Shown: positions 1 through 39,428 of the stretch, one piece after another
Numbering within the stretch: position 1 is the first letter of the stretch
Layout of the letters: each line of letters starts with the position of its first letter
NCBI GenBank assembly: GCA_021163645.1
Contig: JAGGTN010000017.1
Span: 1-39,428 of the forward strand
Origin: Microcaldota archaeon
GTDB taxonomy: Archaea > Micrarchaeota > Micrarchaeia > Anstonellales > JAGGTN01
Direction of reading: 5' to 3'
DNA: 39,428 nt
Program-made: the position numbers and the translations under genes
The notes under the pieces: generated by a model
Seen by the model: the letters and a program-made list of their open reading frames with translations, nothing else
The model's database searches: none
Told to the model about the DNA's origin: nothing

Positions 1-620
1 ACCAGATTCTCAATGTAACTAGTGCCTCTCATCTTAAGTACTTCAAGAGCCCTAACTCTCTTCTCTCTCCTTTCAAGATTATACAGCATTATTAAACCAT
101 CAACTAAAAACTGTTCTGTTCCAAACCGAAGTTCATTCCTACCAAAGTATGGTAACTCATAAGTCATGATAGTAGTACAGTTTAATCCAGAAATAAGAGT
201 AATAAATTCCTGGATTGTCTGTCTATATTCTAAAGCATTATTAAACCCAAGACGCAGCACTGTTGCTGAATCGATAACGATCCTCTTTATCCCATCATTT
301 AAATTGCTCTCAATAAGATTAACGATCTCTGTTATACTAATCGATTTCGGTTTGACAATCTTTATTTTTGATTCTGATATCAACTTATCAATATCATTCC
401 AATCAAAAGTAGATTTCAAATTCTTTATCAATGAATCTTCTGATTCCACTAACGTTATGAACAATCCTGGCTCTCCATTCTCAGCTCCATAATACAAATA
501 CTGGAAACCCATCAACGTCTTGCCAGTTCCAGGCCCTCCACATAATGCAACCGTATGATTCGCAGGTATGCCACCATTTAACATCTTATCCAAACCCATT
601 ATCCCTGTCTTGATTTTCAT
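1..620 (-). CDS. KaiC/RadA-like P-loop ATPase, C-terminus outside window
   Basis: This ORF is open through the left edge, so it is partial (about 206 residues visible) and missing from the ORF track. The product starts MKIKTGIMGLDKMLNGGIP, the usual opening of archaeal KaiC-like (RecA superfamily) ATPases. A Walker A motif GGPGTGKT follows near residue 28 and a hydrophobic Walker B-like strand (RIVIDSATVL) near residue 115. The ATG at 618-620 is preceded by GGTGAAATAA, a good archaeal ribosome binding site. KaiC-like single-domain proteins in archaea are mostly uncharacterised signalling or regulatory ATPases, so no specific role is claimed. An ORF of 108 aa on the opposite strand (166-492) is its shadow. 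Confidence 0.88.
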   Translation of the reverse strand, partial: MKIKTGIMGLDKMLNGGIPANHTVALCGGPGTGKTLMGFQYLYYGAENGEPGLFITLVESEDSLIKNLKSTFDWNDIDKLISESKIKIVKPKSISITEIVNLIESNLNDGIKRIVIDSATVLRLGFNNALEYRQTIQEFITLISGLNCTTIMTYELPYFGRNELRFGTEQFLVDGLIMLYNLERREKRVRALEVLKMRGTSYIENL

Positions 621-727
621 TTATTTCACCTTATGCTAGTTATAATAGTGTTAAGCTTAAAAAAGATTACTATAACATAGCCTTGAATATCACAAAACAT
701 CAAAGATATAAACAGATAAAAAATCAA

Positions 728-1276
728 CTATTTATAAAGTGATGCGGCGATAGCGGCAAATCCAGACCAGATTGAACCAAATATCCCCGTGAACATCAAT
801 GAAAAGATATAGATTAAGAACATTATATAGAAGTAAGAGTTATAAGAACCTTCCTCAGCGATGTTTTGACCAATAAAAACAACTAATATAGCAAAAGCAA
901 TGGTCGCAGCAATCATCCCTCCCAACGCTCCTAATGCAAATGAGTGCCAAATAGGCCGTTTATATTTTGAGACTGTTCTCCATCCAAGGACCACACAAAG
1001 TATAAAAGCAACAAATGTTATCCAGAACGGAAATTGGAGAATAGGAACAGACGAATATAACATATCTGAGTAAAATAAATTAGCACTTAATCCGATTATA
1101 TATTTGATTGAAAGTGTAGAATATTCTTCTATAGTATAGTATTTGAGATTTACATAATCAACGATAAAAAAATATAAGACGAAAAATGAAAATGCAACCC
1201 CGATAGCTAATATCGGATATAATGGTTCAAGAAAAGATAAAAAACCTCTTTTAGTTTTGCTACTTTTTCTTTTCAT
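728..1276 (-). CDS. Predicted integral membrane protein, unknown function
   Basis: The ORF track begins at a TTG (1342), but the ATG at 1276 is preceded by AAAGGTGGTAAAAAG, a clear ribosome binding site. It gives a 182-aa product starting MKRKSSKTKRG. An alternative ATG at 1300 also has a GGCGG upstream. After a short Lys/Arg-rich cytoplasmic start, about four hydrophobic segments are visible (for example LAIGVAFSFFVLYFFIV, WITFVAFILCVVLGW, MIAATIAFAILVVFI and a C-terminal one). No family is recognised. It lies downstream of prefoldin beta in the same orientation and may be the last gene of the superoperon, but nothing in its sequence ties it to that pathway. Confidence 0.75.
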   Translation of the reverse strand: MKRKSSKTKRGFLSFLEPLYPILAIGVAFSFFVLYFFIVDYVNLKYYTIEEYSTLSIKYIIGLSANLFYSDMLYSSVPILQFPFWITFVAFILCVVLGWRTVSKYKRPIWHSFALGALGGMIAATIAFAILVVFIGQNIAEEGSYNSYFYIMFLIYIFSLMFTGIFGSIWSGFAAIAASLYK

Positions 1277-1363
1277 CTTTTTACCACCTTTTTTTCTCAT
1301 CTTAATCCGCCTTATAAAATATCTATAAGTATTATCTCTCAAAATTCAGAAAAATCAATTTCT

Positions 1364-1654
1364 TCATTTCTTACCCTCTTTATTATGTCCTTCATCAAGC
1401 ATCTTGTTAAGTCTTTCAAGCTGCATATCTATCGCTTTTACGCGAGCGTCTAATATCTCTTTAAGCTCATTCAATCTCTTCTTTGCCTCTTTCTTAGTTG
1501 ATTCTATAAGAAGCATACCATGAAATTGATATATCTTCCCTTTGGCCTTTTCAAGCTCTTCCATCGTATGTTTTATCTCATCTGCCTGAGCAATAGATTG
1601 CTGTTTCTGCATGTTTAATATCTGCTCCTGATAACGCAATTGGTCATGATCCAC
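1364..1654 (-). CDS. pfdB: Prefoldin beta subunit
   Basis: The 96-residue protein is predicted to be two long coiled-coil helices flanking a short hairpin (residues about 43-53, KIYQFHGMLLIES), the layout of archaeal prefoldin beta (group I, usually 110-120 aa). Prefoldin is a hexameric jellyfish-shaped co-chaperone (two alpha, four beta) that holds unfolded proteins for the thermosome. The start is GTG at 1654, with GAGGTG upstream. It follows pcc1 by 19 nt in the order eL43-rpoP-pcc1-pfdB, which is conserved in many archaea and supports the call. The hairpin and C-terminal part (ESTKKEAKKRLNELKE) match the family; the N-terminal helix is shorter than usual. Confidence 0.82.
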   Translation of the reverse strand: MDHDQLRYQEQILNMQKQQSIAQADEIKHTMEELEKAKGKIYQFHGMLLIESTKKEAKKRLNELKEILDARVKAIDMQLERLNKMLDEGHNKEGKK

Positions 1655-1673
1655 AAAAACACCTCTTTAACAT

Positions 1674-1931
1674 TTATTTCAATTCATCATTTAATCCATC
1701 CCATATCGATAATAAACGCGTTAAACTATTAAGAACCGCTCTCAAAACAACAGAATCCTTTGCAGTAATCACAATAACTACCTGATTCCCTTCTTTATTA
1801 AATTCAACTACTGCCCTACTAGTCTTAGATGCTTCTGGTAAAAGTAATTTATACAATTCATCTTGACCCACCTTATCCTTAGTATCTATCTTAAGGATAC
1901 ATTCATACTTAAATTCAACCACAAGCACCAC
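1674..1931 (-). CDS. pcc1: KEOPS complex subunit Pcc1
   Basis: The 85-aa protein has the pattern of Pcc1, the small dimerising subunit of KEOPS. KEOPS makes the N6-threonylcarbamoyl group of tRNA position 37 together with Sua5, Kae1, Bud32 and Cgi121. Family-like features are the strand ending VVEFNKEGNQVVIVITAKD and the C-terminal helix VLRAVLNSLTRLLSIWDGL, close to the ALRAxLNSxxRxL pattern of Pcc1/LAGE3 proteins. No ATG fits. The start is one of several in-frame GTG codons near 1920-1931, so the N-terminus is uncertain by a few residues. It sits between rpoP and prefoldin beta, its usual archaeal address. Another KEOPS subunit, Cgi121, is encoded at 21811-22281. Confidence 0.85.
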   Translation of the reverse strand: MVLVVEFKYECILKIDTKDKVGQDELYKLLLPEASKTSRAVVEFNKEGNQVVIVITAKDSVVLRAVLNSLTRLLSIWDGLNDELK

Positions 1932-1947
1932 TCATACATAAATATGT

Positions 1948-2088
1948 TTAATCTGTTGAAATCTCACGAGCTATTGGAGCACGTTTTTTGTATACTATTC
2001 TATACCCACAATACGGGCACCTTATAAACTTAGGATCAAGAACTTTTATCTCTTTACGGCATTTAGGATTCCCACAGATATACATCAT
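1948..2088 (-). CDS. rpoP: RNA polymerase subunit P (Rpo12)
   Basis: This gene is too short for the ORF track. The frame reads [14 protein letters not shown], then [14 protein letters not shown], ending IAREISTD (46 aa). It carries two Cys pairs, CxxxxC near the N-terminus and CPYC, that bind the single zinc of RpoP/Rpb12, followed by the typical GYRIxYKKR. RpoP sits in the RNA polymerase assembly platform with Rpo3, Rpo10 and Rpo11. Two adjacent ATGs (2088 and 2085) are possible starts, and an in-frame ATG at 2097 would add MGG. It lies between eL43 and pcc1, the conserved archaeal order, so the identification is firm despite its size. Confidence 0.93.
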
Positions 2089-2114
2089 ACCACCCATTCA
2101 TTTTCTTTCATTAT

Positions 2115-2366
2115 TCATTCTTTATTAATACTTTCCTTATAAACAGCCATCTTCCGTGACATCTCTACACCAGCAGGCGTCCGATAACTATACATACCAC
2201 CAGAAAACATCGTTTTGCATGAATTACAAACCCACACTGACGCAGAAACCCTTTTAACAGATTTCTTTCCGCATCTCACACATACGTATCGTTCATTCTT
2301 GGAACTAATGAGTTTATTGTATCTTTTCCTTACCTTTGTGCCTCCGCGTATTTGTTTTGATACCAT
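2115..2366 (-). CDS. rpl37ae: 50S ribosomal protein eL43 (L37Ae)
   Basis: The 83-residue zinc-ribbon protein shows the eL43 signature: a basic N-terminus (GGTKVRKRYNKLI), CVRCGKKSVKR, then VWVCNSCKTMFSGGMY, with two CxxC pairs that hold one zinc. It binds 23S rRNA in the large subunit. The ATG at 2366 follows GGTGATGAA, a strong ribosome binding site. Genes upstream (rrp42) and downstream (rpoP) are in the same orientation with short spacers, as in the archaeal exosome superoperon. Length and motif spacing are normal for the family. Confidence 0.96.
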   Translation of the reverse strand: MVSKQIRGGTKVRKRYNKLISSKNERYVCVRCGKKSVKRVSASVWVCNSCKTMFSGGMYSYRTPAGVEMSRKMAVYKESINKE

Positions 2367-2426
2367 TTCATCACCATTATTCTCAGATACTTTTATTCTT
2401 TAACAATTATTCCATATTATGCATTA

Positions 2427-3212
2427 TTATGCTTTTAAAACTATGCTCTTAAGGTCTTTTGATTTTTCAAGCGCTTTGTTGATTATATATTCTATTTCTT
2501 CTGCTCTAAAACTACCTTCAAGACCTTTTTGAAGCGCGCATATATTTCCTTTTACGAATGATACTGTCATTCGCGCACTTGCATCTGTCTCTTCATTCTT
2601 ATCAGCATCAAGTAATATCTTACCATCTACCTTAGAAAACGTACTAGTAGTCACAACATCTTTATAATCCAGTGGTTTATCATACTCCCCCCATACTATC
2701 TCTCCATCTTCAATCTTGGGCAATCTTGTATCTGTTATTGCACCCATGGAAGCGAGAGCAGCAGCATCTATAAGATTACCATCATGGTCCAACACATATA
2801 TATCAAGAAACATAGTCAAAACTTTACCTTCTTCAACAAAAAATGAATCTATATCAATAATTTCACTTGCACGTATCCCCTTATCCACAACCCTAGCCAG
2901 CTCAATCGCATTCTCTCTCGGCGGCCCTGATTCAAATTCAGGAGACGCTACAGGTAAAAATTCGGCAGATGTAATGAATACGCCCTGTTTCGGCCTATCA
3001 GGATATGGGGCCCCAATAGTAAATTTAACAGATGCGAGCACCTGTGTTTTGCCAAGCCTAGCCATCGCAGAACCATCAGGACCAGCATTCAAAACCCCTT
3101 TCAATAATGTTATTGGGCGATATTCATCCAATCCACGGCCATCCTCTCTTTTTCCCGATTTTATCATATTATCAATAACATCCTTTTTTAATAAATCCAA
3201 TATTTCAGTCAT
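2427..3212 (-). CDS. rrp42: Exosome complex subunit Rrp42
   Basis: This is an RNase PH-fold protein (261 aa from the preferred start) that forms the hexameric exosome ring with Rrp41; Rrp42 is the non-catalytic partner that helps bind RNA. Diagnostic stretches include GKREDGRGLDEYRPI near the N-terminus, ARLGKTQVLASVKF, and the central DHDGNLIDAAALASMGA. The ORF begins at GTG 3233, overlapping the rrp41 stop, but GAGGTG lies just before three successive ATGs, and the third (3212, MTEIL) has the best spacing. It is translationally linked to rrp41 upstream and followed by eL43. Confidence 0.96.
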   Translation of the reverse strand: MTEILDLLKKDVIDNMIKSGKREDGRGLDEYRPITLLKGVLNAGPDGSAMARLGKTQVLASVKFTIGAPYPDRPKQGVFITSAEFLPVASPEFESGPPRENAIELARVVDKGIRASEIIDIDSFFVEEGKVLTMFLDIYVLDHDGNLIDAAALASMGAITDTRLPKIEDGEIVWGEYDKPLDYKDVVTTSTFSKVDGKILLDADKNEETDASARMTVSFVKGNICALQKGLEGSFRAEEIEYIINKALEKSKDLKSIVLKA

Positions 3213-3229
3213 CATCATCACCTCATTAA

Positions 3230-3973
3230 TCACAAATCAAGCACAACTGATTCAGTTGGCTTATTTTTATATCCTTCTTCCAGTGCTTCCTTTTGAATCT
3301 TATATAGGTATTCTGTTGAATCCATTCCCATTTTCAATAACTCTTTAAACTTATCGATAGGCAGATCTCCTTCCATCTGGAGTAATAATACGTCTTTATT
3401 TCGATGTGTAAATGCCATTGCTAAATCAGCATTTCCTTGAGAATCCTCTATATAATTAAGGTCTAATACTAGTGTGTCCTCAATAATGCCTCCAGCAACC
3501 GCTGATACCATGTCTTTCATTGGTATCCCTGCATCTGCAAGAGCAACAGAAGCCGCAGTAACAGCAGCACACCGTGTACCTCCATCTGATTGAAGCACAT
3601 CGATGAATATCTCAATCATAGTTCTTGGAAACTGCTCAGCTAAGATAACATTCTGGAACGTATCGCTCACTACCTTTGATATTTCAATACTCCTTCTCGA
3701 AGGTCCTGACCGGCCATGACCCTCCTTACCAGCAAAGGGCGCCATATTATATCTTGCCCTAACAACCGCCTTATGAGGATCAGCTATATGTTTTGGTAAA
3801 CATTCTTTGGGACCATATACTCCAACAAGAATCTTATTATTGCCCCATTTTATGTATGCAGAACCATCTGCTTCGTTTATCACATGAGCCTTTATACTAA
3901 TCTGTCTAAGATCATCAAATGCTCTGCCATCTACTCGTTTACCATTCTTTATTAATGGTCCTTCATAATCCAT
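3230..3973 (-). CDS. rrp41: Exosome complex exonuclease subunit Rrp41
   Basis: This is the catalytic RNase PH-fold subunit (247 aa) of the archaeal exosome, which degrades RNA 3' to 5' with phosphate and can add A-rich tails. Motifs visible are KRVDGRAFDDLRQI, the phosphate-site region VLQSDGGTRCAAVTAAS, and LNYIEDSQGNADLAMA, which carries the catalytic Asp pair of the family. Length is normal. The gene is the middle member of rrp4-rrp41-rrp42, and its stop lies inside the alternative GTG start of rrp42, indicating tight coupling. Confidence 0.97.
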   Translation of the reverse strand: MDYEGPLIKNGKRVDGRAFDDLRQISIKAHVINEADGSAYIKWGNNKILVGVYGPKECLPKHIADPHKAVVRARYNMAPFAGKEGHGRSGPSRRSIEISKVVSDTFQNVILAEQFPRTMIEIFIDVLQSDGGTRCAAVTAASVALADAGIPMKDMVSAVAGGIIEDTLVLDLNYIEDSQGNADLAMAFTHRNKDVLLLQMEGDLPIDKFKELLKMGMDSTEYLYKIQKEALEEGYKNKPTESVVLDL

Positions 3974-4033
3974 CTATATCACCTCAATATCATAAAATCT
4001 TTCTCATTATCCTGTCTTCCAACTCAATCATGT

Positions 4034-4636
4034 TCAATTGACTTTCTTCTTATTAAGATATTGTTCCATACGATTGGTTAAACCAGGAATATGCGCTTCC
4101 TTCACAACCTTACCTATGCTTTCTACAGCAAGCTCAACATTGCCATGAAAGCTTATCCAAACAAGTCCATTATTCCCAACTACAATATCACATCCTGTCT
4201 TATCCTTGATAAGTGAAATCATTGAATTATTCCTACCTAAAATTCTTGGAACCTTAACAGGGGGTACCTTAATAACGATTCCTTTACGCAATCTCCTAAC
4301 ATCATCTATTGTTATATTCTTAACCTCATCCACATGAGATATCTTAGCAGTAATAATATCATTATAATCCAGATCAAATCTTATGCCTCTAGAAGATATA
4401 CTTACATCATATGGCATGTTCACAAATATATTATACCCTGAAAATCTAACATCTGATACCACTCCGATAATAAGATCACCTGGTTTAGGATCATATGGTC
4501 CTTTAAGCGGAATCAATCTCTTTCTTTTTATTCCTAATACTGTTGTGTATGTTTTACCATTTTCTATATATCCATAAGGCATCTGAACTGGTTTATCATA
4601 TAAAACATCACCTGGTAATTTTATCTCATCATTCAT
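4034..4636 (-). CDS. rrp4: Exosome RNA-binding cap subunit Rrp4
   Basis: This 200-aa protein has the three-part layout of Rrp4: an N-terminal beta domain (LPGDVLYDKPVQMPYGYI, then GKTYTTVLGI), a central S1-type domain (PKPGDLIIGVVSDVRFSGY) and a KH-like domain (VPRILGRNNSMISLIKDKTG, with the GRNNSM loop of archaeal Rrp4). Rrp4 caps the Rrp41/42 ring and brings poly(A)-rich RNA to the pore. The final tail is lysine-rich. It lies 60 nt upstream of rrp41 and 39 nt downstream of the SBDS gene, the usual order. Confidence 0.96.
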   Translation of the reverse strand: MNDEIKLPGDVLYDKPVQMPYGYIENGKTYTTVLGIKRKRLIPLKGPYDPKPGDLIIGVVSDVRFSGYNIFVNMPYDVSISSRGIRFDLDYNDIITAKISHVDEVKNITIDDVRRLRKGIVIKVPPVKVPRILGRNNSMISLIKDKTGCDIVVGNNGLVWISFHGNVELAVESIGKVVKEAHIPGLTNRMEQYLNKKKVN

Positions 4637-4675
4637 CGTACCACCTCAAATATTAAGCTTATTAAGCATTTATAC

Positions 4676-5368
4676 TCATTCAATGATTTTCGTCTCAACA
4701 CTACCATGCGTCATCTTATTGATTCTATCATAGAATTCTAACTGCAACCCAGCAGGCATCTCAACAACTGCTATAAGAGAACCAGTATTTGTCCACTCTT
4801 CTTTCTTTATACCATACTCTTTTAAAATACCATACACACGAGTCGCTTGCTCAGCAGGAACCTTAACAGCAATCTTAACCTTTTCAAAATGGATTGGGAG
4901 AACTGGTCTTAATGCGTTAACAACATCCTTAACCTGAATCTCTGGTTGCTTAAAAGGATCAATATGAATCTTCACCTTCTCCAACGCATTCAACAATCTT
5001 ACCTCTGGAATTGGTGCTTTTGTCCGTGGGTCAATCGCCTCACGCAAGATGATTGATATTATCTTTTTCTTCTTCTCTTCAATGAGTTTTTTACGCATGT
5101 CAGTAGTTAATGGTATCTCCCCATGTTTTATTATTTCATCTGCTATCCTATAAGGATCTGTTGTACCAAAAACAGACCTTAACACTTTTTCATCATATCT
5201 AATGCCTTTACGTGCATCCTTAAATATTTCATCTGTTATAAGTATCTTTGATATCCCTGGTATTTTACCTTCCTTGTAATCATACACAAGACTCTTATCA
5301 ACATAAATCTCAAATCTATACCCTCCTTTATCATAATGAATCAACAATGCTTTATCTAACGAAGACAT
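4676..5368 (-). CDS. sdo1: Ribosome maturation protein SBDS/Sdo1
   Basis: This 230-aa protein matches the archaeal Shwachman-Bodian-Diamond syndrome protein. The N-terminal FYSH-type domain has VYDYKEGKIPGISKILITDE, the middle domain begins TDMRKKLIEEKKKKIISII with EAIDPRTK, and the C-terminal domain is ferredoxin-like (KVKIAVKVPAEQATRVYGIL). SBDS acts late in 60S/50S maturation; in eukaryotes it works with EFL1 to release eIF6. It heads the exosome genes and is separated from psmA by a 309-nt spacer, so it may have its own promoter. Confidence 0.96.
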   Translation of the reverse strand: MSSLDKALLIHYDKGGYRFEIYVDKSLVYDYKEGKIPGISKILITDEIFKDARKGIRYDEKVLRSVFGTTDPYRIADEIIKHGEIPLTTDMRKKLIEEKKKKIISIILREAIDPRTKAPIPEVRLLNALEKVKIHIDPFKQPEIQVKDVVNALRPVLPIHFEKVKIAVKVPAEQATRVYGILKEYGIKKEEWTNTGSLIAVVEMPAGLQLEFYDRINKMTHGSVETKIIE

Positions 5369-5677
5369 ATCCTCACCTTACTATTTCCTATGCGTTATGT
5401 CTTACTACTTTAGCAGACGATTGAATCAAATAAAAATAAATAAACAATTAATTAACAAGGTATTTATTTATTTGCTCATGATTATTTGACGATTATCGTT
5501 TGTAGGTATTTTCTATTTTGTTTGTTAATCCCTCTTGCTTGTCTTTGTTATTTTTACAATTTTGCTCTTTTTGTTTATCTATTTCCTCTTTCTTTTTCGC
5601 TTGCTAAACCTTAATTTACTTGCTTTTTTTAATCTGTTAATTTAATCTGCTCTTTTGCTCATTTCATGCTCTTTTGC
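5369..5677. other. AT-rich spacer between psmA and SBDS with 19-nt tandem duplication
   Basis: No ORF or RNA gene is supported here. The right half is rich in TTTGCTTTTT-like words on the plus strand. At its right end the 19-mer TGCTCTTTTGCTCATTTCA occurs twice head to tail (5648-5666 and 5667-5685). The second copy overlaps the last codons and stop of psmA, so the copy outside the gene looks like a duplicated 3' end. T-rich or A-rich runs could act in termination, but no specific terminator is assigned. Confidence 0.6.
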
Positions 5678-6385
5678 TCATTTCAGATACTTCTTTATTT
5701 CCGATTCTGTTAACACCTTAAACTTCTTTTTCTTCATAGTAGCATAAGCTATTTCTATATTAGACATTGTAAGTTTACTATCTTCTGATTTCTCCAATGC
5801 CTTAATAGATAATCTAATCAAATCATCAATACTCATAGTTTCCTTATAACTCTTGTTGAATATCTCCTCAACAATCTTCCTGCCAGAACCTATCGCACTC
5901 GCATGATACCCTAAAAGTGCTCCGCTGGGTTCTGCTTCAAATAATCTTGGTCTATCATCTATCCCACCAATCAATAATGATACCCCAAAGGGCCTAGCTC
6001 CACCATACTGGGTATATAACTGCATGACATCACACACATTTCTAGCGATCGTTTCAACATAAGGAGATTCATTATACATAACTTTATATTGTCGGACTTC
6101 ATCTCTTGCCATATCTATCAATCGTCTCGCGTCTGCAACGAGACCGCTGGCTGTGGTCGCTATATGCTCATCCACGATAAATATCTTTCTCAACGATTCT
6201 GGAATAAGCAATTTTGATTGAATATTCTTGTATGCCACAAGAACAACACCCTCTCTTGATGTCGCGCCAATCGTTGTAGCGCCCAACTTAACTGCCTCTT
6301 TAGCATATTCTACCTGAAATAATCTCCCATCTGGGCTAAACACTGTTATCGCCCTATCATAAGCCTGTGGAGAAACTGGATACAT
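5678..6385 (-). CDS. psmA: Proteasome subunit alpha
   Basis: This 235-aa protein is a 20S proteasome alpha subunit. The N-terminus carries the alpha signature YDRAITVFSPDGRLFQVEYA, whose residues form the gate that controls substrate entry. The fold continues with GATTIGATSREGVVLVAYK and the central GARPFGVSLLIGGID. Alpha subunits form the outer heptameric rings and bind PAN/Cdc48-type unfoldases; they are not proteolytic. Proteasome alpha next to SBDS and the exosome genes is the conserved archaeal arrangement. The ATG at 6385 follows GAGGTGATA, a strong ribosome binding site. The stop lies inside a 19-nt tandem duplication. Confidence 0.97.
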   Translation of the reverse strand: MYPVSPQAYDRAITVFSPDGRLFQVEYAKEAVKLGATTIGATSREGVVLVAYKNIQSKLLIPESLRKIFIVDEHIATTASGLVADARRLIDMARDEVRQYKVMYNESPYVETIARNVCDVMQLYTQYGGARPFGVSLLIGGIDDRPRLFEAEPSGALLGYHASAIGSGRKIVEEIFNKSYKETMSIDDLIRLSIKALEKSEDSKLTMSNIEIAYATMKKKKFKVLTESEIKKYLK

Positions 6386-6521
6386 TATATCACCTCTTAT
6401 CTTTCCATATTATATTTCCATAACACAAATAAAATGCAGCCTATTGATACCTCAAATGTTTATTATGTTTTAATATGTAATGTTTATAAATATTTGCAAC
6501 TTATTCAATTGCCTGGTTTGC

Positions 6522-8306
6522 TCATCTGGCTCCGCCTCCTCCACCTCCGCCTCCTCCTCCGGTCCCGCCAAATGAGCCAGAAGAATAACCATAACCAGAA
6601 CTAGTAGGTGGGGCATAATGAGGAGTTACACTACTCGATAATGAACTCAGTATAACAGGATATGAATAAGCAGGATAAAACTTACTACTGGCTATCTCCT
6701 TCTTTGGCACTATTGTTTTCATAGCTTTGATTGTCTCTTTAGCAACACCAAAAGCGACAGCATACGTCATATAATAGTCCCATAATTTAACTGTTTGAGG
6801 AGGATGGTCACGAAGCAGTGAGAAATCACTTAAATATTTTTTATAATTAGTAAACTTCAGGTTCAATAATCTACCTTCCTTTGTCCATCTTGAAAACATC
6901 ATCTTCTTAGACATACCTACAAATAACAGTATAAATATCAGGAAAAATACTATCCCGAATGCTGTCATTAATACATCCAAAAATATTGCAGTTAATTCGT
7001 TCATAAATACACCTATGACTATCATAGCAATTAATGAAAAGAATAGAAAAGAACTCATCACACTCTTAAACAAAACATAACCTGTTTCATCTATATACTT
7101 ATTAACATTAGATTTGATTCCTGATTGCCATTTGTCAAACCAATCATAGAAAGACTTATTCTTAGATAGGTTTTTTATTACAGACATGGCAATCTTCCCA
7201 GAACTATCTATGTTTCCTTTCATCCAATAATAAACAGACAACTCGTGCGGTTTTAGATTGACTGGTTCCTTTCTTTTATTCAAAACAAATACAATATCTT
7301 CCTTCATTTTTCGTGTGTGCTGGATATCAAGATAACCCTTGTAAACTAATGAGAGTATAGTCGCTGACAACCCGCGTTCTATATGTTTGAACTCCCCACC
7401 TTCAACAAACATAATGGCTTCAGCAGGGGTGAACCCTTCGACTGGCTCTCTTTCATATATGCCATGATAACCTACTTCTATCCCAGAATACTCCCTGCCG
7501 TACTTCTTAAATAGATACACAAATATAACAAAAGGCGATACAAGGATTATAATCGCCAAGAACGATGTAAGATAACTGAGTTTTTTATAAAATAAGACCT
7601 TATTATACTCTTCCTGCTCGATTCTTATAATATCCTCTTTTGTATATTTATAATCATGGAAATAGTATCCATTATTATCAAACCAATCGTTTGGCATCAA
7701 AAGGTTTATCTCAAGATACGTATTTGTTGGTTGGTTGGTTGATAGAATTATCCTATCTGATTCGTTTTTTATTCTGATATCAATATCCCATGGATGAACA
7801 AAGTAAGCAGTATCTCTCACATAACCAGGAAGGATAATCACGACCGTAAGATTAGTAGGCTTATCCCATTCGTCACCCCATAATTTGTAATAGAATTGAG
7901 CTGTGTCATTATGAATTGCTATATAATATGTATCATATTCAAAATGAGCAGTGACAACCGAATGGCAGTTATGATCATTCAGCTCTAAAACAAGCTCCTG
8001 ATCCCCTGAATATGATTCTTCGGGTGTATCATACCTGAAATCACACGAAGCACCTTTACAGTAACCTGTCGGATTTAATATCCTCATATCCACAGGTTTC
8101 TGAAGGTATAATTCATGGAAATAGTCATCGTAATAATGCTCATCACAATCATATAGATCATAGGTAATCTCTTCTGTCACATGAATGGAACCATTTGTGT
8201 TGAGTAGGTATTCTAGATGCGCACTAGGTATACTGTAATCCTTAGAATACGTAAACGCAGTCATCAAGATTATTAACGTGAGAAGAACATCTAATTTGAA
8301 TGACAA
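6522..8306 (-). CDS. DUF2207-type membrane protein with glycine-rich tail
   Basis: This 594-aa protein has a signal-like hydrophobic N-terminus (residues about 5-20). An extracellular beta-rich domain of about 220 residues follows (HLEYLLNTNGSIHVTEEITY), then a transmembrane helix near 244-267. A cytoplasmic part contains the characteristic GFTPAEAIMFVEGGEF and LSATILSLVYKGYL, with two more helices near 410-462, and the C-terminus ends SGSFGGTGGGGGG. This order (secreted N domain, membrane helices, Gly-rich end) is that of DUF2207 predicted membrane proteins, found in bacteria and archaea with unknown function. It stands alone with 136 and 290 nt spacers. The Gly run is coded by repeated GGC/GGA-type triplets, so its length may vary. 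Confidence 0.82.
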   Translation of the reverse strand: MSFKLDVLLTLIILMTAFTYSKDYSIPSAHLEYLLNTNGSIHVTEEITYDLYDCDEHYYDDYFHELYLQKPVDMRILNPTGYCKGASCDFRYDTPEESYSGDQELVLELNDHNCHSVVTAHFEYDTYYIAIHNDTAQFYYKLWGDEWDKPTNLTVVIILPGYVRDTAYFVHPWDIDIRIKNESDRIILSTNQPTNTYLEINLLMPNDWFDNNGYYFHDYKYTKEDIIRIEQEEYNKVLFYKKLSYLTSFLAIIILVSPFVIFVYLFKKYGREYSGIEVGYHGIYEREPVEGFTPAEAIMFVEGGEFKHIERGLSATILSLVYKGYLDIQHTRKMKEDIVFVLNKRKEPVNLKPHELSVYYWMKGNIDSSGKIAMSVIKNLSKNKSFYDWFDKWQSGIKSNVNKYIDETGYVLFKSVMSSFLFFSLIAMIVIGVFMNELTAIFLDVLMTAFGIVFFLIFILLFVGMSKKMMFSRWTKEGRLLNLKFTNYKKYLSDFSLLRDHPPQTVKLWDYYMTYAVAFGVAKETIKAMKTIVPKKEIASSKFYPAYSYPVILSSLSSSVTPHYAPPTSSGYGYSSGSFGGTGGGGGGGGGGAR

Positions 8307-8340
8307 AATAACACCACCACCTTTAACTTTCGGTTTATCT

Positions 8341-8450
8341 GATTTTACTTGAAATATTTTGCCTGAATTTTTACTTAATTTTTACCTGAATTTTTACTTA
8401 ATTTTTTTACTTGGAACTTTTTACTTAACTTTTACTTGAAACTGTCCAAA
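8341..8450. repeat. Imperfect tandem repeat, TTTTTACTT(A/G)A unit
   Basis: Between the DUF2207 gene and the HAD-like pair, about seven variants of a 10-17 nt unit (TTTTTACTTAA, TTTTTACCTGAA, TTTTTACTTGGAA, TTTTACTTGAAA) follow each other. This part of the spacer has no ORF. The rest of the 290-nt gap holds unique sequence and the palindrome at 8551. Confidence 0.65.
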
Positions 8451-8550
8451 AGATGCATTACTTGGCAGACTCCAAAAATCATCGATTACTATTCTGATGA
8501 ACTTACCTAAGATCTCACAAGTTGCACCTCCCATAGTTACGTTATATCTA

Positions 8551-8569
8551 ATACTATTTTAAATAGTAT
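8551..8569. promoter_or_regulatory. Perfect 9+9 palindrome over likely TATA element
   Basis: ATACTATTT-T-AAATAGTAT is a perfect inverted repeat with a 1-nt centre. It ends 27 nt upstream of the first ATG of the HAD-like gene at 8597. Its centre TTTTAAAT could serve as the TATA box of a leaderless transcript, so a dimeric repressor bound here would block TBP. The operator role is inferred. Confidence 0.5.
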
Positions 8570-8596
8570 CGCTACCTAGTAACAATTTTATATTTT

Positions 8597-9214
8597 ATGG
8601 TTCAAATTATATTTATGACAACGTTCATGTTTGAGATGATGGGGGCTGTTTATAATAAATCTGACCTTTTCGGTATAACCAAGGAAACGTTAAAAGAATG
8701 CAGACATAACATTGATGATAAACTCCTGAAAAAGACGTATGACGAATTCGTAAATGGGAACATTGATGAAAACTATTTTTGGAAAAAATTAAGTATGGAC
8801 AATTATATGATGCCACGTAAATTGATTTTAGAAAAGATTGAAAACTCATTGAATAATGATTTTCTTGAAGTACTCCCTTCTCTTTCAGGAAATCGAATAG
8901 TAATTAAAGGAGATATTCCTCAAGAATGGGGAGAACATATCCTAGAATCTACAACAGTATCCTCGATGATACAATCGTATGTATTCTCAGGTAGTCTTGG
9001 CAAGAATGTTAATGATTCTGAATTCATCAAAACATTAATAAACAAGCTAGGTAGTTTGATATGCATCGAAACAAACAAAGAAAATTATATAAAATTAAGA
9101 GATGCAGGGGCAGATGTGATATTACTAGTAAGGGAACCAACTACGATTGATGGGTTAAATCCAGAGATAACAATAAGCAACCTTAGGCAGATAGAAGAGA
9201 TTTTTAGGACATAG
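8597..9214 (+). CDS. HAD-like fold protein, catalytic motif degenerate (paralogue 1)
   Basis: This 205-aa protein shows the skeleton of a small HAD-superfamily phosphatase. A helical cap segment has TYDEFVNGNIDENYFWKKL, like the FWRxL cap element of HAD subfamily I. The middle motif VFSGSLGKNVNDSEFIKTLI resembles the motif III region (SxxxGxxKPDxxIF), and the end NYIKLRDAGADVILL resembles motif IV's NxxxAxxAGxxxI. The expected nucleophile motif DxDGT reads FEMMGAVYN, with no Asp pair, and the motif IV acidic pair is ICIETNKEN. It is therefore probably not a phosphatase; a binding or regulatory role is an inference. The neighbour at 9253 is a diverged paralogue. A palindrome lies just upstream, and the start is probably leaderless. 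Confidence 0.6.
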   Translation: MVQIIFMTTFMFEMMGAVYNKSDLFGITKETLKECRHNIDDKLLKKTYDEFVNGNIDENYFWKKLSMDNYMMPRKLILEKIENSLNNDFLEVLPSLSGNRIVIKGDIPQEWGEHILESTTVSSMIQSYVFSGSLGKNVNDSEFIKTLINKLGSLICIETNKENYIKLRDAGADVILLVREPTTIDGLNPEITISNLRQIEEIFRT

Positions 9215-9252
9215 GAGATAAATAGGTTATTAATACGAAAGCGGGTGGAAAT

Positions 9253-9918
9253 ATGGAAGATGAGGAGAATGATAAGGATAAGCAAGAAACCATAGATAAA
9301 TATGAATATGATTCTGTAATCATCATGAATCTTGAGGTCATTAACAAACAAGAACCATCAAAAATGATAAAACAAATACTGACTAATTTTGGAGAGATAA
9401 TTAACTTTGACATGACAGATATATATAAAGATTTTATCAAGGGCAGGATAAATGAAACACGATTCTGGAGGCTGTTGGATATTAAGAATTATTCCAATAT
9501 TAAGGAATTCATAATAAGAGAACTTGATGACCAATTAGAAAATAAATATAATATATTAACTGAATTGACGCGAATTTTTAAGATAAACATAATCCATGAA
9601 TTTCCAAAAGAATGGTTTGATGAGATATCAGAAAAAAATAATATTACTGGTATATCATTAAAGGATATCAACGAAGAGCCTTACTCAAAAGGATTCTATA
9701 ATCAAATCATAGAAAATATAAGAACCAATACAGGAATAGAAGATAAGATATTATTAATAGACAATGATATCTCGCGTATGAAAAACACTGATAGTCTTAA
9801 AATAAAAACATGTTTGATCCTCAACAAGCCGCTCGTAAAACCTGATTGGTATCCAAACATACTGGCCCCTGATTTTTCAAGCCTTACCAATATTAAAAAA
9901 GCCATTCAATATTTTTAA
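9253..9918 (+). CDS. HAD-like fold protein, catalytic motif degenerate (paralogue 2)
   Basis: This 221-aa protein is arranged like its upstream neighbour. After an acidic lead (MEDEENDKDKQ), the strand DSVIIMNLEVINKQE takes the place of the HAD nucleophile strand but lacks DxD. The cap segment IYKDFIKGRINETRFWRLL aligns with YDEFVNGNIDENYFWKKL of the first protein. The end has ILLIDNDISRMKNTDSLKIK, close to the HAD motif IV form DDxxxNxxxAxxxG, with its acidic residues partly kept. Start ATG at 9253 follows GGGTGGAAAT. The two genes are 38 nt apart and probably co-transcribed. No specific family is recognised, and the pair may act as a heterodimer. Confidence 0.6.
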   Translation: MEDEENDKDKQETIDKYEYDSVIIMNLEVINKQEPSKMIKQILTNFGEIINFDMTDIYKDFIKGRINETRFWRLLDIKNYSNIKEFIIRELDDQLENKYNILTELTRIFKINIIHEFPKEWFDEISEKNNITGISLKDINEEPYSKGFYNQIIENIRTNTGIEDKILLIDNDISRMKNTDSLKIKTCLILNKPLVKPDWYPNILAPDFSSLTNIKKAIQYF

Positions 9919-10047
9919 ATTTTTATCATTTCTATTGTTTGTTGGCTTTTCTGTTAAGTTTGATATAAATAAGATATAACACAGGAAACTTACAAAAAGA
10001 AAATTTTACAAAGAAAAACTTTACAAAATAAAAAAAGAGATGTCAAT

Positions 10048-11127
10048 ATGGTATTAGTATATAAGATAAAAAAAATGAATGCTCAAGAATTGAAACACAT
10101 CATCCCAATAGATTACTCATATAAACCAGAAACAAATAAAAATTATGTTTATTTTGCAGTAGATAAAAAACAAGATTACATAAAAATATTAAAAGACATT
10201 AAAAAGAAGATGCAAATACAACAAAAAGATGTCATTACCCTTGCAGATAAAAAACTTAAAAAAATAGAAAAGAAGCCACATAGCATAAAGGAGATACTTA
10301 AAAACAAAGGTATCAATATAGACATTTCATCTTTTGAGGTAATAAAAGACATAGCAATAATTGATATTCCGAAAAAGCTCAATATTAAAAAGGAAACAAT
10401 GAATGAAATTGCTGATGCAATCATGAGAGTTCACCCTCATGTTAAAACTGTCTTACGCAAGGCAAGTGCGATGGAAGGAGAATGGAGGGTAAGAAGATTA
10501 GAACTGATAAAAGGAGAGGAGAAAACAATTACAACATACATTGAAAACGGATGTAGATTTAAGGTAGACCTTTCAAAGATGTATTATTCAACACGGCTAT
10601 CTCCAGAACGCATGCGGATTGCCAAACTTGTTCAAGAATCCAAAAAGAACGAACAGATACTAATTCCATTTGCGGGATATGGGCCTTTTGCCATAACGAT
10701 AGCTAAATACAACCCATCATGTAGAATTGCTGGAATTGAAATAAATCCATATGCTGTAGAATATTTTAAAGAAAACATCAGACTAAACAAACTTGAAAAT
10801 ATCGATGTATACGAAGGTGATGCGCGGGCAATAGTTAAAACCAAATTTAATAGTTGGGCGGACAGGATAATCATGCCTCTCCCAAAAAATACAATTGATT
10901 ACCTATCGGATATAATCATAGGAGCAAAGGGTGAATCTATCATTCACGTATACGCATTCTCAGATAGAGAGAGGATGTTTAAAGACGTTGAAGAAAAACT
11001 AGATAAAAAGATAGGAAAGGAATATGATTATCAAATCATCAATAAAAGAATAGTAAGACCTTATTCTCCATTTGTATCTCAAGTTGTTATGGATATTAAA
11101 ATAAGACGAAAAAATAGGCAACTTTAA
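10048..11127 (+). CDS. trm5: tRNA (guanine37-N1)-methyltransferase Trm5
   Basis: This 359-aa protein is a Trm5 enzyme, which uses S-adenosylmethionine to make m1G37 next to the anticodon and so prevents frameshifting. The N-terminal region (about 1-130) is the divergent D1-type domain. The linker has AIMRVHPHVKTVLRKASAMEGEWRVR. The Rossmann domain begins FKVDLSKMYYSTRLSPERMR, followed by the SAM-binding FAGYGPFAI, then AGIEINPYAVEYFKENI, and the catalytic-loop region ADRIIMPLPKNT (usually NLP in the family). Both intron-containing tRNAs of this window carry a purine at 37, and tRNA-Arg(UCG) has G37, a possible substrate. The upstream spacer contains A-rich TTTACAAA repeats. Confidence 0.9.
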   Translation: MVLVYKIKKMNAQELKHIIPIDYSYKPETNKNYVYFAVDKKQDYIKILKDIKKKMQIQQKDVITLADKKLKKIEKKPHSIKEILKNKGINIDISSFEVIKDIAIIDIPKKLNIKKETMNEIADAIMRVHPHVKTVLRKASAMEGEWRVRRLELIKGEEKTITTYIENGCRFKVDLSKMYYSTRLSPERMRIAKLVQESKKNEQILIPFAGYGPFAITIAKYNPSCRIAGIEINPYAVEYFKENIRLNKLENIDVYEGDARAIVKTKFNSWADRIIMPLPKNTIDYLSDIIIGAKGESIIHVYAFSDRERMFKDVEEKLDKKIGKEYDYQIINKRIVRPYSPFVSQVVMDIKIRRKNRQL

Positions 11128-11269
11128 CCCTTGTACTATCATTATTGGTAAAAATTTTTAATTGTAAACAAACAAAGAAGAATACAAAAGGATTATAAAC
11201 ATGATTATACATAAAATAATAACATTAAGTAAAATCAGAAACGTGAATTTAAATTTAGGAGCATATTAC

Positions 11270-11308
11270 ATGAACCTGCGGTTCATGGCTATCCAGAAAA
11301 ACTGGATA
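11270..11308 (+). other. Two adjacent perfect hairpins upstream of orphan gene
   Basis: ATGAACC-TGC-GGTTCAT (11270-11286) is followed three bases later by TATCCAG-AAAAA-CTGGATA (11290-11308). Both are perfect 7-bp stems with short loops in otherwise AT-rich DNA, 54 nt before the ATG of the gene at 11363. They may fold in its 5' leader, or be a small RNA or the 3' end of the trm5 transcript. No T-run follows, so an archaeal terminator is less likely. The rest of 11128-11362 shows nothing recognisable. Confidence 0.55.
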
Positions 11309-11362
11309 TTACATGGTTTATACTTTATACTCAATCAAGAGATATAACAATATGGTGATTTT

Positions 11363-11923
11363 ATGAATAAGGGATTGAAAAGCATATTTACTAAAAAGGA
11401 TATGGAATTGCCTTTTAACAAGAGCAGAAAAAGAAGGTTCAATGACTTTATTAAAATACCTCTTCTGATAGGCATGCTAGGTTATACAATAATGACGTCT
11501 ACTAACTGCGCTGGAAAACTTGAATATAGAAGGAATGATATTATTGAAAAAAAGAAGGTTGGATACATCAAAAATAATGATTTCAGAATGTTCTTCAAAA
11601 ATTTCCTTAAGCTAGCACGCAAACAACATCATGCTAAAAAGGTATGGGTACTGATTCAAGATAAAACTGACCTTAATAAATTAAGAACAGATCTCTATTA
11701 CGCACTTAAAAAAGAAAACTACAAAATCACAGATTATGATGAGATTGATGGCATGTCAATATTAAACATAAAAAGAGAAGGAAAAGAGTACAGTTTAAAG
11801 ATAATATTTGGTAAATCATATAAATACATTTACTATGGTAGTATTGGGCAAGGATCAATAATATCACAACCAATAATTGGGTATAAATGTGCAGTGATCA
11901 AAGCTGAAATAAACGAAAAATAA
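11363..11923 (+). CDS. Hypothetical protein with one membrane anchor
   Basis: This 186-aa protein is of unrecognised family. The first 30 residues are strongly basic (KSRKRRFNDFIK). A hydrophobic stretch follows (about 31-48, IPLLIGMLGYTIMTSTNC) that ends in a cysteine, reminiscent of but not matching a lipobox, because Asn precedes Cys. The rest (about 60-186) is a soluble alpha/beta-looking domain rich in Lys and Tyr. ATG 11363 follows GGTGATTTT, a clear ribosome binding site. It converges with mutS, whose stop lies only 9 nt away. Function unknown. Confidence 0.7.
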   Translation: MNKGLKSIFTKKDMELPFNKSRKRRFNDFIKIPLLIGMLGYTIMTSTNCAGKLEYRRNDIIEKKKVGYIKNNDFRMFFKNFLKLARKQHHAKKVWVLIQDKTDLNKLRTDLYYALKKENYKITDYDEIDGMSILNIKREGKEYSLKIIFGKSYKYIYYGSIGQGSIISQPIIGYKCAVIKAEINEK

Positions 11924-11932
11924 CAATAAAAA

Positions 11933-14602
11933 TCAATCATCAAACATGAACAAGGTCGTTTGTCCGCTATACTTCTTTTTCTTTTCTTCTTCTGGATCTC
12001 TTGTTTCTAATTTGATATTAAAATTCTGTTTGAGTTCTTTGTCTTCTCTCTCAAGCAATGTCAGGGGTATTTGATTGAGAGCTTCTTTATGCACGTTATC
12101 ATTTTGCTCTAGAATATTAGCTATCTCCATCGAACGAATGATTACATCTCTCGGTATCCCAGCGAGCTTAGCAACATGAATACCATAACTCTTATCTGTC
12201 CCGCCCCTTACAAGCTTATGTAAAAATACTACATCGGCACCAGAATCCTCAACAGCAACATTATAATTAACTATATTATCATATTTTAAAGATAATAAAT
12301 TTAATAGATGATAATGCGTTGCAAACATGGTTTTACACCTTATTTTGGTAGATAGATATTCTGAAATCGCCCACGCCAACGCCATGCCATCATAAGTTGA
12401 TGTGCCCCTTCCAATTTCATCAAGAATAACCAGTGACCGTTCTGTTGCATTATTGAGGATGTTAGCCGTTTCTACCATTTCCATCATAAATGTTGATTGG
12501 CCTCTCGTTATATCATCCCTTGCCCCAACACGTGTGAATATTCTATCAGTAATTCCTATTATAGCTTTTTCAGCAGGGACGAAACTACCCATGTGAGCCA
12601 TCAGAGTTATCAAAGCAATCTGCCGAAGAATAGTTGATTTGCCAGCCATGTTGGGACCGGTAACAATCGCCACCAATTCTTTGTTATTAAGATGAATATC
12701 ATTAGGAATAAACGCATCCACCATTCGTTCAACAACTGGATGTCTTCCTTTATAGATATCAATAATGTTCTCCTCTGTTATAACAGGCCGTGTATAACCA
12801 TACAATCTAGATACATAAGATAATGATTGATATGTATCAAATTCACCTAACCATAAACTCAATCTTTTTATCACATCACTATATTCTGAGATTTCATCTA
12901 ATATTTTCATAAAGAGATTATACTCTACAGATTTTATCCGTTCTTCTGCATTAAATACCATTGCTTCCTTTTCTTTGAGTTCAGGAGTTATGAACCTTTC
13001 ACTGTTTAACTGCGTCTGCCTACGGATATAGTAATCTGGAATTTTGATTTTACTAAGCTGTGATTTTGATATTTCAATATAATATCCAATTATTTTATTA
13101 TAGCCTACTTTGAGCTTTGACAGACCTAATTTTTGACGCTCTTCTTGCTCAAGTTTAGACAACCATGACTTTGTATTATGAATTACCTCTCTCAATTCAT
13201 CAAGTTCCTTACTATAACCTGACTTGATTACATTGCCATCACGAACAAAGGATGGAGGATCATCATTAATACCCTCATCAATTATCCTTTCTATCTTATC
13301 CAATATTTTAGTATCAATGTTTTCTGGGCCTAATAATCTTCTTGGTAATCTGTATTTCCTTGATAACGTATCAGACAAATCCTTTTGACTTCGCTTCTGC
13401 ATTGTTATCGTCAATATTTTGATAAGTGATTTAAAATTCACTAACGAATCTCTAAGAGCAATGAGATCACGTGGTGAAGCAGTACTTAAGCTTATTCGCG
13501 TCGCTATTCGCTCCAAATCATAAAATCCTTTCATAGATTCTCGAATCTTGTCAAGAAGTATCGGATCTCCTACCAATGATTCTACACAATCTAATCTTTC
13601 CTCAATCTTATTGATGTTCTTAATAGGTGATAAAACCCATTTCCTAATCATCCTAGAACCCATAGGGGTTATAGTTTCATCTATCACTGATAAGAGCGTT
13701 CCATGTTTAGATCCATCTATTTGATTCTTCACCAAATCAAGATTCCTCTGAGTTATAGCATCAACTATCATATCGTTCCCTGGAGAATAATATGAAATCT
13801 TATTGAGATGTTTAATCGGTTTGCCAAGAAGGGTATACTCCATATAAGATAACAACCCCCCAATCGCACTCAACGCTAATGGTTTATCTCCTATTCCAAA
13901 CGCAGCAGGATTATCTACATTGAGATGTTTTTTAATAAGATATTTTGCATTTTCAACATCAAATTTGTAACTTTCAATATAGGTTGGTTTTATACCATAC
14001 TCATCTATCAGCTTCTTTCTCAATTTCTCCCTCAATCCATCACCATTTGATTTATCATCTGGGAGAAGTAGTTCCCTAGGTGAAAATCGTTCTATCTCAG
14101 TATCGACATCATTAAGACTGTCAAGCTCTGTCGCATATAACTCACCTGTTGAAAAATCAGAGATTCCTATACCATATACATGATTATCTCCCTTCTCCTT
14201 TGACGGTCCTACGATGGATAAGATATAATTGTTATTCTTACTAAGGAAATTTGACTCAAAAAGAGTTCCTGGTGTAACTACCCTAACAACACCTCTTTTA
14301 ACCAATCCCTTAGCTTTCTTCGGATCCTCAAGCTGTTCACAGATAGCAACCTTATATCCCTTTACGATAAGCTTGCTTAGGTATGTATCCAAAGCACGAT
14401 ATGGTATCCCAGCAAGAGGTGCTTTCTTATCCCCTTTCCCACGAGACGTTAGCACTATTTGAAGCTCTCTTGAAACTATCTTCGCATCATCGTAAAACGT
14501 CTCATAAAAATCTCCCATCCTGAACAAAACTAAGCAGTCAGGGAATTTATTCTTAACATCCCAATACTGCCTCATGCCAGGAGTAAAATTAGAACTAACC
14601 AT
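11933..14602 (-). CDS. mutS: DNA mismatch repair protein MutS (MutS1 type)
   Basis: This 889-aa protein is full-length MutS1. The mismatch-reading Phe-x-Glu is present at residues 32-34 within FRMGDFYETF, followed by the connector and lever domains (FIPNDIHL just before the ATPase). The ABC-type ATPase has Walker A GPNMAGKST, signature RGQSTFMMEM, Walker B LVILDEIGRGTSTYDG and the switch FATHYHLL. The C-terminus ends with a hydrophobic tail (QTTLFMFDD). MutS recognises base mismatches and recruits MutL. MutS1 is patchy in archaea and often seen as acquired from bacteria. No mutL is in this window. Its base composition does not obviously differ from its neighbours. Confidence 0.97.
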   Translation of the reverse strand: MVSSNFTPGMRQYWDVKNKFPDCLVLFRMGDFYETFYDDAKIVSRELQIVLTSRGKGDKKAPLAGIPYRALDTYLSKLIVKGYKVAICEQLEDPKKAKGLVKRGVVRVVTPGTLFESNFLSKNNNYILSIVGPSKEKGDNHVYGIGISDFSTGELYATELDSLNDVDTEIERFSPRELLLPDDKSNGDGLREKLRKKLIDEYGIKPTYIESYKFDVENAKYLIKKHLNVDNPAAFGIGDKPLALSAIGGLLSYMEYTLLGKPIKHLNKISYYSPGNDMIVDAITQRNLDLVKNQIDGSKHGTLLSVIDETITPMGSRMIRKWVLSPIKNINKIEERLDCVESLVGDPILLDKIRESMKGFYDLERIATRISLSTASPRDLIALRDSLVNFKSLIKILTITMQKRSQKDLSDTLSRKYRLPRRLLGPENIDTKILDKIERIIDEGINDDPPSFVRDGNVIKSGYSKELDELREVIHNTKSWLSKLEQEERQKLGLSKLKVGYNKIIGYYIEISKSQLSKIKIPDYYIRRQTQLNSERFITPELKEKEAMVFNAEERIKSVEYNLFMKILDEISEYSDVIKRLSLWLGEFDTYQSLSYVSRLYGYTRPVITEENIIDIYKGRHPVVERMVDAFIPNDIHLNNKELVAIVTGPNMAGKSTILRQIALITLMAHMGSFVPAEKAIIGITDRIFTRVGARDDITRGQSTFMMEMVETANILNNATERSLVILDEIGRGTSTYDGMALAWAISEYLSTKIRCKTMFATHYHLLNLLSLKYDNIVNYNVAVEDSGADVVFLHKLVRGGTDKSYGIHVAKLAGIPRDVIIRSMEIANILEQNDNVHKEALNQIPLTLLEREDKELKQNFNIKLETRDPEEEKKKKYSGQTTLFMFDD

Positions 14603-14726
14603 AAGTTAGATTATATATAAAATGGCTTAAAAAGGTTGCTAAATCATAGCAATTAGAGTAAGTGTTTAAAATTTTCCTATTATCCTTATTTTTCATTATG
14701 CAAAGCAAAAACCATTTGTATCCAGT

Positions 14727-14955
14727 CAGATTGGCTTATATTGGTTTTTATTGGGTTGGTTCTTTTTTTGTTTTGTTTGGTTTGGTTGATTGGTTGGACT
14801 TGGATTGGATTGATTTGGTTTGGGGCTTGGTGATTTGTTTGTTGGGTTTGTTTAGTTTTTGTTTGGGTTCTTTTTTGGGTTGGGTCGGAATTGGGTTGGA
14901 TTGGTTTGGTTTTGTTTGGTTTGGGGTTTGATTGGGTTGGTGATTGGATTTGCCA
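14727..14955. repeat. G/T-rich low-complexity tract T1 (C/A on minus strand)
   Basis: This part of the 480-nt spacer between mutS and srp54 is nearly free of C and A on the plus strand and built from TTGG, GGTT and GATT words. Positions 14782-14822 are a perfect 41-nt inverted copy of 23358-23398 in tract T3. Positions 14731-14761 are a perfect 31-nt direct copy of 35499-35529 in tract T5. The track ORFs at 14662-14931 (+) and 14748-15005 (-) translate to Trp/Leu/Gly and Gln/Pro/Asn runs and are rejected as genes. The rest of the spacer holds nothing recognisable. Confidence 0.85.
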
Positions 14956-15082
14956 TCATAAAATTGGCGAATAAATGAGAAGGGTTTTACGCGTTGTTCC
15001 AACACCTTAAAATCATAAAAATCAGTTGAATTAAATATAAAAAATTTAAATGTTTACTATATATATCGCGCTCGCATAGATT

Positions 15083-16402
15083 TCACATCGGTGGTATCTT
15101 AAACTTACCTGATTTCAACATCTTCTGGATATTACCGCGCATACTACGATTCCTTTTCATCATATTCAACATCTTCCTCATCTTTTCAAATTCCCTTATC
15201 ATAGATTTCACGTTTTCTGGTGGGACCCCTGAGCCTTTTGCTATTCGCTCTATACGGGTACGTGAATGCTTAATAAGATTGACATCTTTTTTCTCATCAG
15301 GAGTCATTGAGTTTATCATCGCCTCATACCTTTTGAGTTTGAGCTCGCTCTGATCCATCAATTCTTTCGGCACATCAGGCGCGCCAAACATTCCCATAAC
15401 TTTCTTAAGTGGACCCATCTTCTTAGCTGCTTTTAGTTGCTGATAAAACGTTTCAAAATTAAGCTCTTCTATGGATTCTGGTTTTATTTGCTCTTCCTCA
15501 GCAATCTTCTTTGCTTTTTCAAGCAGTGATTCAAAATCAGGGATACCCAACAACCTACCAACGAACTTTTTAGAATCATAAACCTCAATATCTCCTATTT
15601 TCTCACCATGACCTAGAAATGCAATATGCGCACCTGAATGTGCTACAGCACTTAACGCACCTCCTCCTTTTGCACTACCATCAATCTTAGTCACAATAAC
15701 CCCATTAATTCCAATAGCAGTATTAAATTGTTCTGCCTGTTTACCCGCCACCTGACCTATATCTGCACTAACTACAAGGAACTTTTTATCCGGCTTAAAC
15801 TCATCATTAATGATACGCAACTCCTCAACGAGCTTATCATCAAAAGCACTCCTCCCTGCAGAATCTAGAAGGATCACATCCTCCTTTGCATTCTTCAAAG
15901 CATATCGAACTATCGTTCTGACATCTGTTTCACCTTTAATACCATAGAAAGCGCAAGGGACCTGCTTTGATAATTGCTCCAGCTGTTCATAAGCAGCGGG
16001 TCTATCAACATCACATGCCACCAAAGCAGTGGTAAGCCCTTTTGACTTATAATAATAAGCCAACTTAGCTGCTGTCGTTGTTTTACCAGACCCATACAAA
16101 CCGCATAGGAGAATTTTCTGTTTTCTTAGTTCAGGTTTATAGGACTCACCAAGAAACTTTACAAGTTCATCATAAACAACCTTAAGGACATGCTCTCTCA
16201 TTGTTAAGCCTTTTAATAACCTTTCATCAAGAGCATTTTTCTCAATCTGTTTAGTCAATTCAAAAACCAATTTAACATTAACATCTGCAGATATTAAGAC
16301 ACGTTGGAGTTCTTTCACAACCTGTTTAACTACTCTTGCATCTACTATCGGTGCGCCTGAAATCCGCGCAAGAATATTTCTTAATCCCCTCCCTAAATCC
16401 AT
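15083..16402 (-). CDS. srp54: Signal recognition particle protein SRP54
   Basis: This 439-aa protein has the N, G and M domains of SRP54. The helical N domain covers residues about 1-90. The GTPase has GLYGSGKTTTAAKLA (G1), DSAGR (G3), TKIDGSAKGGG (G4) and GHGEKIGDIEVYD. The Met-rich M domain from about 300 (MGPLKKVMGMFG, then MRKMLNMMKRNRSMRGNIQK) binds 7S RNA and signal sequences. SRP54 targets nascent membrane and secreted proteins to FtsY. The start ATG 16402 follows GTGATTAA. G/T or C/A repeat tracts lie on both sides of the gene (T1 downstream, T2 upstream). Confidence 0.97.
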   Translation of the reverse strand: MDLGRGLRNILARISGAPIVDARVVKQVVKELQRVLISADVNVKLVFELTKQIEKNALDERLLKGLTMREHVLKVVYDELVKFLGESYKPELRKQKILLCGLYGSGKTTTAAKLAYYYKSKGLTTALVACDVDRPAAYEQLEQLSKQVPCAFYGIKGETDVRTIVRYALKNAKEDVILLDSAGRSAFDDKLVEELRIINDEFKPDKKFLVVSADIGQVAGKQAEQFNTAIGINGVIVTKIDGSAKGGGALSAVAHSGAHIAFLGHGEKIGDIEVYDSKKFVGRLLGIPDFESLLEKAKKIAEEEQIKPESIEELNFETFYQQLKAAKKMGPLKKVMGMFGAPDVPKELMDQSELKLKRYEAMINSMTPDEKKDVNLIKHSRTRIERIAKGSGVPPENVKSMIREFEKMRKMLNMMKRNRSMRGNIQKMLKSGKFKIPPM

Positions 16403-16428
16403 TTAATCACTCATTGTATCTAAATAAT

Positions 16429-16512
16429 TCATCAATCATTTCATCATCCATCACAAGCCAAACCAACCAAACCAAAGAAAAAAATTAATCAACCAGCAAA
16501 TTGCAAAACCAA
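16429..16512. repeat. Short C/A-rich tract T2 upstream of srp54
   Basis: Positions 16429-16447 (TCATCAATCATTTCATCAT) are identical to 23230-23248 at the edge of T3 and nearly the same at the edge of T4. They are followed by CCAAACCAACCAAACC-type DNA that grades into A-rich sequence. Read on the minus strand, the edge gives ATGATGAAATGATTGATGA about 27 nt upstream of the srp54 start. Confidence 0.7.
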
Positions 16513-16628
16513 CATCGCTTAATGGTCAATCCCACAAAAAACAAAAAAGTTACTTCAATCTGAATGTTGAGCATTATCAACCGATTTGATAACTATAATT
16601 TAAAAATCAAATTTTAAAAATCAATCGC

Positions 16629-17768
16629 TTAGCGGTTCAAAACAATAGCAGCCTTATGGCATATCAAATACATCGCGTAGTACAAAGGAGCCCTGACTGT
16701 TTTACCTATTGGTATTGGAGCAAATGTTTGGTCATTAAGGACCAGTTTTGGAACCTCCTCAATTATCTTTATCTTGATTTCTTCACTCCCATCAACACCT
16801 GTCTTGCCATAACCTCCAAAAACAACAGCATGTTTCAGAGGATCAAATTTATCAAGGGCAGATACCTTAAACTTAACTGCGCATAAACTGCTACCACCAT
16901 GAAGTGTATTAGGCACTCTTATAAGTCGATGGATATCAGTGGTCACTTGAGTATCAATATCATCAGAAAACCTGATACTTACCTTATTGATTACCTCTTT
17001 TAATTTATCCTTATTATCCATTACAAGAGACCAATTACCATGCGCTAATGTTCGATGCCATGCATCAACAAAATCCTTTACCTTAGCTTTCCGTGGCCTA
17101 AACATCTCTGGATGATTATAAACATATTTTGCAATCCTCCCACGCCACCCTTTCTGATTCGTATCTGGGCCTATGTATCTCCCTTTACCTTTATCATAAA
17201 TGAACGCATTCACATCCAACATAGTCCCCTGTATGTAATCAACTATCTGCCTTCTTGCATCTGAACTAAGTTGTATAACCCTGTCATCATTAAGATGAAC
17301 ATGATACCCTTTCCCTCCACTAAAGTTTATAGATAAATCCTTCTTTGAATATCCAAAATCAGAAATAAGGAATTCCTCAATTAACCTTATCGTCCTATTC
17401 TTAACCTCTTCTAACTGTTCTTCGGTAGGGAATCTTCGCCCACCAAGATCAGCATCCAAATCAAATACAATATCAGCACCTTGCCAATTCTTAGCTTCCA
17501 TTGGTCTGTTGGATGGAAATTCATAATAAGCAGTAGAATAAGAGATATATAAAGGAGTATCTTCAATTAAATACGTCCTCAATTTATCAACGGAATCAAA
17601 AGACATGTGGCGCACAGCAATCTTTTTTTCCCAATTGCCAACCCCAAACTCCCTTTTATCAATATCAGGAACACTAACCACATACCTTTTATAAAATTCA
17701 GAAAATTTATATTTAACAAACTTTATCGTATCCCAAACATCTTTGCTCTTATTTTCTTTACTTATCAT
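16629..17768 (-). CDS. priS: DNA primase small (catalytic) subunit PriS
   Basis: This is an archaeo-eukaryotic primase catalytic subunit (379 aa from ATG 17768, which follows GTGATTTTT; the track starts at GTG 17777). The metal-binding aspartates are in VFDLDADLGG (about residue 95), and the nucleotide-binding motif is INFSGGKGYHVHL. Further matches are the conserved TTDIHRLIRVPNTLHGG and the C-terminal FAPIPIGKTVRAPLY. PriS makes RNA/DNA primers with PriL for replication. It follows priL directly in the same orientation, so the two are co-transcribed. Length is slightly above the usual 330-360. DPANN genomes such as Nanoarchaeum have a fused PriS-PriL; here the subunits are separate. Confidence 0.95.
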   Translation of the reverse strand: MISKENKSKDVWDTIKFVKYKFSEFYKRYVVSVPDIDKREFGVGNWEKKIAVRHMSFDSVDKLRTYLIEDTPLYISYSTAYYEFPSNRPMEAKNWQGADIVFDLDADLGGRRFPTEEQLEEVKNRTIRLIEEFLISDFGYSKKDLSINFSGGKGYHVHLNDDRVIQLSSDARRQIVDYIQGTMLDVNAFIYDKGKGRYIGPDTNQKGWRGRIAKYVYNHPEMFRPRKAKVKDFVDAWHRTLAHGNWSLVMDNKDKLKEVINKVSIRFSDDIDTQVTTDIHRLIRVPNTLHGGSSLCAVKFKVSALDKFDPLKHAVVFGGYGKTGVDGSEEIKIKIIEEVPKLVLNDQTFAPIPIGKTVRAPLYYAMYLICHKAAIVLNR

Positions 17769-17790
17769 AAAAATCACTCATAAATCATTT

Positions 17791-18822
17791 TTAAGTTTTT
17801 TGCTTTTTATTTTTACTCTTCTTGTTTTTATCTATCATAGATGCTTTCTTTCTATATTTTAATGGTGAAGAAATACCACATTCTGCTACGCATAATCCAT
17901 ATGTTTTCATACTTTTACAGCTAGGCATACCATAATTCCTTTTGATAAGATAATCCAATTGATACTCTGTTATATTAATGTCAAAATTTGGTGCTAATGA
18001 AAATAATCTTATTATCGAATCTTTGCTCATCTTTTTTTTATTGAGATAAACTGCGAGCGCCCATCTTTCAATATGAGATAATTTTTTATGTGCTTTTAAA
18101 TCATCGATTAATCTTTTGATACAAGGGGGGATAGAATATTTAACATTTGCATCTGCTGGTTTGGGCAAATTTGATTCAATTTCTTTCTGAAGCTTTTCTG
18201 ATAACCTTATTATATTATCAGGTAAAGATACATTCCTTGGTAACATAGCCACGCGTTTATGTATTGCCTGCTCGATAAGAAAATATCGTTCATTTTCAGT
18301 TATATATACATACCCACCATACAACTGTTTATTGCTTAACGAATACTTTGAAATATTCGGAGCTATAGAAACATACTGCGTATAATGAATTTTATATCCA
18401 ATTTTGGCCTTTATGAAATCAAGATTCAAATCATCAAGCAGACGTGAAACATACCGTATAAGCTTTTCATCTCTCTCATCAGAACGAAAATATTTCATAC
18501 ACCTTTTCGCATAATAACTAGAAAATCTACTAGTATAATAAGGGTTATCCAACAGGGATAATAACATTCTAGATATTGGATAAATCAACAACTTTTTTTT
18601 AATATCATCATCCGACAATGCAGTGAAAGGTTCCATCTTGATATCCGTCAACCTTTTATTCTCATAATCTTTTCTTGTAATCCCAGTAAAGACAAGTTGA
18701 TACGCAGAATTGATTATCTGACTATCACTAAATACATTAATATTTTTAATAAACGATTTGATATCATCATCCTTACTTACAAAAGGATATTTTGCATAAA
18801 AGATTAGTTCTTCTCTTCTCAT
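17791..18822 (-). CDS. priL: DNA primase large subunit PriL, iron-sulfur type
   Basis: This 343-aa protein is the helical regulatory subunit of primase. Four conserved cysteines for a [4Fe-4S] cluster are visible near the C-terminal half: IPPCIKRL, then PSCKSMKTYGLC and VAECGI, followed by SPLKYRKK. The N-terminus (EELIFYAKYPFVSK) also matches the family opening YxxYPFL. PriL binds PriS, the template and the initiating nucleotide. A lysine-rich tail (KNKKSKNKKQKT) ends the protein. The ATG 18822 follows GGCGATATC. The gap to priS is 13-22 nt, depending on the priS start. Confidence 0.93.
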   Translation of the reverse strand: MRREELIFYAKYPFVSKDDDIKSFIKNINVFSDSQIINSAYQLVFTGITRKDYENKRLTDIKMEPFTALSDDDIKKKLLIYPISRMLLSLLDNPYYTSRFSSYYAKRCMKYFRSDERDEKLIRYVSRLLDDLNLDFIKAKIGYKIHYTQYVSIAPNISKYSLSNKQLYGGYVYITENERYFLIEQAIHKRVAMLPRNVSLPDNIIRLSEKLQKEIESNLPKPADANVKYSIPPCIKRLIDDLKAHKKLSHIERWALAVYLNKKKMSKDSIIRLFSLAPNFDINITEYQLDYLIKRNYGMPSCKSMKTYGLCVAECGISSPLKYRKKASMIDKNKKSKNKKQKT

Positions 18823-18905
18823 GATATCGCCTTTGATAACATTGAAACGATAAATTCAATAAATCTGATAAATCCGACAGATTCCTATTAAAATCGTATT
18901 ATAAA

Positions 18906-20606
18906 TTATTCATTTTTTTCTATCATGTTATCAATCATTTTAGAAATTTCAACCTTCTTCTTACTCATTTTATTCACATCTCTCTTAACCTGTTTTAACG
19001 AAGAGGATGCATTAATGAGTTCTTTTACTTGTTTATCACCTTTAAGCGACCGAAGTAAATTTATCTTTTTCTGTATCTCTTTTAACTGGTAAAGAATACT
19101 ATTCTTTTCGTTATCAACCTCTTTCATCAAAAGAAGCATATTCTTGAGATTATCTTTTACTGCTATGAGTTGATTATATTCTCTGGATAATGTTTCAAGT
19201 TCTTTTATTTTTTTATCAAAGCCAGCTGTATTCTTTTTAATCAAATCATCGGATTTCTTTATGGTTTCATTCAAGTTTATAATATCATTAGCTACGCTCT
19301 TACGTAGATTTTCTAATGAATTATTATAATAAATTACTTGTGATTTCAATGAATTGTAATTTTCAATGAAAGGAGAAATCTCACCTATCATTTTATCCAT
19401 CTCCTGTTTAATCTGATCTACAGAAATTTTTAAATCAGACTTCATCTTATATACATGGTTCAATAGAACATCAAGATCATTCTTAATCTTATTCGTTTTC
19501 TTCTCAATCCTTGATACATCTTTGATAGATTCCTTTGCCTTTTTATAATCCAACAGTAATTTATCTATGTGTTCTATATCCTTCTCGACTTGCCCTGTTA
19601 ATTTACGAATGTCTGACATTCTAAGTTTAAGATACGAATCATTTAATTGTTTCAATTCATAGGAAAGTTTTTTCTTTCTTCCTTCCACGTCATTTATCTG
19701 CTTTCTTATTTGGGCAATCGTCCCTGATAACTTATCCAACCGATTATTAAGTTTATCGATATAACTATTTACATTTTTCGCTTTAAATTGTTTTACAAAA
19801 TTATTGATTTCATTCTCCTTATTAACTATTCGGCTTATCTTATATTCCAGCCCTTTCTTCATAATTACAAGTTCATTTACAACTTCGTTAGATTTATAAA
19901 GGGCGGGTAGGAGATTATTCATTTCTGAAACACGTTTGTTTATCTCTTTTATATCCATTTCCAATTCCGAATACCTATTAAACATATTGCTTATTTTTTC
20001 ATCAAATTCATCTCGTATCTTATTTATCGTCCTTATTTGCCTATGTTTTTTCTCAAAATCATCAAACTTCGATTGCAATCTGTTTAACTCACCCACCGAT
20101 TTACTAATCTTCTCTTCCAATTCATCATAACTGATTTTGATACGCGTGAGTTCCATTCTAGGAGCTTCTATATATTCACTAAGTTTTTTCTTAGCTTTTC
20201 GCAACTTATCTATCCTATCATACAAGTCACCGTACTGTTTATCAAATGTCTTAAGAAATTTTTTAATCTCAGATTCTGATTTGGATACATCCTCTGCATG
20301 CATTTCAACAGTTGAAATAAGCCTTGCAACCTGTGAAGATAATAGTTGTATCTGCTCTCCAACATTACCTATCCTCTTTAATATCTCTTTTTCTGATTTT
20401 GCAGTCCATACCAGATACGCATGGGTGAACTGATATTTGATTTTTATAATTCCCTGACTTTCAAGAATTGATGACCAGTCCTCAACAACATCTACCGGTA
20501 AACCCAATAATGCAGCTGCATCTTCTATTTCAATCTTCTTCTTTTCATGAATCAATCGTATTAACGAATCTATACCTGTAGTTATCAGAATATCACCTGT
20601 TGCCAT
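18906..20606 (-). CDS. Winged-helix plus long coiled-coil protein, no ATPase
   Basis: This 566-aa protein has two parts. Residues 1 to about 70 look like a winged helix (GIDSLIRLIHEKKKIEIEDA, then LLGLPVDVVEDWSSILESQ and GIIKIKYQ). From about 75 to the end it is almost continuous heptad-rich coiled coil (for example NRLDKLSGTIAQIRKQINDV) broken by several short gaps. There is no Walker A or ABC signature, so it is not an SMC despite likely database labels of that kind. It is transcribed divergently from the repeat winged-helix protein at 20660, with 53 nt between the starts. A structural or DNA-organising role is inferred only. Confidence 0.8.
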   Translation of the reverse strand: MATGDILITTGIDSLIRLIHEKKKIEIEDAAALLGLPVDVVEDWSSILESQGIIKIKYQFTHAYLVWTAKSEKEILKRIGNVGEQIQLLSSQVARLISTVEMHAEDVSKSESEIKKFLKTFDKQYGDLYDRIDKLRKAKKKLSEYIEAPRMELTRIKISYDELEEKISKSVGELNRLQSKFDDFEKKHRQIRTINKIRDEFDEKISNMFNRYSELEMDIKEINKRVSEMNNLLPALYKSNEVVNELVIMKKGLEYKISRIVNKENEINNFVKQFKAKNVNSYIDKLNNRLDKLSGTIAQIRKQINDVEGRKKKLSYELKQLNDSYLKLRMSDIRKLTGQVEKDIEHIDKLLLDYKKAKESIKDVSRIEKKTNKIKNDLDVLLNHVYKMKSDLKISVDQIKQEMDKMIGEISPFIENYNSLKSQVIYYNNSLENLRKSVANDIINLNETIKKSDDLIKKNTAGFDKKIKELETLSREYNQLIAVKDNLKNMLLLMKEVDNEKNSILYQLKEIQKKINLLRSLKGDKQVKELINASSSLKQVKRDVNKMSKKKVEISKMIDNMIEKNE

Positions 20607-20626
20607 ACAGTATGAATAGATTATAA

Positions 20627-20640
20627 GAATTATAAATATT
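20627..20640. promoter_or_regulatory. Shared TATA region of a divergent gene pair
   Basis: ATTATAAATATTAC lies in the 53-nt gap, with its TATAAATA about 22-28 nt from the start codons on either side. The near-symmetric A/T box could position TBP for both divergent genes, and both transcripts would be nearly leaderless. Confidence 0.45.
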
Positions 20641-20659
20641 ACTATTGTTTAGTATAACA

Positions 20660-21808
20660 ATGAAAATAAGCAAAACCAGCAAGAATCCACTTGAAGTAAT
20701 AAAAGAGCAAAACCTATTACTAAAACGATTTGGTGAGAAAGGATTAGTAGTATATAGGTTAATAGGAGCCGAAACTACTATCGGTGAGCTTATGGACGTA
20801 ACAGGGCTCAATGAATCTGAAATAATGAAAATCCTTGAATTTATGGAAGAAAATAGGATGATTGACATCATAGGAGAACAGGCCAAAAAAGCAAAGGAAG
20901 AAAAGGAAATAAAAGAAACAAAAAGCATTAACGAAATACCGCAAGAGGAGGGAGAAGAAGAGGAAGAAATAAAGCCCACAAAACCTCCCAAAGATCTCGT
21001 AGGAGAAAAACCAAAAAATAAACAAGAAGAGGAGGGAGAAGAAGAGAGAGAGGGATTTAGAGAGACATTATCACCAATCGAACAAATGATTTATGATAAA
21101 TTCGGCAAATCAGGTGTTAAAGTATATAATATGATAGATGGTGAAAAGACCGCAGAAGAGATACTTAAAGAGGCAGGAATAAGTGAAGTCCGACTCGTAG
21201 AGATACTCGAATTTTTAGATAGTCAAGGGATAATAAAACTAGAAAAACCAAGTGAAAGAAAACCCAAGATAAATGAAATCGCGCCGATAACCGCTAGAGC
21301 TGAGGAGGAGGTTACAACAGAAGTTCCAACAAAAGAAATAATCCCTATCGATGTACCAATCAAGACAAAACTTAGCTTTTTAAAAACGATGAAACTCAAA
21401 ATGGATTTGAGGTTTAAATTAGGCAAGGATAGCGTTAAGATTTATGATAAGATAAACGGAAAGAAAAATGTTATTGACCTTGCAGTTGAAGATAAATTAT
21501 CTATATACTTTATCGATGCAGTGCTTGAATTCTTAGCAGACAGAAACGCCGCCATGTTTAAAACCCTTAAAAGAGAAGAGATAAGAGAGAGATATGGTAA
21601 TGAAGGTCTTACAATATATAAAAAATACGGCAGAGATGGTATATACATATATGAACTTATAGGAAAGATCCCGTCATTTAGAGAATTGGTGAATATTAGC
21701 GGAATGAATCCTGAACGCGTTGTTGATATATTTATTTATATACATAAAGTATTAGACATTGATCTCCCAGTATCAAGAGATATGTTATACAAAGAATTAG
21801 GATTGTGA
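20660..21808 (+). CDS. Protein with about four winged-helix-like repeats
   Basis: The product (382 aa from ATG 20660; the track uses TTG 20645) is built from a repeated module of the form FGxxGxxVYxxIxGxxTxxEL followed by a helix ending ILEFLxxxxxI. Copies are LLKRFGEKGLVVYRLIGAET (about 21), MIYDKFGKSGVKVYNMIDGE (about 150), LRFKLGKDSVKIYDKINGKK (about 250) and IYKKYGRDGIYIYELIGKIP (about 325). Between copies 1 and 2 is an acidic, Lys-rich linker (EEGEEEEEIKPTKPPK). Each module looks like a small winged helix. No family name is recognised. It is divergent from the coiled-coil gene, whose N-terminus is similar in style, so the two may work together. Confidence 0.78.
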   Translation: MKISKTSKNPLEVIKEQNLLLKRFGEKGLVVYRLIGAETTIGELMDVTGLNESEIMKILEFMEENRMIDIIGEQAKKAKEEKEIKETKSINEIPQEEGEEEEEIKPTKPPKDLVGEKPKNKQEEEGEEEREGFRETLSPIEQMIYDKFGKSGVKVYNMIDGEKTAEEILKEAGISEVRLVEILEFLDSQGIIKLEKPSERKPKINEIAPITARAEEEVTTEVPTKEIIPIDVPIKTKLSFLKTMKLKMDLRFKLGKDSVKIYDKINGKKNVIDLAVEDKLSIYFIDAVLEFLADRNAAMFKTLKREEIRERYGNEGLTIYKKYGRDGIYIYELIGKIPSFRELVNISGMNPERVVDIFIYIHKVLDIDLPVSRDMLYKELGL

Positions 21809-21810
21809 AT

Positions 21811-22281
21811 TTAATTCTTCATCCGTTCTAACTTATGGACAGCCATATCTTCAAGAACTTGCTTCTCATAAACTGGATTCGGTTTTAAATCAACATCACT
21901 AAGTTGAACCAAGCCAAGAATATCAATAGATTTGGCCAAGAGTTCTTTTTCTTCTTTTTCACTATTTTTACTCTCTACTATGATGTAAAAAAACTGAGTT
22001 ATTTTTTTTATGCCTGCTTTTTTGATTGCCGTATCGAAATTATCATCACAAGCAAGCCATAATAAGAATTCATTACTATAATCAACTGCTCGGTTCGTTC
22101 TGTTATTAAATGCGTCCTTTGTATTAATATATGCCTGAAGCAATTGCCTTTCAGATACAATAATTTCTGGATTCACCAATTGGATTATCATTTCTATTTT
22201 TCCAAAATCCTTCTTTAACCTATGCAAATTCAAGAACAATTCATTTGGTTTCTGATTTGAAAGAGCTTTTTTTATTATCAT
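21811..22281 (-). CDS. cgi121: KEOPS complex subunit Cgi121
   Basis: This 156-aa protein resembles Cgi121/TPRKB, the KEOPS subunit that binds Bud32 and the CCA end of tRNA. Family-like features are the early strand GKIEMIIQLVNPEIIVSERQ, NRAVDYSNEFLLWLACDDNF (archaeal members have a helix of type EhLhhLAGxRQI here) and the end KITQFFYIIVESKN. The typical RQI is replaced by DNF. The stop is 3 nt from the convergent gene at 20660. Pcc1 is elsewhere in this window, so the KEOPS genes are scattered. The call rests on pattern and length. Confidence 0.68.
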   Translation of the reverse strand: MIIKKALSNQKPNELFLNLHRLKKDFGKIEMIIQLVNPEIIVSERQLLQAYINTKDAFNNRTNRAVDYSNEFLLWLACDDNFDTAIKKAGIKKITQFFYIIVESKNSEKEEKELLAKSIDILGLVQLSDVDLKPNPVYEKQVLEDMAVHKLERMKN

Positions 22282-22356
22282 ATGATTACTTCATCACAAT
22301 AGTTTTATAAAGATTCAGCGAATAAAAATCAAAAACATACGAGCCCGGAGGGATTT

Positions 22357-22388
22357 TTGGGCCATATTGAGATTGATTCTCAATATGA
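22357..22388 (-). other. T-loop intron of tRNA-Arg
   Basis: This 32-nt insertion lies in the T loop and contains the perfect hairpin CATATTGAGA-ATCAA-TCTCAATATG, followed by GCCCAA at the 3' end. The 3' segment TGGCCCAA is also the end of the T-loop intron of tRNA-Thr. Position and size fit a non-canonical archaeal intron removed by the tRNA splicing endonuclease. Confidence 0.85.
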
Positions 22389-22407
22389 GAACCCTCAACC
22401 TGCTGGT

Positions 22408-22560
22408 TTCCTCTTATTCACCACTCTTAATATCATCAGATTAACTTCTTTTGCTCTTTTTACGTTTCTTGTCATTTCTCGTTACATTTCTTCTTGATCC
22501 TTTTTCCGTTCCTCCTTTTTAGTGCAGGTTTTTCTTTCTTGTAAGAAAGAAAAATGTGCT
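22408..22560 (-). other. Anticodon-loop intron of tRNA-Arg (153 nt)
   Basis: The intron starts AGCACATTTTTC and contains a 12-bp hairpin TTTTTCTTTCTT/AAGAAAGAAAAA, directly followed by CCTGCACTAAAAAGG. The core AAAAACCTGCRCTAAAAA is shared with both copies in tRNA-Thr. The remaining ~100 nt is A-rich. No ORF for a homing enzyme fits in it. Confidence 0.85.
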
Positions 22561-22618
22561 CCGAAGCCAGCCGCGCTATCCAGGTTACGCTACGGGCCCG
22601 CAACAAATACATTTTATC

Positions 22619-22626
22619 TTTATAAA
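22619..22626 (-). promoter_or_regulatory. TATA box of tRNA-Arg
   Basis: TTTATAAA is centred about 23 nt upstream of the first base of the mature tRNA, the expected archaeal spacing, and lies in the 67-nt gap after the lipoprotein gene. Confidence 0.6.
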
Positions 22627-22666
22627 TATTTAAATGTTTCAATTTTCCAAATTGAAATTTAATTGA

Positions 22667-23164
22667 TCAATCTTTCGCCTTAGCATAACAAATTTCTTTC
22701 TGGTAATCCATACTGACTAATTTCAATATCTTGTTTTCTTCGATCTCTTGGCATGACTGATTCATGTGCGTTATACTAGCTAAATCTATCAAACAATCAT
22801 TCTTAATAGACTTGCGATCAATCCTTTTACATATATCAACTAAACTGTTTATCTGTACTTGGTATGATTCATCATTTTTCTTTTTATACATTTCTTGATT
22901 GGCAGCTACAACCGCTATCATATGATAACAATCATTATTGAATTTTTCAACGTCGTTCTCACATATATCTAAAGCAATAGATGGATTATCTGGATTAATC
23001 ATATACTCATAGCTTGCTTTTCTCATGTAACAGTAATCTTTATTATATGCATCATGATACTGTTCACAATCTTGTTGGGGTGATAATCCAGTACAACCAC
23101 TAATACTTATAAACGCAAATAAAGCGAATGCAAACGCGAGGATAATTATTATATAAGTTTTCAT
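22667..23164 (-). CDS. Secreted lipoprotein with cysteine-pair repeats
   Basis: From ATG 23164 (preceded by GGAGATGAG; the track starts upstream at 23197) the protein is 165 aa. It has a signal peptide (MKTYIIIILAFAFALFAF) and a lipobox SISGC. The mature part repeats a unit of Cys, 10-20 residues, then Cys-Tyr or Cys-Leu and an Ala: CEQYHDAYNKDYCYMRKA, CENDVEKFNNDCYHMIA, CKRIDRKSIKNDCLIDLA and CQEI...EICYAKA. Each unit is probably a helical hairpin closed by a disulfide outside the cell. Family and role are not recognised. A C/A-rich tract (T3) lies directly upstream. Confidence 0.78.
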   Translation of the reverse strand: MKTYIIIILAFAFALFAFISISGCTGLSPQQDCEQYHDAYNKDYCYMRKASYEYMINPDNPSIALDICENDVEKFNNDCYHMIAVVAANQEMYKKKNDESYQVQINSLVDICKRIDRKSIKNDCLIDLASITHMNQSCQEIEENKILKLVSMDYQKEICYAKAKD

Positions 23165-23227
23165 TAATCTCATCTCCATATTATCATTCCCAGTCAATCA
23201 AATAATTATCAAACATACACAATATCA

Positions 23228-23465
23228 AATCATCAATCATTTCATCATTCATCATCAAACCAGCCTCCCTCAAAATCCAACATCCTCGACGAAAAATCAA
23301 CCAAGCCCCAAACCAAATCCAATCACACAATCCCAACCAAAAACCAAACCAATCAAACAAACCAAATCAATCCAATCCAAGTCCAACCAATCAACCAACC
23401 CAATCACCAATCCCATCCGACCACAAATCAATCCAATCAAACAAACCCCGGTCCAAGAAAAAACA
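23228..23465. repeat. C/A-rich low-complexity tract T3 (G/T on minus strand)
   Basis: This tract fills most of the 309-nt spacer between the lipoprotein and orc1/cdc6 genes. It is composed of CCAA, AACC and AATC words, almost free of G on the plus strand. Positions 23358-23398 are the perfect reverse complement of 14782-14822 (41 nt). The left edge carries the TCATCAATCATTTCATCAT word shared with T2. No ORF is supported. Confidence 0.85.
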
Positions 23466-23473
23466 AAAAATCA

Positions 23474-24700
23474 TTACCTTCCAGTCATCTTATGACTCTC
23501 AAACATCCTTGGCTTATTCAACAATCTAAGGACCACTCTTCTAATACTCTCTGGTGGATAACCCAATTTAATAAATCTCGTATGGCCTCTAACCCCTCTT
23601 CCGCTCGCAGACAACGTAATAAGACCTAACATTTCTAAATCATTCAAATAATCTCTCAACCATCTAGATGTTCTCGGATGTTTAGAATATTTCTTACATA
23701 ACTTCTCATACATTTCGTATACCTCGCCTGAAAACAGCACATCATTTTCACCATATTCACCTATCTTACGATACCTACTTCCTTCTAGCATCAAATTTGC
23801 TATTGCTAACAATACTAACTGTTGATGCTCAGGTAATGTTGATATGATTTCAGCTGCTAGGTCTTCTTCAACACTCCTTCTCGCATCCACAACCTCTTTA
23901 TCAGTCACCTTACTTTTATTTTTATCATCTGATATCTCACCTGCTCTTAAAAGTAGTCTTAGCCCATATCGTGCATCACCCGTCTCCTGAGCTGTGACTG
24001 CTGCTACAAGATTAATCGCTGAATCAGTAACTGCCTTCTTCTTAAAACCTATCACTGCCCTTTGTTTGAGAATTACTTGAAGTTGAACAGCAGTGTAAGG
24101 GGCAAATATCATTTCCGTCTCGTAAAGACTGCTCTTACTCCTCGAATCCAGACTGTCTTTAAAAGATAATTTGTTTGATATACCTATCATAGATACACTT
24201 CCATTCTTAAGTTCATCATTCGCTCGTGTTAGTGAGTAGAGCAAATCATCGAGATCCTTTACCATATCAATTTCATCCAATACGATTACCAAACGAATCT
24301 TCTTCTTATTTATCCATTTTAATAATTTCTCATAAAGGAATGGCAATCCAAACCCTGACTTGTTCAACTCTGGCATGAATGTTTTTGCTATCTTCTGGAC
24401 TACCCTATATCTTGTGTTATACATCCTACAATTAACATAACACATTTTAGCGGTCTCTTTTCCCATGTCTATGAATTTAACCATTACATGTTTTACTGAG
24501 GCTGTTTTACCAGTACCTGTTTTGCCATATATAAAAAGATTATGTGGTTGCTGATCATTCAATGCAGGAGAGATAACTTTCATGATTTTCTCTATTTCCT
24601 TCTCTCTGAAAGGAAGGATTTCAGGGATATAATTAGGCGATAGAGCATCCCTATCTAAAAATACAGTAGGCTTGGATAGTATTTCATCAAAGCTAGGCAT
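23474..24700 (-). CDS. cdc6: Replication initiator Orc1/Cdc6
   Basis: This 408-aa AAA+ protein is of the archaeal Orc1/Cdc6 family, which binds origin repeats and loads MCM. Walker A is IYGKTGTGKTASVKH near residue 57, Walker B is LVIVLDEIDMV near 139, and sensor 1 is MIGISNKLSF. The winged helix is at the C-terminus (TSRWLRDYLNDLEMLGLITL, then GRGVRGHTRF). It is divergent from sepF with an 83-nt gap. A TTTAAAAAG box near 24725-24733 (on the minus strand CTTTTTAAA) is at a good distance for a leaderless start. Origin recognition boxes were looked for nearby but none was recognised. Confidence 0.95.
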   Translation of the reverse strand: MPSFDEILSKPTVFLDRDALSPNYIPEILPFREKEIEKIMKVISPALNDQQPHNLFIYGKTGTGKTASVKHVMVKFIDMGKETAKMCYVNCRMYNTRYRVVQKIAKTFMPELNKSGFGLPFLYEKLLKWINKKKIRLVIVLDEIDMVKDLDDLLYSLTRANDELKNGSVSMIGISNKLSFKDSLDSRSKSSLYETEMIFAPYTAVQLQVILKQRAVIGFKKKAVTDSAINLVAAVTAQETGDARYGLRLLLRAGEISDDKNKSKVTDKEVVDARRSVEEDLAAEIISTLPEHQQLVLLAIANLMLEGSRYRKIGEYGENDVLFSGEVYEMYEKLCKKYSKHPRTSRWLRDYLNDLEMLGLITLSASGRGVRGHTRFIKLGYPPESIRRVVLRLLNKPRMFESHKMTGR

Positions 24701-24783
24701 AGAAAGGTTTATAAGTAAAAGGCTTTTTAATCTTTATGTTCTATAAAATAACATAACAGAATATTTAATAAGAGGTGAGTAAT

Positions 24784-25152
24784 ATGGGAATATTGGAAAA
24801 GCTTACTGGTGGTTTTGGAGGAAATAAAAATATGAACATCGAAGAATATATAGATACAATGGAAATGGAAGAGATTGATGCACTACATGAACCAGCAGAT
24901 ATGTACATCAAACCAATCGCTCTAGAAAGAGTTGAAGACGTTGATGTTATTATAGATGAACTTAAAAAAGGTAATATAGTACTTCTAAATGTATCAAGAA
25001 TGATACGCTGGCCATCAAAACTCAAAAATTGTATAACATCACTTAAAACCTTTTCAACAAAGATAAATGGAGATATTGCTAGGATAGACGATGATAAGAT
25101 TATGCTAACTCCTAGAAGGATCAAGATTATTAAAAAGACAAAGAAAAGATAA
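24784..25152 (+). CDS. sepF: Cell division protein SepF
   Basis: The product is 122 aa from ATG 24784, which follows GAGGTGAGTAAT; the GTG start at 24775 in the track is part of that ribosome binding site. The N-terminus MGILEKLTGGF is the amphipathic membrane-binding helix typical of SepF. A linker and the core domain follow: YIKPIALERVEDVDVIIDEL, a glycine-dimer region GNIVLLNVSRM, and the end GDIARIDDDKIMLTP. Archaeal SepF anchors FtsZ to the membrane at midcell, implying FtsZ-based division here. It is divergent from orc1/cdc6. Confidence 0.93.
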   Translation: MGILEKLTGGFGGNKNMNIEEYIDTMEMEEIDALHEPADMYIKPIALERVEDVDVIIDELKKGNIVLLNVSRMIRWPSKLKNCITSLKTFSTKINGDIARIDDDKIMLTPRRIKIIKKTKKR

Positions 25153-25171
25153 ATAATTAGATTTAATTCAT

Positions 25172-25948
25172 TTATTTATTCAGTCTATTAGCTTTAAGTA
25201 TCTTATTTATCTCGCTGAACAAGCCAGTCAATACCTTTGATTCTCTTTTACTTATTATCGTTCGACCAATGATATTATGAAAAGCCTGTTTCATTTTTGA
25301 CGGGAAAGTCAATCTGTCAGACATTAGTTCTACAAGATTATCATACATCTTAAATAGAACTTGTTTATCATCATATGATGCAATCTTATATCGCGTCTTC
25401 ACATTTTCAATACCCTTTACCTTATCCCTATTTCTCATTTTACTTACTTCATATAATACAACAGCAACTGCATGTGATAAATTCATAACAGGGTATTCTT
25501 CGGATGTTGGGATATACATGAATGAATCACATAAACCATATTCCTTATCATTAAGGCCTTTGCTCTCCCTACCAAAAACAATTGCAATCTCATTACTCTC
25601 TGATTCCCTTATAATACTTAATATTTCACTGATAGGCCTTGAGACCCGATAATTTTTCTCATATCTTACTGGAACACCAGTAGTCCCAATAATATATTGA
25701 CATCCTTTAACAGCATTTTCTAACTTATCAACGATATTTGCATTATCTAATATTCTTCTTGCATGTTTAGCGAACATATAAGCAGTATCATCAAGGGCTT
25801 TGGGCTTAACCAAGTATAGATTATCAAAACCAAAATTAGCCATAACCCTTGCAACTGAACCTATATTGATAGGAAATTCTGGTTCGACCAATACTACCCT
25901 AACATTAAACTTGATTCTAACCACCCCAGGCATATCTCCTCTCATCAA
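25172..25948 (-). CDS. trmJ: SPOUT-family RNA 2'-O-methyltransferase, TrmJ-like
   Basis: This 258-aa protein has the SpoU-type knotted methyltransferase domain: VLVEPEFPINIGSVARVMAN (motif 1 with Asn), IAIVFGRESKGLND (motif 2) and YPVMNLSHAVAVVLYE (motif 3). The C-terminal helical extension (about 185-258) fits TrmJ, which methylates the ribose of tRNA position 32 in archaea. The N-terminus has several in-frame starts (MMRGDMPGVVRIKF), and the first residues are uncertain. It is the last gene of the pheS-pheT-mtq2-trmJ run, which groups tRNA- and translation-linked functions. Confidence 0.85.
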   Translation of the reverse strand: MMRGDMPGVVRIKFNVRVVLVEPEFPINIGSVARVMANFGFDNLYLVKPKALDDTAYMFAKHARRILDNANIVDKLENAVKGCQYIIGTTGVPVRYEKNYRVSRPISEILSIIRESESNEIAIVFGRESKGLNDKEYGLCDSFMYIPTSEEYPVMNLSHAVAVVLYEVSKMRNRDKVKGIENVKTRYKIASYDDKQVLFKMYDNLVELMSDRLTFPSKMKQAFHNIIGRTIISKRESKVLTGLFSEINKILKANRLNK

Positions 25949-25966
25949 ATCCCTATTATTTAATTT

Positions 25967-26659
25967 TTACAATTCTCTCCGAATAGGTAAACATTTTGTT
26001 CCTTTAATAACATACAACACCTCAAAAAACAGAGCCCTCTTAGATATGATTGATAAATCTAGGTTCTTAGAACTTGAAAACCTAAACAGATCATCAATAT
26101 CATTATTTGAACTAACCAGTAGATAAAAAACACCATTATCAGTTAAATGATTATTAACATGAGCCAAGAACCTATCTATGATCTCCCTGCCTTTGATCCC
26201 TCCATCTATATCAATATCCTTTTTATCATCACTTCGCTTATATACTGTTATGTCCTGCTGGGTATCTGATAGAGATTCAATAGGAACGTATGGCGGATTG
26301 AAAACAATTATATCTTTACCTCCACAAGGAACCTGATCAAATAAATCTGATTGAAAGACTTCCATTTTCATATTATTCAATCGTGCATTCATCTGAGTAA
26401 GTTTAACTGCAGATGGATTAATATCTACAGCAGTTACATCAAAATACTCTGCTAATAAAAGGCTTATTAACCCGGTACCACAACCTAACTCAAGCGCTTT
26501 TGATTTTACTTTTTCATAATTTTTATATTCAACAGAACATTCACTAAGAGATTCACCTAATTCTTCTTTTAATGTTTCAAATAAAAGAAATGTATCCTCT
26601 GATGGGGCATACACACTATCATTTAATTCTAAGTGATAACCATACATATCAACAGTCAT
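25967..26659 (-). CDS. HemK/Mtq2-type glutamine methyltransferase
   Basis: This 230-aa class I methyltransferase begins with the signature VYAPSEDTFLLFETL of the archaeal/eukaryotic Mtq2 (HEMK2) branch. The SAM motif is ALELGCGTGLISLLLA, the acidic loop is TAVDINPSA, and the catalytic motif is NPPYVP, which binds a glutamine side chain. Mtq2 methylates the Gln of the GGQ motif in release factor aRF1, with the zinc protein Trm112 as partner. The start ATGA overlaps the pheT stop, so translation is coupled to pheT. A second ATG (MYGYHL) four codons in is possible. Confidence 0.85.
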   Translation of the reverse strand: MTVDMYGYHLELNDSVYAPSEDTFLLFETLKEELGESLSECSVEYKNYEKVKSKALELGCGTGLISLLLAEYFDVTAVDINPSAVKLTQMNARLNNMKMEVFQSDLFDQVPCGGKDIIVFNPPYVPIESLSDTQQDITVYKRSDDKKDIDIDGGIKGREIIDRFLAHVNNHLTDNGVFYLLVSSNNDIDDLFRFSSSKNLDLSIISKRALFFEVLYVIKGTKCLPIRREL

Positions 26660-28314
26660 ATTATCAACACGCTCAAATCAATCTCACAAGCAGATACAGG
26701 CATCTGAATTCCAAATTTTTCCAATACATTTGGATGAACCTCCCCAATAAATCCAATCTCTTTATCATCAACAACGACATTCGCACATCGCCCAGGGATA
26801 AATGTCGGATGATTCATTCTCTTTATTTCTATATGATATCCTAATAATTTCATCGTCTTTGTTAAGATACGTTTTGTATCGGTAAAGGTTATCGATTCAC
26901 CAGACATGATGAATGAAAACATTTTATGGTTTACAAATATATTCTCATTCCTATCTGTACTACCTCTTCTAACAACATCAGAAATCTCAAATAATTTTAT
27001 TGGGTATGACCTTTCCCTATTAATACTTAATGAGCGAAGGAGTTCTGGTAGAAGCCAATATCTTACCATATTAACCTCTGTCGCTTTTGCTTTACTTATT
27101 CGCACATACACTTTACTATCAGGCATATAATTTGTCATATCAAATTGATATATTTTTGATGTTAATCCAAGAGTAAATGTTTCAAGGAACTCAAAACCAA
27201 TCATAATCTCTCTCATACGGTCTATCATAATTTCCTGATTAAATATATTTCCTATTGTAAATACAGGGCTCATTCGTGGCTCCAACCTATCATAAGTATA
27301 GGCCCTTCCTATATCATCAACGACATCTATTGGATGGATGATATCCACACGATACGGAGGGATTAATATCTTATTCTGTTTGATTATATAACCCATCTTC
27401 ACAAGAAAGTTGTTCATTGTTTTTTTATCCATCTTATCAATACCCAATATTTCAGATACATATTCTGGTTTGACATCAATACTCTCATAATTAAAATCTG
27501 GTGTGGTTGTAGTCTCTTTTTCATATTCTATTTTTACAGACATGATTTTACCTCCCATATCCTTAAACATACATGCGAGAATGTTAATCACATTCATAAC
27601 AGTTATCTTTCTTGTGCCTGTTACCTCAACAAAAAACTCCTTTGTATCCACTGTGATACGCCCTGATGTTTCTGAATTGATGATGGGAGGCATTGATAAA
27701 ACATCATTCTTAGAATCTACAAGAACAGGATATCGCTCTTTATTTTTAAGGAGATGAGCATATTCTCTACCAGTAGGATGTTTTGTAAGAATATCATCAC
27801 CTGTCATCTCTTTTAATGCTCCTAATGGAATGAATTTTATCATTTTTGGAATATACGCTGTAAATATTATTGGTGGTTTAATCTTATTCGATGGATATAT
27901 TCCAATCGCTGCTGCTTCCCTACCGCGACATAATGTATCATGTAATTTTTCTTGAACATATATCATTTCTTTAAGTTGTTCCTCTGTTATTTTTAACCCC
28001 TTAACCAAGAACCCACCAATATAAGGTCTTATACCACGTAATGACTGGTCAACCTTAATCACCCAATCTGATTTTTCATCTACCTTATATTGTTTTGGAT
28101 TTTCGATATCTAGATAATACCTGATAGCGCGTGCAAGACCGTATGACGACAATAGGTCTGGTCTGTCAGGAGTTATCTCAATCTTATATTCATCATCTGA
28201 GACACTATCTAATTCCATCCCAAACTGGAACAATAACTCCCATAACTGTTTATCATTAAGTTTTTTACCGAGCAATTCACTTAACTTATCCTTTTTAATA
28301 TCTAATATCGGCAT
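26656..28314 (-). CDS. pheT: Phenylalanine-tRNA ligase beta subunit
   Basis: This is the archaeal/eukaryotic-type short beta subunit (552 aa from ATG 28314, which follows GGGTGA at good spacing; the track uses 28320). It opens MPILDIKKDKLSELLGK and continues with YKIEITPDRPDLLSSYGLAR (B1), the B3/4 region near LHDTLCRGREAAAIGIYP, the B5 domain (PPYRVDIIHPIDVVDDI) and the catalytic-like C-terminal domain (ERSYPIKLFEISDVV). PheRS is an alpha2-beta2 enzyme that charges tRNA-Phe. It lies 81 nt downstream of pheS. Confidence 0.96.
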   Translation of the reverse strand: MPILDIKKDKLSELLGKKLNDKQLWELLFQFGMELDSVSDDEYKIEITPDRPDLLSSYGLARAIRYYLDIENPKQYKVDEKSDWVIKVDQSLRGIRPYIGGFLVKGLKITEEQLKEMIYVQEKLHDTLCRGREAAAIGIYPSNKIKPPIIFTAYIPKMIKFIPLGALKEMTGDDILTKHPTGREYAHLLKNKERYPVLVDSKNDVLSMPPIINSETSGRITVDTKEFFVEVTGTRKITVMNVINILACMFKDMGGKIMSVKIEYEKETTTTPDFNYESIDVKPEYVSEILGIDKMDKKTMNNFLVKMGYIIKQNKILIPPYRVDIIHPIDVVDDIGRAYTYDRLEPRMSPVFTIGNIFNQEIMIDRMREIMIGFEFLETFTLGLTSKIYQFDMTNYMPDSKVYVRISKAKATEVNMVRYWLLPELLRSLSINRERSYPIKLFEISDVVRRGSTDRNENIFVNHKMFSFIMSGESITFTDTKRILTKTMKLLGYHIEIKRMNHPTFIPGRCANVVVDDKEIGFIGEVHPNVLEKFGIQMPVSACEIDLSVLII

Positions 28315-28395
28315 ATTCATTCACCCTTTATTTCTCTCATGCTATTTTGATTTTATTTTATCTTTTAATCTCACTGTCATATAATAATTAAATTC

Positions 28396-29955
28396 TTATA
28401 ATTTAAATTCAGGTATTTTATAATTTCTCAACCAATTAACATCACAAGTGTGTCCAATTAATTTTCTAATATCATTTAAATTATACATAAGCATCGCTAA
28501 TCTCTCCAATGCAAGACCCCATGCAATTACAGGAACATTAATATTATATGGTGCAAGACTTTCTGGTCTAAACATCCCTGAATTACCAACTTCTATCCAT
28601 TTATTTAAGGTATTATGATACGCAAAGATTTCTGCTGATGGCTCTGTATATGGATTGTAGGTCGGCTTAAATCTTAGTTTATTTATCCCCATTTTATCAT
28701 AAAATTCTCTAATATAACCAAAAAGATCTCTCATTGTAAGGCCATCTGCTGCAATAAACCCTTCTATCTGATGAAATTCTGGAAGATGAAATTTATCTAT
28801 TGCTTCATTCCTAAATACCCTCCCAATTGAAAAATATTTAACAGGAGGAGAGATACCTGCCGCGAGAACCCTGAATGAAAGGCATGTAGTATGCGACCTA
28901 AGAATCAATTCTTTTGTAACATTTTCATCCCATAAGAATCGCCAGCCTTTAGATCCAGTTGTACCTCCTGTTTCATGGACCTCTTTAACCTTCCTAACAA
29001 GTTCCTTATTGTATATCTTACCTTTTATCCCTAAATAGAAAGTATCTTGAACATCACGTGCAGGATGATCCTGTGGGATAAACATAGCATCCATATTCCA
29101 AAAGACAAGATCTACCCAATCTCCTTTCATCTCTTGGAACCCCATCTCCCTAAAAACATCCCTAACATTCTCAGATACTAACCTTAACGGATGTTTTCTA
29201 CCTCCATCTATATCAGGAACTGGCGATTCAACATCGTAAGCTCTGAATGATTTCCCTTTCCACTCTTTATTAATTATCACGTCACGTGTGACACGATCGA
29301 TAAAATTAGTAGAAATGGTTTTGATCGCATTTTTCATCTTTTTACTAAGAGGAGTCAGCTTGATTGTGAGTATCTCTTTCTCCTTTTTTTCTATCAACCC
29401 TCTTTTAATGAGCTCTTTCTTCACTTTATCATCTTTAATATCATTGACTTGCCCAGTACTGCTCATCATGATTTTCTGAAGCACTTTCTTAATAGGTAGA
29501 GCATGAGAATAATCATACGACTTTTTTATTGTTAGAAATCCCTTATCAACAGTAATGAGGCCTAATTTCTTAAGTTCTCCTAATGCGATATTGGTTTCAG
29601 ATTTATCCAATGATGCCTTTGAAATTTCTGATACTCTTACACCTTTACCAACACTCCTAAGCCATGAAAATAACCTTTCTTCAGGAAGGCCTTGTTTGAC
29701 TATTTTTCTGCCCCTCTCTGTTATAACATAGACAACCTGATTTTGTTTAGACAGTTCAACAAGCCCTTTATTTTCAAGGTACATCAACGCTCTCTTAACC
29801 CCTACTTCATTCATTTTTACATTGTCTTTTTCATTCTCTTTCCTAATCAACTGCTCATTAGTAACTACCTTACTATCTGCCTGATAGAGAAATAATCTCT
29901 TAAGAAGTTCTATTTCATTTCTACTCAACATATTAATTATATCTTTATCTTCCAT
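28396..29955 (-). CDS. pheS: Phenylalanine-tRNA ligase alpha subunit
   Basis: This 519-aa catalytic subunit is of the archaeal/eukaryotic type. The N-terminal ~220 residues are winged-helix DNA/tRNA-binding-like modules (MLSRNEIELLKRLFLYQ; VSEISKASLDKSETNIALGE). The class II core has motif 2-like FSIGRVFRNEAIDKFHLPEF, preceded by HPARDVQDTFYLG, and motif 3 VIAWGLALERLAMLMY. Phe recognition residues lie in PTYNPYTEPSAEIFAYH. Start ATG 29955 is preceded by an AT-rich leader and then by C/A tract T4. Confidence 0.97.
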   Translation of the reverse strand: MEDKDIINMLSRNEIELLKRLFLYQADSKVVTNEQLIRKENEKDNVKMNEVGVKRALMYLENKGLVELSKQNQVVYVITERGRKIVKQGLPEERLFSWLRSVGKGVRVSEISKASLDKSETNIALGELKKLGLITVDKGFLTIKKSYDYSHALPIKKVLQKIMMSSTGQVNDIKDDKVKKELIKRGLIEKKEKEILTIKLTPLSKKMKNAIKTISTNFIDRVTRDVIINKEWKGKSFRAYDVESPVPDIDGGRKHPLRLVSENVRDVFREMGFQEMKGDWVDLVFWNMDAMFIPQDHPARDVQDTFYLGIKGKIYNKELVRKVKEVHETGGTTGSKGWRFLWDENVTKELILRSHTTCLSFRVLAAGISPPVKYFSIGRVFRNEAIDKFHLPEFHQIEGFIAADGLTMRDLFGYIREFYDKMGINKLRFKPTYNPYTEPSAEIFAYHNTLNKWIEVGNSGMFRPESLAPYNINVPVIAWGLALERLAMLMYNLNDIRKLIGHTCDVNWLRNYKIPEFKL

Positions 29956-29967
29956 ACAATCAATCCC

Positions 29968-30292
29968 TAATCAACATCATTCATTTCATCATTAATCATC
30001 AAACCAACTTAACCAAATCAACCAACCTAAGCCAAACCAAGCCCAAATAAAAAATCAAATAAACATCATCAACCAAATCCAAACCTGAACACCAATCCAA
30101 GACCCAAACAATCCAAGCCCAACATCATCAAACAAAAAATAAAAAACAATCCCAACAAACCAACCAAACCAAATCAATCCCATCCAACCCCAAATAAAAA
30201 ATCAAATAAACATCATCAAACAAAAAACCAAAAACCAACCCCAACCAACCCAACCAAAAACCAACTAATCCAACCAAAAATCAATCATACAC
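29968..30292. repeat. C/A-rich low-complexity tract T4 (G/T on minus strand)
   Basis: This is the longest tract, upstream of pheS. It contains a perfect 31-nt direct repeat (30042-30072 and 30189-30219; starts CCCAAATAAAAAATC) and many CCAACC/AACATCATC words. The left edge (CATCATTCATTTCATCAT) matches the edges of T2 and T3 with few changes. Almost no G occurs on the plus strand. Positions 30293-30397 hold ordinary AT-rich DNA without a recognised feature. Confidence 0.85.
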
Positions 30293-30397
30293 ATCCTCTG
30301 ACTTGCTTGCTCTTAATACATTTGTCATTCATCCTTCGCTTATCTGTAAACTCCTCTTTATCTATGATTTATCCAAGAATTAAATTTATATTAATTA

Positions 30398-30550
30398 TCA
30401 CTTCCTCCTAAAAAATCTTTCAAAAATACTAGAAGGTTTATTCATACGTTTGAGTACATAAGTCCTATGAATATCAGGATTCAATATAAGAAAACTCAAG
30501 ACCCTTTGTTTCTTTTTAGTTGATTTACGTTTATCATACATCTCATTCAT
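30398..30550 (-). CDS. Small basic protein, 50 aa, unknown
   Basis: This frame is too short for the ORF track. It starts at ATG 30550 (MNEMYDKRKSTKKKQR), with GGGTG nine bases upstream, and ends RFFRRK. The product is Lys/Arg-rich with a central helix-like stretch (VLSFLILNPDIHRTYVLKRM). It lies 100 nt downstream of the coiled-coil winged-helix gene in the same orientation and could be the last gene of the secretion cluster. Start signal and codon pattern are plausible, but no family is recognised. Confidence 0.45.
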   Translation of the reverse strand: MNEMYDKRKSTKKKQRVLSFLILNPDIHRTYVLKRMNKPSSIFERFFRRK

Positions 30551-30650
30551 ATTCTCGCACCCTTATCATCATGCTCATAAACATACACATTATTCTGCTC
30601 TTCCATGTCAAAGTAAGTTATGAGCAAATAATTTTATACGTACTTATTTT

Positions 30651-31436
30651 TTATTCTTTACTTATATATCCTTCTTTAAGAAGCATATCTAACCCTTCCT
30701 CTACCCTTGCCGGAGTAATATTATATATATTCGCAAATTCACTTACATTTATCTTTCCCCTATGGTTCTTCAACCATATCAATAATTCTTCTTTAAGCGT
30801 CTCGTTGGTCAGGCCCTCAAGTTTTCTTATACGTAAATTGAGTTTATCTATTTGTCTCTCATAATCTGCTACAAGTTTATTATTCTTATCCAAAAGATTA
30901 TATAATTCATCTCTCTCCTTCTTTGTATTTGTATATTGTTCTTTAAGAAGTTCATACTTATTAGATAGAATTGCATAATTATCTGTAAATAGTTCTGAAA
31001 CAACAGACAATGATTCAAGAACTCTTCTCATAATGCTTTTCCAGTCAATATCATATTCAGATAATATTAACAACACCTTCAATGTCAAAGCAGATACATC
31101 TACTTTGCGTTTATTCATATTAATCTCTTTAGGGATTGAATATTCTACGTCAATACCGTCTTTGCGAAATATATACTTTGTATACAGATAAGGTTTGCCT
31201 TTGATATCCTCACGCTCGACGTTCATCGCAATTATCTCATTCTTCTTCACATCAATATTCGAGAATCCTAACTGTGAAATCTCTTTCATCACATGACTAA
31301 GAGTAGTTTTAAGTTTGGCTTTCACTGTAAAATTCTTAATAATATCCTTCCTTTCTTTTTGTCTTGCTTCTTTTGTTCCATTATCTTTCTCATTCTCTTT
31401 TCCATCTTTCTTTTTCCTTATCCGTATTCTTCTCAC
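30651..31436 (-). CDS. Coiled-coil protein with C-terminal winged helix, T4SS cluster
   Basis: This 261-aa protein starts at GTG 31436, immediately after the TAA of the VirB4 gene and behind GGAGGTTGATTAA, so its translation is coupled. The N-terminus is very basic (MRRIRIRKKKDGKENEK). A mixed alpha/beta region (about 30-140) is followed by a coiled coil (about 145-215, YELLKEQYTNTKKERDELYN) and a terminal winged helix (LKEELLIWLKNHRGKINVSE, then YNITPARVEEGLDMLLKEGY). DNA binding is likely. Its position makes it a candidate accessory protein of the transfer machine, such as a DNA-binding adaptor or regulator. That is inference from context only. Confidence 0.75.
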   Translation of the reverse strand: MRRIRIRKKKDGKENEKDNGTKEARQKERKDIIKNFTVKAKLKTTLSHVMKEISQLGFSNIDVKKNEIIAMNVEREDIKGKPYLYTKYIFRKDGIDVEYSIPKEINMNKRKVDVSALTLKVLLILSEYDIDWKSIMRRVLESLSVVSELFTDNYAILSNKYELLKEQYTNTKKERDELYNLLDKNNKLVADYERQIDKLNLRIRKLEGLTNETLKEELLIWLKNHRGKINVSEFANIYNITPARVEEGLDMLLKEGYISKE

Positions 31437-32957
31437 TTAATCAACCTCCAACTTAGATATCTTATCAGATTCCACACCCATCTTAACTCTCTGTAATTCA
31501 GAGAACAAACTAGTAATATCAATGTCTCTTATCCCCAACTCTCTCAGAAATGTTATCACAACTGACCGTGCATACCCAAACTTTTCAAGGTCGCTGATTA
31601 TCTCAATAATATTCAATCGATTATCATTCTTCTCAAACTTCATAGATATCTGAGCAACCTGCTTATCAGTCAACCCAAATTCTAACAGTTTACGCCTAAA
31701 TGATTCCTTTTCAAATTCCAAATCCATCTTATCACCAACCAAAATATGTATTGTTATCAAAGGCTCCTCACCATCTATCCTACTCAACAAGAAGATATTT
31801 GAATATGATGTGCGCTTATAATATGCTTGATAGACAGCGCATTCACCTACACCAAACCGTCCGATATGCTCAGCTATGAAATCAGAATAATTCAGCGACG
31901 ACCGGACATAATCCTTAAACTCCTTAAAGAGCAATCGCATAACAAACATTGTGCCAACATTAGAGAATATCGCTTTATTAACATCGGTTGGATTTTGGCT
32001 CGCAACTATCAAACTGAACTGATACTTCCTACCTTCCCGAACAATCGTAATCAAATCACTACGTTCATCCTTAGCAATCTTCCATGCTTCATCAGCAACG
32101 ATAAATAGCTTGATTCCTTTACCAGGATGCCAACCTTCATCTCTCATCATTTCCTTGATAAATTGAAGGATTGTCAGGCCTGCTAGACTGCGTATTTGTT
32201 CGGAAGGTAAGCCATGAAGGTCAAGACACACCAATCCACTTGATATCAACTTATGCACTTTTAGTGTTGATTTCTTAGCAAAATAATCATTACCTGGGAT
32301 TATAAATTTTGACAATACTGATATTGCTTCATTGATCTCATCTCTCTTCGCCTCACTCTTCTCTCTTCTCTTTATCTCATTTAGATTTTTGATAACATCC
32401 TTTAATAGAGGTGGCTCTCTTTTCTGATCCTTCTTAACAAGATCAAACCCTTTTTCCTTATAAGCATTCTCTATCGCATCCTCAATCGCACGCTTCTGTG
32501 ACGCTGTATGACCCAAATCAGTTAATATTTCAAGTGCAGTCATTATCTGTTTCGCTCGATCAAGAGGTTTCATCCCCGCGAGGTCCAAGAGATTGATATA
32601 ATCACCTTTACCCAATGATACTACCTTACCACCAACCTGTTTCACCCATTTATTATACTCTCCTACCCAATCTAATATCAATGCATTGGTGTTCCAAACA
32701 AGATTAGCACGCGTTAGGAATGTCTTAACTAGATATGACTTACCTGCTCCTGTAACACCAACAACTGATATGTGGGGATTGATCAAATTTTTAAAATTCC
32801 AATAATATGGAACATTTAATATGCTCGTCCTAGCAAGATAGACTGCTTCGGTGGGATTACTCATTAATAATTCTTTGTTGGGTTCTGGTGGATGCACAAA
32901 GAAACATCTAGCCCCTAACTCACTGCTTAATACCTTTTGTGGACGAAGTATTCCCAT
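31437..32957 (-). CDS. VirB4/CedB-like motor ATPase (HerA-FtsK superfamily)
   Basis: This 506-aa protein holds the ATPase half of a VirB4-like motor. Walker A is VGVTGAGKSYLVKTFL near residue 66. ALILDWVGEYNKWVKQVGG is the HerA/VirB4 strand. Walker B is KLFIVADEAWKIA, with the DEAW of VirB4, and the sensor region is SLIVASQNPTDVNKAIFSNV. The start ATG 32957 follows GAGGTGCC. It lacks the N-terminal domain of full VirB4, which appears as the gene just upstream. Such motors power type IV secretion, and in Sulfolobales CedB powers DNA import. The C-terminal ~110 residues (MKFEKNDNRLNIIEIISDLE) look helical and are not identified. Confidence 0.87.
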   Translation of the reverse strand: MGILRPQKVLSSELGARCFFVHPPEPNKELLMSNPTEAVYLARTSILNVPYYWNFKNLINPHISVVGVTGAGKSYLVKTFLTRANLVWNTNALILDWVGEYNKWVKQVGGKVVSLGKGDYINLLDLAGMKPLDRAKQIMTALEILTDLGHTASQKRAIEDAIENAYKEKGFDLVKKDQKREPPLLKDVIKNLNEIKRREKSEAKRDEINEAISVLSKFIIPGNDYFAKKSTLKVHKLISSGLVCLDLHGLPSEQIRSLAGLTILQFIKEMMRDEGWHPGKGIKLFIVADEAWKIAKDERSDLITIVREGRKYQFSLIVASQNPTDVNKAIFSNVGTMFVMRLLFKEFKDYVRSSLNYSDFIAEHIGRFGVGECAVYQAYYKRTSYSNIFLLSRIDGEEPLITIHILVGDKMDLEFEKESFRRKLLEFGLTDKQVAQISMKFEKNDNRLNIIEIISDLEKFGYARSVVITFLRELGIRDIDITSLFSELQRVKMGVESDKISKLEVD

Positions 32958-32966
32958 GATGGCACC

Positions 32967-33758
32967 TCACAACGCAATATTACTAAATTCTGTTTCAGAT
33001 GCAGGGATAAATGTTTCCCATTCAAAAATTCTTTTCATATCCTCACCTATTAACTGATGAACCTCAACGTTCAACGCGTTACCAACAACTGATTTAACCT
33101 CATTACCCTGAGATTTTGCTCTAATGATTGCTTCCTCTTTTGTCGTTCCTTTAGCCGTTGTCATCATATAACAAACAACCTCCATAGGTTTCTCACCTGA
33201 TGTTAATCGTTCGAGTTGTCTGTTCCACATGGTGATCTCACGATTTAATCGCATCACATCTGCCTCCTTTGTCGAATCATTGGACGCTACCAACTGCGCC
33301 CTCTTAGTTTCACACCAACTCCTCTTCGCCTTTATCTCATCAATCGCATCGCTCAGATTGATGTTTCTGACAAGGACCGAAAACTTAACAATCGATTTCA
33401 CAGAACTGATCGCTCTCTCAAAATATTCAGCAAACAGCCCTCGCTGTTCAGTATTCATTTCAGTTATTGATTCAGGGATTATAGCAACATAAAAAACACT
33501 TGCATAATAATCCTGACCTGATTTCTTAACTATGATGTCCTGGCTAGGCGGTATTTCATACTGTCCAAATCGTTCTGATAACCCAATCATCTTAAATACA
33601 GAAGGCATCACCACATAGCCATACTTCCACAAGATAAATGTCAAGAACAATAAAACCGATGTAATGGATATAGCAACAACATTAAATGTAAATATGGCAA
33701 GCAATAATGCTATCCCACCTCCAGCTAATGTAATAAATGTAATCGTTTTTCCATTCAT
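32967..33758 (-). CDS. VirB3-plus-VirB4 N-domain-like membrane protein
   Basis: This 263-aa protein has two close membrane helices near the N-terminus (ITLAGGGIALLLAIFTFNVV and SITSVLLFLTFILWKYG), as VirB3/TraD-type proteins do. A soluble domain from about residue 65 looks like the VirB4 N-terminal domain: a strand of the type YYASVFYVAIIPESI, a long helical hairpin (INLSDAIDEIKAKRSWCETK, then MRLNREITMWNRQLERL), and the closing EVHQLIGEDMKRIFEW, comparable with the hRLxGEEL ending of that domain. Nine nt separate it from the ATPase gene. It is read here as the other half of a split VirB3-VirB4. ATG 33758 follows GGTGATTTA. Confidence 0.65.
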   Translation of the reverse strand: MNGKTITFITLAGGGIALLLAIFTFNVVAISITSVLLFLTFILWKYGYVVMPSVFKMIGLSERFGQYEIPPSQDIIVKKSGQDYYASVFYVAIIPESITEMNTEQRGLFAEYFERAISSVKSIVKFSVLVRNINLSDAIDEIKAKRSWCETKRAQLVASNDSTKEADVMRLNREITMWNRQLERLTSGEKPMEVVCYMMTTAKGTTKEEAIIRAKSQGNEVKSVVGNALNVEVHQLIGEDMKRIFEWETFIPASETEFSNIAL

Positions 33759-33828
33759 TAAATCACCTTATTTTTCAAACAATCCTATATTAAACAAACA
33801 TATTAATCTCATCACCTACTCAAAAGTA

Positions 33829-34887
33829 CTATATTATTTCAATTGGAGTAGTTATAAATTCGGCTCCAAGCACCTTTGTCAATTGGATAATCGTGACTAT
33901 TGTTATGAATAAGGATATAATCGGCAATATCACAGACATATAAAATAATGAACCTTCTACATTTGCAGCTGCACCAGTTAGGTGATATGTTGATTCTACC
34001 AGGTCTTTACGGTATTGTGTCATTGATGTCATGTTAGAAAAACTGCTTACACTTCCAGGAGTGCTCAAGTCATAGAATGTTAAATTCTCATAATATTTTG
34101 ATGTAAAATTCGTTATGTCATTGATCGATGAGTATAATTCATCAACATCCGACCGCATAGCAACGACATTTATAAGAGGATAAATTATATACAAACCTAT
34201 CGCAATAGCTATCAACAACCCGCCTACCTTTCTTGTAACGAAAAAGGAGCGGAATATTAAACCTAACGGCAGAAAGACAGTCAAAGCTGTTAAGTATGAA
34301 AACCTTAACAATAAAGCATTAGCAGTGAGTAAGGATTGGTACAATGTTGTCCTGTTAATAGTTGATGATAATGCTTTTGAAATATGAGAAAGACCGCTGA
34401 ACGGTTTATAATCAACAATTCCTGTATGTAATTCAATATCAGATGCAAATGATAATGTATCTATTGATTTTGATAATTCATCAGTGAATGTAAAACTACC
34501 TGTTTCAACATTCTGTATCAAACATTCTGAATAAGATGCCAATGTGAGATTTTCATTGGAGTATGATGAAGAAATGGGCCTGTACCATCCAAGCATATCA
34601 GATCCTGATAAGCACGTGGCTGTAGCATTGGTTGGCAGAAGATCGTAAGAAACAGTGGTAAGCATGGCAACAATCAATCCAAATGCGCCAAGAAGAGCAG
34701 CATTTATAAAGGATTGTAGAATTTCCTCTTTCCCAAAATTCTTCATTTTTTTTGAATTAAGGGCAAAACCCAACCCCAACACAATACCTGCAAATACTAT
34801 TGATATGCCCACAATACTTAGTGCTATCTCAAATCCACTTCCACTTTCCCCTATCTTAAAACTATCTATGATCTCAAATATTCCCAT
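33829..34887 (-). CDS. Polytopic membrane protein, VirB6/CedA-like channel candidate
   Basis: This 352-aa protein has about five to six membrane helices: two near the start (ALSIVGISIVFAGIVLGLGF, then INAALLGAFGLIVAM), two around 190-240 (SYLTALTVFLPLGLIFRSFF; GGLLIAIAIGLYIIYPL) and one near the end (FYMSVILPIISLFITIVTII). Between them are long extracellular loops rich in Ser, Thr and Asn-x-Ser/Thr sites (likely glycosylated). Position between a pilin-like gene and the VirB4 genes and the topology suggest the inner-membrane channel (VirB6 in bacteria, CedA in crenarchaea). No sequence motif proves it. ATG 34887 follows GGAGGT. Confidence 0.6.
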   Translation of the reverse strand: MGIFEIIDSFKIGESGSGFEIALSIVGISIVFAGIVLGLGFALNSKKMKNFGKEEILQSFINAALLGAFGLIVAMLTTVSYDLLPTNATATCLSGSDMLGWYRPISSSYSNENLTLASYSECLIQNVETGSFTFTDELSKSIDTLSFASDIELHTGIVDYKPFSGLSHISKALSSTINRTTLYQSLLTANALLLRFSYLTALTVFLPLGLIFRSFFVTRKVGGLLIAIAIGLYIIYPLINVVAMRSDVDELYSSINDITNFTSKYYENLTFYDLSTPGSVSSFSNMTSMTQYRKDLVESTYHLTGAAANVEGSLFYMSVILPIISLFITIVTIIQLTKVLGAEFITTPIEII

Positions 34888-34939
34888 GTCAAACCTCCAC
34901 TATCAAAAGCTAAAATGAAACGAAAATTAAATGAAGTAA

Positions 34940-35317
34940 TTACCCACCAACAGGTACGTTATCACTTGAAGGACCTACTTGTTGTAATGATTCATACGCT
35001 GATTCCCTTATCATAGTTGAAGCGCCGATTATTGCAGCCATCACAACACCTCCAATCAGCAAACCCACTGCTATACTAACCCATTTTCCTCTACTCTCTG
35101 AGGGCATCGTCTGTGAAATACCAAATACGATTGCTGCTAGTATGATTAGAACTAATGATAACCCAAGCCCAACGTTAGTGAGTGTGGTGCCCAAACTCGT
35201 GATCTTAGATTCTAGCTTAACAGTTGCATAGAATACTCCTGTTAGAATAAGCATTACTAATGGGAGATACATGCTTATCATGTGTAACCTTAATAACAAA
35301 AGATTTCTATTTATCAT
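34940..35317 (-). CDS. Small membrane protein, VirB2/TedC-like pilin candidate
   Basis: This 125-aa protein begins with a hydrophobic signal-like segment (MYLPLVMLILTGVFY), followed by two membrane helices (NVGLGLSLVLIILAAIVFGI and VSIAVGLLIGGVVMAAIIGA) joined by a short polar loop with SRGKW, and a flexible tail (SSDNVPVGG). TrbC/VirB2 pilins and the archaeal DNA-import pilins have this helical-hairpin shape. As first gene of the cluster it is also in the usual pilin place. Several in-frame ATGs exist; the first (35317) fits a nearly leaderless transcript. Confidence 0.6.
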   Translation of the reverse strand: MINRNLLLLRLHMISMYLPLVMLILTGVFYATVKLESKITSLGTTLTNVGLGLSLVLIILAAIVFGISQTMPSESRGKWVSIAVGLLIGGVVMAAIIGASTMIRESAYESLQQVGPSSDNVPVGG

Positions 35318-35347
35318 GATACATCACAATATAATAATAATAAAAAG

Positions 35348-35357
35348 TTTTATAAAT
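35348..35357 (-). promoter_or_regulatory. TATA box of the secretion gene cluster
   Basis: On the minus strand ATTTATAAAA lies about 31-40 nt upstream of the pilin-like start. No other TATA of similar quality lies in the gaps between the next four genes, which suggests one operon start here. Confidence 0.5.
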
Positions 35358-35452
35358 GTTTATTTAAGGAAAAAGAAATAAAAAGATAAATAAGTATTTA
35401 CAAATACTCTGATTCTCCGAAATTTTTTGACTCTTAACTCAATAACTTAATT

Positions 35453-35541
35453 AGTTGGTTGGTTTTGGGTTGGATGGGATTGGTGATTGGTGATTGGGTT
35501 GGCTTATATTGGTTTTTATTGGGTTGGTTTTGGGTTGGGCT
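35453..35541. repeat. G/T-rich low-complexity tract T5 (C/A on minus strand)
   Basis: This tract lies upstream of the secretion cluster and is built from GGTTGG, GATTGG and TTGGG. Positions 35499-35529 are a 31-nt perfect direct copy of 14731-14761 in T1. It includes a small tandem ATTGGTG ATTGGTG. The rest of the 438-nt gap (35318-35755) is AT-rich, with the promoter at its left end and no recognised gene. Confidence 0.85.
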
Positions 35542-35772
35542 GATTCATAGGTTCACTCATTGAATGGGTCAAATATTTTTAAGAGATACAAATAATCAAA
35601 GTGAAAGATTACAATGATAGGCAGTAAAAAATCATAGTTTGAAAGCAAAGAGCATATTAACAGCTACGATACATAGTTATCATTGTACAGGATAGATAAA
35701 ATAAATAATTGGAATTACAAAGAATAAAAACATCAAAATAAAAAAAGATGATGTAAGCCTCAGGAGGGATTT

Positions 35773-35843
35773 TTGGGCCACTTTTCTTTTTTAGCGCAGG
35801 TTTTTGGATGTCGCCTTCGCCTGCGACACCGAAAGAAAAGTGC
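35773..35843 (-). other. T-loop intron of tRNA-Thr, copy A
   Basis: This 71-nt insertion has terminal inverted repeats ACTTTTCTTT/AAAGAAAAGT, an inner TGTCGC/GCGACA stem and the core AAAAACCTGCGCTAAAA. Its 3' end TGGCCCAA and its position equal those of the tRNA-Arg T-loop intron. Some 62 nt are shared with copy B, with one T-run length difference. Confidence 0.88.
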
Positions 35844-35862
35844 GAACCCTTGACCTCGTCCT

Positions 35863-35936
35863 TTTTTTGAACTTTTCTTTTTTTAGCGCAGGTTTTTGGA
35901 TGTCGCCTTCGCCTGCGACACCGAAAGAAAAGTACA
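35863..35936 (-). other. Anticodon-loop intron of tRNA-Thr, copy B
   Basis: This 74-nt insertion at position 37/38 has a central 49-nt segment (35885-35933) identical to 35793-35841 of copy A, and the adjacent T-run differs by one base. Only the outermost bases differ, as expected if each copy adapted its ends to the local splice helix. Confidence 0.88.
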
Positions 35937-35957
35937 TACCAAGGACGCGCTCTACCA

Positions 35958-35999
35958 TTCCAGGCCTTTCTGAAAACTATCTGATTTCAGTCTAAGGCA
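35958..35999 (-). other. D-loop intron of tRNA-Thr
   Basis: This insertion of about 42 nt has the nested stems GCCTT/AAGGC and CTGAAA/TTTCAG. Exact ends are ambiguous because TG occurs at both junctions. It is unrelated in sequence to the other two introns. Confidence 0.75.
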
Positions 36000-36081
36000 G
36001 ACTGAGCTACTGAGGCTTAAACTAAGTATTGAGATATATTATTAACAAAAGTTTAAAAAGATTCATGATTGAAAAGATTTT

Positions 36082-36351
36082 ATGTTTCAAGTCATCATTC
36101 AAGGAAGAGTCCAAGGTGTTGGATTCAGATGGTTAGTTGAAAATATTGCAAAAAGATTAAACATCAATGGATATGTAAAAAATCTATCAGACGGCTCTGT
36201 TGAAATAATGTGCGATTGCGATAAGAATAAACTAGATATATTCTTGAATGAGATAGAGAAAAACATCTCAGCACCGGTCAGGATAGATAATATCATCATC
36301 AATAATGTATCATCAGACAAACGGTTTGATGGATTTACCATTAGGTTTTAA
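36082..36351 (+). CDS. acyP: Acylphosphatase
   Basis: This 89-aa single-domain acylphosphatase hydrolyses acyl phosphates such as 1,3-bisphosphoglycerate or carbamoyl phosphate. The phosphate loop GRVQGVGFRW contains the catalytic Arg, and the water-holding Asn lies in INGYVKNLSDGSVEI. Length and ending (FDGFTIRF) are standard. GTTTAAAAAG about 27 nt upstream of the ATG suggests a leaderless transcript. It is divergent from the tRNA-Thr gene. Confidence 0.95.
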   Translation: MFQVIIQGRVQGVGFRWLVENIAKRLNINGYVKNLSDGSVEIMCDCDKNKLDIFLNEIEKNISAPVRIDNIIINNVSSDKRFDGFTIRF

Positions 36352-36444
36352 TCTCCAAATGTATCCTATGTTTATTAAACCCACATATTAAATTCACTTA
36401 CCATATCTGAATTGTCTCTATCCCAATCATTATTAGTTAATCTA

Positions 36445-37410
36445 TTAATCCCTTACTCCCTCACTAGTGATTTTGAATATGACTTCACCATCAGGCAGAT
36501 GTGGTGAATCAACCAAGCGAGCCACCCTTTTTTCATTCTTGCTTTTTCTAAGATAAACACGGAATGTAGCCGCATGACCTAATACATGCCCACCAATAGG
36601 AGTTGTCGGATCACCAAAAAGTATTCCTGGATTATCCATTACCTGATTAGTAACCACTACCGCCAGGTTATATTTATCTGACAATTGCTGTAATGTATGA
36701 ATATGCTTGTTAAGTTTCTGCTGACGTTCGCTCAATGCGCCCCTTCCAATATAATCTGCCCTAAACTGTGATGTTAATGAATCAACAATCAATAATTTAA
36801 TATTATGGTCCTTAATGAAATCTTCTGCTTTCTCGACCAATACTATCTGATGGTCAGAATTTATGGCTTTTGCTACATGTATTTTTTTGAGTGCTTCATT
36901 TGGGTCAAGACCCAATGCCTCAGCCATACCTGCAATCCTTTCTGGCCTAAACGAACTTTCAGTATCTATGTACAAAGCTTCACCATTAAGACCGCCCTTA
37001 TCAACAGGCAATTGCACATTCACACTCAACTGAAAACATATTTGAGATTTTGATGAGCCAAATTTACCATAGAATTCTGTTATCGACATTGTTTCTATTC
37101 CTCCTCCCAGCAATTCATCAAGATGTTTTGAGCCGGTAGTGAGCATACCTATTTCTTTACGCCTTTCAAGAATCTGGTCAGCAGATTCAAAAGACATATC
37201 TACTCCTCCTTTTGCGCTCTCTATAATCTTCTTAGCTGCATCGACGGACACATCAGCAATCTCTGTCAATTCATAAGGCGATGCTGCAGCTATCTTCTGC
37301 ACGTCATAACCTGCTGCTTTTAACTTATCTGCCTTTGCTGGACCAACACCAGCAAGGTCTTCTAAATCTACAATTATCTTTGCTCTCTCTTTAACCTTTT
37401 TCTTAATCAT
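36445..37410 (-). CDS. radA: DNA repair and recombination protein RadA
   Basis: The product is 321 aa from ATG 37410, preceded by GGTGATTTT (the track starts at a TTG further upstream). The N-terminal helix-hairpin-helix domain has [20 protein letters not shown]. The RecA core has the polymerisation region, Walker [14 protein letters not shown], Walker [17 protein letters not shown], loop L1 near [12 protein letters not shown] and [12 protein letters not shown]. RadA forms filaments on single-stranded DNA for homologous recombination. The Walker A glycine before the lysine (usually GSGKT or GSGKS) is Ser here. The downstream end is free, and the DUF736-like gene lies 36 nt upstream. Confidence 0.96.
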
Positions 37411-37446
37411 AAAATCACCATTTCCAAATTCAATTTTATTAAGCAA

Positions 37447-37725
37447 TTATTTATTCTGAGGGAAGACTAATAATCTAAGATTACCAATTTTTAACGTATA
37501 AAATTCGTTACCATTCTTGGATACGTTTTTCCACATAGCACCGACATTAACAAGCATTCTTTTGCCATCCCTATCCGTCACAGATTGGACAACACGAAAG
37601 TCTGGTCTTGACCCACCTGTATTATAATTACTAGTTGAGGTTGATTTACTAGAAGGATTATCTGCTTTGTTACTCTTACCTGAATCTGTCAGTGCTTCTT
37701 CCAACTCTAAGATGTCCTCATCCAT
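37447..37725 (-). CDS. Small DUF736-like protein upstream of RadA
   Basis: The product is 92 aa from ATG 37725, preceded by GGGAGGTG (the track start at 37755 lies upstream of it). An acidic, Ser/Asn-rich N-terminus of about 45 residues is followed by the beta-rich VGAMWKNVSKNGNEFYTLKI and GNLRLLVFPQNK. This resembles the GxxWkxxSKnGxxYhsgkl...vvFpN pattern of DUF736 proteins. Those occur often on plasmids and integrative elements and are thought to be OB-like or single-strand-binding-like, unproven. Location beside radA fits a DNA-related role. Confidence 0.6.
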   Translation of the reverse strand: MDEDILELEEALTDSGKSNKADNPSSKSTSTSNYNTGGSRPDFRVVQSVTDRDGKRMLVNVGAMWKNVSKNGNEFYTLKIGNLRLLVFPQNK

Positions 37726-37829
37726 ACAATACACCTCCCAAATCAATACTAACAATATTATGGCTAGAAAAATTTATAAACCAACGTAGATAGTGCGTTT
37801 CCAATAAAATATTGAGATAAAATAACATG

Positions 37830-38300
37830 CTATTCTGGTTTGGGCTTCTTATAGAATATCCTCAACCACCAAGGTTTACTCTTCCATTCGTCCAAATGAT
37901 ACTCATAAACCCTTAACGATTCTATCCGCTTCTGCTCATCTAAGATTTTTTTGCGGTTTGCCAATATATTTGCTTGTGCTAATTCAAGGCTCAAATCATC
38001 TACTTCATCAGATAATGAATCAACACGCTCATTTAGCAAATGGATATCCCCATCAAACCTATCAACCTTATCCTTAATCTTTCTTAGTTCTGATCGTAAC
38101 GAACGGGTGGAACTGTTAAGCTTGCTCATATAAACCTGATTACCAACAAACACACCTAATCCAGCCCCTGTGGAGAATCCAACACTGATTAATATTCCAT
38201 AAGTAATTATTTTCTTTATCCTGCTATCCATACGATTTTCATGTGCTCTTTCCTTTTCTAAAATATTATTTACAACCATGTATAATATATGTATCTCCAT
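37830..38300 (-). CDS. Membrane-anchored coiled-coil protein, unknown
   Basis: This protein of up to 156 aa has a basic stretch (MDSRIKKIITYG) followed by one membrane helix rich in Gly (ILISVGFSTGAGLGVFVGNQ). A coiled coil covers about 60-120 (RSELRKIKDKVDRFDGDIHL; LNERVDSLSDEVDDLSLELA), and an aromatic tail ends WWLRIFYKKPKPE. Several in-frame ATGs make the N-terminus uncertain (MEIHIL, MVVNNI or MDSRIK). No family is recognised. Confidence 0.65.
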   Translation of the reverse strand: MEIHILYMVVNNILEKERAHENRMDSRIKKIITYGILISVGFSTGAGLGVFVGNQVYMSKLNSSTRSLRSELRKIKDKVDRFDGDIHLLNERVDSLSDEVDDLSLELAQANILANRKKILDEQKRIESLRVYEYHLDEWKSKPWWLRIFYKKPKPE

Positions 38301-38373
38301 TTTTTAAAACCTTTTGGATATTGTTATAATGTATGGTTTGAAGATTATTTCATAAAATTGAAACGGGTAAGCA

Positions 38374-38479
38374 CACTTTTTGCCCGATGAGCAAAAAGTG
38401 CACTAAAAAGGTAGAGCAAGGATGCTTCATTATGGCAATCAAAGATTGCAACTTGGCGAATTGAATATTTGCCATCCTT
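38374..38479 (+). other. Structured intergenic element with intron-like core
   Basis: This is part of the 320-nt gap between the coiled-coil gene and the recombinase. It opens with a perfect 10-bp hairpin CACTTTTTGC/GCAAAAAGTG, followed by TGCACTAAAAAGG, identical to a word of the tRNA-Arg intron. An outer stem AAGGATG/CATCCTT then encloses GCAATC-AAA-GATTGC and GCGAAT/ATTTGC, a three-way junction. A tRNA was sought because GGTAGAGC precedes the outer stem, but acceptor and T arms are missing. Confidence 0.5.
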
Positions 38480-38620
38480 CAATAGCTATAAAATTCTCCA
38501 TGCTGCTTCATCATATTTGCCGTTCAACATCCTTTCTTCTTCTTTTGTAAGAACATATTGAACACCTGCTTTTTAGAATGAATGAACATTACATCTTTAA
38601 AAAAACAACACCTATCATTG

Positions 38621-39425
38621 CTATAAGAGTTTAGCGAGGTTTCTTATATCTTTACCAGCCACATGTGTATAGATTTGGGTTGTTCTCAGGCTTTTATGCC
38701 CAAGTAATTGCTGAATATACCTGATATCAGCTCCTGCCTCCAGCAGATGTGTGGCAAAGCTATGCCTTAAAGTGTGAGGAGTAACCTTCTTTTTAATCCC
38801 TGCTTTTCTTGCAGCATTTTTTACTATTTGCTGAATCGTTCTTTTGTTGTATTCGCCACTGTTTTGTGACATAAAAACCAACCCTGTTCGTTAATACCAT
38901 AAACCTTTAACACTTCCTTCAATCTGGGATGCACACAACCCTCTCTTTTCTTCCTTTAGCTGTTTTAATATGAATGGTGTCTCTACCAAAATCTATGTCT
39001 TGCCATTTCAGATTTCTAACTTCTTCTAAACGCAAGCCGGCATAATAAAGAAACATCAGAATAAGCTTGTGCTTGATGTTCACGGTTACTTTTATCATTT
39101 TGATTATTTCTTCTCTGTTTAGTACTATTGGCAATCTCAAATCTTTCTTGGCCAGTGGTATTCTCTCTTCAAATTTTTCATTTAGCACATTTTCATAGAA
39201 GAATTTCAGAGCGAAATAAACACTTCTCATCGTTGATCTGCTCTTATTTGAATAAGAAAGCAAAAATCCTCTTGGTGTTTTCCCAGATTTCAAAAACCTT
39301 TTCACAACCGAAATATAAGATTTGCCTGTCTGGTAGGAATACTTCCTTAATTTCACCTCTTCTATGAGTTTGCCTATCAGCTCATACCTCTCTTGTGGGG
39401 TAAGCTTTTTAACATTTAGAGTCAT
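38621..39425 (-). pseudogene. Xer-type tyrosine recombinase, broken by two frameshifts
   Basis: Two track ORFs (168 and 86 aa) are halves of one XerA/XerC-like integrase. The N-half has the SAM-like core-binding domain and the first catalytic Arg in YYAGLRLEEVRNL, then the Lys region TAKGRKERVV. The C-half has [12 protein letters not shown] (HxxR), [15 protein letters not shown] (His and the Tyr nucleophile). The 37 nt between them read [15 protein letters not shown] in a third frame, so two separate single-base losses, near 38913 and 38882, break the gene. All five catalytic positions survive, so decay is recent or the breaks are sequencing errors. The gene may extend past the window edge. 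Confidence 0.8.
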
Positions 39426-39428
39426 AAA

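Follow-up and report, generated by a model that had tools for sequence, protein, structure and literature searches.

Two adjacent genes in a small archaeal genome encode proteins of the HAD superfamily that carry a C1-like helical cap, and both proteins lack the nucleophile aspartate of the active enzymes. The genes, here called A and B, lie in a window of 39,428 nucleotides, i.e., the whole stretch of DNA that was analysed. The same tandem is found in two further genomes, G001 and G008, each from a different family of the order; A is degenerate in both of them, and B is an intact enzyme-like protein of HAD subfamily IA. Our preferred reading, which we hold tentatively and put a little below an even chance, is that A is a non-catalytic partner kept beside B after an ancient tandem duplication, most likely as one half of a heterodimer formed through the cap helices, and that in the window both members are probably inactive.

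The tandem genes and their HAD fold

The window makes up contig C35 of a genome of 895 kb (88.6% complete), and its proteasome, SBDS, exosome and TRM5-type methyltransferase genes are archaeal. The following features are referred to throughout:

8551..8569, no strand: exact 9+1+9 inverted repeat, ATACTATTT-T-AAATAGTAT, upstream of gene A
8597..9214, + strand: gene A (P0001), encoding a 205-aa pseudo-enzyme of the HAD type that has a C1-like helical cap
8810..8848, + strand: stretch of the cap conserved specifically in A, residues 72-84 (MPRKLILEKIENS); the three A proteins agree at 10 of its 13 residues
9253..9918, + strand: gene B (P0002), encoding a 221-aa paralogue of the A protein that corresponds to the intact HAD-IA proteins in G001 and G008
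10048..11127, + strand: TRM5/TYW2-type tRNA methyltransferase, downstream neighbour of the A-B pair

Gene B is preceded by a Shine-Dalgarno-like GGGTGG. P0001 and P0002 share 27% identity over 123 residues (E 1e-9), and the profile of A matches that of B with a probability of 99.7 in a profile-profile comparison; judged by this similarity, A and B are paralogues. Another, ordinary HAD is encoded elsewhere in the same genome (C21).

When P0001 and P0002 were each searched alone against Pfam, NCBIfam, PHROGs and PADLOC no family was found, and weak matches to BSD, DUF3873 and others fell below the cut-off and were disregarded. As the two proteins match no HAD model by themselves, their membership of the superfamily is decided by their relatives. 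The B proteins of G001 and G008 match PF00702 and PF13419 above the curated Pfam cut-offs, together with many NCBIfam HAD models. Compared using hhalign with an alignment of 11 intact HADs from which A and B proteins were absent, the A family scored 98.9 (E 1.4e-17), P0001 alone 98.1 and P0002 alone 87.7, in agreement with the initial annotation, which had placed both proteins among the HADs. A profile of all ten proteins searched against the PDB retrieved haloacid dehalogenases, YihX, PH0459 and related phosphatases.

Structure prediction using AlphaFold2, from alignments only four sequences deep that drew on the window and one related locus, gave a clearer answer for A than for B. The P0001 model (pLDDT 66) matched 93 PDB chains at E < 0.001 in Foldseek, those listed being HAD proteins, while the P0002 model was poor (pLDDT 62) and its structural matches were weak, with HAD proteins first and a best E of 0.01. 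Both models are predicted best in the cap helices, which follow the first core strand and precede motif II (residues 24-83 of P0001 and 35-96 of P0002). The two segments that had been picked out earlier as cap sequence, FVNGNIDENYFWKKL and FIKGRINETRFWRLL, do fall within it and contain the cap columns with the strongest conservation (F, G, E, F).

Catalytic motifs and conservation of the pair

At motif I the intact relatives from these genomes have FDLMGV, FDLSEV, FDFGGV or similar, i.e., they carry the nucleophile aspartate without a second aspartate. The initial annotation had described both proteins of the window as lacking a DxD nucleophile; the motif I aspartate is indeed absent from both, but DxD is too strict a pattern, as intact relatives of the FDLxG and FDFGG type also lack its second residue. 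In the A proteins motif I reads FEMMG (window), FELLG (G001) and FNLEG (G008), which puts glutamate (Glu13 of P0001), glutamate and asparagine, respectively, at the nucleophile position. In the B proteins it reads FDLAGVL in G001 and FDFGGVI in G008, with the aspartate present, and MNLE within IIMNLEVIN in the window, where the alignment needs a 1- or 2-residue gap; that aspartate is missing is more certain than that asparagine has replaced it. The acidic DD pair of motif IV is also missing from P0001 (ET, Glu158-Thr159) and P0002 (DN); the other two A proteins read EP and DQ at this position, and both other B proteins read DD. Going by these residues, A and B of the window are probably both inactive.

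What is left of the active site in A could in principle support a different chemistry, with Glu13 (Asn in G008) in place of the aspartate nucleophile and the remaining acidic residues and a lysine binding a metal ion and the substrate. Two of the three A proteins have glutamate at acidic positions of motifs I and IV and a lysine near motif III (Lys136 of P0001), and because acidic residues are kept in two genomes and this lysine in two, A may bind a ligand or a metal. Catalysis by such a site is nevertheless very unlikely, given that the A protein of G008 has asparagine at motif I and no lysine near motif III, that the Ser/Thr of motif II is not kept in A, and that characterised HAD hydrolases use an aspartyl intermediate.

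The A-B tandem is present in the same order in three families of the order, although with one genome per family these are three examples only. A and B are 38 nt apart in the window, 55 nt apart in G001 and overlap by 4 nt in G008. The A proteins form a supported clade (97/92) with pairwise identities of 38, 30 and 33%, compared with 20, 22 and 28% for the B proteins. Since A is degenerate in all three families and its identities are higher than those of B, it appears to be an old, maintained pseudo-enzyme, and most likely its nucleophile was lost before the three families split and A has been kept since. For B, the missing nucleophile is a derived state, observed in the window only. It had been proposed earlier that relatives with an intact nucleophile would mark the window's copy as simply decayed; such relatives exist for B, in G001 and G008, but not among the A proteins of the three genomes, for which the shared degeneracy and the higher identities argue against simple decay.

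The best conserved stretch of A, residues 72-84 with the pattern MPRKLxLEKxExS, is a candidate interaction surface. This stretch was chosen after looking at the alignment, and for the A cap as a whole the enrichment of invariant columns is weak and falls short of significance (odds ratio 2.0, p 0.067).

Full-length A was found in three of the 301 genomes of the phylum, i.e., those of the window, G001 and G008. The other matches inspected in the phylum are single HADs, mostly with intact motifs. A search of the genome contigs with the A alignment returned the G008 locus only, the same search with P0002 returned no match, and there was no match in viral contigs. One HAD homologue of G008 (L062, G008:C2:105779-106258) is broken by one TGA and is possibly a decayed copy.

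This narrow distribution, together with the small size of the genomes, would fit a scenario in which both HADs were drifting out of use in reduced genomes under relaxed selection, A first and B later in the lineage of the window. P0002 also has the longest end branch (2.28 changes per column), which may reflect a new role or relaxed selection, and it has lost residues of motifs I and IV that the other B proteins keep. We consider this explanation improbable, as the reading frames of A are uninterrupted, A has stayed more similar across three families than intact B while being degenerate in each, and an invariant cap segment has been kept. The P0002 frame runs through 221 codons without a stop in DNA of 34% GC, its long branch notwithstanding, though the loss of its nucleophile could itself be recent.

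Upstream DNA and flanking genes

The initial annotation had regarded the palindrome before gene A as a perfect 9+9 operator candidate. The repeat is exact, but its role as an operator was rejected. Inverted repeats with arms of at least 9 and a spacer of 0-4 occur three times in the window, where sequence simulated with a Markov model has 1.8 on average. The genome holds no other copy of the palindrome at fewer than 2 mismatches, a control search with the reversed pattern gives more matches than the palindrome itself, and no comparable inverted repeat lies upstream of A in G001 or G008. The centre of the palindrome, TTTAAATA, is located ~35 nt before the first ATG and resembles an archaeal TATA box, with which the palindrome would then overlap. 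We conclude that the palindrome is at chance level for AT-rich DNA and offers no evidence of an operator.

Two other repeats were recorded. An array of degenerate direct repeats of 11-12 nt (TTTTTACTTAA / TTTTTACTTGAA) occupies positions 8343-8443, upstream of the A-B pair in a divergent intergenic region, and a 12+2+12 inverted repeat at 22529-22554, TTTTTCTTTCTTGTAAGAAAGAAAAA, is the longest found in the window.

The genes around the pair vary. The TRM5/TYW2-type methyltransferase that follows the pair in the window does not adjoin the pairs of G001 or G008 and is probably outside the A-B unit. In G001, genes for Ku and an ATP-dependent DNA ligase lie directly 3' of the pair on the same strand (L028 1966-3736), and an AspRS-like N-terminus, read by eye and without a Pfam match, lies upstream of A. 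The pair of G008 is followed by genes for an unassigned 379-aa protein and a diphthamide-synthase fusion, with SerRS divergent from the pair. As the neighbours differ among the three genomes, no pathway is indicated, and a common pathway from gene context was rejected.

Some features of these surroundings are worth recording in their own right. The Ku and ligase genes beside the G001 pair make up a minimal NHEJ-like gene pair. Genes related to tRNA, e.g., those for SerRS, LeuRS with Trm56, a tRNA_bind protein and the TRM5-type methyltransferase, stand beside several of these HAD genes (L029, L030, L032 and window 10048-11127). A link between the two was dropped, as several other HADs of the set have no such neighbour and tRNA-related genes are common in small genomes, and the proximity is possibly due to chance. 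Further downstream in the window, positions 11363-11923 encode a 186-aa protein with no Pfam or NCBIfam family match and no relative in G001 or G008.

The differing flanking genes also bear on whether A and B work together at all. A could be a free-standing HAD domain that binds a ligand or a protein, and B, a phosphatase in most lineages, could be adjacent to it merely through tandem duplication. The poor conservation of B and the changing neighbours fit such separate action, and an A-B interaction is something we infer. However, the adjacency and order of A and B have been kept across three families while other neighbours changed, and the two genes overlap by 4 nt in G008; on balance we regard separate action as somewhat unlikely.

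Proposed role of the pair and related systems

The preferred reading, in which A is the non-catalytic partner of B, draws on gene adjacency and conservation. It would begin with an ancient tandem duplication of a C1-capped HAD gene (subfamily IA, YihX/dehalogenase-like) in one Micrarchaeota lineage, giving rise to A and B. Because the B proteins are not resolved as one clade in the tree, the case for a single duplication before the three families is made from A and the tandem order, not from B. A would then have lost its nucleophile before the families diverged and been retained as a non-catalytic partner, pairing with B as a heterodimer through the cap helices and the MPRKLxLEKxExS segment; some C1-cap HADs, e.g., haloacid dehalogenases, dimerise through the cap. 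In this arrangement A might influence how stable or active B is, or how substrates reach it. The window's lineage would later have lost the nucleophile of B as well, probably leaving the pair there as a binding or regulatory unit only.

The initial annotation had suggested a regulated sensor or scaffold pair. A sensor or scaffold is possible for the window, while a dead partner of an enzyme suits the relatives better, where B is intact. A more far-reaching version, that A represents an unnamed archaeal family of HAD pseudo-phosphatases that are obligate partners of the adjacent HAD enzyme, and that with both subunits non-catalytic in one lineage the pair has become a pure sensor or scaffold, seems to us unlikely.

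Our literature search turned up no description of a HAD pseudo-enzyme of the A type. The closest known proteins are the HAD subfamily IA hydrolases with a C1 cap (PF00702/PF13419), which include the YihX glucose-1-phosphatase (NF006991), L-2-haloacid dehalogenase and the soluble epoxide hydrolase N-terminal-like phosphatase (TIGR02247). A and B resemble them in having a core with a helical cap inserted after the first strand and in the positions and order of the motifs, and the B proteins of G001 and G008 also keep the motif I aspartate and the DD of motif IV. Unlike these hydrolases, A has no nucleophile aspartate and matches no Pfam or NCBIfam HAD model, and the B protein of the window has lost the nucleophile as well.

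HAD-fold pseudo-enzymes are known from eukaryotes, e.g., yeast Tps3/Tsl1, with a degenerate trehalose-phosphatase domain, and Tim50, with an FCP1-like domain. In these the HAD fold has probably been retained for a non-catalytic role beside active relatives or within a machine, and A may be a parallel case, although A and B come from other HAD subfamilies and differ from the eukaryotic proteins in domain architecture and lineage. A further parallel is with enzyme/pseudo-enzyme paralogue pairs, since in G001 and G008 an intact and a dead paralogue are encoded side by side; the window departs from this pattern in that both proteins lack the nucleophile. A pseudo-enzyme kept beside an active paralogue offers a view of regulation evolving from catalysis. 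Sub-megabase archaeal genomes are expected to shed dispensable genes, and a dead HAD maintained in them would be a compact test case, in which two stages are available among relatives: a dead and a live paralogue in G001 and G008, and two dead ones in the window.
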